Source of the DNA: Melioribacteraceae bacterium
Lineage (GTDB): Bacteria > Bacteroidota > Ignavibacteria > Ignavibacteriales > Melioribacteraceae
Direction of reading: 5' to 3'
Assembly: GCA_024103215.1 (NCBI GenBank)
Contig: JAGFIY010000127.1
Coordinates: 62,001-126,000 of the forward strand
DNA: 64,000 nt
Both the position numbers and the translations under genes were made by a program. Of the stretch, positions 1-64,000 are shown piece by piece (position 1 is the first letter of the stretch; the number at the start of each line of letters is the position of its first letter). The notes under the pieces are model-generated. The model did no database searches. It had not been told where the DNA came from and was given only the letters and a program-made list of their open reading frames with translations.

Positions 1-1
1 T

Positions 2-1906
2 GATTCACTTTCCGGATCTGATAAATCAAGAAGCTTTGTAAAAACCTATCTCTTTTCGCCAAACGGAAGCATCATCGATTCTTCGGATTATCAAGTTAAT
101 TCTTCTGGAGATGTCGAAAAAAGTTTTGTTATTCAGAACCCTTTGCTGTGGTCACCCAAAACACCTGCAATTTATAAGGTGGTTCAAAAACTTTTCCGCA
201 ACGATATTTTATATGATGAGCTAATACGCGACTTTGCGATTTATAAACTTTTGCCCGATGATAATGGTTACCGCTTAAACAATAATGTTTTTCATTTTAA
301 GGGAACTGCTTACTTCTTCAACAAACCGGGAAGCGGAAATTTATTAACGTTGAAACAGATTGAGGACGATTTTATTAAAATAAAGGAGTTGGGTTTCAAC
401 TCAATTCGTTTTCCCAAAAGTGTTCCACATCCATATGCGCTTAAGGTATGCGAAAAACTTGGCTTGTTCGCATTTATAGAAGTGCCCATAAATTCGATCC
501 CGGATGAATTTGCTTCAAGCGAAAGTTTTGAAATTCGAGCAGTCGGATTCCTAAAAAATATGATTGAATATTATGCAGATTTCAAATCAGTTGTTGCGAT
601 AGGTTTAGGTGCTTCATACATAGGAACTTCGGTATCTCAATTAGATTTTGTTAATAAGCTTGGAAGATTAGTAAAAGATCAAAGTAGTTTGTTTACATAC
701 GCCTCTTTCGTAAATCTCCCCGAGAAGGAATTGCATAACGTTGACCTAATCGGTTTGGAGATTTTCGCCGATGAAACGGAAGAATTCAAACACAAAATTG
801 AATCTGGTTTTAATTACAATGCGCAAAACAAAATCTTCATAAGCGAGGCGACCTATCCTACATTCAAACGGAGTACAAACGGCTACTTGAATAAATTTTC
901 TTTTGAAGGTCAAGCCAAATTTTTTGAGGATATAATTGAAATTTCGGAAAACACGGGGATAAGCGGTTTTTTTCTAAACTCATTTTTTGATTTTAGCGGG
1001 GATTTTGCTTCCCTCTTTTCCGGATATTCAAAAAATAATATTTATCATATCGGAATTTTGGACAGCAGCGGAAATCCGGGAAGACTTTCCTACAAAGTAA
1101 TCAAATCCCACTTAAACGATGGCGAAAGAACAACTATTCCCATTGGTTCAAAAAAAGATGATTCTCCGATATTGTTCATATTAGTTGGCGTACTTCTTTC
1201 TATTATTGTTGCGTTGCTGATAAATTCAAAAAGAAAATTTAGAGAAGATGCAACAAGAGCTTTGGTAAGACCATATAATTTTTTCGCGGATATCAGAGAC
1301 CATAGAATACTTTCCGGTATTCATTCAACAATTTTAATGCTTTGTTTGTCGGGTTCTTTCTCTCTTCTGCTTACAACGATTTTAACATATCTCCAATCAA
1401 ATATTCTTCTCGATAAAATTTTACTATCATTCGGCTGGGTTTGGTTGAGCGAAACGGTAAGTTATCTGGCTTGGCATCCGGTAGAATCTCTTTTATATCT
1501 TTTTCTATTGTCGGTCTCACTGTTCCTCATCCATAGCATTGTAATAAAAGCCGCTTCATTTTTTATTAAAACAAAAATTTTATTTACAAGCGTTTTCTTT
1601 ACGGTTGTTTGGGCATTCTTGCCGTTGGCTCTGCTTCTTCCGCTCGAGATTGTTTTGCATAGAATTTTAGCAGCTGAAATAGCAAACCTCTACATTTATG
1701 GTTTTATTCTGCTTTTTGTTTTCTGGTTAACCCAAAGAATGTTGAAAGGGATTTACGTGATTTTCGACGTAAGAGCGAGTGCTGTTTATTTTTATAGTTT
1801 CCTTCTGTTTCTAGTGGTGTTCGGAGGATTTCTGCTTTATTTTCAACTTTCCGAATCAACGATTTACTATATAATTAATTCCATAAAACAATACACTGTG
1901 CTGTAG
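2..1906 (+). CDS. Membrane-anchored glycoside hydrolase family 2-like protein (5' partial)
   Basis: The frame is open from base 2, so the gene begins before the window; 634 residues are visible. The motif QNPLLWSP (near 134-157) is the usual end of the GH2 beta-sandwich. A GH2-type TIM barrel follows, with FKGTAYF near 293-313 and a stretch matching the conserved partner-strand region near 398-510. The position of the GH2 acid/base, normally in GNE, reads GLGAS (602-616), so that glutamate is absent. A Glu in ISEATY (codon 845-847) could match the nucleophile. After about base 1165 come roughly six hydrophobic segments (near 1166-1222, 1325-1381, 1475-1537, 1586-1657, 1685-1735, 1784-1840), a Yip1-like layout. 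I infer an inner-membrane protein with an external sugar-binding or degenerate glycosidase domain. Substrate unknown. It ends 8 bases before smc. Confidence 0.75.
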   Translation, partial: DSLSGSDKSRSFVKTYLFSPNGSIIDSSDYQVNSSGDVEKSFVIQNPLLWSPKTPAIYKVVQKLFRNDILYDELIRDFAIYKLLPDDNGYRLNNNVFHFKGTAYFFNKPGSGNLLTLKQIEDDFIKIKELGFNSIRFPKSVPHPYALKVCEKLGLFAFIEVPINSIPDEFASSESFEIRAVGFLKNMIEYYADFKSVVAIGLGASYIGTSVSQLDFVNKLGRLVKDQSSLFTYASFVNLPEKELHNVDLIGLEIFADETEEFKHKIESGFNYNAQNKIFISEATYPTFKRSTNGYLNKFSFEGQAKFFEDIIEISENTGISGFFLNSFFDFSGDFASLFSGYSKNNIYHIGILDSSGNPGRLSYKVIKSHLNDGERTTIPIGSKKDDSPILFILVGVLLSIIVALLINSKRKFREDATRALVRPYNFFADIRDHRILSGIHSTILMLCLSGSFSLLLTTILTYLQSNILLDKILLSFGWVWLSETVSYLAWHPVESLLYLFLLSVSLFLIHSIVIKAASFFIKTKILFTSVFFTVVWAFLPLALLLPLEIVLHRILAAEIANLYIYGFILLFVFWLTQRMLKGIYVIFDVRASAVYFYSFLLFLVVFGGFLLYFQLSESTIYYIINSIKQYTVL

Positions 1907-1917
1907 GGGAATAATTG
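1905..1917 (+). promoter_or_regulatory. Ribosome binding site and TTG start of smc
   Basis: AGGGGA (1905-1910) lies four bases before a TTG codon (1915-1917). The protein from this TTG begins MYLSKLEIFGFKSF, the standard SMC N-terminus, and no ATG is nearby, so the TTG start is well supported. The site overlaps the stop codon of the upstream gene. Confidence 0.7.
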
Positions 1918-4900
1918 TATTTATCAAAACTTGAAATATTTGGTTTTAAGTCCTTTGCAAATAGAACTCAGATAAATTTTACAAAAGGTATAACAGGAAT
2001 TGTTGGGCCTAACGGCTGCGGGAAAACAAACATCGTTGATGCAATAAGATGGTGTTTGGGAGAACAAAAAAGCAGTACTCTCCGTTCCGATAAGATGGAA
2101 AATGTAATATTTAACGGAACTAAGTTGAAAAAATCCATGGGAATGTCGGAAGTTTCGCTAACGATGGTAAATGACGAAGGTTTGCTTCCCACAGAGTATT
2201 CCGAAGTTACTATAACACGTAGAATTTTCAGATCCGGTGAAAGCGAATATTTGCTAAACAAAAACCTGTGCAGGTTAAAAGACATAACTAATCTTTTCAT
2301 GGACACAGGTATGGGTACAAATGCATACTCGGTTATTGAGCTGAAAATGATCGAAACAATCCTCAGCAGCAAAGCCGATGAACGAAGAAGAATGTTTGAG
2401 GAAGCAGCTGGTGTCAATAAATACAAATTGCGAAGAAGACTAGCACTAAAAAAACTTGATGAAGTAAAAAGTGATTTAACTCGAGTAAACGATATCGTCT
2501 CCGAAGTTGAAAAACAAGTTCGTTCGTTGGAAAGGCAGGCAAAAAAGGCAGATAAGTACAACCAAATTCAATCTGTTCTTAGAGAAAAAGAACTGGACTG
2601 GGCGGAGCGAGAATACGCATTATCCAACGCAAATATTTTAAGATTTACTTCACAAATAGAAGGATTCAAAACAAAGAAAAATAACATCGATTTTGAAATT
2701 AGAAAAACAGAGAATGACCTTATAGAATTTCGAAACAAAATTTCGGAGGTCGATTCCGAACTTAGCAGCAAACGATTGGAAATTTCGAACGAAACGAATC
2801 TGCTTCATAGTGTGCAGCAAAAAATTTCGGTGAGTGAAGAAAGATTAAAATCACTTACCACTAATATTGGGAGATATAAACAAGAATTGGAGGAACTTCG
2901 ACTTCAAAACGATGAGATCGACGAAACGATTTTGGAAAACAAATCAAAAATTGAAACTCTCAACAGAAGTAACAGTGAGATAGAAGAAAAACTTTCCGAA
3001 AGCGAATCACATGTAACAGAACTCAAGGTTGAGGTTGAGGAAAAGCAAAAAAATCTCCGTTCTTATAATGAGGTAGTAATTGAAATCTATAAAAAGGAAG
3101 AAAGCAAAAAAAACAGTTTAGCGAACGCACAACTATCGCTTCAGAAAAACGACGAACAAATTTCTTTACTTAACAAGAAAATCCAAAATCTTACTAACAA
3201 CATTGCTAAGACAGTCGGTTATCTTGAAAATTTAGAGAATGAAAAAACCGCTTTATCAAAAAGCTTGGAAGAGTCGGAAGCAAAATTCGTCAGTAAGCAA
3301 AAGGAAAAAGAATCACTCGAAAAAAAACTCGGTAAGCTTAAAGAAAACGAACTTGATCAGAAAAGTGCGATAGGAAATTTAAAGAACAAAATTGATTTTC
3401 TTCAAACACTAATTACAAATCTCGAAGGAATTTCAAAAGGTTCAAAAGTTCTTTTAGACAGCCGTGGTTGGACGGATAAGGACAAAAATATTTTTGCCGA
3501 TGTTGGATCTTCACAAGAAAAATACAGGTTTGCTGTTGAAGCTTCACTGAAAAATGTGCTTAACAATTTGTTGATCGAGAATATTGACGATCTTAACAAA
3601 GCAGTTGAATATCTCAACAGAAACAATCTGGGGAAAGCTTCATTTTATCTTTTGAACAATGAGCCGGACACAAATACAATTTCCTCAAAACTTTCGAACT
3701 ATATAATAAACAGAAAAAGAAAAAAAATTGCCCGAGAAGCTTCATTTATTAATTGGACTTCTCTCCTCGTTGAAACCGAAGATAAATGGAAACCTTACTT
3801 CGATAAAGTACTCAGCAACAAGGCGGTAGTATCAGATCTAAAAACTGCGCTTCTTCTGTCAAAAAAATATCCGGAATTCAGTTATGCAACTCTTAATGGG
3901 GATATAGTTGAAAAAGGCGGAATCATCGAAGCCGGTTCGGAACCCAAGCTTGACGATACACTTTTCGGAAGAAAACAGCTTGTTGAAAATCTAAAAAATG
4001 AAATCCCGGTTCTTGAACAAAAACTTAAAGAGATCCAAGCAGAAATCGATTCGACTGAAAGAGCAATCTCTTCAATTGATTTGAAAGTAATTTCCGAAGA
4101 AGGGAAAATGTTGATAAACGATATTAACAACATCGAAAAACAATTGAATCAATTCGAGTTTGAGAAAAATAAGTCGACAGAAGAAATCGACAAAACACAA
4201 GATCAGATAAAAGAATTTGCCGGTGAATCCAACAGGCTTAATAATTTGATTGAGATACTTACTAAAGAAATAGCGATCGTCGAAGAAGAAAAATCAACGG
4301 CTGATAAAAAACACAACGAGCTTGAAACTTACTTAAGAAGCAGTGAAGAAAAGCTTGCGCATAGTGTCCAAAATCAAAATCAATATCGTCTGGAACTTGA
4401 GAGAATCAATGGTCAAATTCAAAATTCGGATAACTCAATTGAGCGTGCAGAAAAAACGAGGGAAAATGTTTCAGCAACAATCGATAAAAGAATAACACAA
4501 ATAGATTCCACAAAAACTGAAATCGAAGAAATTAAAACATCACTTACCGAAATGCAGCGCGAATTAGATGAAATTAACGGAAGAAGAAATGTTTTAATCC
4601 AACAAGAAAATGAGATAGAAGAAAAATTAAAAGAATTGAAAACTGAAGCTTCTAAATATGAATCTGCCGTAACTGAAATGCGCAATGAGAGACAGGAACT
4701 CTCAGATTCGATCCACGAAATTGATATTAAACTAAACGAACTCGGGATCCGTCTCGAAGGATTAAAAGATCACATAAGGGAAGAATATAATTTAGAACTG
4801 GAACTTAAAGAATTTACTGATCTAGATGAATTTAATTTTTCGGATACTAAAAGTGAAATCGAAAACTTAAAATCGCAGTTAAAAAACTTGGGACCAATAA

Positions 4901-5502
4901 ATCTCCTTGCTTATTCGGAGTATGAAGAAGAAAAAGAAAGAATGGATTTTCTTCACAAGCAGCGTGATGATTTGATCGATTCGGAAAAAGATCTTGTGAA
5001 GACAATTCACGACATAAACGAAACAGCTCAAGAAAAATTCAAGGAAACCTTCGAGGAAATTAGGGCAAACTTTGTAAAAATTTTTAGAACGCTCTTTGAT
5101 CCCGGTGATGAAGCAGATTTGGTAATAGACGAGAACGAAGATCCGCTTGAATCAAAAATTGAGATTATTGCCAAACCGAAAGGTAAACGTCCGACTTCAA
5201 TTGAACTCCTCTCCGGTGGAGAAAAAACACTTACTGCAACTGCTTTGCTTTTTGCTATTTATCTCGTCAAACCATCTCCGTTTTGTATTCTTGACGAAGT
5301 TGATGCTCCGCTCGATGATGCAAATATAGATAGGTTCACTAAGCTGATAAAAGAATTTAGTTCAAAAACACAGTTCATAATTGTTACTCATAACAAACGC
5401 ACAATGGAATCTGCAGAAAACATGTACGGTGTTACAATGCAGGAAGAAGGAGTTTCCAAATTGGCAGCGGTTCAGTTCAACGAAGATTTACCGGTAAATT
5501 AG
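1915..5502 (+). CDS. smc: Chromosome segregation protein SMC
   Basis: SMC is the ATPase of the bacterial condensin, which compacts and helps segregate chromosomes, normally with ScpA and ScpB (not in this window). At 1195 residues it has the usual length. The Walker A motif GPNGCGKTN is at residues 31-39. Long Glu/Lys-rich coiled coils (about 165-500 and 680-1000) flank a hinge domain (about 510-660). The C-terminal head has the signature LLSGGEKTLTA (near 1100) and the Walker B ILDEVDAPLDD (near 1125). Translation starts at TTG with a good ribosome binding site, 8 bases after the membrane GH2-like gene. The neighbours give no specific functional hint. Confidence 0.97.
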   Translation: MYLSKLEIFGFKSFANRTQINFTKGITGIVGPNGCGKTNIVDAIRWCLGEQKSSTLRSDKMENVIFNGTKLKKSMGMSEVSLTMVNDEGLLPTEYSEVTITRRIFRSGESEYLLNKNLCRLKDITNLFMDTGMGTNAYSVIELKMIETILSSKADERRRMFEEAAGVNKYKLRRRLALKKLDEVKSDLTRVNDIVSEVEKQVRSLERQAKKADKYNQIQSVLREKELDWAEREYALSNANILRFTSQIEGFKTKKNNIDFEIRKTENDLIEFRNKISEVDSELSSKRLEISNETNLLHSVQQKISVSEERLKSLTTNIGRYKQELEELRLQNDEIDETILENKSKIETLNRSNSEIEEKLSESESHVTELKVEVEEKQKNLRSYNEVVIEIYKKEESKKNSLANAQLSLQKNDEQISLLNKKIQNLTNNIAKTVGYLENLENEKTALSKSLEESEAKFVSKQKEKESLEKKLGKLKENELDQKSAIGNLKNKIDFLQTLITNLEGISKGSKVLLDSRGWTDKDKNIFADVGSSQEKYRFAVEASLKNVLNNLLIENIDDLNKAVEYLNRNNLGKASFYLLNNEPDTNTISSKLSNYIINRKRKKIAREASFINWTSLLVETEDKWKPYFDKVLSNKAVVSDLKTALLLSKKYPEFSYATLNGDIVEKGGIIEAGSEPKLDDTLFGRKQLVENLKNEIPVLEQKLKEIQAEIDSTERAISSIDLKVISEEGKMLINDINNIEKQLNQFEFEKNKSTEEIDKTQDQIKEFAGESNRLNNLIEILTKEIAIVEEEKSTADKKHNELETYLRSSEEKLAHSVQNQNQYRLELERINGQIQNSDNSIERAEKTRENVSATIDKRITQIDSTKTEIEEIKTSLTEMQRELDEINGRRNVLIQQENEIEEKLKELKTEASKYESAVTEMRNERQELSDSIHEIDIKLNELGIRLEGLKDHIREEYNLELELKEFTDLDEFNFSDTKSEIENLKSQLKNLGPINLLAYSEYEEEKERMDFLHKQRDDLIDSEKDLVKTIHDINETAQEKFKETFEEIRANFVKIFRTLFDPGDEADLVIDENEDPLESKIEIIAKPKGKRPTSIELLSGGEKTLTATALLFAIYLVKPSPFCILDEVDAPLDDANIDRFTKLIKEFSSKTQFIIVTHNKRTMESAENMYGVTMQEEGVSKLAAVQFNEDLPVN

Positions 5503-5507
5503 ATTTT

Positions 5508-6230
5508 ATGGAAGAGAAAATATTCAAAGTATTTATTGATTTCGACGGAACAGTAACTAAAACAGACGTTGGGGAAGAATTGTTTCTTCGGTTTGGAGAT
5601 CCGCATAAAGCAAAGGAAATCATTTCACTTTGGATGGAAGATAAAATTACATCTGTGGAAACATGGGAAAGACTCTGCGAAACAGTTGAAAATCTTAATC
5701 GCGACGATCTCAACAAAATGATCGATGAAATTGAGATTGATGATTACTTTCACGAGTTCCTAAACTACTGTGAATCAAATAATATAGAAGTGATGATCCT
5801 AAGTGATGGATTAGATTATTATATCGATAGAATTTTGACGAGAGAAAAATTGTCTCATCTTAATTTTGTTTCGAATAAGGTTGAGTTCGGTAAAAATAAT
5901 GAAATGCTTCCCTCGTTTCCTTATACTGATGAAGAATGCAGTCAATGTGCAAACTGTAAAAGAAATCATGTTATTGCCAACAGCGGCGACGACGAGTACT
6001 CCGTTTATATCGGGGACGGTTATTCGGACAAATGCCCTGCTCAATATTGCGATTTTATATTTGCAAAAAAATCACTTCTTAAATACTGCGAAAAAAACAG
6101 AATCTCATATTTCCCCTATTCTTCGTTCGCAGATGTTCTTAAAATTTTTAAGAAACTTCAATCAAAAAAACGGCTGCGAAAAAGGCACCAAGCCGAATTA
6201 AAAAGAAAAGAAGTTTACGCACAAGGATAA
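5508..6230 (+). CDS. HAD-IB family phosphatase, MtnX/SerB-like
   Basis: A 240-residue HAD-superfamily phosphatase. Motif I is DFDGTVT with D11 and D13, motif II is the Ser in ILSDG (S99), and motif III is IGDGYSD with D170 and D174. The helical cap between motifs I and II fits subfamily IB, as in phosphoserine phosphatase and MtnX. A Cys triplet C144-x2-C147-x2-C150 before motif III resembles the Cys-containing segment of MtnX-like proteins and could bind metal. No methionine-salvage gene is nearby, so the substrate is open. The C-terminus is very basic (KKRLRKRHQ). It starts 5 bases after smc and is probably cotranscribed with it. Confidence 0.75.
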   Translation: MEEKIFKVFIDFDGTVTKTDVGEELFLRFGDPHKAKEIISLWMEDKITSVETWERLCETVENLNRDDLNKMIDEIEIDDYFHEFLNYCESNNIEVMILSDGLDYYIDRILTREKLSHLNFVSNKVEFGKNNEMLPSFPYTDEECSQCANCKRNHVIANSGDDEYSVYIGDGYSDKCPAQYCDFIFAKKSLLKYCEKNRISYFPYSSFADVLKIFKKLQSKKRLRKRHQAELKRKEVYAQG

Positions 6231-6232
6231 AG

Positions 6233-6823
6233 ATGAGTAATATTTCCAATTTATTTTTTAAGTATAGAAGTTATACACCTGTTCCCTTTCTTATAATTAT
6301 GCTGGTGTTTCAGAAAGCCGATTTGATAAGTATTGCAGTTGGATTGATCATTGCACTTATCGGAGAATCATTCAGACTTTGGGGCGTATGCTACGCTGGA
6401 AGTGAGACAAGAACAACCGGTAGTGTCGGCGGAACTTTTCTCGTCGTTAGTGGTGCCTTTTCCTACTTGCGGAATCCGCTTTATTTCGGGAACATACTTA
6501 TTTATTTGGGAATAGGAATCATGTCTATGGCGTTGTTTCCTTACCTCCAAATCGTTGCCCTTGCTTTCTTCTTTATTCAATATCACTTCATTATTAATGA
6601 AGAAGAAAAATATCTTCAAAAAACATTTGGACAGGAGTATTCAGACTACAAAAAAAATGTTCCCCGCTTATTCCCGAAATTTACTCAGTATAAAAACGAG
6701 AGTATTCAACAGCCGCCTTTAAACATAAAAGCCGGAATGCAAAGCGAGAAAAGGACGCTTCAAGCATTTGGAATTGTCACTTTAATTTTGATTTTACTTT
6801 ACATTTTTGAAATCGGTTTATGA
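6233..6823 (+). CDS. Isoprenylcysteine/phospholipid methyltransferase-like membrane protein
   Basis: A 196-residue multi-pass membrane protein of the ICMT/PEMT methyltransferase superfamily. The family core is visible: YLRNPLYFGN on a membrane helix (near residues 79-88), then EEEKYLQKTFG..Y..Y (near 121-138), which in the family forms the SAM-binding end. Four to five hydrophobic segments are present, including one at the extreme C-terminus. The substrate cannot be read from sequence; lipids or prenylated compounds are usual. An AAGGAT ribosome binding site precedes the ATG, 2 bases after the HAD phosphatase gene. Its end overlaps lpxB by 4 bases, so it belongs to the lipid A gene run. Confidence 0.75.
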   Translation: MSNISNLFFKYRSYTPVPFLIIMLVFQKADLISIAVGLIIALIGESFRLWGVCYAGSETRTTGSVGGTFLVVSGAFSYLRNPLYFGNILIYLGIGIMSMALFPYLQIVALAFFFIQYHFIINEEEKYLQKTFGQEYSDYKKNVPRLFPKFTQYKNESIQQPPLNIKAGMQSEKRTLQAFGIVTLILILLYIFEIGL

Positions 6824-7944
6824 AGAAAATTATGATCATAGCCGGTGAAGCTTCGGGGGATTTACATGGTGCTTCTCTAATTGAAAATATGAAAGCGATT
6901 GAGCCGGAACTAAAATTTTTCGGCATAGGCGGTGACAATATGATCAATGCCGGGATGAATGCCGATTATCATATAAAGGATATGGCGTTTCTTGGTTTTT
7001 ATGAAGTCGTAAAGCATATTCCATTCATTAAAAAAGTTCAGAAGCAGCTATTGAATAAAATTAATGACGAAAAAATTGAAAGGGTTGTTTTAATAGATTA
7101 TCCCGGTTTCAACCTTAACTTTGCAAAAAAACTGCACAAACTTAAAAAGGAAATCTATTACTACATTTCACCACAGTTGTGGGCTTGGGGAAGGGGCCGC
7201 ATAAAGAAAATAAAAAAAATGATAACTAAGATGATAGTTGTATTCCCGTTCGAAAAAGAGTTTTATAAAAATGAAGGCATTGATGTTGAGTATGTTGGAC
7301 ACCCTTTAGTTGAACGCATGAAAAATTATCATTTTATGAAGAGAGAAAAATTAATAGACAAATTTGAATTGGATCCCGAAAAGGAAATACTTCTTCTTAT
7401 GCCCGGTAGCAGAAAACAGGAAATCAAGTCGCATTTTTTGCCTATGATAAAAGCTGCAGAAAAAATTGCATCAGATTTCAAAATGCAGATTGTTGTTTTG
7501 ATTCCCCCGTTTATGGATGTAAAACTGTTCAACGACCTCGATTTTACAGTATCATATAAAATTATAAATGAAAACAATTACGATCTGATTCGTCAAGCTA
7601 AGTTCGGAATAATTAAATCCGGTACATCAACCATTGAGGCGGGAATTCTCGGACTTCCGATGATCGTGGTTTATTCAACCGGAAGAATAACTTATTCAAT
7701 CGGCAAAGCATTGATCACAGTTAACAATATTGCAATGATCAACATTATTGCCGGAAAAGAAATTGTCCCGGAATTAATACAAAATGATTTGAACGTAACC
7801 AACATATACGAAAAGTCGAAAGAAATTCTTGCAGACAATCAAAAACTTAACACAATAAAAAGCGAACTTGCAATTGCGGCAAAAAAACTTGGAGATACTG
7901 GCGCATCAAAGCGAGCTGCAGAATTGATATTAAAATCAGCGTAG
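6820..7944 (+). CDS. lpxB: Lipid-A-disaccharide synthase LpxB
   Basis: LpxB joins UDP-2,3-diacylglucosamine to lipid X to form the lipid A disaccharide at the cytoplasmic face of the inner membrane. The 374-residue protein has the family signature IAGEASGDLHGA at its N-terminus. Further family blocks are YISPQLWAWG.GR (near 110-122), VGHPLVE (near 155) and MPGSRKQEI (near 190), and the C-terminal sugar-nucleotide region KSGTSTIEA. It overlaps the upstream methyltransferase gene by 4 bases (ATGA) and runs straight into the acyltransferase gene, so the three are translationally linked. Confidence 0.96.
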   Translation: MKKIMIIAGEASGDLHGASLIENMKAIEPELKFFGIGGDNMINAGMNADYHIKDMAFLGFYEVVKHIPFIKKVQKQLLNKINDEKIERVVLIDYPGFNLNFAKKLHKLKKEIYYYISPQLWAWGRGRIKKIKKMITKMIVVFPFEKEFYKNEGIDVEYVGHPLVERMKNYHFMKREKLIDKFELDPEKEILLLMPGSRKQEIKSHFLPMIKAAEKIASDFKMQIVVLIPPFMDVKLFNDLDFTVSYKIINENNYDLIRQAKFGIIKSGTSTIEAGILGLPMIVVYSTGRITYSIGKALITVNNIAMINIIAGKEIVPELIQNDLNVTNIYEKSKEILADNQKLNTIKSELAIAAKKLGDTGASKRAAELILKSA

Positions 7945-8598
7945 ATGAAACACGATATTTTACAGAAAATAGGTTTGGTTGTTCTTCCGAAAATTCTGAG
8001 TATATACTTGAAAACATTACGAATCGAGAAAAGCGAGTTATTGAAATTAAAAAGGAATTATGAAGTAGAAATCAATCCGGTTTTTACTTTTTGGCATTCC
8101 AAAATGTTTGCAGGCTGGTACATTAACAGAAGCAATAAATCTGCGGCTTTAGTAAGCAAAAGTAAAGACGGTGAGCTTTTAACTAGAATTTTGAAAAATT
8201 GGAATTATAAAATAACACGCGGCTCTAGCCACAAAGGAGGCAAAGAAGCGTTGGGTGAAATGATCAACTTGATCGAAAAAGGCTATTCACTTTGCATCAC
8301 TCCGGATGGTCCGACTGGACCTCCACAAAAGATGAAAGCCGGCTGTGTAATCGCAGCAAAGAAAACTTCGGTTCCACTTGTGTTGATTGGTATTGGTTAT
8401 TCGCAAAAAATTAGACTCAATAGCTGGGATAGTATGGAAATACCTTTACCATTCAGCAAAGTGGTCGTCCTTTTTGATGAACCGATTTATGTTAATAAAG
8501 ATCTAACTTATGATGAAACCTCGCAAATAATTATTAACGCCGAGGAAAAATTAAACAGAATAAATTATCAGGCTGAAAAAATTGCTAAAGGCGCTTAA
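7945..8598 (+). CDS. DUF374-type lysophospholipid acyltransferase family protein
   Basis: A 217-residue protein of the DUF374 family, related to lysophospholipid and lipid A acyltransferases. Visible family features are FWHSKMFAGW near residue 50, SKSKDGELLT (near 73), the RGSSHKGG block and ITPDGPTGPP (near 111-120). The exact acceptor is unknown. Its position directly between lpxB and lpxK suggests a role in lipid A or another envelope lipid, possibly as a lipid A secondary acyltransferase. The ATG directly follows the lpxB stop codon, and the 3' end overlaps lpxK by 17 bases. Confidence 0.85.
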   Translation: MKHDILQKIGLVVLPKILSIYLKTLRIEKSELLKLKRNYEVEINPVFTFWHSKMFAGWYINRSNKSAALVSKSKDGELLTRILKNWNYKITRGSSHKGGKEALGEMINLIEKGYSLCITPDGPTGPPQKMKAGCVIAAKKTSVPLVLIGIGYSQKIRLNSWDSMEIPLPFSKVVVLFDEPIYVNKDLTYDETSQIIINAEEKLNRINYQAEKIAKGA

Positions 8599-9634
8599 AA
8601 TAATTTCGGTTCCACTTGTACCGATTTACTTTCTCATAATTTATTTGAGGAATTTGTTCTTTGATATTGAGTGGTTCAAAGCAAAAAAAGTTGATGCGTT
8701 AGTTATTTCGGTAGGCAACATTTCGGTTGGCGGCTCAGGTAAAACTCCCGCTGTTCTTTATATCGCGGGCTTGCTTAAAGATATGGGGAAAAAAGTTGGA
8801 ATCCTCAGCAGGGGGTATCAGAGAGAAACAAGAGGTTACCTGCTTGTATCTGACGGAAACGAATTAAAATGTACTGTTCACCAATGCGGTGATGAAATTT
8901 ATCTCACTGCAAAAGAACTTAAAGTTCCTGCTGCTGTTGCCGAACGCAGAGTTGAAGGAGCAAAACGGCTTATTGCAGACACTCAAGTTGAATACATAGT
9001 TTTGGATGATGCATTTCAGCATAGATGGATTCATAGAGATCTGGATATTGTTATGATTGATCAAAGATTTATGCTGAAAGAAAAATCTATGGATAAATTA
9101 TTACTCCCATCAGGAGTGTTGCGAGAATCATTTTCTGCGTTAAAGCGTGCCGATGCTGTTATTATTAACAGTAAGTTTTCACAAAAGGAATTGATTCCGC
9201 CAAAATACGAACCTTATCTGAACAATCTATCCTTGTTCAGAGGAAAATATGAATGCACCGGTGTTCATGATGTAAAAACCGGTAAAGTTTATTCTATGAA
9301 AGAATTTCAAGGACAAAAAAGTTTGGTGGTATGCGGAATTGCAAGACCATTTTCGTTTCTTCAGCTTCTTGAACAGAATGAAATTGATTTCACAAACAAA
9401 TTGCTGTTCCCGGATCACAAAGAGTATGCTATGCATGAAATTCAAAAAATTAGAAAGAAATTTTATGACACAAATGCATATTCGGTTCTTACAACCCAGA
9501 AGGATGCGGTTAAACTTGCAAACTATTCGGTTGAACTTGATGATATCGATATATACTATGCAAAAATTGATCTGGTGATTGAAAACAAGGATGAATTTTT
9601 ACAACTAATAAACAAGAAAATAGAGAATTATTAA
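8582..9634 (+). CDS. lpxK: Tetraacyldisaccharide 4'-kinase LpxK
   Basis: LpxK phosphorylates the 4' position of the lipid A disaccharide using ATP at the inner membrane. The 350-residue protein has an N-terminal hydrophobic anchor, then the P-loop SVGNISVGGSGKTP (about residues 42-55), GILSRGYQR, and VLDDAFQHR (near 141), all typical of LpxK. The start is taken as TTG, within the last 17 bases of the acyltransferase gene; no ATG precedes the anchor. With lpxB upstream it supplies two consecutive lipid A steps. The early lpx genes are outside the window. Confidence 0.95.
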   Translation: MLKALKIISVPLVPIYFLIIYLRNLFFDIEWFKAKKVDALVISVGNISVGGSGKTPAVLYIAGLLKDMGKKVGILSRGYQRETRGYLLVSDGNELKCTVHQCGDEIYLTAKELKVPAAVAERRVEGAKRLIADTQVEYIVLDDAFQHRWIHRDLDIVMIDQRFMLKEKSMDKLLLPSGVLRESFSALKRADAVIINSKFSQKELIPPKYEPYLNNLSLFRGKYECTGVHDVKTGKVYSMKEFQGQKSLVVCGIARPFSFLQLLEQNEIDFTNKLLFPDHKEYAMHEIQKIRKKFYDTNAYSVLTTQKDAVKLANYSVELDDIDIYYAKIDLVIENKDEFLQLINKKIENY

Positions 9635-9663
9635 TTATTAATACTAAAATGGAGGCTACTTAA

Positions 9664-12435
9664 ATGGCTAAAAGCAAAACTCCCAAATATGTTTATTTCT
9701 TCGGTGGGAAGAAAGCAGAAGGCAAAGCAGAAATGAAAAACTTGCTCGGTGGGAAAGGAGCAAATCTTGCAGAAATGGTAAATATCGGGCTCCCCGTACC
9801 GGCGGGTTTTACCATTACGACAGAAGTATGTACTTACTTTTATGATCACAAAAAGAAATATCCTAAAGAATTAAAATCGCAAGTCCTTAAATCACTTCAA
9901 AAAGTTGAAAAGGAAATGGGTGCGAAATTCGGTGATCTTCAAAATCCATTATTAGTTTCTGTTCGTTCGGGAGCAAGAGCATCAATGCCCGGAATGATGG
10001 ACACTATACTGAATCTTGGGCTTAACGATCAGACGGTTGAGGCACTGGCTTCAAAAACAAACAATCCCCGGTTCGCTTACGATTCTTACAGACGTTTTGT
10101 GCAAATGTACGGAGATGTGGTTCTGGGATTACGTCCGGAAGACAAACACGATCACGATCCCTTTGAAATTATTTTGGAAAAGAAAAAGAAAAAAGCTGGC
10201 GTAGAAAAAGACAACGAACTGACTACCGAACAATTAAAAGAGCTTGTTGAAGAATATAAAGCTGCTATAAAGAAAAATAAAGGAATCGATTTTCCCACTG
10301 ACCCAATCGAACAACTTTGGGGAGCAATCGGAGCCGTGTTTGAATCGTGGCAGAATGAACGCGCAATTGTTTATAGAAAGCTTAACAATATCCCGGCAGC
10401 TTGGGGAACAGCTGTAAACGTTCAATCAATGGTGTTTGGAAATATGGGCGAGGATTCAGGTACAGGTGTTGCATTTACCCGTGACCCTGCTTCCGGAGCA
10501 AATATGTTTTACGGTGAGTATTTGTTTAATGCACAAGGTGAGGATGTGGTTGCAGGTGTAAGAACTCCCGAACCCATTGCAAATCTTAAAAAAGAAGATC
10601 CGAAAATCTACAGACAACTTGATGATATAAGACTAAAACTTGAAAAACATTATAAAGAAATGATGGACATCGAGTTTACGATTCAGCAAGGTAATCTTTG
10701 GATGCTTCAATGCCGGGTAGGAAAAAGGACAGGCTTTGCAGCGATTAAGATTGCTGTTGATATGGTTCGACAAAAATTAATCAGCAAAGAAGATGCTTTG
10801 ATGAGAATTGAACCTAATCAATTGAACCAATTGCTCAGACCTATTTTTGACCTTAAAGAAAAACAAGCAGCAATTGACGGTGGAAAACTCCTCGCAAAAG
10901 GATTAAATGCAGGACCTGGTGCTGCCTCAGGAAAAGTTGCTTTCTCCGCTCACGATGCAGAAGTTATGGCAGCGAAAGGTGATAAGGTAATTCTTGTAAG
11001 AATTGAAACTTCCCCGGAAGATATAAAGGGAATGAATGCTTCAGACGGTATACTAACAGCCCGTGGAGGAATGACGTCGCACGCGGCACTTGTTGCGCGC
11101 CAGATGGGAAAAGTTTGCGTTGCAGGATGCGGAACTCTTAACATAGATTATAAAGCCGGAGAGATGAGAGTAGAAGGAACAGATCATCTCATTAAAGAAG
11201 GCGATTATATTTCAATCGATGGTACAACCGGAGAGGTAATCAAAGGTGAACTTACCACCAAACCTTCGGAAGTTATTCAAGTTCTCATAACAAAAGAAAT
11301 GAAAGCAAAAGATTCCGAAGTATATAAAACCTATGCCGATTTGATGAACTGGGCAGATCAAACACGCACAATGAATGTTAGAACTAATGCAGATCAACCA
11401 GATCAATCAGCAAATGCTATCGCCTTTGGTGCGGAAGGAATCGGTCTTTGCCGAACCGAACATATGTTCTTCGGCGAAAACAGAATTCTTCACGTTAGAG
11501 AGATGATCCTTTCCGATACCGAAGAAGGAAGAAAAAAAGCAATCAGCAAACTTCTTCCGTATCAAAGAAGTGATTTTGAGGGAATTTTTCAAGTAATGGA
11601 AGGTCGTCCAGTAACAATAAGAACTCTTGATCCACCGCTCCACGAGTTCCTCCCCCACGAAGAGAAGGAAGTTAAAGAAACCGCGGATGCATTGGGAATA
11701 TCACCTAAAAAAGTAAAGGAGAAAATTGAATCCCTACATGAATTCAATCCTATGCTTGGCTTTAGGGGATGTCGTTTGGGAATTAGTTATCCTGAAATAA
11801 CAGAAATGCAGGCTCAAGCAATCTTTGAGGCAGCAGTTAACGTTTCAAAAAAAGGAATTAAAGTTAAACCCGAAATAATGATTCCTCTCGTTGGGCACGT
11901 TAACGAACTTAAACTTCAAGAACAAATCGTAAGAAGAGTTGCTAAGGAAGTATTCGAAAAATCCGGTAAGAAAGTCAACTATCTTGTTGGAACGATGATA
12001 GAACTTCCGCGCGCTGCAGTTACAGCGGATCAAATAGCAGAAGTTGCAGAGTTCTTCAGCTTTGGAACAAACGATCTGACTCAAACTACCTTCGGATTAT
12101 CCCGCGACGATTCGGGTAAATTCTTACACAAATATGTTGAGCAGGATATTCTACCCAAGGATCCGTTCGAAAGCCTCGATCGTGATGGTGTTGGCGCTCT
12201 TGTAAAAATGGGAACCGAAAAAGGAAGAAAAACCAGTAAGAATCTTAAAGTCGGTATTTGCGGTGAACACGGAGGAGATCCTGATTCGGTAGAATTCTGT
12301 CACACAGTTGGAATGAACTATGTGAGCTGTTCGCCTTTCCGTGTTCCAATTGCAAGACTTGCTGCAGCCCGTGCCGCTTTAAGGGACAAAAAGAATAAGA
12401 ACAACAAAAAATCAAAAAAGAAATCAAAAAAATAA
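9664..12435 (+). CDS. ppdK: Pyruvate, phosphate dikinase
   Basis: PPDK interconverts pyruvate, ATP and phosphate with phosphoenolpyruvate, AMP and pyrophosphate. The 923-residue protein carries the N-terminal nucleotide domain ([10 protein letters not shown]), the central phosphohistidine domain with [12 protein letters not shown] (catalytic His at residue 473), and the C-terminal TIM barrel with the catalytic Cys region [13 protein letters not shown] at 9651-9655 lies eight bases before the ATG. The last 17 or so residues are a Lys/Asn/Ser tail ([15 protein letters not shown]), which is not part of the catalytic fold. A hairpin follows the stop codon. Confidence 0.97.
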
Positions 12436-12440
12436 ATTGA

Positions 12441-12468
12441 TGCGGATCTGGGTTCTCTCGGATCCGCA
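12441..12468 (+). terminator. Hairpin after ppdK, probable terminator or attenuator
   Basis: The arms TGCGGATC (12441-12448) and GATCCGCA (12461-12468) pair perfectly. With two wobble pairs the stem extends to 12 bp around a TTCT loop (12453-12456). A T-rich stretch, ATTTTAAGCTTT, follows. It starts 6 bases after the ppdK stop. Only about 30 bases separate it from queA, so partial readthrough into queA is possible. Confidence 0.75.
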
Positions 12469-12498
12469 ATTTTAAGCTTTAATTTAAAAGGAGTTAGA

Positions 12499-13536
12499 AT
12501 GAAGCTTTCAGATTTTAAATATAATCTTCCGAAAACAGCAATCGCTAAACACCCGGTTTCACCGCGGGATAAAGCGAAGCTGCTGGTTTATAATCGAGCA
12601 ACAAATGAGATTGAGAACAAAAAATTTTCTAATGTTGTCGATTATATGTCGAAAGGTGATGTGCTGGTTGTTAACCAGTCAAAAGTAATGCAGGCTAGAC
12701 TTTACGGAAAGAAAGAGAGAACCAATGCTAAAATCGAAGTCTTTGTTTTACGCGAACTTAACAGACAGGAAAATATCTGGGACGTAATTGTTGACCCTGC
12801 AAGAAAGGTTCGTATTGGCAACAGAATTTATTTTAACGATAACTTATGGTGCGAGGTCATAGATAATACAACATCACGTGGAAGAACCGTTAGATTTAAC
12901 GAGGACTCGGGGAACATATATGAAGCGATTGAAAATATCGGTCAAACGCCTCTTCCACCGTATATAAAACGTCCCGTAGAAGCGAAAGATAAAGATAATT
13001 ATCAAACTATTTTCGCGAAGCAGGATGGTTCGGTTGCGGCCCCAACAGCCGGATTGCACTTTACAAAGGCTCTCTTAACTAAAATTAAGCGTAAGGGAAT
13101 AAAAGTTGTTGATGTAACACTTCACATAGGTTTAGGAACATTCAGACCCGTTGAGGTTGAAGATCTAACAAAACATAGGATGGACAGTGAATATTTCGAA
13201 GTTCACCAAGAGACCGCAGATGCTGTAAATGAAGCATTAAAATCAAAGAAAAATATTTTTGTGGTTGGAACAAGCACTACCCGAGCACTTGAAAGTTCGG
13301 TAACTGCAGAAGGATTTCTAAAAGCAAATTCGGGCTGGACTGATAAATTTATTTTCCCTCCCTATGAATTTAAAATCGCAAAAAAATTAATTACTAATTT
13401 TCATCAACCCGAATCCACACTAATGATGCTGACTGCCGCTTTTGCAGGATACGATGAACTGATGAAAATTTACAAAAAAGCGCTTAAAGATAAGTATCGC
13501 TTCTTGAGTTATGGCGATGCAATGCTGATTTTATAG
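12499..13536 (+). CDS. queA: tRNA preQ1(34) S-adenosylmethionine ribosyltransferase-isomerase QueA
   Basis: QueA transfers and isomerises the ribosyl group of SAM onto preQ1 at tRNA position 34, giving epoxyqueuosine. The 345-residue protein is full length. It has the typical start MKLSDFKYNLPKTAIA, the block TPLPPYIKRP, SVAAPTAGLHFT, GLGTFRPV, and the C-terminal NFHQPESTLMML. A strong AAGGAG precedes the ATG by about five bases. No other queuosine gene is in the window. ispD begins one base after the queA stop codon, so the two are cotranscribed. Confidence 0.96.
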   Translation: MKLSDFKYNLPKTAIAKHPVSPRDKAKLLVYNRATNEIENKKFSNVVDYMSKGDVLVVNQSKVMQARLYGKKERTNAKIEVFVLRELNRQENIWDVIVDPARKVRIGNRIYFNDNLWCEVIDNTTSRGRTVRFNEDSGNIYEAIENIGQTPLPPYIKRPVEAKDKDNYQTIFAKQDGSVAAPTAGLHFTKALLTKIKRKGIKVVDVTLHIGLGTFRPVEVEDLTKHRMDSEYFEVHQETADAVNEALKSKKNIFVVGTSTTRALESSVTAEGFLKANSGWTDKFIFPPYEFKIAKKLITNFHQPESTLMMLTAAFAGYDELMKIYKKALKDKYRFLSYGDAMLIL

Positions 13537-13537
13537 T

Positions 13538-14224
13538 ATGAAAACTGCGGCAATTATACCGGCTGGGGGCAAAGGAACAAGAACTGATTTGGAAATTCCA
13601 AAACAGTTCTACAAAGTAAACGGTAAAGAACTGATCGTCTACACATTGGAAGTTTTTCAACGTTCCCTAAATATTGATGAGATAATAATTGCCGCAATTC
13701 CCAACTGGATTGAAAAATTGTATGAACTTTCTGAAAAGTATTCTTTAACAAAAGTTAGTAAAATTATTGAAGGCGGAATTACACGGCAGCATTCAGTTTA
13801 CAACGCATTGGCATCAAGACAATTTTCGGATGACGATATTATTGCTGTTCATGATGCTGCAAGACCATTACTTCCTCAAAGTGTTTTAAACAGAGTTATC
13901 GAAACAGCCAAAATTGGAGGAACTGCCGTGACAGCTATTAATGCAAGAGATAGTCTTTTCAAGGGAGACTCTTCTGTAAAATCATACCTGGACAGAGAGA
14001 ACGTTTTTTATGCACAAACACCTCAGGTTTTCCGCTTTGATATTTTGAAAGACGCCTTTAGAAAAGCCAAATTAGATAATTTTATAGGAACTGATGAATC
14101 AATGCTGGTTTTAAGGAACGGAACAGCAGTGAAAATTGTTGAAGGTTCTACAAGAAATTTTAAAGTGACAGATCGCGAAGATTTGGAAATTTTCGAGTCA
14201 ATCGTTTATAGAAATAAACTTTAA
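13538..14224 (+). CDS. ispD: 2-C-methyl-D-erythritol 4-phosphate cytidylyltransferase IspD
   Basis: IspD makes CDP-methylerythritol in the non-mevalonate isoprenoid pathway. The 228-residue protein has the nucleotide-binding start IPAGGKGTR followed by the PKQF lysine motif, the HDAARPL block (near 107-113), the TPQVFR segment (near 161) and the C-terminal TDRED. The first motif reads PAGGKGTR rather than the commoner AAG-G-R form, a conservative variation. It lies one base after queA. A 66-base gap to plsY follows, in which I see no convincing terminator. Confidence 0.93.
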   Translation: MKTAAIIPAGGKGTRTDLEIPKQFYKVNGKELIVYTLEVFQRSLNIDEIIIAAIPNWIEKLYELSEKYSLTKVSKIIEGGITRQHSVYNALASRQFSDDDIIAVHDAARPLLPQSVLNRVIETAKIGGTAVTAINARDSLFKGDSSVKSYLDRENVFYAQTPQVFRFDILKDAFRKAKLDNFIGTDESMLVLRNGTAVKIVEGSTRNFKVTDREDLEIFESIVYRNKL

Positions 14225-14290
14225 CAGCGTTTATCCGATTGTAATTATATACTATTTTTTCTAACTTTTATGATCTAATTAGGATACAAT

Positions 14291-14953
14291 ATGCTCAATT
14301 TATTAGTGGTAATATTACTTTCTTATTTAGTAGGTTCCATTCCCTCTGGAATGATAATCGCTAGAAAATTCGGAAATATAAATATAAAAGAGCACGGCAG
14401 TGGAAATGTCGGAGGGACTAACGTATTTCGTGTTATGGGTTGGAAATTCGGAGTTTCTGTAATACTTCTCGATGCCTTAAAAGGCGCAATAGCGGTAATT
14501 TTTATCTCTCGCTTGTACTGGGGAAGCTTTCCATTCCCTAACCAAACACCTTTTGATGATTTTACTTTAGTACAAATAATTGCCGGAATTACCGCAGTAA
14601 TTGGTCACATCTGGACGATTTTTGCTGACTTCAAAGGCGGAAAAGGAATTGCAACCGGATTGGGTGTATTAATTACTATCATTACGCTTGATATCGCTCT
14701 TGCACTTGCAATCTTTGTTATTGTTGTAACCCTTTCAAAGTATATCTCTTTAGGTTCTATTTCAGCTGCGGTATCCATTCCGATCATAATGATTGTACGG
14801 GAAAATATTTTTGGAGTTGACATTCAAGGGTATCACACTATACTTCCATTTGTAATTATTCTTGCTCTTATGGTGATCTATACTCACCGATCAAACATAA
14901 TTAGATTACTAAACGGAAACGAAAATCAAATTAGTTTTTCTAAAAAGAAATAA
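14291..14953 (+). CDS. plsY: Glycerol-3-phosphate acyltransferase PlsY
   Basis: PlsY uses acyl-phosphate to acylate glycerol-3-phosphate at position 1, the first step of phospholipid synthesis, in the inner membrane. The 220-residue protein has about five membrane segments and the three family motifs: GSIPSGMIIAR (near 16-26), GSGNVGGTNVFRVMG (near 37-51) and the FKGGKGIATGLGV block (near 116-128). It is 5 bases upstream of gpsA, whose product makes its substrate, so the pair forms a functional unit. Confidence 0.96.
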   Translation: MLNLLVVILLSYLVGSIPSGMIIARKFGNINIKEHGSGNVGGTNVFRVMGWKFGVSVILLDALKGAIAVIFISRLYWGSFPFPNQTPFDDFTLVQIIAGITAVIGHIWTIFADFKGGKGIATGLGVLITIITLDIALALAIFVIVVTLSKYISLGSISAAVSIPIIMIVRENIFGVDIQGYHTILPFVIILALMVIYTHRSNIIRLLNGNENQISFSKKK

Positions 14954-14958
14954 TAACA

Positions 14959-15957
14959 ATGCGAGTTTCTATTCTGGGCGCAGGCAGTTGGGGCACAACC
15001 CTCGCTGTGCTTCTCTTTCACAACGGGCAAAACGTTACTCTCTGGGAGTATAAAAAGAGCTATGCAAAAACACTCACCAAAACCAGAGAAAATAAAATTT
15101 ATCTCCCGGGTATAAAAATCCCCAAAGAAATTGAAATTACTACTTCATTGAACACGGCTTGTGAGAACAAGCATATGATCGTACTGGCAACTCCTAGTCA
15201 ATACATTAGGGATCTGCTGAAAAAAGTAAAAACAATAGATTTCGCTGACACAACTTTTGTGAGTGTTGCAAAGGGAATTGAAAAAGATTCATTGCTAACC
15301 GTGTCCGGAATTATTAAAGACGAATTGTCAAAAATTAACCCGGAAAATATCGGTGTGTTATCCGGACCAAGCCATGCTGAGGAAGTTAGCAAAAAAATTC
15401 CAACCGCTGTTGTAGCTGCAGCTGAATCAAGTTTAATCGCAAAACAAATTCAAGTTACATTCAACAATGCATACTTCAGAGTATATTCATCTACAGATCT
15501 AACTGGTGTTGAACTCGGTGGAGCATTGAAAAATGTAATTGCAATCGGTGCTGGAATTATCGACGGAGCAGGTTTCGGTGATAATACAAAAGCTGCTATT
15601 ATGACACGTGGAATTGCAGAAATTTCAAGACTGGGAATTGAGCTTGGCGCACAACCAGAAACATTTGCCGGGCTGTCCGGTATGGGTGATCTTATCGTAA
15701 CGTGTATGAGTAAGCACAGCCGCAACCGTTTTGTAGGTGAACAACTTGGCAAAGGGAAAAAATTAAAAGATATAATAAAATCGATGCAGATGGTTGCCGA
15801 GGGTGTTGAAACATCAAGATCCGTACACATGTTAGCTCAAAAAGTAAATGTGGAAACTCCAATCGCTTCGGCAGTTTATTCTATTCTCTTTGAGGATAAA
15901 GATCCGGCTAAAGTCACATATGATTTGATGACCCGCGACTTGAAACCGGAAATTTAA
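14959..15957 (+). CDS. gpsA: NAD(P)H-dependent glycerol-3-phosphate dehydrogenase GpsA
   Basis: GpsA reduces dihydroxyacetone phosphate to sn-glycerol-3-phosphate for phospholipid synthesis. The 332-residue protein has the Rossmann motif GAGSWGTTLA at residues 7-16, the block VSVAKGIE, LSGPSHAEEV (near 134), the catalytic Lys in GGALKNVIAIGAGI (near 190) and GLSGMGDLIVTC. Placement directly after plsY puts substrate supply and use in one transcript. Confidence 0.97.
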   Translation: MRVSILGAGSWGTTLAVLLFHNGQNVTLWEYKKSYAKTLTKTRENKIYLPGIKIPKEIEITTSLNTACENKHMIVLATPSQYIRDLLKKVKTIDFADTTFVSVAKGIEKDSLLTVSGIIKDELSKINPENIGVLSGPSHAEEVSKKIPTAVVAAAESSLIAKQIQVTFNNAYFRVYSSTDLTGVELGGALKNVIAIGAGIIDGAGFGDNTKAAIMTRGIAEISRLGIELGAQPETFAGLSGMGDLIVTCMSKHSRNRFVGEQLGKGKKLKDIIKSMQMVAEGVETSRSVHMLAQKVNVETPIASAVYSILFEDKDPAKVTYDLMTRDLKPEI

Positions 15958-16016
15958 ACATTTCTCTCAACTCCACTAATTTCTTATATTTCTTTACAAA
16001 TAATTAAATCTTACAA

Positions 16017-18194
16017 ATGTCCGACTTGAATTCGATATCTGTTCAATATCTAAAGTCCGTCGGTCCCAAACGAGCCGAGGCTTTCAATAAAATTGGAATC
16101 AATTCGGTAAAAGATTTGCTGTATTACTTTCCGTCAAAATACTTAGATCGATCACAGATTTTTAACGTTAGTCAAGTTTTAAAATTCGTCACCAACGGAT
16201 ACGATGGAGAAATTACACTCATTGGTAAAGTTGTAGATTCCCAGTTAATTCAATATCGGAAGAAAAAAATATTCAAAGTTGTTTTTATTGAGGGCGCTTC
16301 CACTTTTGAATGCGTCTGGTTTCAAGGAATTAGTTATTTCCAAAACCGTTTCAAAACCGGTGAATTATACGCTGTTTCTGCAAAACCGGTTATAACAAGG
16401 TACGGTCATTTGCAATTTACACACCCGGATTTTGATAAACTTGACTCTGAAGAATCAAAAGATTTTTTCAATACCGGTAAAATAATCCCCTTCTACTCTC
16501 TCCCGAAAGAATTGAGATCAAAAAATATCGGCGATACAAGCATAAGAAAAATTATTAGAAATGCGGTTGAGCAATATGCGGATGATCTTGAAGAAACTTT
16601 ACCGGATTATCTTATTCTAAAAAATAAACTTCCAAAAATCCCCGATGCAATTAGAATTATTCATTCGCCGAATTCTGAGAAAGATCTTGAAAATGCAACC
16701 AACCGTTTTAAGTATGAGGAATTATTCTATCTTGAAATTTTAGTCGCACTCAGGAAGCATCATCTCAAAACAAAAGTTAAAGGAACAAAGTTCTCGATTG
16801 ATAAACCATTATTAAAAAAATTTCTTGATTCGCTTCCATTCAAACTAACCGAATCACAGTTGAAAGTTCTAAAAGAAATTCGATTGGATATGGAGTCTGA
16901 GCAGCCGATGAACCGTCTGCTTCAAGGTGATGTAGGAAGCGGGAAAACAGTAGTAAGTTTAATAGCTATGCTTATTGCTATTTCTAACGGTTATCAGGTA
17001 TCAATGATGGCACCGACGGAAATATTGGCAACTCAACATTTTGAGACAATTAAAAAATTACTGTCCAAATTTGATTATAATATCAAATTAATAATCGGAG
17101 GACAAAAAAAATCCGAACGTGAGAATAATCTGGAATTAATTAAAAATGGTAGTATCCATATTGTTGTTGGTACACATGCTCTTTTCGAAGAGAATATTTC
17201 GTTCGATAAACTCGGGTTAGTTGTGATTGACGAACAGCACCGCTTTGGAGTTGTTCAGAAAGCAAAATTAGTTGCTAAAGGTGCGGCACCGGATGTTCTA
17301 GTAACCACAGCGACACCAATTCCAAGAGCAATAACTATGACTCTTTACGGTGATCTCGATATTTCAATTATTAATGAAATGCCTGCAGAAAGAAAACCGA
17401 TAATAACCGCACTACGAAGTGATAAAAAACTTGATGAAATTTATTTATTTATTTTAGAAAAGATAAATGAAGGATATCAAACATATATAGTTTATCCATT
17501 AGTTGAAGAATCGGAAAAACTGGAATTGAAGGCTGCGGAATCTTACTACGAATCATTAAAGTCAGGTGTGTTTAAGGATGTAAAAGTAGGACTGCTTCAT
17601 GGAAGAATGTCGTGGAAAGACAAAGAAGAAACAATGATCAGGTTTGCACAAAAAGAATTCGATATTCTTATTTCTACAACAGTGATTGAAGTCGGCATCG
17701 ATATCCCGGACGCAAACGTCATACTGATAAATGATGCACACAGATTCGGTCTTTCTCAACTGCACCAGTTAAGAGGAAGAGTCGGCAGAAGCAACAAACA
17801 AGCTTATTGTATTTTGGTTTCAGATTTCTTTAAGAAACTGGATCCAAAATCTTATCGTTTCGACTTCGGTTATATGTCGAGGTCCGAAATTGAAAGAAGT
17901 AAAACAAAAATAAGATTATCTGCTATGGTACAATACAACAACGGTTTCGATCTGGCTGAAATTGATTTCAAACTAAGAGGACCCGGAGACATATTTGGAA
18001 CAAAGCAGAGCGGTTTTCCGGAATTAAGATGGACAGATTTAACCGAGGACAGTGAGTTACTTTACATAGCTCAAAAAGATTCGTTCGATATTATCGATAA
18101 AGATGCAAAGTTATTGAATGCTGAGAATCAACTTATCAAAAAACATATCAAGAACACCTTTAAAGAAAAATTGAAATTATCTTTTATTGCATAA
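16017..18194 (+). CDS. recG: ATP-dependent DNA helicase RecG
   Basis: RecG is a superfamily 2 double-strand translocase that regresses stalled replication forks and processes branched DNA. The 725-residue protein has the N-terminal OB-fold wedge domain (about 60-150), Walker A GDVGSGKT at 304-311, the DEQH box in VVIDEQHRFGV, motif III TTATPIPR, and motif VI HQLRGRVGRS. The C-terminus carries the family SGFPELRW..L region. There is a 59-base gap after gpsA. The sequence encoding the last residues (TTTTATTGCATAA, 18182-18194) recurs at 18264-18276. Confidence 0.96.
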   Translation: MSDLNSISVQYLKSVGPKRAEAFNKIGINSVKDLLYYFPSKYLDRSQIFNVSQVLKFVTNGYDGEITLIGKVVDSQLIQYRKKKIFKVVFIEGASTFECVWFQGISYFQNRFKTGELYAVSAKPVITRYGHLQFTHPDFDKLDSEESKDFFNTGKIIPFYSLPKELRSKNIGDTSIRKIIRNAVEQYADDLEETLPDYLILKNKLPKIPDAIRIIHSPNSEKDLENATNRFKYEELFYLEILVALRKHHLKTKVKGTKFSIDKPLLKKFLDSLPFKLTESQLKVLKEIRLDMESEQPMNRLLQGDVGSGKTVVSLIAMLIAISNGYQVSMMAPTEILATQHFETIKKLLSKFDYNIKLIIGGQKKSERENNLELIKNGSIHIVVGTHALFEENISFDKLGLVVIDEQHRFGVVQKAKLVAKGAAPDVLVTTATPIPRAITMTLYGDLDISIINEMPAERKPIITALRSDKKLDEIYLFILEKINEGYQTYIVYPLVEESEKLELKAAESYYESLKSGVFKDVKVGLLHGRMSWKDKEETMIRFAQKEFDILISTTVIEVGIDIPDANVILINDAHRFGLSQLHQLRGRVGRSNKQAYCILVSDFFKKLDPKSYRFDFGYMSRSEIERSKTKIRLSAMVQYNNGFDLAEIDFKLRGPGDIFGTKQSGFPELRWTDLTEDSELLYIAQKDSFDIIDKDAKLLNAENQLIKKHIKNTFKEKLKLSFIA

Positions 18195-18225
18195 CAAATC
18201 ATGTTAGAATATTTTTTATTAATTG

Positions 18226-18253
18226 TTGCATATGAATTTTAAAAAGTTATATT
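18226..18253 (+). promoter_or_regulatory. Possible promoter of the ATP-grasp/KamA operon
   Basis: TTGCAT (18226-18231) and TATATT (18248-18253) are 16 bases apart, in the 74-base gap after recG. This resembles a -35/-10 pair. A start about 7 bases downstream would leave roughly 25 bases of leader before the GTG at 18287. The region is very AT-rich, so chance matches are likely. Confidence 0.35.
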
Positions 18254-18273
18254 GCAATAAATTTTTTATTGCA
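18253..18273 (+). other. Perfect 9-bp hairpin before the first ATP-grasp gene
   Basis: TGCAATAAA (18253-18261) and TTTATTGCA (18265-18273) form a perfect inverted repeat with a 3-base loop. It would lie at or just after the proposed transcription start. It could also be a weak recG terminator, but it is AT-rich and has no long T tract after it. Its right arm is part of a 13-base direct copy of the end of recG. Confidence 0.4.
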
Positions 18274-18286
18274 TAAAGTTAATTTT

Positions 18287-19339
18287 GTGTTTACAAAAAA
18301 ATTTAAAGTAGCACTTACATATAACGTTAAACCGGAAGAAGATCCCGCCTTTAAAAGTCACTCACAACATGCTTACTCAATCGATAAAGATGAGTATGCG
18401 GAGTGGGATACTTACGAAACTATCCATGCAATCAGAGATGCACTGAGTATCTATAACGATGTTACTCTTGTTGAAGCAGATAATAATTGCTTTGAATCAT
18501 TCAGGCAACTCAAACCCGATATAGTCTTTAATATAAGCGAAGGGAAAAACGGAATAAGTAGAGAAGCACAAATTCCTGCCATTCTCGATATGCTCGAAAT
18601 TCCTTATACCGGTTCCGATCCGTTAACTTTATCGACATGCTTGGATAAAGGAAGAACAAAAGAAATTTTAACTTTTCATAAAATTCCTACTCCAAAATTT
18701 CAAGTCGTTAAAACTATTGAGCAGTTAAAAAATTTCGAACTGAATTTCCCTGTAATATATAAACCGCTTCAAGAAGGTTCAAGCAAGGGGATTTTTGATT
18801 CTTCTGTTGTGGACGATTTTTTCGAATTAAAAGAAAAAATTGGGATTCACATTGAAAGGTATAATCAACCGGTAATAGTTGAAGAGTTTTTATCGGGACG
18901 CGAATTCACGGTTGCGTTATTAGGCAATGGAGAAGAAACAAAAGTTCTTCCAATTGTAGAAATGCGTTTTGACGAATTCCCCGAAGAATTGAATCCAATT
19001 TATTCTTACGAAGCAAAATGGATTTACGATACCCCCGAAAAACCGCTAAACATATATAATTGTCCAGCAGATCTAGATAAAGCACTCGAAGAAAAAATAA
19101 AATCAACAGTCCTAAATACATATAATATTCTCAACTGTAAGGATTGGTCACGCATTGATGTAAGACTTGATTCAAACGGAGTTCCTAATATAATTGAGGT
19201 TAACCCACTCCCGGGTGTGCTTCCTAATCCGGATAATAATTCATGTTATCCTAAAGCGGCACGAACTGCCGGACTCGATTATTCGACAACACTAAATATG
19301 GTACTGCTTTCTGCAATGAGAAGATACGGAATGCAATGA
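18287..19339 (+). CDS. D-alanine-D-alanine ligase-like ATP-grasp protein (first copy)
   Basis: A 350-residue ATP-grasp ligase of the Ddl superfamily, which activates a carboxylate as acyl phosphate and joins it to an amine. Visible are the glycine-rich loop KPLQEGSSKG, VEEFLSGREFTVALLG, and the metal-binding end IEVNPLPG followed by PKAARTAGL. These closely follow true Ddl. A second ligase, a GNAT enzyme and an aminomutase follow directly, so a special amide-forming role is as likely as peptidoglycan synthesis. The start is taken as GTG at 18287; an in-frame TTG at 18269 is an alternative, but it overlaps the hairpin and sits too close to the possible promoter. The gene overlaps the next by 4 bases. 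Confidence 0.85.
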   Translation: MFTKKFKVALTYNVKPEEDPAFKSHSQHAYSIDKDEYAEWDTYETIHAIRDALSIYNDVTLVEADNNCFESFRQLKPDIVFNISEGKNGISREAQIPAILDMLEIPYTGSDPLTLSTCLDKGRTKEILTFHKIPTPKFQVVKTIEQLKNFELNFPVIYKPLQEGSSKGIFDSSVVDDFFELKEKIGIHIERYNQPVIVEEFLSGREFTVALLGNGEETKVLPIVEMRFDEFPEELNPIYSYEAKWIYDTPEKPLNIYNCPADLDKALEEKIKSTVLNTYNILNCKDWSRIDVRLDSNGVPNIIEVNPLPGVLPNPDNNSCYPKAARTAGLDYSTTLNMVLLSAMRRYGMQ

Positions 19340-20379
19340 TTGCAAATCCCAAAATATTAATCTGCTATAATGAACCGATAGGGATTTACAAAAACTATAT
19401 CGGGAAAACACCTCTGAAAGATGAGGATAATATTGATCTGTCGGAAATTAATATTTCGAAACAAATAGAATCTATTAAGGCTATTGTAGCACAAAAATAT
19501 CCCGATGTATTTCAACTTCCTATTTCAAGCAACATTCAAAATGCTTATGAAAATCTGAATGAAATCAAACCTGATGCTATCATAAATTTTGTCGAATCGG
19601 TTGATGGTATCGCTGACTACGAATCTTTTGTAACAGGACTTTTTGATATTCTAGGTCTTTCATACACAGGGAATAATAGTCTGACTCTCGGAAACTGTCT
19701 TGATAAAATAAGAACCAAACACATATTAAAATCTTTTGGAATAAGCACACCGAACTACATTCACCTTCGAAGAAACAGAGAGGTTGATGAGAAGCAATTC
19801 AATTTAAATTTCCCGGTGATCACAAAATTAATCAGCGAAGATGCAAGTATTGGCATTTCGGAAAAATCAGTAGTGAATAATTTTTCAGAATTAAAAAAAC
19901 AGATAAAATTTTTATTCAGACACTACAAAAAAGATGTTATACTGGAAGAATTTATTGTCGGGCGAGAAATTAATGTATCAATTTTTGGTAATGATATTTT
20001 ACCATTATCGGAAATAAGATTCGACGAACTTCCTGCTGATCTTCCAAAACTTGTTACTTACGAAGCAAAGTGGGCGCCAAACTCAATTTATTATTCTTCA
20101 ACAAAACCTGTTTGTCCTGCTGTTATTACCAAACGTGTAGAGAAAAGGATCAAAGATGTAGCACTGAGTGCATTTCGTGCACTTAACTGTAGAGATTATG
20201 CAAGAGTTGATATAAGACTCAACAGCAATTATACCCCTTTCGTTATTGAGGTTAATCCCAATCCCGATATATCACCCGACTCCGGGTTTATAAGATCCGC
20301 AAAGAATTTCGGGTTTACTTATGAAGACGTAATTTACAGGTTAATTGAATTTGCTTTAAAGAGGACAGTACATGATTAG
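19336..20379 (+). CDS. D-alanine-D-alanine ligase-like ATP-grasp protein (second copy)
   Basis: A 347-residue diverged paralogue of the preceding ligase, starting in an ATGA overlap. It keeps the ATP-grasp frame: LEEFIVGREINVSIFG, VDIRLNSN, and the metal-binding IEVNPNPD. The substrate regions differ. The loop KLISEDASIG replaces KPLQEGSSKG, and the Ddl-type PG after EVN..P is replaced by PDISPDSG. Active residues appear present, so it is probably a working ligase with another substrate, not a relic. Two adjacent unlike ligases suggest two successive couplings, or a heteromeric enzyme. Confidence 0.82.
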   Translation: MIANPKILICYNEPIGIYKNYIGKTPLKDEDNIDLSEINISKQIESIKAIVAQKYPDVFQLPISSNIQNAYENLNEIKPDAIINFVESVDGIADYESFVTGLFDILGLSYTGNNSLTLGNCLDKIRTKHILKSFGISTPNYIHLRRNREVDEKQFNLNFPVITKLISEDASIGISEKSVVNNFSELKKQIKFLFRHYKKDVILEEFIVGREINVSIFGNDILPLSEIRFDELPADLPKLVTYEAKWAPNSIYYSSTKPVCPAVITKRVEKRIKDVALSAFRALNCRDYARVDIRLNSNYTPFVIEVNPNPDISPDSGFIRSAKNFGFTYEDVIYRLIEFALKRTVHD

Positions 20380-20857
20380 GAAGGTAGTTAAAGAAGATTA
20401 TGATTCTTTGGTAACAATAATTAATTCGATTGATATATTCAGTGGAGAAGAAAAAGACGTTGCAATAGAATTAATTAACGAATCTATTTTTAATAATGAA
20501 CAAGATTATTATAATACTTATGTTTTTGTTGAGAAAAATATAATTTTGGGTTATCATTGTATAGGTAAAAGATCTTTAACTGATGCAGTTTATGATTTAT
20601 ATTGGATAGTTGTTAGTCCAAGTGTTCAAAGTAAAGGAGTAGGGCAAAAACTTTTGGAACACGCAGAAAAATTCGCGAGGGAAAAAGGAGGAAGATGGGT
20701 GCTCGCCGAAACATCTTCATCAGAAAATTATTTTCGTACAAGAAATTTTTATTTGAGAAACAATTATACAATTGTATCGCAAATTAATGATTTCTATAAG
20801 ATGAAAGATAACCTTATAGTTTTCGGAAAGTATTTAAACAATACAAAGGAACCCTAA
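20372..20857 (+). CDS. GNAT family N-acetyltransferase
   Basis: A 161-residue GCN5-related acetyltransferase. The acetyl-CoA pyrophosphate loop is VVSPSVQSKGVGQKLL (near 88-103, Q-x2-G-x-G). The later FYLRNNY segment (near 126-132) fits the last motif of the fold. The acceptor amine is unknown. It overlaps the second ATP-grasp gene by 8 bases and shares a base with the aminomutase start. A GNAT enzyme beside KamA recalls AblB/YodP, the beta-lysine acetyltransferases, but this protein is much shorter than those (about 260-280 residues), so the match is only suggestive. Confidence 0.8.
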   Translation: MIRKVVKEDYDSLVTIINSIDIFSGEEKDVAIELINESIFNNEQDYYNTYVFVEKNIILGYHCIGKRSLTDAVYDLYWIVVSPSVQSKGVGQKLLEHAEKFAREKGGRWVLAETSSSENYFRTRNFYLRNNYTIVSQINDFYKMKDNLIVFGKYLNNTKEP

Positions 20858-22014
20858 TGGAACTATGGCAACAAATGATTCGTGACAGCGTTCACTCTGT
20901 CGATCAATTGGTTGAAAAGTTCGGTATCGATAGAAAAGTTGCGGAAGATCTTGACGAGTTCTTCCAGGCAAGAATTAACCCATATTATCTCAGTTTAATC
21001 AGATATAAAGGCGACCCTATCTGGCTTCAATCAGTACCGGATAAAGTGGAGTTGGATGACATTGATGGTTCGCCGGATCCGTTGAACGAAGATGAAATGA
21101 GTCCGGTTCCAAACATCACACATCGTTATCCCGACCGGTGTCTTTTTCTCGTAACAAGCCAATGCGGAATGTACTGTCGTTTTTGCACACGCAAAAGAAA
21201 AGTTGGTGACAGCGGTAAAATTTCTATGAAAGAACTTGAATCCGCTTTTAAATACATTGAAGATCATAAAGAAATCCGTGATATAATTTTATCCGGTGGT
21301 GATCCACTAATGCTGACCGATGTTATGATCGAGAAGGTGTTAGCTCGCCTAAGATCAATAGAACATGTCGAAATCATCCGCATAGGCACAAAGATGCCAT
21401 GTGTTCTTCCACATAGAATTACACCTAACTTGTGTAAAATTCTAAAAAAGTATCATCCTATTTATATAAATACTCATTTTAATCATCCGTGGGAAATTAC
21501 TGAGGAAAGCACCAAAGCCTGCGGAATGTTAGTTGATGCCGGCTGCCCTGTTAATAACCAAGCTGTTCTGATGAAAGGTGTTAACGATGATCCCAAGGTG
21601 ATGAAAGAATTATTTCAAAAATTATTAAAAATAAGAGTTCGTCCATATTATCTATTTATGGCGGATGAAACACGCGGAGCGAATCACTTCCGAACTTCTG
21701 TTGAGAAAGGTCTTGAAATTATGGACGCACTTCGCGGACATACTAGCGGGATGGCAATTCCTCATTTTGTTATCGACGCACCCGGCGGCGGTGGTAAAAT
21801 TCCGCTTCTTCCGAAGTATGTAATCCACAGAGACGAAGAAAAAGTTATAATGAGGAATTATAAAAACGAAATTTATGTTTATAAGGAAGCAAATTATTCG
21901 TCGAATGGATTTAATAACGAGGATAATGCAGTCGAAATTGAATATTCGGGAAATAACGGAAACGGAAGGCACAGCAATGTAAATACTGAAAGAAAAGTAA
22001 CTGAAATTTCTTGA
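20857..22014 (+). CDS. KamA family radical SAM aminomutase (lysine 2,3-aminomutase-like)
   Basis: A 385-residue radical SAM, PLP-dependent aminomutase. The cluster motif CGMYCRFC places C103, C107 and C110 around the 4Fe-4S cluster, and R112 matches the carboxylate-binding Arg of clostridial lysine 2,3-aminomutase. The PLP lysine is K314 in DAPGGGGK. The two Asp residues that bind the lysine side chain in the clostridial enzyme (D293, D330) align with D270 and D307, which fits L-lysine rather than glutamate as substrate. The last 40 residues are Asn/Glu-rich and unlike the fold. The start is the TAATG overlap with the GNAT gene. An EF-P modifying role (EpmB-like) is less likely, as no EpmA or EF-P gene is near. 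Confidence 0.88.
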   Translation: MELWQQMIRDSVHSVDQLVEKFGIDRKVAEDLDEFFQARINPYYLSLIRYKGDPIWLQSVPDKVELDDIDGSPDPLNEDEMSPVPNITHRYPDRCLFLVTSQCGMYCRFCTRKRKVGDSGKISMKELESAFKYIEDHKEIRDIILSGGDPLMLTDVMIEKVLARLRSIEHVEIIRIGTKMPCVLPHRITPNLCKILKKYHPIYINTHFNHPWEITEESTKACGMLVDAGCPVNNQAVLMKGVNDDPKVMKELFQKLLKIRVRPYYLFMADETRGANHFRTSVEKGLEIMDALRGHTSGMAIPHFVIDAPGGGGKIPLLPKYVIHRDEEKVIMRNYKNEIYVYKEANYSSNGFNNEDNAVEIEYSGNNGNGRHSNVNTERKVTEIS

Positions 22015-22530
22015 TTAGTTTCCTTTTACTTTTGAGATAATTTTAAATATATCTTTCTCCAATGTTTCGTTTGGAATTTCGATAATTCTTCCCAATTCTT
22101 CATTGTCTTTATAGAGAATAAATGTCGGGACTAGTTCTATATCAAGATCATTAGTTAAATTTCCCGGTGATTGTTTTTCCCTATCAACGCTTATCAAGGT
22201 AATTCGTTTGGTATTATATTTTAACTCATCCAATATTCTGTAGAAAGCCGGTACTTGCATTTTGCTGTCGGAACACCAGGTTCCCATTACAATTGTTATT
22301 TCAATATCATCAAGAAGTGTTTGCAGCAGTTCTTGATTTTCAAATACCGGGGAGTAAAAATCATATTCTTCAGCGAACCATTCGGAAAACAAATGGTCTT
22401 CAAAAGCTTCTCTTGTACAATAACCTACAAGAAGTGTATCTCCTCTTTCTTCATCAACCTTCTTTTGATTATAATCTTGTCCGATAATTTGTAAACTGAA
22501 AACTGATAGAAAAATAAGAATTAGCCTCAT
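22015..22530 (-). CDS. Exported thioredoxin-like protein with a single active-site Cys
   Basis: A 171-residue protein with an N-terminal signal-like helix (about 1-18, ending IIGQD) and a thioredoxin fold. The active-site region reads GTWCSDS: C86 is present but the second position is S89, so it is a CxxS type. The cis-Pro segment VPTFILY (P135) fits thioredoxin. Such monothiol proteins may act as isomerase-like or thiol-binding factors rather than as dithiol reductases. Another Cys (C38) is in the N-terminal extension. It overlaps nadK by 4 bases and ends against the kamA-like gene stop codon. Confidence 0.75.
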   Translation of the reverse strand: MRLILIFLSVFSLQIIGQDYNQKKVDEERGDTLLVGYCTREAFEDHLFSEWFAEEYDFYSPVFENQELLQTLLDDIEITIVMGTWCSDSKMQVPAFYRILDELKYNTKRITLISVDREKQSPGNLTNDLDIELVPTFILYKDNEELGRIIEIPNETLEKDIFKIISKVKGN

Positions 22531-23429
22531 TCAATTTCCTTTGAATTGTTATTTGATTTTCTAACGTCAAGTCCCCAGAATAATTTACTGCGAAGAATCT
22601 CGAAGTATTCGCTCGATTTTGTATGAACAAGTCTTACGGGATTTTCACTTTTTTTAATTTTTATTACCGCGGGCGATTTAAAATCATAAACCCGTTGACC
22701 GTCGCAATTAACTTGAATAGAATTATATGCCGACTCAACTGTTATTTCAATCGTTTGCTTGCTGGAAATAACAAGTGGGCGCATAGTAAGCGTATGAGGT
22801 GATATCGGACTAATAACAATTGCATCGGTTTTAGGAGTAATAATCGGTCCGCCTGTCGATAATGAATAACCCGTGGAACCCGTTGGCGTTGCAATAATCA
22901 AACCGTCAGCGGAAAAGGTTGAAACATATTCTTCATCAATTTTCATCGTCATTTCGATCATCTTGGGCCATCTTCCTTTATCGATCACAACATCGTTAAT
23001 TGCAAACAATTCGCCCATCTCACCGTTTTTACAAAATGCTTCAAGAGCCATTCTTTCTTCAATTACATAATGCTTCGATTTGATATCGCTTATAAACTGA
23101 TCCATATTATTAATATCAAACTCAGCTAAGAAACCAAGTTTGCCAAAATTAACACCGAGTAGAGGCGTCTTAAAATGTCTGGCTTCGTATGCGGTTTGGA
23201 GCATCGTTCCGTCTCCGCCAATCGATAGTACAATATCACATGAAGAATATAATTCGGAATCTTGAACAAATTTGATTGATGGAATGCTTTTTAATTTATC
23301 CTCGTTTTTCCCGATTGCAGTAGTGCCGATAAAAAATTCGAAATTGTTGTCCTCTAACTTCTTGATAAGAAGTTTAACAAGATCAAAAATCTTCGGTTTA
23401 GTGATATTAGGTATTATACCGATCTTCAT
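22527..23429 (-). CDS. nadK: NAD kinase
   Basis: NAD kinase phosphorylates NAD to NADP with ATP or polyphosphate. The 300-residue protein has the diagnostic GGDGTML motif (D73), NFGKLGFLAEF (near 95), the substrate site ATPTGSTGYSLSTGGPI (near 180) and the C-terminal DGQ. Four-base overlaps join it to the glycosyltransferase gene upstream and the thioredoxin-like gene downstream, so it is cotranscribed with LPS genes. That grouping need not be functional. Confidence 0.96.
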   Translation of the reverse strand: MKIGIIPNITKPKIFDLVKLLIKKLEDNNFEFFIGTTAIGKNEDKLKSIPSIKFVQDSELYSSCDIVLSIGGDGTMLQTAYEARHFKTPLLGVNFGKLGFLAEFDINNMDQFISDIKSKHYVIEERMALEAFCKNGEMGELFAINDVVIDKGRWPKMIEMTMKIDEEYVSTFSADGLIIATPTGSTGYSLSTGGPIITPKTDAIVISPISPHTLTMRPLVISSKQTIEITVESAYNSIQVNCDGQRVYDFKSPAVIKIKKSENPVRLVHTKSSEYFEILRSKLFWGLDVRKSNNNSKEIE

Positions 23430-24190
23430 TTATTGCTCTTATTATTCTTTATTTCCCAGAGTTTAGCATACTTTACAAAAACGTACATACTAGAAAACAC
23501 AGCAAGAATAAATCCATGGATACCGTCACGGTAACCTTGACGTAAGATAAACATTTTTACAAAAATAAAAACCGGTCTTAAGAAAAGATCGTTAATCGAT
23601 GCCTTTTCTTTTTTTGTTTTTAGTTCTTCGGCTGCAAGTGTTGTGTATCTGTTCAACTTTTCGAAATAATGGTGTATATTAGGATCGGTATAATGTTCAA
23701 GATCGGAATTTAATTTCCCCGAAATTCCTTCATAGATTAAATGTTCGTGAACATTACTGTCGCTGAATTTAACTTTATTTTTATCGAACAACCTCTCAAC
23801 TCTTCCTGGATACCATCCGCTGTTCTTGATCCATTTCCCCAAAAAATATGCTTTCCTTGGAATGCTATATACAGAAAATTCTTTTTTATCATTCTTTAAT
23901 TGATTTAATTCTACAGACAATTCCGGAGTGACAGCTTCATCAGCATCTATCCATAAAATCCAGTTGTTAGTGCAGTATGAAACGGCTTCCTGCTTTGTTT
24001 GCGAATATCCCTTCCAATCTGTTTTTATGCACTTTACTTTGTCACCGTAACTCTGAACCAAAGGGAATGTATTATCGGTCGATTTGCTGTCAACCAATAC
24101 TATTATTTCATCGATACAATCCATTAAACTGTTGAGGCAACGTTTTATATTATTTTCTTCGTTTTTTGCTATGGTGATTGACGAAATCAA
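23426..24190 (-). CDS. Glycosyltransferase family 2, WaaE/KdtX-like
   Basis: A 254-residue GT-A fold glycosyltransferase. The N-terminal ITIAKNEENNIKRCL and the CIDEIIVLVDSKSTDNT region bind the nucleotide sugar. WIDADEAV near residue 84 is the metal-binding DxD-type motif. Family features continue with HEHL (near 147) and a C-terminal hydrophobic stretch. Proteins of this shape (WaaE/KdtX type) add glucose to the LPS inner core. Position between an O-antigen ligase and nadK supports an LPS role. The exact sugar is inference. Confidence 0.85.
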   Translation of the reverse strand: MISSITIAKNEENNIKRCLNSLMDCIDEIIVLVDSKSTDNTFPLVQSYGDKVKCIKTDWKGYSQTKQEAVSYCTNNWILWIDADEAVTPELSVELNQLKNDKKEFSVYSIPRKAYFLGKWIKNSGWYPGRVERLFDKNKVKFSDSNVHEHLIYEGISGKLNSDLEHYTDPNIHHYFEKLNRYTTLAAEELKTKKEKASINDLFLRPVFIFVKMFILRQGYRDGIHGFILAVFSSMYVFVKYAKLWEIKNNKSNK

Positions 24191-24198
24191 ATTTTACT

Positions 24199-26247
24199 CT
24201 ACGACTGTTTTTTAATCTCGGTTTGCTTAGCAGCGATACTTATTCCAACCGAATACCAAACCAATGTTATTATTTCGTGATCTCCGAAATTCCATTCTGC
24301 TAAGCCTGAAACTAAAAATCCTACAAAAGCCGCAAATGATGCAGCTACAACTGCTTTTGGAAATTCCGAATGCTTTACCATCATGAAATTACGAAGATGA
24401 ACAATGAATATTTTTATTAATAAAAAGACAAATACTATAAATCCGATTACACCTAGTATAACAAGTACATGTACGTAATTGTTGTGTAGATGACCAAAAT
24501 CTTCTTTTTCCCAGTACTCTCTATACTCCGAATATGTTTGCTTTAGATCAATATCCCCCACACCGAAAAATGGATTATCTGCAAGAATATTAATACCGAT
24601 TTTCCATTGCTGTAATCTTTGAAGATTGGTATTATGGTTTAAATCAATTACTGAAAGAAGCCTATTTTTTTTGACCGAGGTTACAATTAGCCTATCCTCA
24701 GCTATCTGCACAGAAACAGGCTGATACGAAAAAGTTGCTATTTTTTCACTAATTAATTCTTGGTTCTCAATTTTGATAGAATAAACTTCTCCGTTGTAAC
24801 ATACGGCAATAATTGATTCATTCACGCTGTGGAAACTATGAACGCTTGGAAGTATCAATTCTTTTGTATTAATTTTTGATTCGTTTAACGGAACAACCCT
24901 CAATCCATGCTGGCTTCCAAGCAGAACAAAATTATCTGTAATTTTTATGCTTGGCGAAACAGTATTGATTTTCTCACTGTAAATCTCATTGCTGATTTTC
25001 TCGCCATCAACTTTTGTAAAGATATATTTGTTATTTTTTGTCGAATAGAAGACAAGTAAAGAATCAGAAACATCAAGTCGTAAAATATTCTCGTCATTGA
25101 AATATCTAAAACTACTTTTTGTATTAGACGGATTATTAAAAACAGTCAGTCCGCTGTCAAGTTCGGCAACATATAAAACTCCATTGATAATTTTATAATC
25201 GGTTATATTCCCGGGAGAAATAAATTCGCTATCCAAACGAATTGAATCATCTGCGATTGAAAATATGAACATTCTTTTATCAACTAAAATTCCCAGATAA
25301 CTTTCATCTTTCCATTTATCAACAACAATTACTGGAGATTTCGTTTCAAATGAATTTACTAGATTATTCCCTTCATAAATTTTGATACCGTCCTCGTAAT
25401 CAGCAACTAAGAGTTTGTTCGCTTCCGAAAAAACATTTTTTGCGCTTCCATCTGTTTCAAAACTTACTATTTCGTTTAATCCTTTTTCCAAAATATCGTA
25501 AGTGTAGATTCTACTTTCATCTTTTTCTATAATCAAATATAGAATTATTGCAACAACCGCAGGTATCAAATAAATCCACTTTCGATAAAGTATTAGCAAG
25601 AAGAAAATACCTGTTAAAGCTCCCAACCACGCTGCCCGAGTGTAACTTGAAAGCAGAGCAACTGCAGTCACTGATGCACCAATGAAATAAAATATTTTCT
25701 CTTTCGAGATTTTATTTTGACTAAAAAAAAGAGATGCAAAAAATATAAGTGTAAAGCTCATTAACCCGCCTGCAGTCATAACATATTGAAATGGTGACGG
25801 ACCTTTTTGTTCAATAGTATAAAGTTGATTTACGAAATGCTCAAATGCGAATCCTATATAAAACATTGTTGTCAACAGTGCGGCAGCTAAATACGTAAGT
25901 ACGAATTGTTTCAGTCTAGTTGGTGAATCAGCGGTTGAAGCAACAACATAAATGATCGGTAAAAGCAACACTCTTTTTAAAACATTTTGAAACGCGTTAG
26001 CCGAGTAATCAGAAAGTAGTGCAGAAATAATTTCAACAACAACAAACAACAATAGAGGTAATTCCAAACCAGTTTTTCTGAATAAGGTTTTTCCGGTAAG
26101 GTAATACTTTACAATCAAAAGCAGAAGCGCCCCATAGTACCCAATTTGATTAACAAATATGGAATTTGTTAAACTTGCTAAAAAGAGAATAACAAACACG
26201 AAAATTGCAATGTCAATTATTCTTATGGTTTTTGAGCTTTTGGGCAT
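24199..26247 (-). CDS. O-antigen ligase/polymerase family protein with inserted beta-propeller-like domain
   Basis: A 682-residue WaaL-type membrane protein. About eight hydrophobic segments occupy residues 10-240, with the family SSYTRAAWLGA near 200-210. The ligase continues at RLQQWKIG.NILADNPFFGVGD (near 544-565), HLHNNYVHVLVILGVIGF (586-603), and final membrane segments (595-617, 632-652, 658-673). Between them, residues about 255-540 form an extra periplasmic domain, made of seven segments of 35-40 residues rich in strand patterns such as NKLLVADYEDGIKIY and NGVLYVAELDSGLTVF, as in a seven-bladed propeller. Typical WaaL proteins have about 400 residues and no such domain. It probably joins O-antigen or another glycan to lipid A-core. 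Confidence 0.82.
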   Translation of the reverse strand: MPKSSKTIRIIDIAIFVFVILFLASLTNSIFVNQIGYYGALLLLIVKYYLTGKTLFRKTGLELPLLLFVVVEIISALLSDYSANAFQNVLKRVLLLPIIYVVASTADSPTRLKQFVLTYLAAALLTTMFYIGFAFEHFVNQLYTIEQKGPSPFQYVMTAGGLMSFTLIFFASLFFSQNKISKEKIFYFIGASVTAVALLSSYTRAAWLGALTGIFFLLILYRKWIYLIPAVVAIILYLIIEKDESRIYTYDILEKGLNEIVSFETDGSAKNVFSEANKLLVADYEDGIKIYEGNNLVNSFETKSPVIVVDKWKDESYLGILVDKRMFIFSIADDSIRLDSEFISPGNITDYKIINGVLYVAELDSGLTVFNNPSNTKSSFRYFNDENILRLDVSDSLLVFYSTKNNKYIFTKVDGEKISNEIYSEKINTVSPSIKITDNFVLLGSQHGLRVVPLNESKINTKELILPSVHSFHSVNESIIAVCYNGEVYSIKIENQELISEKIATFSYQPVSVQIAEDRLIVTSVKKNRLLSVIDLNHNTNLQRLQQWKIGINILADNPFFGVGDIDLKQTYSEYREYWEKEDFGHLHNNYVHVLVILGVIGFIVFVFLLIKIFIVHLRNFMMVKHSEFPKAVVAASFAAFVGFLVSGLAEWNFGDHEIITLVWYSVGISIAAKQTEIKKQS

Positions 26248-28097
26248 TAATTATCTCTAAATTGTAATTCGTATAGTTTCTTGTAAATACCTCTTTCATC
26301 AGCAACAAGTTCTGCATGCTTGCCTTCTTGAACAATTTTGCCTTTGTCAAGAACAATTATTTTGTCAGCATTCCTTATTGTACTTAATCTATGAGCAATC
26401 ACAAGGGTAGTTCTGTCTTTCATTAGTCTTTCAATTGCTTCCTGAACAAGTACTTCTGATTCATTGTCTAATGCAGATGTTGCTTCATCAAATATCATAA
26501 TCGGCGGATTAACAAACAGCGCACGGGCAATTGAAATTCTTTGACGTTGTCCGCCAGAAAGTTTTGCGCCCCGTTCGCCAATAATGGTATTATATCCCCT
26601 TGGAAATTCAGTAATAAAGTTATGAGCGTTCGCTGCTTTTGCCGCAACAATAATTTCGTCTAACGGAATATCTGTTTGACCGTAAGCAATATTATTTTTA
26701 ATTGTGTCGTTAAAAAGAACTGTTTCTTGTGTTACGATTCCAAGAAGCGACCGCAGATTATCCAGCTTCAGTGTTTTAATATCATTACCATCGATTAAAA
26801 TCATTCCATCCGTTGGATCATAGAATCGAGGGATTAAGTCAATCAATGTTGATTTACCCGCACCGCTGCTTCCCACAATCGCAATAATTTTACCTTTATT
26901 TGCCGAGAAACTAACATCGTTCAACACGAGTTCATCAGAATCTTCATAATGGAATGAAACGTTTTTAAACTCAATCTTGTCTTTGAAATCCTTTATCGGT
27001 TTTGCATCCGGAAGATCTTCTATCACCGGCGCAGTATCAATAATCTGGAATATACGATCCGCTGCTGCACTTGATTCTTGAATTCTATTATTCACGCTGC
27101 TCAATTCTTTTATAGGAGGCATTAACTGGAATATCGCAAATAAAAATCCTAGGAATTCGCTTGCTTTCAGTGATTGATCTTCAAGCACCAACTGACCTCC
27201 GTAATAAACCATTATTACGCCGACTACAACACTTAAAAATTCAGTGACTGGGCTCGCTATATTCTTAATTCGCACTATTCGCAGCACCAAACGGAAATAA
27301 TTGGTTGTTTCATTTTCAAATTTCTTGTTCTCATATGCTTCCATCCCAAAGGCTTTTACAATCTTTACTCCCGAAATTGTTTCTTGCAGAACCGAGGTTA
27401 TATCCGCCATTTTTTCTTGCAGAATCGTACTTTGTTTACGTAGAATTTTCCCGATATAAGCAATAATCCCCAACGAAAACGGGAGTACGACAAACGAAAA
27501 AAGTGTCAGTTTGACACTTATAGAAAGAGCGATTCCAAGAAAAACTATAATTGTTAATGGTTCCCGTATTAAATTCAAAAAGACTGCAGCAACTGATTGT
27601 TGAACCACATTTACATCATTTGTAATTCTTGAGATCAGATTGCCGGTTCTTTCATTTTTGAAATAACTCATCGGGAGCAGATGAAGATGCCGGTAAGCTT
27701 TATTTCTTAAATCCTTTATTACGCCCTGTTCAACAAAGGCTAAAAAATAAGCTTGAAGATATCCGAACACATTTTTCAAGAAAAATGTTATTAAAATGAG
27801 GAGGCAAATTTTGAATAAAACTTCCGATACAGTTCCGGAAAGCACATAATTTTCAAATGTTTCTTTGATATTTGTAATTGTTTCGGTAATCCATCCGGGA
27901 GCAATATCGGAACTGCTTTCAACAATACTTGATGTTCCAGGTTTTTCCTTTTCCAAAAAAAGCGTGTCCAAAAGTGGTATCGTAAGATAAACCGACAACC
28001 CACTCAAAACAGAAAACAGTATTGTACACCCTATTGAAAGTCCCAAATGCTTCCAATATGGTTTTACAAAGGATAATATTCTGTAGTAAGTTTTCAA
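26247..28097 (-). CDS. MsbA-like lipid A/polysaccharide ABC exporter
   Basis: A 616-residue half-transporter with an N-terminal six-helix membrane domain and a C-terminal ATPase. The Walker A motif is GSSGAGKS at 409-416, the signature LSGGQ is at 513-517, Walker B is IMIFDEA (D537, E538), and the switch His is H569 in IAHRLSTI. An extended loop of about 40 residues lies between the first two membrane segments (about 48-88). MsbA-type proteins flip lipid A-core. The direct neighbours (O-antigen ligase, GT2) support this, but other lipid-linked substrates are possible. Its stop codon shares a base with the ligase gene start. Confidence 0.9.
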   Translation of the reverse strand: MKTYYRILSFVKPYWKHLGLSIGCTILFSVLSGLSVYLTIPLLDTLFLEKEKPGTSSIVESSSDIAPGWITETITNIKETFENYVLSGTVSEVLFKICLLILITFFLKNVFGYLQAYFLAFVEQGVIKDLRNKAYRHLHLLPMSYFKNERTGNLISRITNDVNVVQQSVAAVFLNLIREPLTIIVFLGIALSISVKLTLFSFVVLPFSLGIIAYIGKILRKQSTILQEKMADITSVLQETISGVKIVKAFGMEAYENKKFENETTNYFRLVLRIVRIKNIASPVTEFLSVVVGVIMVYYGGQLVLEDQSLKASEFLGFLFAIFQLMPPIKELSSVNNRIQESSAAADRIFQIIDTAPVIEDLPDAKPIKDFKDKIEFKNVSFHYEDSDELVLNDVSFSANKGKIIAIVGSSGAGKSTLIDLIPRFYDPTDGMILIDGNDIKTLKLDNLRSLLGIVTQETVLFNDTIKNNIAYGQTDIPLDEIIVAAKAANAHNFITEFPRGYNTIIGERGAKLSGGQRQRISIARALFVNPPIMIFDEATSALDNESEVLVQEAIERLMKDRTTLVIAHRLSTIRNADKIIVLDKGKIVQEGKHAELVADERGIYKKLYELQFRDN

Positions 28098-29338
28098 TTT
28101 TTATATACTAAAGGAATACTCTTGATCCCGCAATCGCCGGGACCAGATATTTCAAATAATTTCTTATCGGACTTCATTAATATACAATTTATGATCTGTT
28201 TTTCTTCATTTATACTTTCGTAAAATAGTAATCCGCCGTATAGAAGATAAGATAAATTTTGTTTACCTGAATAGACATTTGTAAGTTTCCTCTCGGGTAA
28301 AGAGTAATTATAGATACGATACGTCGATTTTGTTGAATCTTGAGAAATAAATTCATCGAACTTTGTTTTGAAAACCAAATTCTCATCATCATTAGAGAGA
28401 CGAATATTTATCATTTTGCCGGGGACGAAAATAGTGTGGCTAATACCCTTCACATTGAATCCAAGAAGAAGTGAATCGTCAAGAGAGCTGATAGTAAGTT
28501 TTAATTTTGAAAACAATTCCGATTCAAGCGTCGAAACATAATCCACCGGGAAACCATCGCGAAGTAAATTATGAACTGAAACAAGCGAATCTATCAAATT
28601 CCCTTTCCTATTAAAGCTCAAATCTTTCTCAATAATGTTTGAGGAGTTTACTGTATCCATCATCTTGAATGTAACGTGAAAAGTATCAGGGTGATTCCAC
28701 TGCGAACTTATTCTAAGCCCGTCTCCAAATTTTTCCAGCTCTTTGATTTGTCGTGTTACTTTTGAATAGTGAAAAACTCTACCATCCGTTATATATGGGA
28801 AACCTCCGCTTCTGCCAAAAGTTAGTGCGGTTGTAAAAATATAGTTTTGAAAATCTGGTCCCGAATAAAGATTAAGAACTTTCTTCCCCCACCTATCAAA
28901 AATCATCTTAATATTTTTTGAGATCAGGTTATAACTATAAACAGCAGGTCTATTTTGATAATTGGTTACGAACAAGAAATCCGAATAATATTCTTTGTGA
29001 TGATTATAATTCTCAAAAAGATTTATTTCTGAAATTAATCCCTCGGTATAAAATTCAAAACCGCGCGTCCAAGCATTCAAAGGATTTTTATACATTCCGT
29101 AAAAAAGTTTAAATCCTGAAGTCTCCAAATCTTCAATTAAAGTTAACTTTGAATTTCCATCCCGGTAAAATCGTGGTCTCCATTTTTTTAGGAGTTCAAG
29201 CGAATCAACATTTTCCTCCAGCAAGATCGAATAAAAATTTCTTTTTTCCTCTGATTTATGTTTTATGCCTTCTTCACTTTTTTCAGTTGAACAGGAAAAA
29301 AACAAAAGGACAAGTAAAATTATTATAAGCTTTTTCAT
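28094..29338 (-). CDS. Putative lipoprotein of unknown function
   Basis: A 414-residue predicted lipoprotein. From the ATG at 29338 the protein begins MKKLIIILLVLLFFSCSTEK, a lipoprotein signal with lipobox LFFSC (Cys 16 or so). This start overlaps the protease gene by 4 bases. An upstream in-frame start at 29404 would bury the signal, so I reject it. The rest is strand-rich, with many aromatic residues (VYSYNLISK, YRIYNYSLPERK), which recalls a propeller or TolB-like fold. I recognise no family. Its position just before the ABC exporter and O-antigen ligase suggests an envelope role, possibly in the same LPS pathway. Confidence 0.7.
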   Translation of the reverse strand: MKKLIIILLVLLFFSCSTEKSEEGIKHKSEEKRNFYSILLEENVDSLELLKKWRPRFYRDGNSKLTLIEDLETSGFKLFYGMYKNPLNAWTRGFEFYTEGLISEINLFENYNHHKEYYSDFLFVTNYQNRPAVYSYNLISKNIKMIFDRWGKKVLNLYSGPDFQNYIFTTALTFGRSGGFPYITDGRVFHYSKVTRQIKELEKFGDGLRISSQWNHPDTFHVTFKMMDTVNSSNIIEKDLSFNRKGNLIDSLVSVHNLLRDGFPVDYVSTLESELFSKLKLTISSLDDSLLLGFNVKGISHTIFVPGKMINIRLSNDDENLVFKTKFDEFISQDSTKSTYRIYNYSLPERKLTNVYSGKQNLSYLLYGGLLFYESINEEKQIINCILMKSDKKLFEISGPGDCGIKSIPLVYKN

Positions 29339-29982
29339 CTTAGTCCAAACAAGAAATAAATTAAAGAAATCACAAAACTGATTAAACTTATAAAATAATC
29401 CCATAACGGGCTGTAAATAAAAAGAAGGAGCAAAATTGTTCCGTAAAGTCCCAAATTTAAAAATCTTGCAGTAAAATTATTTGGGAAAAAATCGTATATA
29501 AGATGAGAACCATCAAGCGGTGGAATTGGAATCAAATTAAAAAAGCACAAAAATATGTTTATAAAAACTCCGAATAAAAACATTTCTGTAATCATTTCTC
29601 CTAATACAGCTAAAATTTGAAATACTTTTAACAGAATAGCAAATACAAATGCAAGTCCCAGATTTGACAGAGGACCTGCCGCAGAAACCGCAGCATCTCC
29701 CATTAGTCCGTTTCTTAATTTATGAGGATTTACCGGTACAGGTTTAGCCCAACCGATTAGGGCAAAACCGGATGAGAAGGCTAATATCGGCATAATAATA
29801 CTGCCGACTAGGTCCAAGTGTTTTATTGGATTTAGTGTAAGTCTTCCGTGGCTTTTTGCAGTGTCATCACCAAGTTTATATGCTGTGGCAGCATGAGCAA
29901 ATTCATGCACCGCAATGGAGATAAGAAAAAACGGGATGAATAATAAAAACATAATTAATCTTTCACTTACTTCGATACCCAA
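29335..29982 (-). CDS. Site-2 protease family (M50) membrane metalloprotease
   Basis: A 215-residue multi-pass membrane protein with the zinc-protease motif HEFAH at residues 26-30 (H26, E27, H30). The third ligand lies in the block NLIPIPPLDGSH (near 148-159). The short form without a PDZ domain is the rhomboid-sized S2P group found widely in bacteria. Such proteases cut transmembrane segments, often of anti-sigma factors. A candidate anti-sigma factor is coded at 42736, but no link can be shown from sequence. It follows xerD by 1 base and overlaps the lipoprotein gene by 4 bases. Confidence 0.9.
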   Translation of the reverse strand: MGIEVSERLIMFLLFIPFFLISIAVHEFAHAATAYKLGDDTAKSHGRLTLNPIKHLDLVGSIIMPILAFSSGFALIGWAKPVPVNPHKLRNGLMGDAAVSAAGPLSNLGLAFVFAILLKVFQILAVLGEMITEMFLFGVFINIFLCFFNLIPIPPLDGSHLIYDFFPNNFTARFLNLGLYGTILLLLFIYSPLWDYFISLISFVISLIYFLFGLR

Positions 29983-29983
29983 A

Positions 29984-30874
29984 TTAACCTCTTGGATGAT
30001 GATCTTTGTGTTCCTGTTTCACAAAATCACGATCGATTTTAGTATAAATTTGTGTTGTTGAAATATCTACATGTCCTAACATTTCTTGCACCGCACGCAA
30101 ATCTGCCCCGTTTTCAACTAAATGCGTCGCAAATGTGTGACGAAATGTATGTGGATGGATAATTTTGTTGAGACCTGCCTGCTCCGCATAATTTGATATC
30201 ATCTTCCAAATGCCCATTCTACTTAAACAAGTTCCTCTCGAGTTTAAGAAAACAAAATTTTGACTCTTCCCTTTCTTCTCGAGTAAGGGTCGTGATTTCA
30301 TCAAGTATTCTGTAATCCATCTGATTGCACTGCTTCCAACCGGAACAATTCTCTGCTTCGATCCCTTGCCGAAAACACGAATTACTTCTTCTGAAAAAAA
30401 TAAATCCCCAAGTTTTAGAGTCAACAATTCGGAAACTCTTAGCCCGCAAGAATAAAGAAGTTCTAATATTGCTCTATCTCTCAACCCGAGAGTGGAATCC
30501 ACTTCAGGCAGATCAAACAAATTTTCAATTTCTTCTATCGAGAGAACGACAGGTAGTTTTCTTTTCGAAGAAACATTAGAAAGTTTATCAGTTGGGTTTT
30601 CCGTAATATATTTACAAGATTCTAAATAAGAAAAAAAACTTTTTATAGAAGAAAGATAGCGGGCTGTGGTTGATGCTTGAATCGACATCTCCATCTGTAT
30701 TTGAAAATATGATCGAAGGTGTTCGGTTCGGATTTGTTCAAAATCAGTTATACCTATATCTTCAAAATATTTTATGAGTTTTTGAATATCGTTTTTATAT
30801 GCTTCTATAGAATTATCGGAAAGATTTTTTTCTAATTTTAAAACAGTCAAAAACTCTTTTAAAAAACTTTGCAT
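29984..30874 (-). CDS. xerD: Tyrosine recombinase XerD-like
   Basis: A 296-residue tyrosine recombinase of XerC/XerD size with the N-terminal SAM-like core-binding domain. The full catalytic set is visible: R146 in CGLRVSEL, K170 in GKGSKQR, H242 and R245 in HPHTFRHTFATH, H268 in LGHVDI, and nucleophile Y277. XerD with XerC resolves chromosome dimers at dif together with FtsK, which is also in this window (50422-52890). No mobile element borders are seen, so this is the housekeeping enzyme. XerC versus XerD cannot be fixed from one copy. Its start overlaps the pgpH stop by 1 base. Confidence 0.9.
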   Translation of the reverse strand: MQSFLKEFLTVLKLEKNLSDNSIEAYKNDIQKLIKYFEDIGITDFEQIRTEHLRSYFQIQMEMSIQASTTARYLSSIKSFFSYLESCKYITENPTDKLSNVSSKRKLPVVLSIEEIENLFDLPEVDSTLGLRDRAILELLYSCGLRVSELLTLKLGDLFFSEEVIRVFGKGSKQRIVPVGSSAIRWITEYLMKSRPLLEKKGKSQNFVFLNSRGTCLSRMGIWKMISNYAEQAGLNKIIHPHTFRHTFATHLVENGADLRAVQEMLGHVDISTTQIYTKIDRDFVKQEHKDHHPRG

Positions 30875-33078
30875 TATTCGGGCTTAACTTCCGCTTCGCT
30901 TTCTAGTTTATCCTGATTGGGATATCTAATTCGTTTATGATGCTGTCCTATAAGCGTGTTAAGAAATGATTTTTTTATCTGTGTTAAATCAGACAAAGTA
31001 AGAGGAACATTTTCTAGTTGACCGTCATCCATTCTTTGTTTGATAATATTCGTAATAATATTTTCAACTTTTTGAGGATCAGGTGTTTCGAGAGTACGTG
31101 ATATTGATTCGCATGCATCAGCAATCATCAATAAAGCTGTTTCCTTCGTAAACGGTTTTGGTCCCGGATATCTAAAGTCATCTTTATCAACATTTTCTTC
31201 ACCGTACAGCTTAACTGCTTTTTCATAAAAGAAACTGACGAGCATTGTACCATGGTGTGTAGGAATAAAGTCTATTATTTCTTGCGGTAGCTTATTTTTC
31301 TTTGCCCACTCTACTCCTCTTATAACATGATTTATGATTCGTTGGGCACTCTCTTTTGGTTCAAGTTCTTCGTGAATACTTTGTTTTTCGACTTGATTTT
31401 CAACAAATACTTCCGGACTTAGAGCTTTCCCGATATCGTGATAATAAGCTCCAACTCTCGCTAAAATAGGATTAGCTCCAATCTTCTCGGCTGCTGCTTC
31501 GACTAACGAGCCAATTGTCATTGAATGTGTAAATGTTCCGGGAGCATTTCTTGCAAGTTCTTTCAGTAATGGTGAATTAAAATCAGTAAGTTCAAAAAGA
31601 GTCAATTCGGTTGTGATCTTAAAGCTTTTTTCTATAAATATAATTAAACCGTAAGTCAAAGCGGGACTAATAATTGCATTTATAGAGGCTAATGAAGAAT
31701 TAATTAAGATTGTTTCAATCGATTCGTATCGTTCAAACCCAAAGGCAAGTGTTGCGACTATATACCCAAGTAAAATGAAAATGAACGAACGAAAAATTTG
31801 ATTTCTGTTTTTTACATCGCGTACGGTATAAGCTGCTAATCCACCGGCTAAGATATTAGTAACGGACAACACATAATTGTTCCCATAAAGACCTCCGACT
31901 ATCAATGATATTACAATTGTTGTATAAAACCCAATTCTGGAATCGAAAACAATTGTTAAAAGCATAGATGCAACCGGCACAAGAACAAGCAGTTCAACCG
32001 GTAGATTTATATTTATTTGAAGTGTCAAAAAAGCAATTGAGCAGACAAAAAGTGAAATAATCAGAATAAGTAAAATTTTTGAGTTGTCATAAAAAATATG
32101 TTTGCGGAACAAAAATATATAAATCGAAAGCGGAACAAGAATTATTAGAACGTGAAGAAATTTTCCGATGTTCTGAATGAATCTTCCCCAGAAACCTATC
32201 TCACTTCCTTTTGCTTTTCGGTAAGAATCAATAGCTAGTTTAACTTGCTCGGTTATCCTATCGTGTTTAGCAACTATTCTTTCATTCTCATTAATTACGC
32301 CTGTATTTCTTGGAACACTTTCTCTAGCCAGTTCGACAGCTGTATCTGTCATCTTTTGATTGTAAATAATATTGGGTGTTGAGAAATGATATACAAATTC
32401 TTCTATTGCTAAAGTCAATTCTTGATCATTGTCGGTTGAACTCTTCACCTCATTTTCGATAAAACTCTTAAGCGATTGATCATCAAAAAATGTGGTTTTG
32501 GGATACGCTCGCTCGAACTTTCCGTCACGTACAGATATTGTATCACTTCCGATAACCGGATAGTTTAGATTGAGCAAACCTCTTCTATAAACCTTGCTTA
32601 ATACCGTCTCAACAATCCGCTTGAGTTGTTTTAACTCCCAATCCGGTTTTTGGGAAAGAAGTTTTTCGTTCTGGCGAATTTCCTTGAATTTATTGTACGA
32701 TGTGTTGCTCAAAAAAGTAGGATTCTGCATTTGAGTGGAAGCATTGAACAATTCATTATCTATCGTTAAGATCAAAAACTCTGCATAACTTTTTGCGGAG
32801 TCGATTGCTTTCTGCTCGGTTTCGGCATTTATCACAAAAATTGGATAAACAGTGCTGATAGCTGCGCTTACCTCTTTTTCATATACAGCCGGATCTTTAA
32901 GTACTTCAAATGTTGTGGAAGCAATTAGATCATCCTCAACCCAAATTGAACCGACAGAAACTTCAGACTCTATCGATTCACCTTTCGGAAACATTAAAAC
33001 AATAAGTATGGCAAAAACCAGAATCAATAGGATTCTGATCCGCATACTTTTTTTTAAGGTTTCTTTTGTGATCTTCAT
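30874..33078 (-). CDS. pgpH: 7TM-HD domain phosphohydrolase, PgpH family
   Basis: A 734-residue membrane protein of the PgpH/YqfF family. It has an N-terminal membrane anchor (about 14-31), a large extracytoplasmic 7TMR-HDED-like domain (about 40-300), seven membrane segments (about 305-500) and a cytosolic HD domain with FTHSMTIGSLVEAAA, the His-Asp pair YYHDIGKA and a downstream THHG. In Listeria and others this family hydrolyses cyclic di-AMP. That activity here is inferred from the family. No diadenylate cyclase gene is in the window. It lies between xerD and a Cof-type hydrolase gene. Confidence 0.9.
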   Translation of the reverse strand: MKITKETLKKSMRIRILLILVFAILIVLMFPKGESIESEVSVGSIWVEDDLIASTTFEVLKDPAVYEKEVSAAISTVYPIFVINAETEQKAIDSAKSYAEFLILTIDNELFNASTQMQNPTFLSNTSYNKFKEIRQNEKLLSQKPDWELKQLKRIVETVLSKVYRRGLLNLNYPVIGSDTISVRDGKFERAYPKTTFFDDQSLKSFIENEVKSSTDNDQELTLAIEEFVYHFSTPNIIYNQKMTDTAVELARESVPRNTGVINENERIVAKHDRITEQVKLAIDSYRKAKGSEIGFWGRFIQNIGKFLHVLIILVPLSIYIFLFRKHIFYDNSKILLILIISLFVCSIAFLTLQININLPVELLVLVPVASMLLTIVFDSRIGFYTTIVISLIVGGLYGNNYVLSVTNILAGGLAAYTVRDVKNRNQIFRSFIFILLGYIVATLAFGFERYESIETILINSSLASINAIISPALTYGLIIFIEKSFKITTELTLFELTDFNSPLLKELARNAPGTFTHSMTIGSLVEAAAEKIGANPILARVGAYYHDIGKALSPEVFVENQVEKQSIHEELEPKESAQRIINHVIRGVEWAKKNKLPQEIIDFIPTHHGTMLVSFFYEKAVKLYGEENVDKDDFRYPGPKPFTKETALLMIADACESISRTLETPDPQKVENIITNIIKQRMDDGQLENVPLTLSDLTQIKKSFLNTLIGQHHKRIRYPNQDKLESEAEVKPE

Positions 33079-33079
33079 A

Positions 33080-33925
33080 CTATTTTTTTGCTTTCAATAC
33101 CATCTCGAGGAACTCAGCAGTACCATCCTCATCGTTATCTCGTTTTGTAATATAATCAGCAAGTCTTTTAATTTCAGCAACACTGTTCGCCATCGCAATC
33201 TTAATACCGGCTTTTTTTAGCAGATCTACATCGTTATACCAATCACCAATAGCAGCAACATTCTTTCTTTTTACTTTTAGAATCTTTGCAAGTCTGTCAA
33301 TACCAGTTCCTTTAGAAGAACCTTTTTTTCGTATCTCAAGATAATAAAACTTTCCGGCTGATTTAGTTTTATAATAATTTGTTCTCAATCCAATTGAGTG
33401 TGGAAATGACATTTTCTTGAGAACTGTTTTTATCGAATCCTTGTAATCGCCCATCATTACAATCTCTAAAGTTGTATCAATCAATGCATGCATATTATCT
33501 GTTTCTTTATACTTTGCACCGAATTTCTGTAAGAGTTGAGGGATTAAAGCATCATATTCACCAAAATAAATATAATCGGCATGACAAAGAGCAATTTTCA
33601 ACAAGTATTGATCGGCTAATTTTTTTGCTTTTAAAACATACTTTTGAGGAATATATGATTCATAATAAATTTCGTTCGAATAGACAGATTTAATCAGAGA
33701 ACCATCAAGCGAGATTAGCGGTTCATGAATTTCAAGTAGTTTTGCTTGATCAACAATTGCATTATGAAGACGTCCTGTTGCAAAAGTAAATTTAACTCCA
33801 TGGTTCCTCAACTCCTTTACTAGATTAACAGTCTGCGTTCCGATCTCTCCCGACGAATTAAGAAGAGTTCCGTCCATGTCAAACACAATCAATTCAATAT
33901 TTTTTAATTTTTCTTTCGTAAGCAT
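33080..33925 (-). CDS. Cof-type HAD-IIB family hydrolase
   Basis: A 281-residue HAD phosphatase of subfamily IIB. Motif I is FDMDGTLL at residues 12-19, motif II lies in FTFATGR, the lysine motif is in GSSKGTGI, and motif III is GDWYNDVDLLKKAG. Family members dephosphorylate sugar phosphates, flavin mononucleotide or other small molecules; the substrate is unknown. The ATG at 33925 lies 2 bases after the symporter stop codon. A TTG at 33949 would overlap the symporter and lacks a properly spaced ribosome binding site, so I prefer the ATG. Confidence 0.88.
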   Translation of the reverse strand: MLTKEKLKNIELIVFDMDGTLLNSSGEIGTQTVNLVKELRNHGVKFTFATGRLHNAIVDQAKLLEIHEPLISLDGSLIKSVYSNEIYYESYIPQKYVLKAKKLADQYLLKIALCHADYIYFGEYDALIPQLLQKFGAKYKETDNMHALIDTTLEIVMMGDYKDSIKTVLKKMSFPHSIGLRTNYYKTKSAGKFYYLEIRKKGSSKGTGIDRLAKILKVKRKNVAAIGDWYNDVDLLKKAGIKIAMANSVAEIKRLADYITKRDNDEDGTAEFLEMVLKAKK

Positions 33926-33927
33926 TT

Positions 33928-35682
33928 TTATTTCAGAATTTTTGACCAACCTTCTTTGTTTAAAAAATAATATACCCCAAATATAGCAATCAAGGAGGTG
34001 ATACCGTAAATTAAAGACGCTGTGATGTGATTTAAAATAAGACTCCCAATTCCAAACAGCATCGAGTAAACCAGTAATACTCCAAATAACCAGGCAAACA
34101 ACATATAAAGCAAGTTTGTTCCTTCTTCATTTTCAATTCCGAGCTTTAATTGTATCGGCTTCCATAACTTGCCTCCCGGTCGAATTATTGAATAAAACTC
34201 CATCAACTTGAAATCAGGTTCCGGTTTTGTTAAAAATGTTACTGCGATCCAAATTATTGAAGTTCCCGCAACAAGAAAATATAAATTCTCCGGAAAGATT
34301 ATCCCAAGCTGAATTGTTATTGGAAGAAGGAGAAAGGGAGCAATCATCGCGCTAATTTCTGACCAAGCATTTATTCTCCACCAGTACCATCTCAATATTA
34401 GAACAAGTCCTACTCCGGCTCCGCACTGTAAAATAAATTCCCACGCCCCGGAAATTCGTGTAATTAATAAGGTAACAAAAATTGAGATTATCATTAGAAG
34501 TACTGTTATTATTCTAGAAGCTGAAACATAGTGCTTGTCAGATTTCGTTTTAACAATAAATCTTTTATAAACATCGTTCATTAGATAAGAAGCGCCCCAA
34601 TTCAAGTGAGTTGCAATTGTGCTCATATATGCTGCAAAAAATGCTGCAACAAGTAATCCTTTTAACCCGGTAGGAAGAAAATCACGCATTGCAAAAATGT
34701 AACCCATTCTTGCATTTTCAGTTGTGAGTTCAGGATATAATACCAGCGAAGCCAATCCAACTATTATCCAAGGCCAGGGTCTAGCAGCATAATGGAGAAC
34801 TTGAAACAGGAGAACTGCAAGCAGCGAATGTTTCTCATCTTTTGCTGACATCATTCGCTGAGCTGCATATCCTCCACCTCCGGGCTCTGCTCCCGGATAC
34901 CAGGATGCCCACCACTGAAGTCCGATATATGCAAGAAAAGCAAGTACCGATAAGGAAAGAGCCGACCCAAATGTTTCTGCGGAGTTTCCAACTGATGGAA
35001 AGAAATTAAATATGAAATCAGGAAGTTTTTCTTGCAAGCCGATCATTCCCCCAACTTCAGGCGAATCAAGCACTAGAACAGCTAATATGATTGCTCCTGT
35101 CATTGCCAAGAAGAATTGAAATGCATCAGTAACAACTACACCCCACAATCCGCTCATTGCGGAATAAGCAGCAACTAGCAGCATACACACAAAAACATAA
35201 ATAATTGCCTGAGTTTCGGATACAGAGAATAGTCCGGTTAATATAGAAACCATTGCTTTGTTTACCCATCCAATAATTATCACATTCATAAAGAGACCTA
35301 GATAAACAGCCCTAAAGCCGCGGAGAAATTTTGCCGGTTTCCCGGAATAACGGATTTCAGAAAACTCAGCTTCGGTCATTATACCTGCTCTTCTCCAAAG
35401 TCTAGCAAAGAAAAAAACAGTGAGCATTCCACCGAATGCAAAATTCCACCATACCCAGTTGCCTGATATTCCATTTTTTGCGACAAGTTCTGTAACCGCC
35501 AATGGTGTATCGGCAGCAAAAGTTGTGGCGGCAAGAGAAATCCCGGCAAAATACCATGGAAGATTTCTACCGGAAAGGAAAAATTCGTCTGTGCTTTTTC
35601 CGGATCGTTTTGAATAATAGAGAGCTATGATTATGCTCAAAATTATATAAGTAGCAAGAATTAGATAATCAATTATTTCCAT
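33928..35682 (-). CDS. Sodium:solute symporter family protein (SSS), long form
   Basis: A 584-residue SSS-family secondary transporter with about 13 to 14 hydrophobic segments. The N-terminal signature STDEFFLSGRNLPW and SLAATTFAADTPL (sodium-site region) are clear, as is the YMSTIATHLNWGASYLMNDVY block late in the core. A cytoplasmic-type segment GGGGYAAQRMMSAKDE is typical of the long SSS form. The transported solute is not readable. It overlaps a second, shorter SSS gene by 14 bases; the two are only distantly alike, so this is not a simple recent duplication. Confidence 0.9.
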   Translation of the reverse strand: MEIIDYLILATYIILSIIIALYYSKRSGKSTDEFFLSGRNLPWYFAGISLAATTFAADTPLAVTELVAKNGISGNWVWWNFAFGGMLTVFFFARLWRRAGIMTEAEFSEIRYSGKPAKFLRGFRAVYLGLFMNVIIIGWVNKAMVSILTGLFSVSETQAIIYVFVCMLLVAAYSAMSGLWGVVVTDAFQFFLAMTGAIILAVLVLDSPEVGGMIGLQEKLPDFIFNFFPSVGNSAETFGSALSLSVLAFLAYIGLQWWASWYPGAEPGGGGYAAQRMMSAKDEKHSLLAVLLFQVLHYAARPWPWIIVGLASLVLYPELTTENARMGYIFAMRDFLPTGLKGLLVAAFFAAYMSTIATHLNWGASYLMNDVYKRFIVKTKSDKHYVSASRIITVLLMIISIFVTLLITRISGAWEFILQCGAGVGLVLILRWYWWRINAWSEISAMIAPFLLLPITIQLGIIFPENLYFLVAGTSIIWIAVTFLTKPEPDFKLMEFYSIIRPGGKLWKPIQLKLGIENEEGTNLLYMLFAWLFGVLLVYSMLFGIGSLILNHITASLIYGITSLIAIFGVYYFLNKEGWSKILK

Positions 35683-37135
35683 CTTTAATCACTCGTTCCT
35701 TATTCCACAAAGATGTTAACCAGGCAACCGACAAAGTAACCGCTACACCGATTATAGTGTACCAAGTCCAACCAATTTTGCCGGAATAAATAACAACAAT
35801 CATCACAATAATTCCTGTTATAAACGCCGGAATTACATTTTTTTCTTGAGAATTTTTTATGAAAATTCCGGAAAGGAAGGTACCCAGCAATCCTCCATAT
35901 GTAAATGAAGCAATACTAAGTGCCAATTCTACAACTAAAGTAGGAGAATTTATAAATAATAATGCAGTTAATCCTAAAATTACAGCCCAAAAGAGTGTAA
36001 CTATTCTTGAAATAAATAAATTTTCGGATATGTTTTTCCATTTACTGTTCAACAAATCCATTATGGTTGAGGAAGAAATTGATGAAATCGAACCTGCCAA
36101 TGTTGAAATTGCAGCTGCGAATAAGCCGGCAATTATTAATCCTGAAATGCCTACCGGTAATGATTCGATAATAAACTTCGGAAATATTTCATCAGCTTTA
36201 AGGAGATTCAATGTTGAGAGATCATAAGTTTTATAATATCCAAACAAAAGCACACCAATTAAAAGAAACAACGCAAATTGAAATATCACAATAACACCGC
36301 TACCAATTACTGCAAGCTGAGCTTTCCGGACATCCCCGGTAGCGAATAGTCTTTGCACAATCAACTGATCCGTTCCGTGAGAAGCCATCGATAGAAATGC
36401 TCCGCCCAATAATCCTGCTGGGAGAGAATAATTATCGGAGAAAAATGATCCAATCTCGTTCTCAAATCCTAAATTAATAATCGAAAGTTTCTCAACAATT
36501 TGAACAGTTGAGAAAATTCCTAAACCTTCGGGTATAAATTCGGTAAGTAGAAATATTCCGGTAATTATAGCGCCGCCTATGTAAATAAACATCTGTATTA
36601 CATCTACCCAAATTACACCTTTAAGTCCGCCCGTTATTGTATAAATCAATGCAACAACGACAATAATTAAGATTGCATAAGGATAATCAATTCCGAGAAG
36701 AAGTTTTAATGGAATCGCTGTAGCAAATAACCTTACTCCATCTGCGGCTGTTCTAGTAAAAATAAACACCAATGAGCTGAAGGTTCTTGTTTTGACTCCG
36801 TATCTAGTTTCTAGATATGAATAAGCAGTTTGAATATTGCCTTTGTAGTAAGCCGGTAACAGGAAAATAGCCACAGCAATTCTTCCAATAAGATAACCGA
36901 AAGTAACTTGAAGGAAATTTAGATTTGTAAGATATGCCAATCCGGGAATTGAGATGAACGTAAGTGTGCTTGTCTCAGCCGCTACAATAGAAAAACAGAC
37001 TGTTCCCCAAGGAACTGATTGTGAGCCCAGAAAGTAATCCTTAGTACTCTTCTGCCTGCCACCGGTAATGATCCCGAAAAGAGCTACACCGATCAAATAA
37101 AGTGTTATTATTAAGTAATCAAGCGTTCTATCCAA
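35669..37135 (-). CDS. Sodium:solute symporter family protein (SSS), short form
   Basis: A 488-residue SSS transporter with about 13 membrane segments. It shows STKDYFLGSQSVPWG near the N-terminus, the sodium-site region IVAAETSTLTFISIPG, the YSYLETRYG block and the sugar/solute core GLFAAAISTLAGSISSISS. The start codon is TTG at 37135. The solute is unknown. It is followed by the long-form SSS gene with a 14-base overlap and preceded by a STAS gene 18 bases away. Confidence 0.9.
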   Translation of the reverse strand: MDRTLDYLIITLYLIGVALFGIITGGRQKSTKDYFLGSQSVPWGTVCFSIVAAETSTLTFISIPGLAYLTNLNFLQVTFGYLIGRIAVAIFLLPAYYKGNIQTAYSYLETRYGVKTRTFSSLVFIFTRTAADGVRLFATAIPLKLLLGIDYPYAILIIVVVALIYTITGGLKGVIWVDVIQMFIYIGGAIITGIFLLTEFIPEGLGIFSTVQIVEKLSIINLGFENEIGSFFSDNYSLPAGLLGGAFLSMASHGTDQLIVQRLFATGDVRKAQLAVIGSGVIVIFQFALFLLIGVLLFGYYKTYDLSTLNLLKADEIFPKFIIESLPVGISGLIIAGLFAAAISTLAGSISSISSSTIMDLLNSKWKNISENLFISRIVTLFWAVILGLTALLFINSPTLVVELALSIASFTYGGLLGTFLSGIFIKNSQEKNVIPAFITGIIVMIVVIYSGKIGWTWYTIIGVAVTLSVAWLTSLWNKERVIKDGNN

Positions 37136-37153
37136 AAAGCGGCACCGCTAATT

Positions 37154-37507
37154 TCACTGAAGTTCTGCTATTGCTTCCTCTACCGAGCTGTTGATGGGTA
37201 ACACTCTGTTAAGTTGAGAAATCTCGATAAGTGTTTTCACACTTTTGTTGGGATTTGCCAATCTGATTGAGCCTTCGTTTGCTTGAATGATTCTGTATGC
37301 TAACAAGATTGCACTTAAGCCGGAACTATCACAATACTCGACCTCGCTTAAATCAAAGACGAGTTTCGAAATATCTTCGGCATGAAGCAAAATTGTAAGC
37401 TCACCTTTTACCAATCCTGCAATCTGAGCATCAAAACGTTTTTCATTTAATTTGAATACAGAAACGTTGTCGATTTTTTTCCATTCAAAATTTATACTGT
37501 CTTCCAT
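37154..37507 (-). CDS. STAS-domain anti-sigma factor antagonist-like protein
   Basis: A 117-residue single STAS domain protein of the SpoIIAA/RsbV type. The conserved FDLSEVEYCDSSGLSAIL (near 49-66) holds the Ser that partner kinases phosphorylate in family members (second Ser of DSSG). The helix after it and the C-terminal VLPINSSVEEAI complete the fold. It may act in a partner-switching pathway, but no RsbW-type kinase or PP2C phosphatase is in the window, so its partner is unknown. It has a 69-base gap upstream. Confidence 0.88.
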   Translation of the reverse strand: MEDSINFEWKKIDNVSVFKLNEKRFDAQIAGLVKGELTILLHAEDISKLVFDLSEVEYCDSSGLSAILLAYRIIQANEGSIRLANPNKSVKTLIEISQLNRVLPINSSVEEAIAELQ

Positions 37508-37576
37508 ATCTCATTTTGTTTATTAAAGGAAATTTACTAATTAAGAACAAGAAACCGGATTTTAAAAGCTTCTTTC

Positions 37577-38107
37577 CTAAAACATCTTTAATGAATTTAA
37601 TAAATTTTCATAAGAAAGTTTAGGATTATTTTCGTCTTTACTTATCAGAAAATTATAATATTTTTCCGCTTTTTCGCTGTGAAAACCGATTCTAAAATTT
37701 GCATCAACCGCATTTGCAACAGCAGTAGAAAAATTATTGCTGTTTAGATTCAGATCAACTGCCACGTCAAATTTTCTTCGCTTCAATCTGTGAATAAGTG
37801 ATTTATCAGGCAAGCCAAGTTTTGTTAATTCATCGGTAGTAAAGTCCACCAAATGACATTTGGTTCTGTACCTGAAATAATTAAATACTTCAACTGTTGT
37901 AATAACCGAAACGTTTTTGTTAAAAGCCAATAAAAAATGAAAAATTAGGTTCGGGTTATCAACCGCTCCAACATCCATAGGAAGAATGATGAAAAAATCC
38001 CTTGCCCGGCTAATAAAATCTGTGTATTGAACGGGATGTTCATTTCTTCCCTTTTTAATTTGATTGAGTTTATAGTTCACGGCAATATTTTTTACCTGAT
38101 CAATCAT
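37577..38107 (-). CDS. Short GT9/heptosyltransferase N-domain-like protein
   Basis: A 176-residue cytosolic protein resembling only the N-terminal Rossmann domain of family 9 glycosyltransferases (ADP-heptose:LPS heptosyltransferase). The segments FFIILPMDVGAVDN, VSVITTVEVFNYF, KFDVAVDLNLN and RIGFHSEKAEKYYN follow the order seen there. The C-terminal nucleotide-sugar domain is missing, and no frameshifted remainder is seen downstream, where a STAS gene lies. It may match the small DUF6913-type proteins of Bacteroidota. A catalytic role is doubtful. It begins directly after ligA. Confidence 0.55.
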   Translation of the reverse strand: MIDQVKNIAVNYKLNQIKKGRNEHPVQYTDFISRARDFFIILPMDVGAVDNPNLIFHFLLAFNKNVSVITTVEVFNYFRYRTKCHLVDFTTDELTKLGLPDKSLIHRLKRRKFDVAVDLNLNSNNFSTAVANAVDANFRIGFHSEKAEKYYNFLISKDENNPKLSYENLLNSLKMF

Positions 38108-40945
<2,838 letters not shown>

Positions 40946-40946
<1 letters not shown>

Positions 40947-42325
40947 TATTTTCTCATCAATCTAACAGCAAATGCTCCGTCCATTCCGTGAATATTCGGA
41001 AACGATTGGATATATCCTTTTTCATTAACCAACGATTCCGGAAATTCATTACCTGGGAAAACGATTTCAAAATCGGGATTAGACATCAAAAATTTTTCAA
41101 TTATTTCAAAATTTTCTTCCGGTTCAATAGTGCAGGTGCTATAAACTATATAACCGCCTTTTTTTAAAAGTTTTGAAGCTGCGTCCAATAATTGCGATTG
41201 AGTTGCGGTTAGTTTCCTAAAATCACCTATATCGCGTTTCCATTTAATATCGGGTTTTTTCGTTAAGGTCCCTAATCCTGAACATGGAACATCCACTAAG
41301 ATCCGATCAAAGGGTTCACTTTCGAATTCCAATGCATCTACTGCATAAGTTTCGACATTCTCAACTTTCAATCGCTGAAGATTTTTTTTAAGTATCTTCA
41401 ATCTACTTTCGAATTTATCGATAGCAACCAAGGTACCTTTGTTTTTCATAAGATCGGCTAGCATACCGGTTTTACCCCCGGGAGCTGCACAAAAATCGAG
41501 GACTCTCATTCCTGGTCTGGGATCTAGTAATCTACATGCTAAGCCTGTACTTTCGTCCTGGATGCTGAAGTAACCTTTCGAAAAATACTCCCAATCGCTT
41601 ATATTAGTAAGATTATTCAATTTTATAAAATCATCGAGATACTCACAATCTTTATAACCCAAATTGACTTTATTAAGCAGCTCTGTAAGTTCTTTTTTTG
41701 AAGTAATTAAGTTATTTACTCGCAAAACCAATATTGGTTTTTCGTTATTTGATACTAAAAGTTTTTCAGTAAAATCTTCTCCCCATCGGTTGATCCATCT
41801 TTTTACAAGCCAGGATGGATGTGAATAGTAGGCGCTGAAATAAGCTGCAGGATCATCTTCACGGTCGGGATATCTTATTGCATCTTTCTTTTTAATAATA
41901 TTTCGCAAAACTGCGTTGGTCAGATCTGCGGGTTTTTGTCCCTGAAGTTTTTTTACAAACTCAACTGCTTCGTTTACGGCTGCATAATCCGGAACTTTAT
42001 CCAAAAAAAGTATCTGATACAAAGCAACACGCATAGCATTTTTTACGTTGGGAATACACTTTGAAAATTGCCCTTTGTAGAATCCATTAAGTATCCAATC
42101 AATTCTATTCAACCAACGAATTACACCGTGAACAATTTCAAAAAGTAAAGCCTTATCTACACCGGATAGATCAGAGTTTTTAAGTTCGATTTCCAAAATT
42201 TTATCAAGGTAAGCATCTGTTCTGTCAATTCTATTTAGGATTTTAACGGCGATTCCACGGACACCAGTATAAAGATTTGGTTCTTTGTAACCGTTATTAA
42301 TTGTATTATTTACCTTTTCAGTCAT
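40946..42325 (-). CDS. rsmB: 16S rRNA (cytosine(967)-C(5))-methyltransferase RsmB
   Basis: RsmB methylates C967 of 16S rRNA. The 459-residue protein has the N-terminal NusB-like domain (about 20-165) and the SAM-dependent domain with VLDFCAAPGGKT. Both cysteines of the m5C mechanism are seen: one in DVPCSGLGTL and one in YSTCTIEPEEN. Length and order match RsmB rather than the shorter RsmF/YebU types. It is first in a three-gene run with the rodZ-like gene and ligA. The upstream 145-base gap contains the rpmE terminator. Confidence 0.95.
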
Positions 42326-42414
42326 AATTTAATTTTACCAGGCAATTAATTAGCAAAATAAACAAATAATCAGTGAATAGCAGAGACGTAAATGAAAAGT
42401 TATTTAAAACACAA

Positions 42415-42445
42415 AAGGCTGCTGAACATCAGTGCAAGCAGCCTT
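42415..42445 (-). terminator. Rho-independent terminator after rpmE
   Basis: Read on the - strand, AAGGCTGCT and AGCAGCCTT form a perfect 9-bp stem with a 13-base loop. The run TTGTGTTTT follows. It lies 26 bases after the rpmE stop codon and before rsmB, so it separates those units. Confidence 0.85.
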
Positions 42446-42470
42446 AAAAAACTCTTTTAGCAAGCAACTT

Positions 42471-42680
42471 TTATTGAGCTTTTCTACCGTATTTTTTATT
42501 AAATCTTTCAACTCTACCAGCAGAATCAAGAATCTTCTGTTTCCCGGTAAAGAACGGATGACATTGATTACAAATTTCCAATTTAATTTGACTTACAGTA
42601 GATCTCGTAACAAAAGTATTTCCGCATACACACGAAACTTCGCATCTTTTGTAAGTAGGGTGAATACCTTTTTTCATCAT
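42471..42680 (-). CDS. rpmE: Ribosomal protein L31, zinc-binding form
   Basis: L31 of the large ribosomal subunit, 69 residues. The typical MKKGIHPTY start, the VSCVCGNTF and EICNQCHPF motifs (CxC and CxxC) and the end [10 protein letters not shown] are all present. The cysteine pairs indicate the zinc-bearing form rather than the zinc-free paralogue. Two adjacent ATG codons occur. An AAGGA lies 3 bases before the first and 6 before the second, so translation probably starts at the second (42677), giving 68 residues. It forms its own unit, with a promoter-like sequence before it and a terminator after it. Confidence 0.97.
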
Positions 42681-42705
42681 TAATCCTTTTTTATTCTAGC
42701 CAGTA

Positions 42706-42734
42706 AATATAGGAATTTTAGTATATTATTTCAA
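42706..42734 (-). promoter_or_regulatory. Probable promoter of rpmE
   Basis: On the - strand TTGAAA (42729-42734) and TATATT (42706-42711) are separated by 17 bases, the ideal spacing for a housekeeping sigma factor. Transcription would begin near 42699, about 20 bases before the first rpmE ATG. The -35 element ends 2 bases from the stop codon of the putative anti-sigma gene. Confidence 0.5.
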
Positions 42735-42735
42735 T

Positions 42736-43386
42736 TTACGGGTTAATTTCACCTTGCAGCTGTTTGATTGAATCCAATTTTGCCTTAAGTGTTTTTCTTT
42801 CATCTAGGGTCATTGGAACTCTCACTAAAAAACCTCCGAAACCTGCATTACTTGTTCCTGACCCTACCGTTCTTATTGGACTGGAATTCGGTTCGGTTTC
42901 TTCACCTGAAGCGCCAAATTGTTTATCTAAATCAACGGATTGAGTCAGATCGAACGGATAATTTATCCTTTCTTTCACGACTACGTCATTTTGTTTCAAC
43001 ACCATCCTAAAACCAGGCGAATTTGAGGGTAGATCAATTTGTGCTAACTCCAAAACTTCGTTCTGCTGATTACTTATGGACTCTAAGTTCGAACCGGGAT
43101 TTGTAGCGGAAATAATCGGTTCCGGACGACTCATTAAAAGATCTTCTTTTTCAACCGGATTAAGATCTACGACAAAAAAGAGAATTACAGCGCTTAGAAC
43201 CAGCGAAAATGCCGGAACTGTGACCCAGAAGAATGTTTTCTTCGGAGTCGATTCACCTTTCAATTCGAAGCTGCCGTTTTGAATTTTAGTATTAAGATTA
43301 AATTCAAAATTATCCGGTGCTTGAATACGTGGCAAGTTTTTCAGATCGTTTAGAAGTTGATCTAATTTGTTGTTTAAACTTCCCAT
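42736..43386 (-). CDS. Putative membrane anti-sigma factor
   Basis: A 216-residue protein with one membrane helix (about 52-73), a short cytosolic N-terminus (LPRIQAPDNFEFNLNTKI) and a larger extracytoplasmic C-terminus with a Ser/Gly-rich part. It lies 19 bases after an ECF sigma gene, the usual place for the matching anti-sigma factor. The N-terminal pattern of Leu then Pro-x-x-F recalls Bacteroidota anti-sigma proteins. No HxxxCxxC zinc motif is present. A GGGGA precedes the ATG by 8 bases. The call rests mostly on context, and I cannot name a family. Confidence 0.55.
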   Translation of the reverse strand: MGSLNNKLDQLLNDLKNLPRIQAPDNFEFNLNTKIQNGSFELKGESTPKKTFFWVTVPAFSLVLSAVILFFVVDLNPVEKEDLLMSRPEPIISATNPGSNLESISNQQNEVLELAQIDLPSNSPGFRMVLKQNDVVVKERINYPFDLTQSVDLDKQFGASGEETEPNSSPIRTVGSGTSNAGFGGFLVRVPMTLDERKTLKAKLDSIKQLQGEINP

Positions 43387-43405
43387 TTGTCACTTCCCCA
43401 TCTAA

Positions 43406-44026
43406 CTAATCATTGTAAATATTTTTTAACAATTTTTGAAGTTTTGTTCTCCCACGATTTATTCGGGATTTAACTGTTCCGATTGACAGACCCGTCATTT
43501 CTGCAATCTCTTCATAGGAAAAACCTTCGATATCTCTTAAAATTACTACTTCTCTATAAACCGGTTTTACTTTAAGAAGTGCCTTTTGGATAATCTCGTT
43601 CTTAATACCGCTATCGGCAACTTTTTCCGGAGAGAAATATGATTTATCTTCAACTTGTAAAGGAACTTCGTCGTCAGAGTTATTCAGCGAATAAATAACG
43701 CGTCTCTTTCGCCGCTTAAGTTCATTCTTTGCCAGATTTCCGGCGATCGTATAAATCCAGGTCGAAAATTTAGCAAAGGATTTATATGAATCTTTGTTAA
43801 GGTAGAATTTGATCATCGTGTCCTGCACTATATCCGTGCAAACATCACGATCACCTACAAATCTGTAAACAAAATTCATTAACGGATCTTTATAACGTTT
43901 CACAAGAATGTTATAACACTCCATTGTGTTATTGTCTTGGAACTCTTTTATCAGTTCTTCATCCGTTAACTGGTTTAGATTTTTTTTCTCGTGGTTTATA
44001 CTCAAGTCTATCTGAAATTGTTTCAA
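43406..44026 (-). CDS. ECF-type RNA polymerase sigma factor
   Basis: A 206-residue extracytoplasmic-function sigma factor. Region 2 is seen in YKDPLMNFVYRFVGDRDVCTDIVQDT and FSTWIYTIAGNLAKNELKRR (residues about 45-110). Region 4, with its HTH, is in VYREVVILRDIEGFSYEEIAEMTG followed by GTVKSRINRGRTKL (near 155-198). The start is assigned to TTG at 44026; a second TTG seven codons in is possible. The downstream membrane gene is its likely antagonist. The regulon is unknown. Confidence 0.92.
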   Translation of the reverse strand: MKQFQIDLSINHEKKNLNQLTDEELIKEFQDNNTMECYNILVKRYKDPLMNFVYRFVGDRDVCTDIVQDTMIKFYLNKDSYKSFAKFSTWIYTIAGNLAKNELKRRKRRVIYSLNNSDDEVPLQVEDKSYFSPEKVADSGIKNEIIQKALLKVKPVYREVVILRDIEGFSYEEIAEMTGLSIGTVKSRINRGRTKLQKLLKNIYND

Positions 44027-44061
44027 AAATTTTGTAGAAATATAACCATTTTATTCCAAAA

Positions 44062-45102
44062 CTATTGATGGGATATTTTATCATCAGGAATCAATTTTGC
44101 AATCAAACTTGTTAAAAAATTCTTTGCTTCCAGGGATGTAGATTTTATCGCTAAATCAGCTTCGAGCAAAACCTTAGCGGCGTTTGCCAGGCGATAATGA
44201 TTTCTGAAGTACTTTCCTTTTTTGCAGTTTATATAAAAATAGTAATTGACATCTATCTTTTTCGCCGCCTCCATATCCGGAATCTTCAACTCATCAAGTT
44301 CAATTGAATGAGCCACAATAGATATATATTTTGTCAGCATCCCAAGTAAATTAAGCAGTTCATATCCTTGATCAATCAAATTAAAGGCGATCAATATCGA
44401 TTTTTGTTTATCTCCTGACCCAATCGAATCAAGAAACTGAAAAATATTATATTCCCGTGTTTTCGAAGCAATTTCCATAATATCAGATTCTGACACAGTT
44501 TTTTTATCGCCAATAAATTCCCGTAATTTTGGGAGATGCATCTGAAGCAAGTGCTTACTTTCCCCAACAATATCAACCAGCAATTGAGCGGATGAATCAG
44601 GAAGAACAATCCCTTCTTCTTCTGCTTCCCGTTTCAGCCAATTTGCCCATTCGTACCCCTTCAATTCCTTAGCTTCGAAAAGAAAATTTTTCTTGTAGAG
44701 GGTTGAAAAAGGTTCTGAACTAATTGCTTTTTGTTTGCCGTAATGAGCTATTATTAAGATGGTTGAATCCACCGGATTGGAAGCATAATCAGCAAGTTTT
44801 TTCTTGTCTTTTATAACCTCAAAATTTCTGACGACAATAACTTTTTTCCCCCCGCCAAAAGGAAAAGTTGATGCAAGTTCCAAGATGTCTTCGACCTTTA
44901 GGTTTTTATCACAGCTAATGGTTTCATTATCAAAGTCGGATTCCACTAACTTTCCACAATGTTTTTTTACTTCAATTATCGTTTTATCTATCGTGAAAAT
45001 GTCCTCCCCGAAAAAATAATAAACTGGTAAAATTTCCTTGGCGAGCGATTGTTTAATATTCAAAATAGATTGAGCTGAAGGACTTTTTCTAGCGGGAGAC
45101 AT
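44062..45102 (-). CDS. holA: DNA polymerase III subunit delta
   Basis: HolA opens the sliding clamp within the clamp loader. The 346-residue protein follows the family: LPVYYFFGEDIFTIDKTI near the N-terminus, FGGGKKVIVVRN (near 80), the LLIVDIVGESKHLLQ-like lid region (written here LLVDIVGESKHLLQM) and a C-terminal helical collar. The ATG at 45102 has GGAGAGGA 8 bases before it and lies inside the end of the small MetS-like gene. A longer frame opening at 45168 adds 22 residues unlike the family, so I reject it. Confidence 0.9.
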   Translation of the reverse strand: MSPARKSPSAQSILNIKQSLAKEILPVYYFFGEDIFTIDKTIIEVKKHCGKLVESDFDNETISCDKNLKVEDILELASTFPFGGGKKVIVVRNFEVIKDKKKLADYASNPVDSTILIIAHYGKQKAISSEPFSTLYKKNFLFEAKELKGYEWANWLKREAEEEGIVLPDSSAQLLVDIVGESKHLLQMHLPKLREFIGDKKTVSESDIMEIASKTREYNIFQFLDSIGSGDKQKSILIAFNLIDQGYELLNLLGMLTKYISIVAHSIELDELKIPDMEAAKKIDVNYYFYINCKKGKYFRNHYRLANAAKVLLEADLAIKSTSLEAKNFLTSLIAKLIPDDKISHQ

Positions 45103-45205
45103 TTTTTTTCCTCTCCATCTTAATTGCTTTAGATAGAAAATACAGAAATCCTCCCCAAACAATTCCACCGACTATTACTAAGAGCGATATACTTAAAATA
45201 CTCAA
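45089..45205 (-). CDS. MetS-like small subunit of the NSS transporter
   Basis: A 38-residue single-span membrane protein. It starts at TTG (45203-45205), which overlaps the stop TGA of the transporter gene as TTGA, with AAGGGA 7 bases before it. The sequence MSILSISLLVIVGGIVWGGF, followed by a Leu/Ala-rich end and a basic tail (KMERKKNVSR), matches the pattern of MetS-type small subunits (PF16951): a short helix with W-G-G near its end. These pair with NSS transporters such as MetP. It overlaps holA by 14 bases. Translation is coupled by position. The assignment comes from motif and place, without a search. Confidence 0.72.
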   Translation of the reverse strand: MSILSISLLVIVGGIVWGGFLYFLSKAIKMERKKNVSR

Positions 45206-46671
45206 TGTTGATCCCTTAAAGTTAACTTCACTAGCTTTTTGTTGAGTAAGATAAAAGTAATTATGGCAATAGACCATTGCGCCACGCATGTGCCCATATT
45301 TTCTGCGTGAAAAGGGTTCCACCATTCAGGATCCCATGAGATCGACGAGGTAAGCCACCATCCGAGAAGAATCACAGCCTGTAAAGGAATAAGATATTTT
45401 ATCACAAAATTATACCACTTACCTATTTGAATATCCGATCCTGGTCCGTTAATTATTTCGCTTCTAAATTTATCAACTCCGAACCGCGTAACTGCGAACG
45501 AAATAAAACCTCCGCTAATTATTAAACCAACACCCCAAACCCAATCCTGGTTAATAAAAAAATCAATGTTTAATGCAGAGGGTATTCCTAATAAAAAACC
45601 CAACGAACCTACGAGTAAAACTGATTTCTTTCTCTGCATACCGAAATCCATAAATGTCCGTGTCGTTAATTCGATTAAAGAAACCAACGAAGACATTGCA
45701 GCAAAAGATAATGCAAGGAAAAACAAAGATGCGAAGAAAATATTTACACTTTCACTGCCTGATAGCTTTGAGAAAAGAATTGGAAGATATATGAATGTCA
45801 ACCCCGTGTTTGCCGGACCGCTTTCAGTTATCTGCCCCATCGCATCAACAGAACTGAGAGCAAACACAGTCGAAAAAATTATCAATCCCGCTATTAAAGA
45901 TATTGAGTTGTTTCCAAAACCAATAAGAGCAGAGTTCAAAGCAATATCTTCCTTTTTTTTCATATAGACGGCATAGGTTAAGATTAATCCCCACCCGGCT
46001 CCGGTATCCCATGCATTTTGCGTAAGTGCATTCATCCAAACCTTGAAATCCAATAAAAATTCAAGTTTTGGAGTGAAAAAATATTTAATACCATCAATCG
46101 CATTGGGCAGAGTAAGTGATCTTGCTAGAAGAATAAATAAAATAACTACTAAAGACGGAACCAATATTTTATTTGCTTTCTCAACACCATTCACAATTCC
46201 TTTATAGATGATTGATACTCCAACTATCATTGCGATGAGATGAAAAATTAGAGGTGTATAACCTGATGAAAAACTTTCCCAATAGGCAAGATGATTTTCC
46301 GTATTGAAAAGATCGCCGGAAATGGCAGAAGTGAAATATCTGATACACCATCCGGTAACGACAGAATAGTAGAACATTATTCCCGTCGAAACCATTGCAA
46401 TAAACGCACCCATCCACGCAAAATTTTTACCACCGGTTTTTGCAATTGCTCCTATTGGACCATAACGTGTTGACTTCCCGATAGCAAATTCAGCGATTAT
46501 TAATGGGATCGACCAAAACAATAAAAATAGAACCCATGGAATTAAGAATGATCCTCCACCGTTTTGGGCAACAATTCTGGAGAATCGCCATATATTGCCC
46601 GTACCAATCGCAATGCCTAACGTGGCAATTACGAGTCCCCAACGGGAGGAAAAAAATTCTTTTTTATTCAT
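45202..46671 (-). CDS. Neurotransmitter:sodium symporter (NSS) family transporter
   Basis: A 489-residue sodium-coupled amino-acid transporter of the LeuT/NSS fold. The N-terminal SSRWGLVIATLGIAIGTGNIWRF motif (residues 8-30) includes the unwound helix 1 that binds sodium and substrate. About 11 to 12 membrane segments follow, with a SSVDAMGQITESGPANTGLTF loop. Bacterial relatives carry methionine, alanine, tryptophan or other amino acids; the substrate here is not readable. A MetS-like partner starts at its stop codon, hinting at the MetP subgroup. Confidence 0.93.
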   Translation of the reverse strand: MNKKEFFSSRWGLVIATLGIAIGTGNIWRFSRIVAQNGGGSFLIPWVLFLLFWSIPLIIAEFAIGKSTRYGPIGAIAKTGGKNFAWMGAFIAMVSTGIMFYYSVVTGWCIRYFTSAISGDLFNTENHLAYWESFSSGYTPLIFHLIAMIVGVSIIYKGIVNGVEKANKILVPSLVVILFILLARSLTLPNAIDGIKYFFTPKLEFLLDFKVWMNALTQNAWDTGAGWGLILTYAVYMKKKEDIALNSALIGFGNNSISLIAGLIIFSTVFALSSVDAMGQITESGPANTGLTFIYLPILFSKLSGSESVNIFFASLFFLALSFAAMSSLVSLIELTTRTFMDFGMQRKKSVLLVGSLGFLLGIPSALNIDFFINQDWVWGVGLIISGGFISFAVTRFGVDKFRSEIINGPGSDIQIGKWYNFVIKYLIPLQAVILLGWWLTSSISWDPEWWNPFHAENMGTCVAQWSIAIITFILLNKKLVKLTLRDQH

Positions 46672-46678
46672 TTATTAC

Positions 46679-47266
46679 TTATTTGTCTCTCTTTTCAAAA
46701 GTTACGGATTCTATTACAACATCGTCAATGGGTTTATCGTATGGCTTTGATGTTTCAACATCCCCGATTGCTTCAACAACATCCATACCATTTATAACTT
46801 CACCGAAAACAGTGTGCCTTCCATCCAACCAAGGTGTCGCTGCAAGAGTGATAAAGAACTGGCTGGAGTTTGTATTGGGACCTCTATTTGCCATCGATAA
46901 AATACCAGGGGCTTTGTGCTTTAGTTCGGGGACAAACTCGTCTTCAAAATCCTTACCGTAAAAACTTCTGCCTCCGGCACCGGTACCGGTTGAATCACCA
47001 CCTTGAATCATAAATCCTTTAATAACTCTGTGAAAAGTTACTCCGTTGTAATAATTTTGGTTTGCCAATCCCACAAAGTTCTTAACAGTTTTAGGTGTTT
47101 GATTTGCAAACAAATTAATTTCGATGGTTCCCATACTAGTTTTCATCACAGCAACAAGCTGCTGATCATCCGAAATTTGCATTAATTCTTCCACGGCATC
47201 TCCTTTATCTAAACAACCAATTAACAAAAAATTGACTGTTATTAGTAAAAAAATTTTTTTTAGCAT
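46679..47266 (-). CDS. Lipoprotein cyclophilin-type peptidyl-prolyl isomerase
   Basis: A 195-residue peptidyl-prolyl cis-trans isomerase. A lipoprotein signal ([18 protein letters not shown], lipobox LIGC with Cys18) precedes the cyclophilin fold. Catalytic-site features are visible: [41 protein letters not shown] and [11 protein letters not shown]. It would fold proteins in the periplasm while anchored to a membrane. AAGGAG precedes the ATG. The uppP gene lies 9 bases upstream in transcription order. Confidence 0.95.
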
Positions 47267-47275
47267 GATTACTCC

Positions 47276-48124
47276 TTATGGTTTAACTAAAGCTGAATAA
47301 ATCAAAATAAAAATTGTCATTCCTATTGCAATTCTATAATAGATAAAAATAAATGTTGTGTTCTTCCTTAAAAATCTAAGTAGAAATTCAATTGTGAGAT
47401 AGCCCGAAATAGCTGCGGCGATCGTTGCTACAAACAGATTTATGAAACCATCAAAGTCGATAAAATTTAATGATTCATAAAACTCAAGTAATCCGCTTCC
47501 AAGAATAGCGGGAACGCTTAATAAAAACGAAAATCTTGCCGCAGTTTCTCGTTTTAATCCAACGAATAATCCTGCGGTTATTGTAGTACCGCTTCTTGAT
47601 GAACCTGGAATTAAAGCCAACGATTGAGCAAAGCCAACAATCAATGAATCTTTCCAGGTTAAATCTTTCATTTCCTTCTTAAATTTTCCTACCTTTTCTG
47701 CAATCGCAAGTATAATTGCAAGAATTATTAAACTGCTAGCAATTACATATAAATTCTTAGTTAAAGCTCCTTCAATAAGATCTTTAAAACCCAGCCCGAT
47801 TATCACAACGGGAATTGAACCGATTATGATAAACCAACCCATCCTCGAATCTATTGATTGACTTGAGAATTTTTTCTTTTCATGTAAGTTTTCTTTTAAA
47901 AAATTTAGTAAAATTGACCAGAGATCGTTCCAAAAATATATTAAAATAGCCAGGAGTGTTCCCAACTGAATTACAGCAATAAATGCAGTCCAATGTTCTG
48001 GATTTTCATCCGAAATTAGACCCATTAATTTTCCGGCGATTGTAAGGTGTCCGGTACTGCTTATCGGTAAAAATTCTGTTAACCCCTGAACGATACCAAG
48101 AAAAATTGCTTCAAAAAAACTCAC
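47276..48124 (-). CDS. uppP: Undecaprenyl-diphosphatase UppP
   Basis: UppP (BacA) recycles the lipid carrier undecaprenyl diphosphate to the monophosphate for peptidoglycan and O-antigen synthesis. The 282-residue membrane protein has both active-site motifs: GLTEFLPISSTGHL (near 14-27) and PGSSRSGTTI (near 173-182). Translation begins at GTG (48122-48124) with AAGGAG about 6 bases upstream. It is part of an envelope run with an outer-membrane protein and a flippase-like protein. Confidence 0.96.
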   Translation of the reverse strand: MSFFEAIFLGIVQGLTEFLPISSTGHLTIAGKLMGLISDENPEHWTAFIAVIQLGTLLAILIYFWNDLWSILLNFLKENLHEKKKFSSQSIDSRMGWFIIIGSIPVVIIGLGFKDLIEGALTKNLYVIASSLIILAIILAIAEKVGKFKKEMKDLTWKDSLIVGFAQSLALIPGSSRSGTTITAGLFVGLKRETAARFSFLLSVPAILGSGLLEFYESLNFIDFDGFINLFVATIAAAISGYLTIEFLLRFLRKNTTFIFIYYRIAIGMTIFILIYSALVKP

Positions 48125-48133
48125 TAATACTCC

Positions 48134-48766
48134 TTATAGAAATAATGAAACACCGAGTTTAATTCCCCAACTAAATGTATTTAAGTTTACGTCATAACTG
48201 CTGTTTTCAGCAAGTTTACCGTTGTCATTTTCAGGCTTCCCGGGCATATCATAACGAAGATCGGTTCCGACATACGCATAAACATCTCCGCCGAGTTTTG
48301 TATGACCTTCGGCTCTTGCCAGAAACCCATAACCTGTAGATGAATAATTTTGTTCGACAATAATTTTTTCGTCAAGGTCTATCATTCTTATTCCCGCACC
48401 GCCGCCAAATTTAAATTTATAACCTTCACCGGGAATTACGTAATAAGCAACTAATGTTGGTTTTTGCATCGTGTAATTCAAATCATAGATGCCTCCATTG
48501 CCGCTGCTTGAATTATAAGAAAAGATCGAAAGTCCATAGTCCACCCCCAACTCAAAATTTGAGTTTAATGAATATGTGATCTCTCCGAAGAACTCAACAC
48601 TTGATGAAAACGCATTTAACTTTTCTCCACCTTGATTGTAATTCCCATTTATGTAATCTTTAAGAGAGGGACTGCTCACAAAATTAATGCCCATTCCGCC
48701 GCTGATATCAACTTGCGAATAGATAATTGAAACAGATATTAAAACTGCAAAAATTATTTTTTTCAT
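48134..48766 (-). CDS. Outer-membrane beta-barrel protein
   Basis: A 210-residue protein with a cleavable signal peptide (MKKIIFAVLISVSIIYSQ) and an alternating strand pattern ending in a hydrophobic residue (KLGVSLFL). Strands such as GEITYSLNSNFELGVDYGLSIFSY, here split by turns, and YKFKFGGGAGIRMIDL fit a small eight-stranded barrel of the OmpA/OmpW-like type. No ligand can be assigned. It overlaps the upstream flippase-like gene by 4 bases, so it is expressed with it. Confidence 0.75.
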   Translation of the reverse strand: MKKIIFAVLISVSIIYSQVDISGGMGINFVSSPSLKDYINGNYNQGGEKLNAFSSSVEFFGEITYSLNSNFELGVDYGLSIFSYNSSSGNGGIYDLNYTMQKPTLVAYYVIPGEGYKFKFGGGAGIRMIDLDEKIIVEQNYSSTGYGFLARAEGHTKLGGDVYAYVGTDLRYDMPGKPENDNGKLAENSSYDVNLNTFSWGIKLGVSLFL

Positions 48767-49836
48767 TTTTCATCCGGTTTTAATTTGAAAACACTCAAGA
48801 ATGTTTCTATTGATTCTCCTTTAGCTGCTCTACTCTTGTTTACTAAATACACAATTACTAACAATGAAATTACAAACAACACGTAAGAAATTAAGTGCGT
48901 AAGAAAAGCATAGGCTCCTGCTGCTTCTTCGGGAAAATTAAAAATATTAACAAGAACCGCTATTACGATTAAATGATACGAACCAGTACCTCCCGGAGTT
49001 GGAATAATCACACCGAAAGCTGCAATCGTCATTAATATCCATCCCATAGAGAATGTTACATCCTGAATCTCATTCATTCTTAGCATATAAAATCCTATAT
49101 ATGAATTCAATCCATAGATGAACATCATAAAAGCAGTAAGAAAAATGGTTGCCAAATAATTTTTTGTCCCGCTTAAACTTGAAAACCCTTTAATAAGAGT
49201 ATCAAACACTTCTCCTAAAAACTTTGCAGCTCTGTTCGAAAATATGCCGGCAAATTTCAAAATAATTTTATAAAACTTATCTTTAAACTTTACCACTAAT
49301 GCAATGAGTATTATCAGCCCAATCATTAGTGCAAACACAATATAGATTGTCGATTTCAGCCAAACAATTTCAGAGTATAAATCTCCTGTAAAAAGTTGAA
49401 CACTAATTAGGACAGAAAATCCTAAGGCAAGAATATCGATAATTCTTTCGACAACGATTGTTCCTAAAATCGAAGAGCGCGAAACATCCTCCCACCGTGC
49501 AAGAAACAAGGGACGGTACAACTCGCCCAAACGGGGAACGGCACAGTTTACGCCGTAACCAATCATTGTCGCTCCGAAAAGATGGGACATTGAGGCTGCC
49601 GGCTTTATTGATTCAACAATAAACTTCCATCTAAATGCTCTTATTAAGTGGGAGAAGAGAAATGTAAAAGAAAAAATTATTATCCAATGAATTGGAGCAC
49701 TTATTACAATTTTAGTTATTTTATTTAATTCAATATCTTTAAATGCCAAATAGAGAAAAACTATTGTAAAAATTACGGGAAGTAAAAATCTTATTAGTGA
49801 ATGGAAACTATATTTCGAATTTTTATCTGAGGTCAA
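48763..49836 (-). CDS. Flippase-like integral membrane protein (UPF0104/LPG synthase TM family)
   Basis: A 357-residue membrane protein with about eight hydrophobic segments, matching the UPF0104 or lysylphosphatidylglycerol-synthase membrane domain family. The block GYGVNCAVPRLGELYRP (near 93-109) and PTPGGTGSYHLIVIAVL (near 279) are typical. Relatives include MprF's membrane half and AglD-linked proteins, thought to move lipids. No soluble synthetase domain is attached. The start is TTG, overlapping lolA by 14 bases. Its substrate is unknown. Confidence 0.85.
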   Translation of the reverse strand: MTSDKNSKYSFHSLIRFLLPVIFTIVFLYLAFKDIELNKITKIVISAPIHWIIIFSFTFLFSHLIRAFRWKFIVESIKPAASMSHLFGATMIGYGVNCAVPRLGELYRPLFLARWEDVSRSSILGTIVVERIIDILALGFSVLISVQLFTGDLYSEIVWLKSTIYIVFALMIGLIILIALVVKFKDKFYKIILKFAGIFSNRAAKFLGEVFDTLIKGFSSLSGTKNYLATIFLTAFMMFIYGLNSYIGFYMLRMNEIQDVTFSMGWILMTIAAFGVIIPTPGGTGSYHLIVIAVLVNIFNFPEEAAGAYAFLTHLISYVLFVISLLVIVYLVNKSRAAKGESIETFLSVFKLKPDEK

Positions 49837-50425
49837 TTACCTTAACTCCTGAAGCAGGTTGAAAAGTAAACTCATTATCATTAACGGTTACATCGATTTT
49901 AATATTACTAAAAGATACAATCAGCTCAGTGTTGGAATAATCAATCAGTTCAAATCCAGTGATCAAATAATCATAAGAGATATAAACTTTAATGTTTTTG
50001 AACGGCAATGTTAAATCGTTCGGTGTCAGTTTGAAACAGTTAGATGTTTTGTTACAGATTTCCACACTACACTTAGAAGGATAATCGAAAATATATTTTT
50101 CAAGCGAAGGATTTGACTGATCATCTTCAAAATCCGAAACAATTACCCTGTTTTCTTTTTCATCGAAGTTCCAAACTGTCTTTCCGTCAGATATAATTGT
50201 TTTATCTTTTAACACAAGACGAAACTTATTTCCTTTTAAATAAATAATTGTACCATTTAGAATAAAATTCGAATTACCGGAATTTATCCGGCTGTTATAA
50301 TCAGCTTGCAGGCTAGTTAATGAATTAAACTTTTCTTGAACTTTATTCAGCAAACTTTCAGCATTTTGTGCATATGAATAAAATGGAAAAAAAAACAACA
50401 AATAGATGATTATTTTACCCATCAT
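49823..50425 (-). CDS. lolA: Outer-membrane lipoprotein carrier protein LolA
   Basis: LolA ferries lipoproteins across the periplasm from the LolCDE exporter to the outer membrane. The 200-residue protein has a signal peptide (about 1-19, ending YSYAQ) and the LolA-type opening AESLLNKVQEKFNSLTSLQADY. Strand features continue with LNGTIIYLKGNKFRLV, DGKTVWNFDEKENRVIVSD and the late FTFQPASGVKVIDL. Several lipoproteins coded in this window are possible cargo. It overlaps ftsK by 4 bases. Confidence 0.93.
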   Translation of the reverse strand: MMGKIIIYLLFFFPFYSYAQNAESLLNKVQEKFNSLTSLQADYNSRINSGNSNFILNGTIIYLKGNKFRLVLKDKTIISDGKTVWNFDEKENRVIVSDFEDDQSNPSLEKYIFDYPSKCSVEICNKTSNCFKLTPNDLTLPFKNIKVYISYDYLITGFELIDYSNTELIVSFSNIKIDVTVNDNEFTFQPASGVKVIDLR

Positions 50426-52890
50426 ATAAGTGACCTCAATACAGCTTCGAGTTGATTTTCATCTTCAACCAGAACATCTCTTGCTTTGCTGCCTTCGCTT
50501 GGGCCAACTATTCCGGCTTGTTCCAATTGATCAACAATCCTTGCAGCACGAGCATATCCTAATTTTAATCTTCTTTGAAGCAGTGAAACAGATCCTTGCT
50601 GATGCCTAACAATCAACCTTGCAGCCTCTTCAAACATATCATCAAGATCTGCGAGAAAACTTGCGGTATTTTGCTTCTTTTTATCAAACATGGATGGAAG
50701 CAAAAATCTTTTGGAATAACCGGGTTGAGTATAAATATAGTTTGTGATTTTCTCAACTTCGTCTGTGGATATAAAAGCGTTCTGAATCCTTATAGGTTTC
50801 GGCATCCCCCCGGGAAGAAAAAGCATATCACCTCGTCCGAGCAGCTGTTCCGCACCTTTCATATCGAGAATTGTTCTCGAGTCAATCTTTGTCGCAGCTT
50901 GATAAGCAATTCTTGCGCTGAAATTTGCTTTTATGGTTCCGGTGATCACATTTACCGAAGGTCTTTGAGTAGCCACAATAAGATGAATTCCTACTGCACG
51001 TGCAAGTTGAGCAATTCTTGCAATCGGCTCTTCAACTTCCTTTCCGGAAGTTATCATCAGGTCTGCAAGTTCATCAATAATAACTATGATATAGGGAAGT
51101 TTATGATGAATCATCTCGGTGGAATCTTTCGGCTTACGTTTTGGATCAGAAATCTTTGCATTGTAATCTACGATATTGCGGACTCCAAGTTTTGCAAGTT
51201 TATCATATCGCTTTTCCATCTCCGCTTCAACCGCTTTCAGTACAAGCAAAGCATTCTGCGGATTTGTAATGATTTCCTCATCCAAATCCGGGGATACTGC
51301 TAAATAATGTTTGTTAAGTTTTTGATAGAATGATAATTCTATTTTCTTGGGATCAACAATTACAAATTTAACTTCGCTTGGATGTTTTGAATACAGAAGC
51401 GAAGTGATTATCATATTAATACCGACACTTTTTCCCGAACCTGTTGAGCCTGCAATAAGAAGATGAGGCATTGTAGCCAAATCTGCGATATACACATCTC
51501 CCGAAATTGTTTTACCTAATGCAAGCGGAAGCTCAGCTTTTGATTGCTTAATTTTTGTAAGAACCATATATGCATTCACTAACGAAGGCTGGTCGTTCGG
51601 TATTTCGACTCCGATTGCACTTTTACCGGGAATAGGGGCAATAATTCTTATTCCCCTGGCGGCGAGAGCTAGTGCAATGTCGTTTTCCAAACTTACGATT
51701 CTGCTAATTTTGACTCCGGGTGCCGGCACAATTTCATAGAGTGTGACAACCGGACCTGGAGTTACCGAAATATCTTCTATAGTAATATCGAAAAGCAGAA
51801 GTTTTTCTTTCAGTAGTTCTGCATTACGAGTTAATTCATGTTCCGGAATTTTATAATCATCGTCACGAGGTTTATTAAGCAGATCAATTTTCGGGAACGC
51901 ATAATTTATATTTTCTTCCCATTGATCAGGAAGTTTTTTTTCTTCATCTACATTAACAGCCGGAACTATATCATCTTTTTTACTTTTCTTTTCTGTATCA
52001 GTATTTATCTGTGGTTCTTCATCCACACCGAAAACTTCAATTATTTTTTCGGGTTCATCTTTTCGTACAATCCTAATTCGAGTTTCTTCTTCTTTCTTAA
52101 GATCTTCAGCAGTAATTATTTGATCGTCATCTTCTCCAAACTCCTCACTTTTCTTTCGCCTACGCAGTTTCTTTATTTTATTAAGATTATCCTCGTCGTC
52201 GAATGATTCATCGTTTCGGATTATTTTTATATCATTTTCCTTATCCTTTTTTTCCTTTTCCGGAATTACTTTCTTCAATAGTGAAAATATTTTTCCGAGT
52301 TTAATATCGAAGACAATAAATACAGAAATGAAGGCCAAAGCCGCTAGAAATATTATACTTCCCAAGCCGCCTAAAAATCTACCGACGGCAGTTCCGAAAA
52401 ACGCTCCTATGTTGCCGGATAGTTCGTGCACATCGGTAAGCATATTCAATTCAAATCTAAGCATACCGAAAAAAGATGAAAGAATTACAGCTATAACTAA
52501 GAGGAAATTGCTAATATATGAAGCAAGTTTAAAGTTTCGTGTTCTTATAATCGAAAAACCCCATACAAATAGAATGACGGGAAATACTATTGAAAAATAT
52601 CCAAGAGTTGCGTGAATAAAAAAGTAGGAAGTATAAGCACCGAATAATCCTAACCAATTATTTATGCTTTCCATCTTGTAAACAATCTGCGGATCGTTCG
52701 AGAATACTTTAAACAAATCTGTAAACGAACCGAGATTAGCTTCATCGAACCTTGAGTAGGACAAGATGCTCAAAAAAATCAGCAGCGCAAAAACTATCAT
52801 AACGAAGCCGAGAATTTTTTTCTTTTTCTCTATCGGAATGATATAAGGGCTATCATTGTTGTTTACTTTTTTTCTTCTTCTAACAGGCAT
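50422..52890 (-). CDS. ftsK: DNA translocase FtsK/SpoIIIE family
   Basis: An 822-residue septal DNA pump that clears chromosome ends and activates Xer recombination. Four or so N-terminal membrane helices (about 28-200) anchor it. A charged Lys/Glu/Asp linker (about 205-330) joins them to the motor with Walker A IAGSTGSGKSVGIN, Walker B IIVIIDELADLM and the RecA-like ARAVGIHLIVATQRPS. A C-terminal gamma domain (LLQRRLKLGYARAARI and onwards) reads KOPS DNA signals. Membrane part and linker are shorter than in E. coli. xerD, its partner, is also in this window. Confidence 0.96.
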   Translation of the reverse strand: MPVRRRKKVNNNDSPYIIPIEKKKKILGFVMIVFALLIFLSILSYSRFDEANLGSFTDLFKVFSNDPQIVYKMESINNWLGLFGAYTSYFFIHATLGYFSIVFPVILFVWGFSIIRTRNFKLASYISNFLLVIAVILSSFFGMLRFELNMLTDVHELSGNIGAFFGTAVGRFLGGLGSIIFLAALAFISVFIVFDIKLGKIFSLLKKVIPEKEKKDKENDIKIIRNDESFDDEDNLNKIKKLRRRKKSEEFGEDDDQIITAEDLKKEEETRIRIVRKDEPEKIIEVFGVDEEPQINTDTEKKSKKDDIVPAVNVDEEKKLPDQWEENINYAFPKIDLLNKPRDDDYKIPEHELTRNAELLKEKLLLFDITIEDISVTPGPVVTLYEIVPAPGVKISRIVSLENDIALALAARGIRIIAPIPGKSAIGVEIPNDQPSLVNAYMVLTKIKQSKAELPLALGKTISGDVYIADLATMPHLLIAGSTGSGKSVGINMIITSLLYSKHPSEVKFVIVDPKKIELSFYQKLNKHYLAVSPDLDEEIITNPQNALLVLKAVEAEMEKRYDKLAKLGVRNIVDYNAKISDPKRKPKDSTEMIHHKLPYIIVIIDELADLMITSGKEVEEPIARIAQLARAVGIHLIVATQRPSVNVITGTIKANFSARIAYQAATKIDSRTILDMKGAEQLLGRGDMLFLPGGMPKPIRIQNAFISTDEVEKITNYIYTQPGYSKRFLLPSMFDKKKQNTASFLADLDDMFEEAARLIVRHQQGSVSLLQRRLKLGYARAARIVDQLEQAGIVGPSEGSKARDVLVEDENQLEAVLRSLI

Positions 52891-52896
52891 TTAATG

Positions 52897-53625
52897 TTAT
52901 TTATTTTTGTGCAATTTAATCGAGCCGGATTCGTAAACCCCGAAAGAATTCAAAGTATCAATTTGAGCACAATACCTAATGTCTTCTTCAAAGCCGTTTG
53001 CAATAAGTTTTTGTCCGTGTTCGCAGTCTTTAAGCAGTTCCTCAACATTTTTACCGAATGATTTGTTAAGTTCAAGACTTGCTTTAGCTGCATCTGTTAA
53101 TACAATCTCATTTTTAAGTTTCTGAATTTTACGTACTAATTTACCCGCACATACTGTATCTTCGATACAGAACATTCCGTTTGAACCGGCGCACAAGATT
53201 TCAAAATCTTCATTCATCTTAACAAGATGTTCCGCAACAGCATCAAGATTATTAAACGAGCATAAAAACAGATTCTCAGAAAATTTTGCCTTAACTATTG
53301 CTTTCGAGCCATTAGTAGTGAATAAAATTATTGATTTACCCTCTACATTTTCTTTTGTGAAATCAAGAGGTGAATTACCGAGAGTAAACCCATCTATTTT
53401 TTTCGTGTTTCTTTCACCGGCTAGAATTGTCTGTCCACCAAAAGCATTTCCGGAAACCTTCATTGCAAATTCTATCGTGTTAACAGGAATAATCTCTTTA
53501 GCACCGTTGATCAAAGCCGTGTTAATAACTGTTGTCGCTCTCAGAACATCTATAACAACTGTGTTTTTGCCTGTGAAATAAAGTTCGTCCACATTATGCG
53601 GTGACAATAATACGTGTGCTTTCAT
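52897..53625 (-). CDS. ComB-like 2-phosphosulfolactate phosphatase family protein
   Basis: A 242-residue protein of the ComB family. The blocks VVIDVLRATTVI (near 23-34), LAGERNTKKIDGFTLGNSP, ILFTTNGSKAI and CAGSNGMFCIEDTVCAG are typical. In methanogens ComB makes sulfolactate for coenzyme M, but many bacteria carry homologues without the rest of that route, and no other coenzyme M gene is in the window. The true substrate here is open. It abuts gcvT, sharing one base. Confidence 0.85.
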   Translation of the reverse strand: MKAHVLLSPHNVDELYFTGKNTVVIDVLRATTVINTALINGAKEIIPVNTIEFAMKVSGNAFGGQTILAGERNTKKIDGFTLGNSPLDFTKENVEGKSIILFTTNGSKAIVKAKFSENLFLCSFNNLDAVAEHLVKMNEDFEILCAGSNGMFCIEDTVCAGKLVRKIQKLKNEIVLTDAAKASLELNKSFGKNVEELLKDCEHGQKLIANGFEEDIRYCAQIDTLNSFGVYESGSIKLHKNK

Positions 53626-54710
53626 TATTTTTTCACAAATGGAAGTTTAACAACAATAGCTGGAATTTCTTTGTTCCTTATTACAAAATTTACTTCTTCA
53701 CCTTCGACTGCAAATTCAGTTTGAACATAACCGAGTGCAATCGGTTTGTCGAGAATTGGACTCACTGTTCCGCTGGTAATAACTCCAATCTTTTTCCCAT
53801 CCTTAGATATTTCATATCCATGTCGAGGGAATGATTTTTCTTTGGCGATCATCGGAACTAATTTTCTTTTTACACCTTCCTCTTTTACTTTTTTTAAAAC
53901 ATCGCTTGCAATAAAATCACCTTTTTTAAGTTTAGTGATCCATCCCAAACCAGCCTCAATGGGGTTTGTTGTCTGGTCGATATCGTTTCCGTAAAGGCAA
54001 TATCCCATTTCAAGTCTAAGAGTATCGCGGCATCCAAGCCCAGCGGGTTTAATATTGAATTCTTCACCTGCTTTAAATAATTCATTCCAAACCAATTCAG
54101 CATCATTTTCATCGCCGGTAAAATAAAGTTCATAACCGATCTCGCCTGTGTAACCAGTTCGAGATAAAATCATATCAATCCCGGCAATTTTTGTGAACAT
54201 GAACGTATAATATTCCAGATCGATTTGTTGCTCACAAAGCTTTTGAACCACTTGGGTTGAATTTGGACCCTGAACCGCAAGAAGCGAGTACTCATCACTT
54301 GCATTTAGAAGTTCGGCATTCATTGGATTATTTTTTTTCATCCATTCAAAATCCTTATCGATGTTTGCACCGTTTACAACAAGAAGATATTTTTTCTCTG
54401 AAATCATATAAACCAGTAAATCATCTACAATACCACCATCCTCGTAGCACATAGCAGAATACTGAACCTTACCGGGGACCAATTTTGAAGCGTCATTAGT
54501 TGTTATGTGTTGAACAAAACCTAATGCATTTTCCCCTTCAACGAATATTTCACCCATATGTGATACATCAAACACACCAACACTTTCTCTAACAGCTTTA
54601 TGCTCTTCAATAATAGAAGAATACTGAACTGGCATCTCATAACCTGCAAACTCGACAAGTTTTGCACCGGCATTTTTATGAGCATTATAATATTTTGTAC
54701 GTTTCATCAT
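53625..54710 (-). CDS. gcvT: Glycine cleavage system T protein (aminomethyltransferase)
   Basis: GcvT takes the aminomethyl group from lipoyl-GcvH to tetrahydrofolate, releasing ammonia. The 361-residue protein has FAGYEMPVQY near the N-terminus, GVFDVSHMGEI (near 41-51), SRTGYTGEIGYELYF (near 178-192), CRDTLRLEMG and the C-terminal oligosaccharide-like GTVSPILDKPIALGYV. Folate-binding Asp in VFDVSHMGE is present. gcvH and gcvP are not in this window. Two adjacent ATG codons lie at the start. Confidence 0.95.
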   Translation of the reverse strand: MMKRTKYYNAHKNAGAKLVEFAGYEMPVQYSSIIEEHKAVRESVGVFDVSHMGEIFVEGENALGFVQHITTNDASKLVPGKVQYSAMCYEDGGIVDDLLVYMISEKKYLLVVNGANIDKDFEWMKKNNPMNAELLNASDEYSLLAVQGPNSTQVVQKLCEQQIDLEYYTFMFTKIAGIDMILSRTGYTGEIGYELYFTGDENDAELVWNELFKAGEEFNIKPAGLGCRDTLRLEMGYCLYGNDIDQTTNPIEAGLGWITKLKKGDFIASDVLKKVKEEGVKRKLVPMIAKEKSFPRHGYEISKDGKKIGVITSGTVSPILDKPIALGYVQTEFAVEGEEVNFVIRNKEIPAIVVKLPFVKK

Positions 54711-54714
54711 ACAC

Positions 54715-55359
54715 CTATTTTTGTAATTTATTCCAATCGCTTAAAAATTTATCTAATCCGATATCGGTTAAAGGATGATTAAACAATTTCATCATTACGT
54801 CGAACGGAATAGTCGCAACATCGGCTCCCATCATTGCCGCATCAACTAGATGCAGAGGATTACGGATGCTTGCAACAAGCACTTCTGTTTCGAAACCGTA
54901 GTTATCATAAATTTGAATTATTTGTGCTATTAAATCCATTCCAACATGACTAATATCATCCAGCCTTCCAACGAAAGGGCTAATGTAAGTTGCACCAGCT
55001 TTTGCTGCTAAAAGTGCTTGATTTGGAGAAAAACATAGTGTCACATTTGTTTTTATACCTTCTTCCGAAACAGTTTTGACAACTTTTAATCCCTCTTTAA
55101 TCAGAGGAATTTTGACCACAATGTTTTTATGAATTGACGCTAGCTCCCGTGCTTCTTTAAGCATACCGTCATAATTTGTTGAAACAACTTCTGCGCTCAC
55201 AGGACCATCAACAACAGTTAATATCTCGTCCAAAAGTTCTTTAAAATTCTTTCCTTCTTTCGAAACAAGCGAAGGATTAGTTGTAACTCCGTCAACCATT
55301 CCGAGAGATGCCGCTTCTTTGATTTCGTTAATATTTGCCGTATCAATAAAAAATTTCAT
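54715..55359 (-). CDS. Small transaldolase / fructose-6-phosphate aldolase family protein
   Basis: A 214-residue class I aldolase of the TalC/Fsa type. [29 protein letters not shown] and the Schiff-base Lys (K83) in VVKIPL are clear. It is shorter than classical TalB (over 300 residues). Both transaldolase and fructose-6-phosphate aldolase activities occur in this subfamily and cannot be told apart here with confidence. AAGGAG precedes the ATG. The 26-base gap upstream separates it from the RNase G gene. Confidence 0.93.
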
Positions 55360-55385
55360 AATTTCTCCTTTACAAATAATCTTAT

Positions 55386-56966
55386 TTATATTTCTTCTGT
55401 TAAATCTTCACCGGTTTTTGTTGAAAGTATTTGAAAAGTTTGGGGATTCAATTGTTCATCTTCTATAAGCTTTATTCTAAATCTATACTTAAATTGAAGT
55501 TTGGTAAGCATCGATATTTTTCCTTCTTTTAGAGACTTACCAAGTGATGGATGCACTTTTAGCGTTATTGAACTTCTCCATTTACGCAATCTAATCTTCT
55601 TAAACCATTCATCAATTTCGTGTATCAAGTTTGATTTCTTTGTTAATAATCCGGAACCTTCGCAGTAAGGACAAACTTCTGTCATGGATTGAAGAATGTT
55701 CTCCCTAACTCGCTGTCGTGTCATTTGAATTATTCCAAATTCAGTCATTGGCAGAAGAGCAATTTTTGCTCTATCTTTTTTGAATTCCTTTCGAAGTTCG
55801 TCGTAAATTTTCTTCCTGTTTCTTTCATCCTCGAGATCAATAAAATCGATAACAATAAGTCCGCCGATATCTCTAAGTTTCAGTTGAAGAGCTATTTCGC
55901 GAGCAGCTTCAAGGTCGGTTTTAAGCGAATTCAATTCCTGTTCTTTCTTTGCGGCATATCTTCCGCTGTTAACATCAACAACTATCATTGCTTCGGTATG
56001 GTCAAAAACAATATGTCCTCCGCTCGGAAGAGGAACTTTGCGTGACATCATTTTAGCAATTTGTTCTTCTATCCTAAAAGTTTCAAAAATCGCTTGCTTT
56101 CCCTTGTAGTATTCAATCTTTTCCGAAAGTTCTGGCTGTACGAATTTTACGTAACTTCGAATTTCTTTATAAAGTTTTTTTGAGTCGATGAATACTTTGC
56201 TAACGTCTTTTGTGAAAAGATCACGAATTACAGAAGTAGTAGTGCTAAGATCTTTGTAAACCAATGCCGGTGGCGATTTTAATTTCACGCTTTCTTGAAT
56301 TTCCTCCCAAGCATTTATTAGATACTTCAGATCAGCGGAAAGTGCTTCTTCGGTTTGTGCATTTGCGGCTGTTCTAATTATCAATCCGCAATTTTCCGGA
56401 AGAATACTTCGAGCTAATTTTTTAAGTCTCCTTTTTTCCCGGTAATCGGATATTTTTTTCGATACACCAATTTTATTATCGAAAGGAAGCAGCACGCAAA
56501 ATCTTCCCGGGAGGGATATTGCCGAAGTAACCCGTACACCTTTATCCTTCACAGGCACTTTAATTATCTGAACGAGAATTTCTTCCCCTTTTTTCAGATG
56601 ATAAGAAGAGCGGTGCGGAGGCTGATGTGACTGATTTTGTGATTGAGGCTGCTGTTGATTTTGAGAATCTTGTTGATTGCGAGATGAATCGTCTTCATCA
56701 TCGCTGTCGTCCTCGAAAATAGTCTGCAATTCGTTTAATCGTTCATCAATATCGGAAAAGTGAAGAAATGCATCATGCTTTAATCCGATATCAATAAAAG
56801 CAGCTCTAATTCCGGGTAGTACTCTTGCGACTTTACCGAAGTAAATATCGCCCACCATCTTCTGCTTTTCAGGATGATCAACAAAAAAATCGACAAGCTT
56901 GCTGTCCTCAGTAATTGCAACACGATTTTGTGAAGCAGAAGAATTAATAATTATTTCTTTATTCAT
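55386..56966 (-). CDS. rng: Ribonuclease E/G family protein
   Basis: A 526-residue endoribonuclease of RNase G size, acting in rRNA and mRNA processing. It has the S1 domain (about 37-145), the RNase H-like and DNase-like parts with catalytic Asp residues in [11 protein letters not shown] and [13 protein letters not shown], and the zinc-link cysteines CPYCEGSG. A low-complexity acidic then Gln-rich insertion (about residues 86-122; [10 protein letters not shown] then many Gln) interrupts the S1 domain. It lacks the long C-terminal degradosome scaffold of RNase E. Confidence 0.93.
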
Positions 56967-56994
56967 ATATATTAAACCTTATAACAGAACCTTG

Positions 56995-58041
56995 CTACTC
57001 AGATTTCCAAAAAACAATTCTGTCTTTAAACTTTTTATCAATTTCACTGACAATTTCATCGCTAAAATTTCCTAGTGATATTTCTTCCGAATGCTCTTCG
57101 ATGTAATCAAAAAGCTGTACTTTATCTTTTATTGAAAAAATCCTATCCAAAAGTTTATCAATGCCATTCAAATGTCTAAAATACCAAATAATAGTTTTCT
57201 TTGCTCTGTCAAGTGCGGCAATTTCTCCGTACTCCCTAAAAAGTAGCTCAACGTGTTTTAAGCAGGTTTTTTTTACTTTTTCTGCTTCAGGAATACCGGG
57301 ATCAATTCCTGTTTCAACAAGTTTATTGTAACGCTCGAATAAAAACGGATTTCCGATTACGCCGCGAGCAACCAACACCCCGTCGCAACCGGTTTCTTTT
57401 TTCATTCTAACCGCATCACTCGGCGAAAAAACCGAACCGTTTCCGATAACCGGTATTGATATATTTTCCTTAACAATCTTAATCCACTCCCAGTCAGCAT
57501 GCATTTCATATCTTTCTTCTCTTGTTCTAGCGTGGATGATAACAGCGGCAGCTCCGTTCTCCTCGGCAATTTTACAGTTCTCAAGAACATTGATATTTGC
57601 TCGGTTTCTGCCCAATCTTATTTTGATTGTAACAGGAATATCACCGGAATTTTCCTTCATTGCCTTTATTAAACTTGCTAGGAGTTTTGGATTCTCGAGA
57701 ATTCCCGCACCCATTCCGCTATTAACAACTTTGGAAACAGGGCAGCCACAATTTAGATCAATCCAGTCGGGATTAATTTTTCGAAGTTCCTTTACAGCGG
57801 TTCCAAGAATTACAGGATCCTTACCGAGAAGCTGAACACCAATCGGTTTCTCGCTTTTGTGATAAGTAAGAAGGCGAAGAGTTTCGAAGTTCGCATTTTT
57901 TACTCCATCGGCGCTTACCATCTGGGTAAAAACAACCCCTGCTCCGAATTCTTTACATAATTTTCTAAACGGAGCATCAGAAATATCCGCCATCGGGGCT
58001 ACTATTAATTTCTCGCCTATATCAAGGTTGCCGATTCTCAA
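56995..58041 (-). CDS. dus: tRNA-dihydrouridine synthase (DusB-like)
   Basis: Dus reduces uridines in tRNA with FMN and NADPH. The 348-residue protein has the TIM-barrel start APMADISDAPFR, the catalytic Cys in DLNCGCPVSKVVNSGMGAG (near 95-113), VTIKIRLG, AVIIHARTREERY and the phosphate-binding GNGSVFSPSDA. DusB-like type is inferred from order and length. The start is TTG at 58041, with AAAAGGAG about 9 bases before it. The pnp terminator stands before this gene, so it may have its own promoter. Confidence 0.93.
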   Translation of the reverse strand: MRIGNLDIGEKLIVAPMADISDAPFRKLCKEFGAGVVFTQMVSADGVKNANFETLRLLTYHKSEKPIGVQLLGKDPVILGTAVKELRKINPDWIDLNCGCPVSKVVNSGMGAGILENPKLLASLIKAMKENSGDIPVTIKIRLGRNRANINVLENCKIAEENGAAAVIIHARTREERYEMHADWEWIKIVKENISIPVIGNGSVFSPSDAVRMKKETGCDGVLVARGVIGNPFLFERYNKLVETGIDPGIPEAEKVKKTCLKHVELLFREYGEIAALDRAKKTIIWYFRHLNGIDKLLDRIFSIKDKVQLFDYIEEHSEEISLGNFSDEIVSEIDKKFKDRIVFWKSE

Positions 58042-58066
58042 AAATTTAATCTCCTTTTAAAACAAA

Positions 58067-58095
58067 AAATGCTGAATAAATAATATTCAGCATTT
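58067..58095 (-). terminator. Rho-independent terminator after pnp
   Basis: On the - strand, AAATGCTGAATA and TATTCAGCATTT form a perfect 12-bp stem with a 5-base loop, followed by TTTGTTTT. It lies 18 bases past the pnp stop codon and ends the infB-to-pnp run. Confidence 0.9.
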
Positions 58096-58113
58096 ACTAA
58101 AAGGAACTTTATA

Positions 58114-60231
58114 TTATACGCCTTCCGTTTTAGGTTTAGCATTCTTTTTATTCTCATCTTCCATAATGGCTTTATGCGAAAGGCTAAGTTTACCATTCTC
58201 TATTTTAATCAAGCGAACTTTTATTTCTTCACCTTCTTTTAGCACGTCAGTAACCTTATTTACTCTCTTGGTATCCAATTGAGAAATGTGAAGAAGTCCC
58301 TGCGTACCTGGAATAATTTCCACAAACGCACCGAAGTCAGTAATTTTAATTACTTTCCCCAGATAGTCCTTTCCAAGCTCTGGTTCACTTACCATGAGTT
58401 TTATATGCTCTTTCGCTTCCCTTGCAAGGGCTGCATCCTGACCTGCAATGTTAACTTTTCCGTCCTCTTCGATTGAAATATCAACAAGGAATTTTCTTTG
58501 AAGAGCTTGAATATTCTTTCCCCCGGGTCCAATTATGCTGCCGATTTTATCAATCGGAACAACCGTATAGAGAAGAGTTGGAGCATATTGTGATATTGAA
58601 CTTTGTGGTTTATCGATTACCTCGTTCATCTTCTGCAAAATGTGAATTCTTCCCTGTTTAGCTTGTTCGAGTGCATTCTCCATTATCTCGTAGGAGATCC
58701 CCTGAATTTTTATGTCCATCTGAAAAGCTGTGATTCCCTCCGAAGATCCTGCAACTTTGAAATCCATATCACCGAGATGATCTTCATTACCTGAAATATC
58801 ACTCAACACAACATAACCATCATCTTCTTTGATTAGTCCCATCGCGATTCCCGCAATAGCTTTTTTAACTGGAACGCCTCCGTCCATTAATGCAAGCGAA
58901 CCCGCACAAACTGTTGCCATTGATGAAGAGCCATTTGATTCCATTATATCAGAATTAATTCTAATGCTGTATGGAAAACTAGATTCTTCGGGAAGAGTGA
59001 ATTTTAGAGCACGTTCTGCGAGATTGCCGTGGCCAATTTCTCTTCTGCCGACAAATCCGAACCTTCCGGTTTCGCCCACGCTGTATGAAGGAAAATTATA
59101 ATGCAGCAAAAATCTTTTCTTAAACTCTTCCATCAATCCGTCTATAATTTGTTCGTCGGATTTTGTACCGAGTGTAAGGGTTGTTAAGCTCTGTGTTTCC
59201 CCTCTTGTAAAGAGAGCGGAACCGTGTGTCCTTGGGAGAATTCCAACCTCAATTGTTATTGGTCTAATCTCTTGAGGATTTCTTCCGTCGAGTCGTTTTC
59301 CGTTGTCTAAAATTTGCATTCTCATCAAATCTTTTTCAAGATCGTGAAGAATTTCTTTTATCACTTTTTCTTGTTCTGGGTATTTTTCTGCTAAGGCTTC
59401 AAGAACTTCATTATTTATTTCCGAATTTCTTTCAGCTCGTTCTTGCTTTGTTAGTATGGTCGAGACTGCTTCTTTATATTTTTCATAGGCAAGATCATTA
59501 ATATCGTTCAACAATTCATCGTCTACTGATTCTTCAGTAACGATCATTTTTTCTTTTCCGCATTCGGCTCTAAGTTCGTTCTGCATATCAACGATTTTCT
59601 TTATCTCAATATGAGCGAATTTAAGGGCTTCTATAAGATCTTGTTCGCTTACCTCTTTAGATTCACCCTCAACCATCATTATTGAATCAGCGGTACCAGC
59701 AACGATTAATTCGATATCGCTTTTCTCAATCTGTTGATGAGTAGGGTTTATTATAAACTGACCGTCGATTCTTCCAACTCTAACTTCACCGATAGGTTCA
59801 AGCATTGGAATATCGGATACAGTTAAAGCTGTGGATGCACCTACTGCAGCCAGGACGTCAGCATCATTTTCGCCGTCGAAAGAATAAACAATCGCGATCA
59901 CCTGAGTTTCATTCTTAAATGCTTTTGGAAACAACGGGCGAATCGGACGATCGATTAAACGTGAACTGAGGACTTCCTTTTCAGTAGGTTTTCCTTCACG
60001 CTTAAAAAAACCGCCGGGAAATTTTCCCGCAGCAAAAGCTCTCTCTCTGTACTCAACCGACAACGGGAAAAAATCGATATCCTCTTTAGCTTCCTGAGCT
60101 GCAGTTGCTGCAACAAAAACCATCGTATCGCCTGATCTTACCATCACAGCAGCATTTGCCTGTCGAGCATACCTCCCGTATTCAACCGAGAGTTTTTTAC
60201 CGCCAATTTCTATTTCTTTAGTAACTACCAT
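58114..60231 (-). CDS. pnp: Polyribonucleotide nucleotidyltransferase (PNPase)
   Basis: PNPase degrades RNA 3' to 5' by phosphorolysis. The 705-residue protein has two RNase PH domains (about 1-220 and 310-540), with FFPLSVEYRERAFAAGKFPGG (here split over 54-75) and GETQSLTTLTLGT. A KH domain (near 550-610, IIGPGGKNIQALQ) and an S1 domain (near 620-690, GKVIKITDFGAFVEI) follow. Order rpsO then pnp is conserved in many bacteria. An AGGAA site precedes the ATG. Confidence 0.98.
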   Translation of the reverse strand: MVVTKEIEIGGKKLSVEYGRYARQANAAVMVRSGDTMVFVAATAAQEAKEDIDFFPLSVEYRERAFAAGKFPGGFFKREGKPTEKEVLSSRLIDRPIRPLFPKAFKNETQVIAIVYSFDGENDADVLAAVGASTALTVSDIPMLEPIGEVRVGRIDGQFIINPTHQQIEKSDIELIVAGTADSIMMVEGESKEVSEQDLIEALKFAHIEIKKIVDMQNELRAECGKEKMIVTEESVDDELLNDINDLAYEKYKEAVSTILTKQERAERNSEINNEVLEALAEKYPEQEKVIKEILHDLEKDLMRMQILDNGKRLDGRNPQEIRPITIEVGILPRTHGSALFTRGETQSLTTLTLGTKSDEQIIDGLMEEFKKRFLLHYNFPSYSVGETGRFGFVGRREIGHGNLAERALKFTLPEESSFPYSIRINSDIMESNGSSSMATVCAGSLALMDGGVPVKKAIAGIAMGLIKEDDGYVVLSDISGNEDHLGDMDFKVAGSSEGITAFQMDIKIQGISYEIMENALEQAKQGRIHILQKMNEVIDKPQSSISQYAPTLLYTVVPIDKIGSIIGPGGKNIQALQRKFLVDISIEEDGKVNIAGQDAALAREAKEHIKLMVSEPELGKDYLGKVIKITDFGAFVEIIPGTQGLLHISQLDTKRVNKVTDVLKEGEEIKVRLIKIENGKLSLSHKAIMEDENKKNAKPKTEGV

Positions 60232-60241
60232 TCATTTCCTC

Positions 60242-60511
60242 TTATTTTCTAATATTCAATTCTTTAATTATAGATCTGTATCTTTCAATATCCTTCTTAG
60301 CTAGATAGTCTAGAAGTCTCCTTCTTTTACCCACCATCTGCATCAATCCTCTTCTGGATGCATGGTCTTTTGCATGCGCAGAGAAGTGATCTGTAAGCTT
60401 ATTGATTCGTGTGGTAAGAATGGCAATTTGAACTTCGGCAGTTCCGCTGTCGTTTTCACCCTTGCCGTATTTCTTAATCAGCTCTTTTTTTTCTTCTTTT
60501 GTAAGATTCAT
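60242..60511 (-). CDS. rpsO: Ribosomal protein S15
   Basis: S15 binds the central domain of 16S rRNA and nucleates its assembly. The 89-residue protein has standard length and sequence, with [21 protein letters not shown] (as a continuing motif from residue 23), [12 protein letters not shown] and the end [15 protein letters not shown]. It stands 10 bases before pnp. The 50-base leader after ribF contains a weak imperfect hairpin (TAATTCC / GGGATTA on the - strand) that could be regulatory but is not convincing. Confidence 0.98.
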
Positions 60512-60561
60512 ATTATTAACCTTTATTTTGTTTTACAATGTAATCCCAGAATTACCCGGAA

Positions 60562-61497
60562 TTAATTAACTAAGTTTGCTAAAAATTTATTTGCTTCTTC
60601 TTTATCTTTTTTAATTTGCTCAATTAATTCTTCCTTTGAAGCGAATTTTATTTCGTCCCGCAGTCGTTTTAGAAAATGAATTTTTATCTTCTCGGAATAA
60701 ATGTCGTTATTAAAATCAAACAAATGCACTTCGATTTTAATCTCATTGCTGTCTTCAAATGTCGGTCTCGTTCCTATATTCATAAGTCCATAATATATAT
60801 TTGAATCAATGATACACTTAACAACATAAACGCCGATTTTAGGAACAAGCTTTTTATCATAATCAACTTCAATGTTTGCCGTTCTAAAACCGATTTTTCT
60901 TCCCCGCTTAATTCCGTCTATTACATTACCGGATATTTCGTAATCATAACCGAGAATATTTTTTGCAGTTTCGACATCACCATTATCGATCAGGTTTCTA
61001 ATCGTTGTGCTGCTTATAACTATCCCGTCTTTTTCAACGACATCTACAACAGAAACATCAAAATTATAATGTTTACCAAGTTCGATTAATCTGAATTTGT
61101 TACCAGCCCGATTTTTCCCGAATTTATGATCGTAACCGATTATTATTTTCGTTACCCCAATTTTATCGACGATTAAACTTTTGATAAAAGTATCATAATC
61201 GATCTGAGAAAATTCTCTATTAAAATTAAATATAAGAACATTTTCAACGCCGGCTTCCTCAAATCTTTGTAATTTTTCTTCGAGCGTATTTAATAACTTT
61301 ATATCTCCGCTTCCGACGATTGTTCGCGGATGGGGATCAAAAGTAATAACAAAAGATCTTGCCCCGGCATTTTCGGATTCTTGTTTCAACTCGGTTAAGA
61401 TTTGTTTATGCCCGAGATGAAGTCCATCAAATGTGCCGATGGTTAAAACAGTGTTACTGTTAAAATCTATTTCTTCAATAGTTCTATATATTTTCAT
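60562..61497 (-). CDS. ribF: Bifunctional riboflavin kinase/FAD synthetase RibF
   Basis: RibF converts riboflavin to FMN and then to FAD. The 311-residue protein has the N-terminal nucleotidyltransferase with TIGTFDGLHLGHKQIL (near 19-34) and IIGYDHKFGKNR (near 120), then the C-terminal kinase domain with GRKIGFRTANI (near 195-205), and NIGTRPTF. It overlaps truB by 14 bases, the same pairing as in many bacteria. Confidence 0.96.
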   Translation of the reverse strand: MKIYRTIEEIDFNSNTVLTIGTFDGLHLGHKQILTELKQESENAGARSFVITFDPHPRTIVGSGDIKLLNTLEEKLQRFEEAGVENVLIFNFNREFSQIDYDTFIKSLIVDKIGVTKIIIGYDHKFGKNRAGNKFRLIELGKHYNFDVSVVDVVEKDGIVISSTTIRNLIDNGDVETAKNILGYDYEISGNVIDGIKRGRKIGFRTANIEVDYDKKLVPKIGVYVVKCIIDSNIYYGLMNIGTRPTFEDSNEIKIEVHLFDFNNDIYSEKIKIHFLKRLRDEIKFASKEELIEQIKKDKEEANKFLANLVN

Positions 61498-62197
61498 TCA
61501 AGTTTCTTCCACATAGAGCTTGAAACTCTTGAATTGTTAAAGCATCATCAACGCAGTAGTCACCAATTCGAGTTCGCCTCAATTCCTTTAGATAAGCTCC
61601 GCAATCCAATTTCAAACCTAAGTCATCTGCGATCGTTCTAATGTAAGTACCTTTGGAACATTCAATTTCAAAATGGAGATCCGGCAAATCGATTTCTTTG
61701 ATCTCAAACTTGTAAACACTAACCTCTCGCGGTTTTCGTTCAACTTCCACACCTTTGCGGGCGTACTTATATAAAGCCTTACCTTTGTGCTTAACAGCTG
61801 AATACATCGGCGGTATTTGCATCAATTTACCAACTAACGATTCTGCAGCTTGATTTATTTCAATTTCAGTGATGTGATTAAATTCTTTTTCTTCAATAAA
61901 ATCGGTTTCGGAATCCATCGACAAAGTTCTTTTACCCAAACATATAATACCGGAATAAACTTTTTTCTGTTCTTGAAAAAGAGAAATTTCCTTTGTCTTT
62001 TTTCCAGTACAAATTATCAATAAACCGGTTGCCGCAGGATCGAGAGTTCCGGCATGTCCAACTTTTTTAACATTAGCTGCTTTTCTAATCTTATAAACAA
62101 CATTAAATGACGATTTACCTTTTTCCTTATCGACAAGAATTATCTCACCACTTTGGAAATCAACATTATCAAGATTCAGAGTCTTCTTGCTTATCAT
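61484..62197 (-). CDS. truB: tRNA pseudouridine(55) synthase TruB
   Basis: TruB makes pseudouridine 55 in the T-loop of tRNAs. From the ATG at 62197 the protein has 237 residues. The catalytic block is VGHAGTLDPAATGLL with nucleophile D53. IPPMYSAVKHKGKALYKYAR and CSKGTYIRTIADDLG follow. A longer frame from 62257 would add 20 residues overlapping rbfA without family resemblance, so I reject it. The chosen start still overlaps rbfA by 29 bases. The C-terminal PUA domain is short or absent. Confidence 0.93.
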   Translation of the reverse strand: MISKKTLNLDNVDFQSGEIILVDKEKGKSSFNVVYKIRKAANVKKVGHAGTLDPAATGLLIICTGKKTKEISLFQEQKKVYSGIICLGKRTLSMDSETDFIEEKEFNHITEIEINQAAESLVGKLMQIPPMYSAVKHKGKALYKYARKGVEVERKPREVSVYKFEIKEIDLPDLHFEIECSKGTYIRTIADDLGLKLDCGAYLKELRRTRIGDYCVDDALTIQEFQALCGRNLNENI

Positions 62198-62531
62198 CTT
62201 TGTGAATCTTTTTGAACAAACCTTCCATCTTTTCGACGTAGTCCAAAGTATCGTCAATAAAAAATTTTAAGTCCGGAACGTGTTTAATATTGATTCTTTT
62301 AGCAAGAATCGAACGAATAAATCCGCTAAGTTCCTCTATTTTCTCGAGGCAATACTCCCGTTTTTCTTTGTCATAAACCGAAATATAGACTTTAGCAAGC
62401 CGCAAATCGGGAGTAACTTTCACATTAGTGATTGTGAGCAAACCAAGCTTAGGATCCTGAATTTTGTGAAGAAAGATAAGACTGATCTCATCTTTTATCA
62501 TGCTCGATACTTTATCTAACCTAACCGACAT
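62169..62531 (-). CDS. rbfA: Ribosome-binding factor RbfA
   Basis: RbfA is a KH-domain factor for late 30S assembly and 5' processing of 16S rRNA. The 120-residue protein shows MSVRLDKVSSMIKDEISLIF, TITNVKVTPDLRLAKVYISVY (in order along 35-55) and the LKFFIDDTLDY end, all typical. It starts 2 bases after infB and overlaps truB, in the conserved infB-rbfA-truB order. Confidence 0.96.
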   Translation of the reverse strand: MSVRLDKVSSMIKDEISLIFLHKIQDPKLGLLTITNVKVTPDLRLAKVYISVYDKEKREYCLEKIEELSGFIRSILAKRINIKHVPDLKFFIDDTLDYVEKMEGLFKKIHKDDKQEDSES

Positions 62532-62533
62532 AT

Positions 62534-64000
62534 TTACGATTCAAGTTTTTTCTTTGTCTCAACAATTTTATATGCTTCAATAATATCGCCAATTTTAATA
62601 TCATTATAATTAGCGATTTTTATTCCGCATTCATAACCGGCGTCAACTTCTTTAACATCGTCCTTAAATCTCTTTAAGGTATCGAGCTCGCCTTCATAAA
62701 CAGCAACTCCATCTCTAAACAATCGTATTTTACTGTTCCTTGAAATTTTTCCGTCCTGGACGTAACATCCGGCTACGGTACCGGCTCTAGGTACTTTAAA
62801 TGTATCACGAACCTCTACTGTTGCAACAACTTCTTCTGAAAGTACCGGAGACAACATTCCTTCGAGCGCAGATTTAACTTCATTTATTGCATCATATATT
62901 ACATTATAAAGTCTGATATCAACATGCTCGGCTTCTGCAACTTTTCTTGCGTTCAAATTCGGTCTGACATGGAATCCGATAATAATTGCTTCAGATGCAG
63001 CGGCTAGCAGAACGTCACCTTCAGTGATTGCTCCAACTCCTTTATGTATCACTTTAACAACAACTTCCTTGTTAGAAAGTTTCATAAGCGAGTCTGATAA
63101 TGCTTCAACCGAGCCGTCAACGTCACCTTTAACTACAAGTAGTAATTCTTTTATTCCGCCTTGACTGATCTGATTTGCGATTTCGTCTAGAGTAATCAGT
63201 TTAACTTGGCGGTGAGCTTGCTCTCTGTGAAGCTGCTGACGTTTTAGACTTATTTCTCTCGCTTCCCTTTCGGAATCAACAACAACAAAAGTATCCCCTG
63301 CCTGAGGTGCTCCTTCAAATCCAAGCACAACTGCTGGAGCCGAAGGACCTACTTCATCAATTTTATTGTTACGTTCGTCAAACATTGCACGAACTCTTCC
63401 TTGATAATTTCCGGCAACAAACGGATCACCAACTCTTAAAGTTCCTTTCTGAACTAAAATTGTTGAAGTAACGCCTCTTCCCTTATCAAGCTGAGACTCT
63501 ATTACAATTCCGCGTGCATTTCTATCGGGATTTGCTTTAAGTTCAAGCAATTCGGATTCAAGAATAATCTTTTCAAGAAGTAAGTCGATATTTGTTCCAG
63601 CTTTTGCCGAAATTTCAACACATTGATGTTTACCTCCCCAATCCTCAACCAGAACGTTTCTATCCGCTAATTGTTGTTTAATTTTTTCTATGTTTGCACC
63701 CGGCTTATCGATTTTATTTATCGCAACGATAATCGGCACACCTGCTGCCTGGGAGTGATTTATTGCCTCAACCGTTTGGGGCATAACAGCATCATCAGCA
63801 GCAACAATAAGCACAACTATATCCGTTACCTTTGCACCTCTTGCTCGCATTGCCGTAAAAGCTTCGTGACCGGGAGTATCGAGAAATGTTACATGTTTGT
63901 CCTCGCTTACTTTAACTCGATAAGCTCCGATGTGTTGAGTAATACCACCTGCTTCCCCGGCTACAACATTTTCTTTTCTAATATAATCAAGAAGCGAAGT
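62534..64000 (-). CDS. infB: Translation initiation factor IF-2 (5' partial)
   Basis: IF-2 is the GTPase that places initiator tRNA on the ribosome. The frame stays open to base 64000, so only the last 488 residues are seen; the N-terminal part and the P-loop lie beyond the window. Visible are switch I region [11 protein letters not shown]3 DTPGHEAF, G4 VAINKID and G5 SAKAG. The domain II barrel, helical linker and C-terminal tRNA-binding domain ([16 protein letters not shown]) follow. It leads the rbfA-truB-ribF-rpsO-pnp run. Confidence 0.98.

Follow-up and report, generated by a model that had tools for sequence, protein, structure and literature searches.

The window, that is, the whole stretch of 64,000 nucleotides that was analyzed, encodes on its minus strand a protein homologous to WaaL-type O-antigen ligases that is interrupted by a predicted seven-bladed β-propeller of approximately 285 residues. 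The propeller opens the main periplasmic loop of the enzyme, between transmembrane helices TM9 and TM10, and half of one of its faces is conserved to the same degree as the catalytic core. In the genomes sampled, ligases carrying this domain (long forms) are restricted to a clade.

A WaaL-type ligase interrupted by a predicted β-propeller

The coordinates of the gene and its parts are collected in the table below. A sequence-only reading had proposed a ligase with a propeller-like insertion here; the frame is genuine, though it is on the minus strand, as the plus strand implied by the given coordinates contains no frame and many stops. The ATG, at position 26247, shares one base with the stop codon of the msbA-like gene. 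The core motifs quoted in that reading are present, TRAAWLG at residues 203 to 209, NPFFGVGD at 558 to 565, and HLHNNYVHVL at 586 to 595. Pfam Wzy_C is matched at 2.5e-20 (73.2 bits versus a cutoff of 31.7), with only weak noise besides; the scan retrieved no PglL-specific Pfam domains, and neither Pfam nor NCBIfam scans found a glycosyltransferase (GT) domain in the ligase.

A profile of the membrane core, built from long forms pooled with forms that lack the insert (short forms), aligns nearly end to end with the solved WaaL structure 7tpg (E value of 1.8e-17). In this alignment R204, R544, and H588 correspond to R191, R265, and H313 of 7tpg, and the three residues are invariant across a 22-sequence alignment. 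The stretch H588-N589 to G599-V-I-G602 fits H[NSQ]x9Gxx[GTY], which we take to be the ligase motif. In WaaL-type ligases, two arginines bind the phosphates of undecaprenyl diphosphate (Und-PP), and a histidine has been proposed to activate the acceptor (PMC10920833); R204, R544, and H588 are probably the equivalents of these residues. AlphaFold2 (AF2) predicts 12 membrane helices with the large loop between TM9 and TM10, which by homology should face the periplasm. The enzyme would thus be expected to transfer an Und-PP-linked glycan to lipid A-core, and the msbA and GT2 neighbors are consistent with this activity. A second, ordinary Wzy_C protein of 471 amino acids is encoded elsewhere in the same genome.

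The limits of the insertion are set by relatives within the Ignavibacteria. Short forms of about 395 amino acids match profile residues ~4 to 241 and ~529 to 684 with few residues between them, and in direct alignment the short orthologs bridge residue ~240/241 to residue ~528/529 with about five residues. The insertion therefore spans residues ~241 to 528 rather than 265 to 540 (positions 24630 to 25455), as first proposed; its length of about 285 residues stands, but the earlier start omitted the first two strands (residues 244 to 264), which close the ring. Among 51 long forms the insert measures 284 to 302 residues and is the most divergent region of the protein, with a mean pairwise identity of 24.5% versus 43% and 52% in the flanks.

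The fold was predicted by a single method, AF2, run on an alignment of 51 related orthologs, and gave a mean pLDDT of 90.1 and a pTM of 0.87 for the full-length protein and of 94.4 and 0.91, respectively, for the insert alone. The 28 predicted strands of the insert form seven four-stranded blades closed as a ring by a 2+2 velcro, where outer strands 244 to 253 and 256 to 264 complete the last blade together with inner strands 510 to 516 and 519 to 526. Given this strand order, the chain enters and leaves the propeller at the B-C turn of blade 7. The first strands of the blades begin at residues 269, 306, 348, 388, 433, 469, and 510, matching the seven segments counted previously by eye (starts at 272, 305, 346, 385, 430, 466, and 507).

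A Foldseek search with the insert alone listed 50 matches, essentially all of them propellers. The best is the seven-bladed WD40 domain of beta-TrCP (E value of 3.9e-10; TM score of 0.67 by query), and BamB is among the best matches beside peptide-binding WD40 domains. The A4 profile picks up PDB propellers, both designed and natural, and the full-length profile matches Tako8 at 7e-6. Pfam LVIVD (PF08309) is matched by 15 of the 51 orthologous inserts (best value, 2.5e-13); the Pfam scan found no such match for the insert of the window, which on the evidence of its relatives would be of the LVIVD repeat type. Structure prediction and fold search, which the sequence-only reading had suggested as checks, thus both return a propeller, and together with the profiles and the comparison with relatives missing the insert they support a seven-bladed propeller in a WaaL-type ligase. 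In another part of the genome, at locus L131 (G000:C153:58089-58427), a frame with an internal stop contains a stretch that resembles a propeller and is related to the insert (E value of 1.1e-7).

Features of the ligase gene and its immediate neighbors, in positions of the window
Feature	Position	Strand	Basis
msbA-like lipid A flippase, immediately upstream of long-form and short-form ligases	26247..28097	minus	TIGR02203, synteny
WaaL/Wzy_C-type ligase gene with propeller insertion, 682 aa	24199..26247	minus	open frame, Pfam Wzy_C, 7tpg match
N-terminal membrane half, residues 1-240, TM1-TM9	25528..26247	minus	AF2 helices; common to short forms
R204, periplasmic end of TM8, aligned with R191 of 7tpg	25636..25638	minus	alignment
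Insertion, residues ~241-528, predicted seven-bladed LVIVD/WD40-like β-propeller	~24664-25524	minus	short-form comparison, AF2, LVIVD, Foldseek
Blade 7 outer strands C and D (244-264), N-terminal part of velcro	25456..25518	minus	AF2
Blade 1 (269-300), conserved B-C turn D283-Y284-x-x-G287	25348..25443	minus	AF2, conservation
Blade 2 (306-342), conserved D323-x-R325	25222..25332	minus	AF2, conservation
Blade 3 (348-382), conserved D/E362-x-D364-S-G366, LVIVD-like	25102..25206	minus	AF2, conservation
Blade 4 (388-426), weakly conserved	24970..25086	minus	AF2, conservation
Blade 5 (433-464), weakly conserved	24856..24951	minus	AF2, conservation
Blade 6 (469-505), weakly conserved	24733..24843	minus	AF2, conservation
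Blade 7 inner strands A and B (510-526), C-terminal part of velcro	24670..24720	minus	AF2
Remaining periplasmic loop and TM10-TM12, residues 529-682	24202..24663	minus	Pfam, AF2, 7tpg alignment
R544, aligned with R265 of 7tpg	24616..24618	minus	alignment
Ligase motif H588-N589-x9-G599-x-x-G602; H588 aligned with H313 of 7tpg	24442..24486	minus	sequence, alignment
GT2 glycosyltransferase, often directly downstream of ligase	23426..24190	minus	Pfam, synteny

Distribution, ancestry, and gene slot

Two conserved core peptides were scanned against about 85,000 species genomes, a scan that is also the only coverage of other phyla. Among its best 80 loci, 54 are long forms (L021 to L074, some of them fragments), and the other 26, which score lower, represent either short forms or pieces of the C-terminal part. 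The records of the long forms are named Ignavibacteriales, Melioribacteraceae, Ignavibacteriaceae, or unresolved Bacteroidota/Ignavibacteria, and one is labeled Chlorobiaceae. Within the class 294 genomes were sampled, and within the phylum 297; here the long form occurs in three families belonging to the window's order and in a single family from another order, and it is absent from the rest of the sample. Other long Wzy_C frames of the phylum (G059, G157, and G441) were rejected as further propeller ligases, being explained by frame overrun or C-terminal repeats. The insert is not a general WaaL loop either, since it is absent from most homologs, including orthologs in the same gene slot; the condition under which the sequence-only reading would have fallen, a loop common to all WaaL homologs, does not hold.

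In a tree of the core only, with the insert columns removed, all 52 long forms lie on one side of a branch with an SH-aLRT value of 99. One change of form suffices on this tree, and no member of the long clade has reverted to short. The tree itself is undirected; gain of the insert is preferred over loss because 7tpg and a relative from Krumholzibacteriota (L100) also lack it. Three long forms (L060, L061, and L063) nest within Melioribacteraceae on a long branch. They may correspond to the family of long forms that falls beyond the window's order (f13); gene transfer is possible.

The order msbA, ligase, GT2, nadK, and thioredoxin-like gene is often common to long and short forms, which are therefore orthologs in place. 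The msbA-like gene matches TIGR02203 at 2.4e-166 with 555 bits, somewhat under the model cutoff of 602. The GT2 gene begins eight bases past the ligase stop and lies several kilobases away in some long-form loci. Some genomes of the window's order (G002, G023, G024, and G046) hold a divergent short Wzy_C protein in the slot. Such proteins with the HNx9GxxG motif follow msbA at L157 (G002), L156 (G023), and L160 (G046), as natural replacements. In G008 (L159), GT2 and nadK come immediately after msbA, a natural deletion that leaves the slot without a ligase. The empty slot and the divergent proteins indicate that the ligase is dispensable.

Upstream of msbA, a fast-evolving lipoprotein (positions 28094 to 29404) adjoins this gene in many but not all long-form loci; Pfam and NCBIfam scans of it gave no match. 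The sequence-only reading had named it as a possible partner of the propeller, a doubtful suggestion given that several long-form loci lack it beside msbA, for which reason an obligate partnership was rejected. It was also rejected as a second propeller, as its profile matches in the PDB are nonsignificant (TolB, E value of 0.11). On the plus strand, a run at 18269 to 22014 stays beside the ligase operon in many long-form loci. Judged by eye from the sequence, it comprises a tandem pair of ATP-grasp genes (D-Ala-D-Ala ligase-like), a gene for a GNAT acetyltransferase, and a lysine 2,3-aminomutase-like gene; the aminomutase and GNAT pair recalls acetyl-β-lysine osmolyte synthesis.

The conserved half-face and possible roles of the propeller

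Conservation per residue was projected onto the AF2-predicted strands. In blades 1 to 3 the B-C turns and D-A loops score 0.49 to 0.61, comparable to the core (0.51 to 0.56), whereas the same elements in blades 4 to 6 score 0.20 to 0.39. The A-B and C-D turns lie mostly at 0.24 to 0.44, and the propeller outside the conserved loops mostly at 0.20 to 0.40. In propellers, B-C turns and D-A loops lie on one face. The B-C junction of blade 7 is on this same face, and the conserved half-face should accordingly be turned toward membrane and active site.

The core itself contains 23 positions that are conserved only in long forms. About 15 of these map to periplasmic loops or to those ends of TM1 and TM2 that face the periplasm (L26, N28, F31, N33, Q34, G36, Y37, P97, Y143, G149, P150, Y155, Y202, F561, and K581). 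These positions and the conserved half-face fit a docked propeller without proving docking: the conserved D..G turns of blades 1 to 3 could be left over from the structure of the LVIVD repeat, and the residues specific to long forms may reflect common ancestry, the long forms being one clade. The pTM of the full-length model appears too high for two freely tumbling domains and, taken with the topology, suggests that the propeller is docked rigidly on the ligase.

The following explanation is preferred. An inner-membrane WaaL-type ligase would move an Und-PP-linked glycan onto lipid A-core in the periplasm. A complete LVIVD-type propeller of seven blades would have been inserted once, in Ignavibacteriales, where the catalytic periplasmic loop begins, with TM9 before it and the segment with the phosphate-binding arginine after it. 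Entry and exit at the B-C turn of blade 7 would direct the B-C/D-A face toward the membrane and the active site, and the conserved half-face would dock on the periplasmic surface of the ligase. Docked in this way, the propeller would act as an immobile platform above the active site, holding in position either the lipid A-core acceptor or the incoming Und-PP glycan; we give this reading slightly less than an even chance.

The main rival, distinctly possible though unlikely, makes the propeller a docking scaffold that localizes the ligase without touching sugars, by binding another envelope protein such as the Lpt bridge, a chain-length regulator, or parts of the type IX secretion system (T9SS). 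Protein binding is common among propellers, the fold search ranks peptide-binding WD40 domains and BamB highest, and the fast divergence of the insert is what partner-facing surfaces may show. The 3.2-Mb genome of the window also has about 100 matches to PF18962, the T9SS C-terminal domain, and in Porphyromonas gingivalis T9SS cargo is joined to lipopolysaccharide (LPS), whose glycan is bound by the envelope propeller protein PorZ (PMC8545088). However, the conserved face is the membrane side and not the exposed side, no neighbor is strictly linked (the lipoprotein is missing in several long-form loci), and msbA and nadK flank short forms too.

A bolder reading, in which the propeller is a built-in specificity module that chooses which acceptor or glycan is used or couples the ligase physically to an envelope machine, e.g., Lpt or type IX secretion, is rather unlikely. 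A link to LPS-anchored secretion is conceivable because of the abundant T9SS tails and the LPS-binding PorZ of Porphyromonas. If the propeller were such a module, the enzyme would represent a type of glycan ligase that owes its specificity to a periplasmic propeller grafted into it.

It is improbable that the protein polymerizes glycans or O-glycosylates proteins, as other Wzy_C enzymes do, with the propeller recognizing that other acceptor. The family spans ligases, polymerases, and PglL-type enzymes that are not separable by sequence alone, and the 471-residue Wzy_C protein could be the ligase of this genome instead; against this, long and short forms both keep the slot beside msbA and GT2, the core can be aligned with WaaL 7tpg, and the PglL-specific Pfam family was not seen. 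A passive insertion, structurally tolerated and with no specific role, would agree with the low identity, with the weak conservation of blades 4 to 6, and with relatives that work without the propeller, with a divergent short Wzy_C protein, or with no ligase in the slot. It is nevertheless very improbable, as the length stays nearly constant (284 to 302 residues) across lineages at 25 to 40% identity, one half-face is conserved like the catalytic core, and no reversion is seen in the long clade of the tree. An artifact, either a misassembly fusion or a chance repeat pattern, found no support even though the window stems from a multicontig assembly, and it is refuted by the same open frame in dozens of independent assemblies, including that of the isolate Stygiobacter electus, which carries the long form; constant length in 51 orthologs, a confidently predicted propeller, and the structural and profile matches show that the insertion and its repeat pattern are not chance.

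To our knowledge, the determinants of acceptor and glycan choice by WaaL ligases are poorly understood. The lineage offers matched natural controls, in which the slot is filled with a propeller-bearing ligase, with one lacking the propeller, or with a divergent ligase, or is empty (at least one case), and the role of the propeller is therefore directly testable.

Comparison with known systems

The WaaL/Wzy_C ligase family is already known. In the open-access literature, neither a propeller-bearing O-antigen ligase nor a large ligand-binding domain in the catalytic loop was found, in agreement with the sequence-only reading, which knew of no described case; no published description of a propeller insertion in such a ligase was thus found. 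The WaaL of Cupriavidus metallidurans (7tpg/7tpj; PF04932) shares with the ligase of the window the 12 helices (predicted here), the Arg/Arg/His positions, and HNx9GxxG, but has only a short stretch at the position of the propeller. Short-form orthologs in other Ignavibacteria (for example, L079, L084, and L094) occupy the same slot with about 40 to 45% identity in the C-terminal part, yet have no propeller and measure ~395 amino acids.

Propellers made of LVIVD repeats (PF08309) resemble the insert through the matches of its orthologs and the DxDSGLTVF motif, whereas in the window's own insert the LVIVD signal is lost beyond recognition and the domain interrupts a membrane enzyme. PorZ is, by description, likewise an envelope propeller protein of the same phylum, but it is secreted as a protein of its own, with two propellers and a T9SS tail. 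Among ligases that bear an additional domain, the nearest precedent is WadA of Brucella, a GT121 ligase with an appended N-terminal cytoplasmic GT25 domain (PMC9938171, PMC10920833). The extra domain of WadA is cytoplasmic and catalytic, whereas that of the ligase described here would be a noncatalytic periplasmic propeller placed within the ligase itself.
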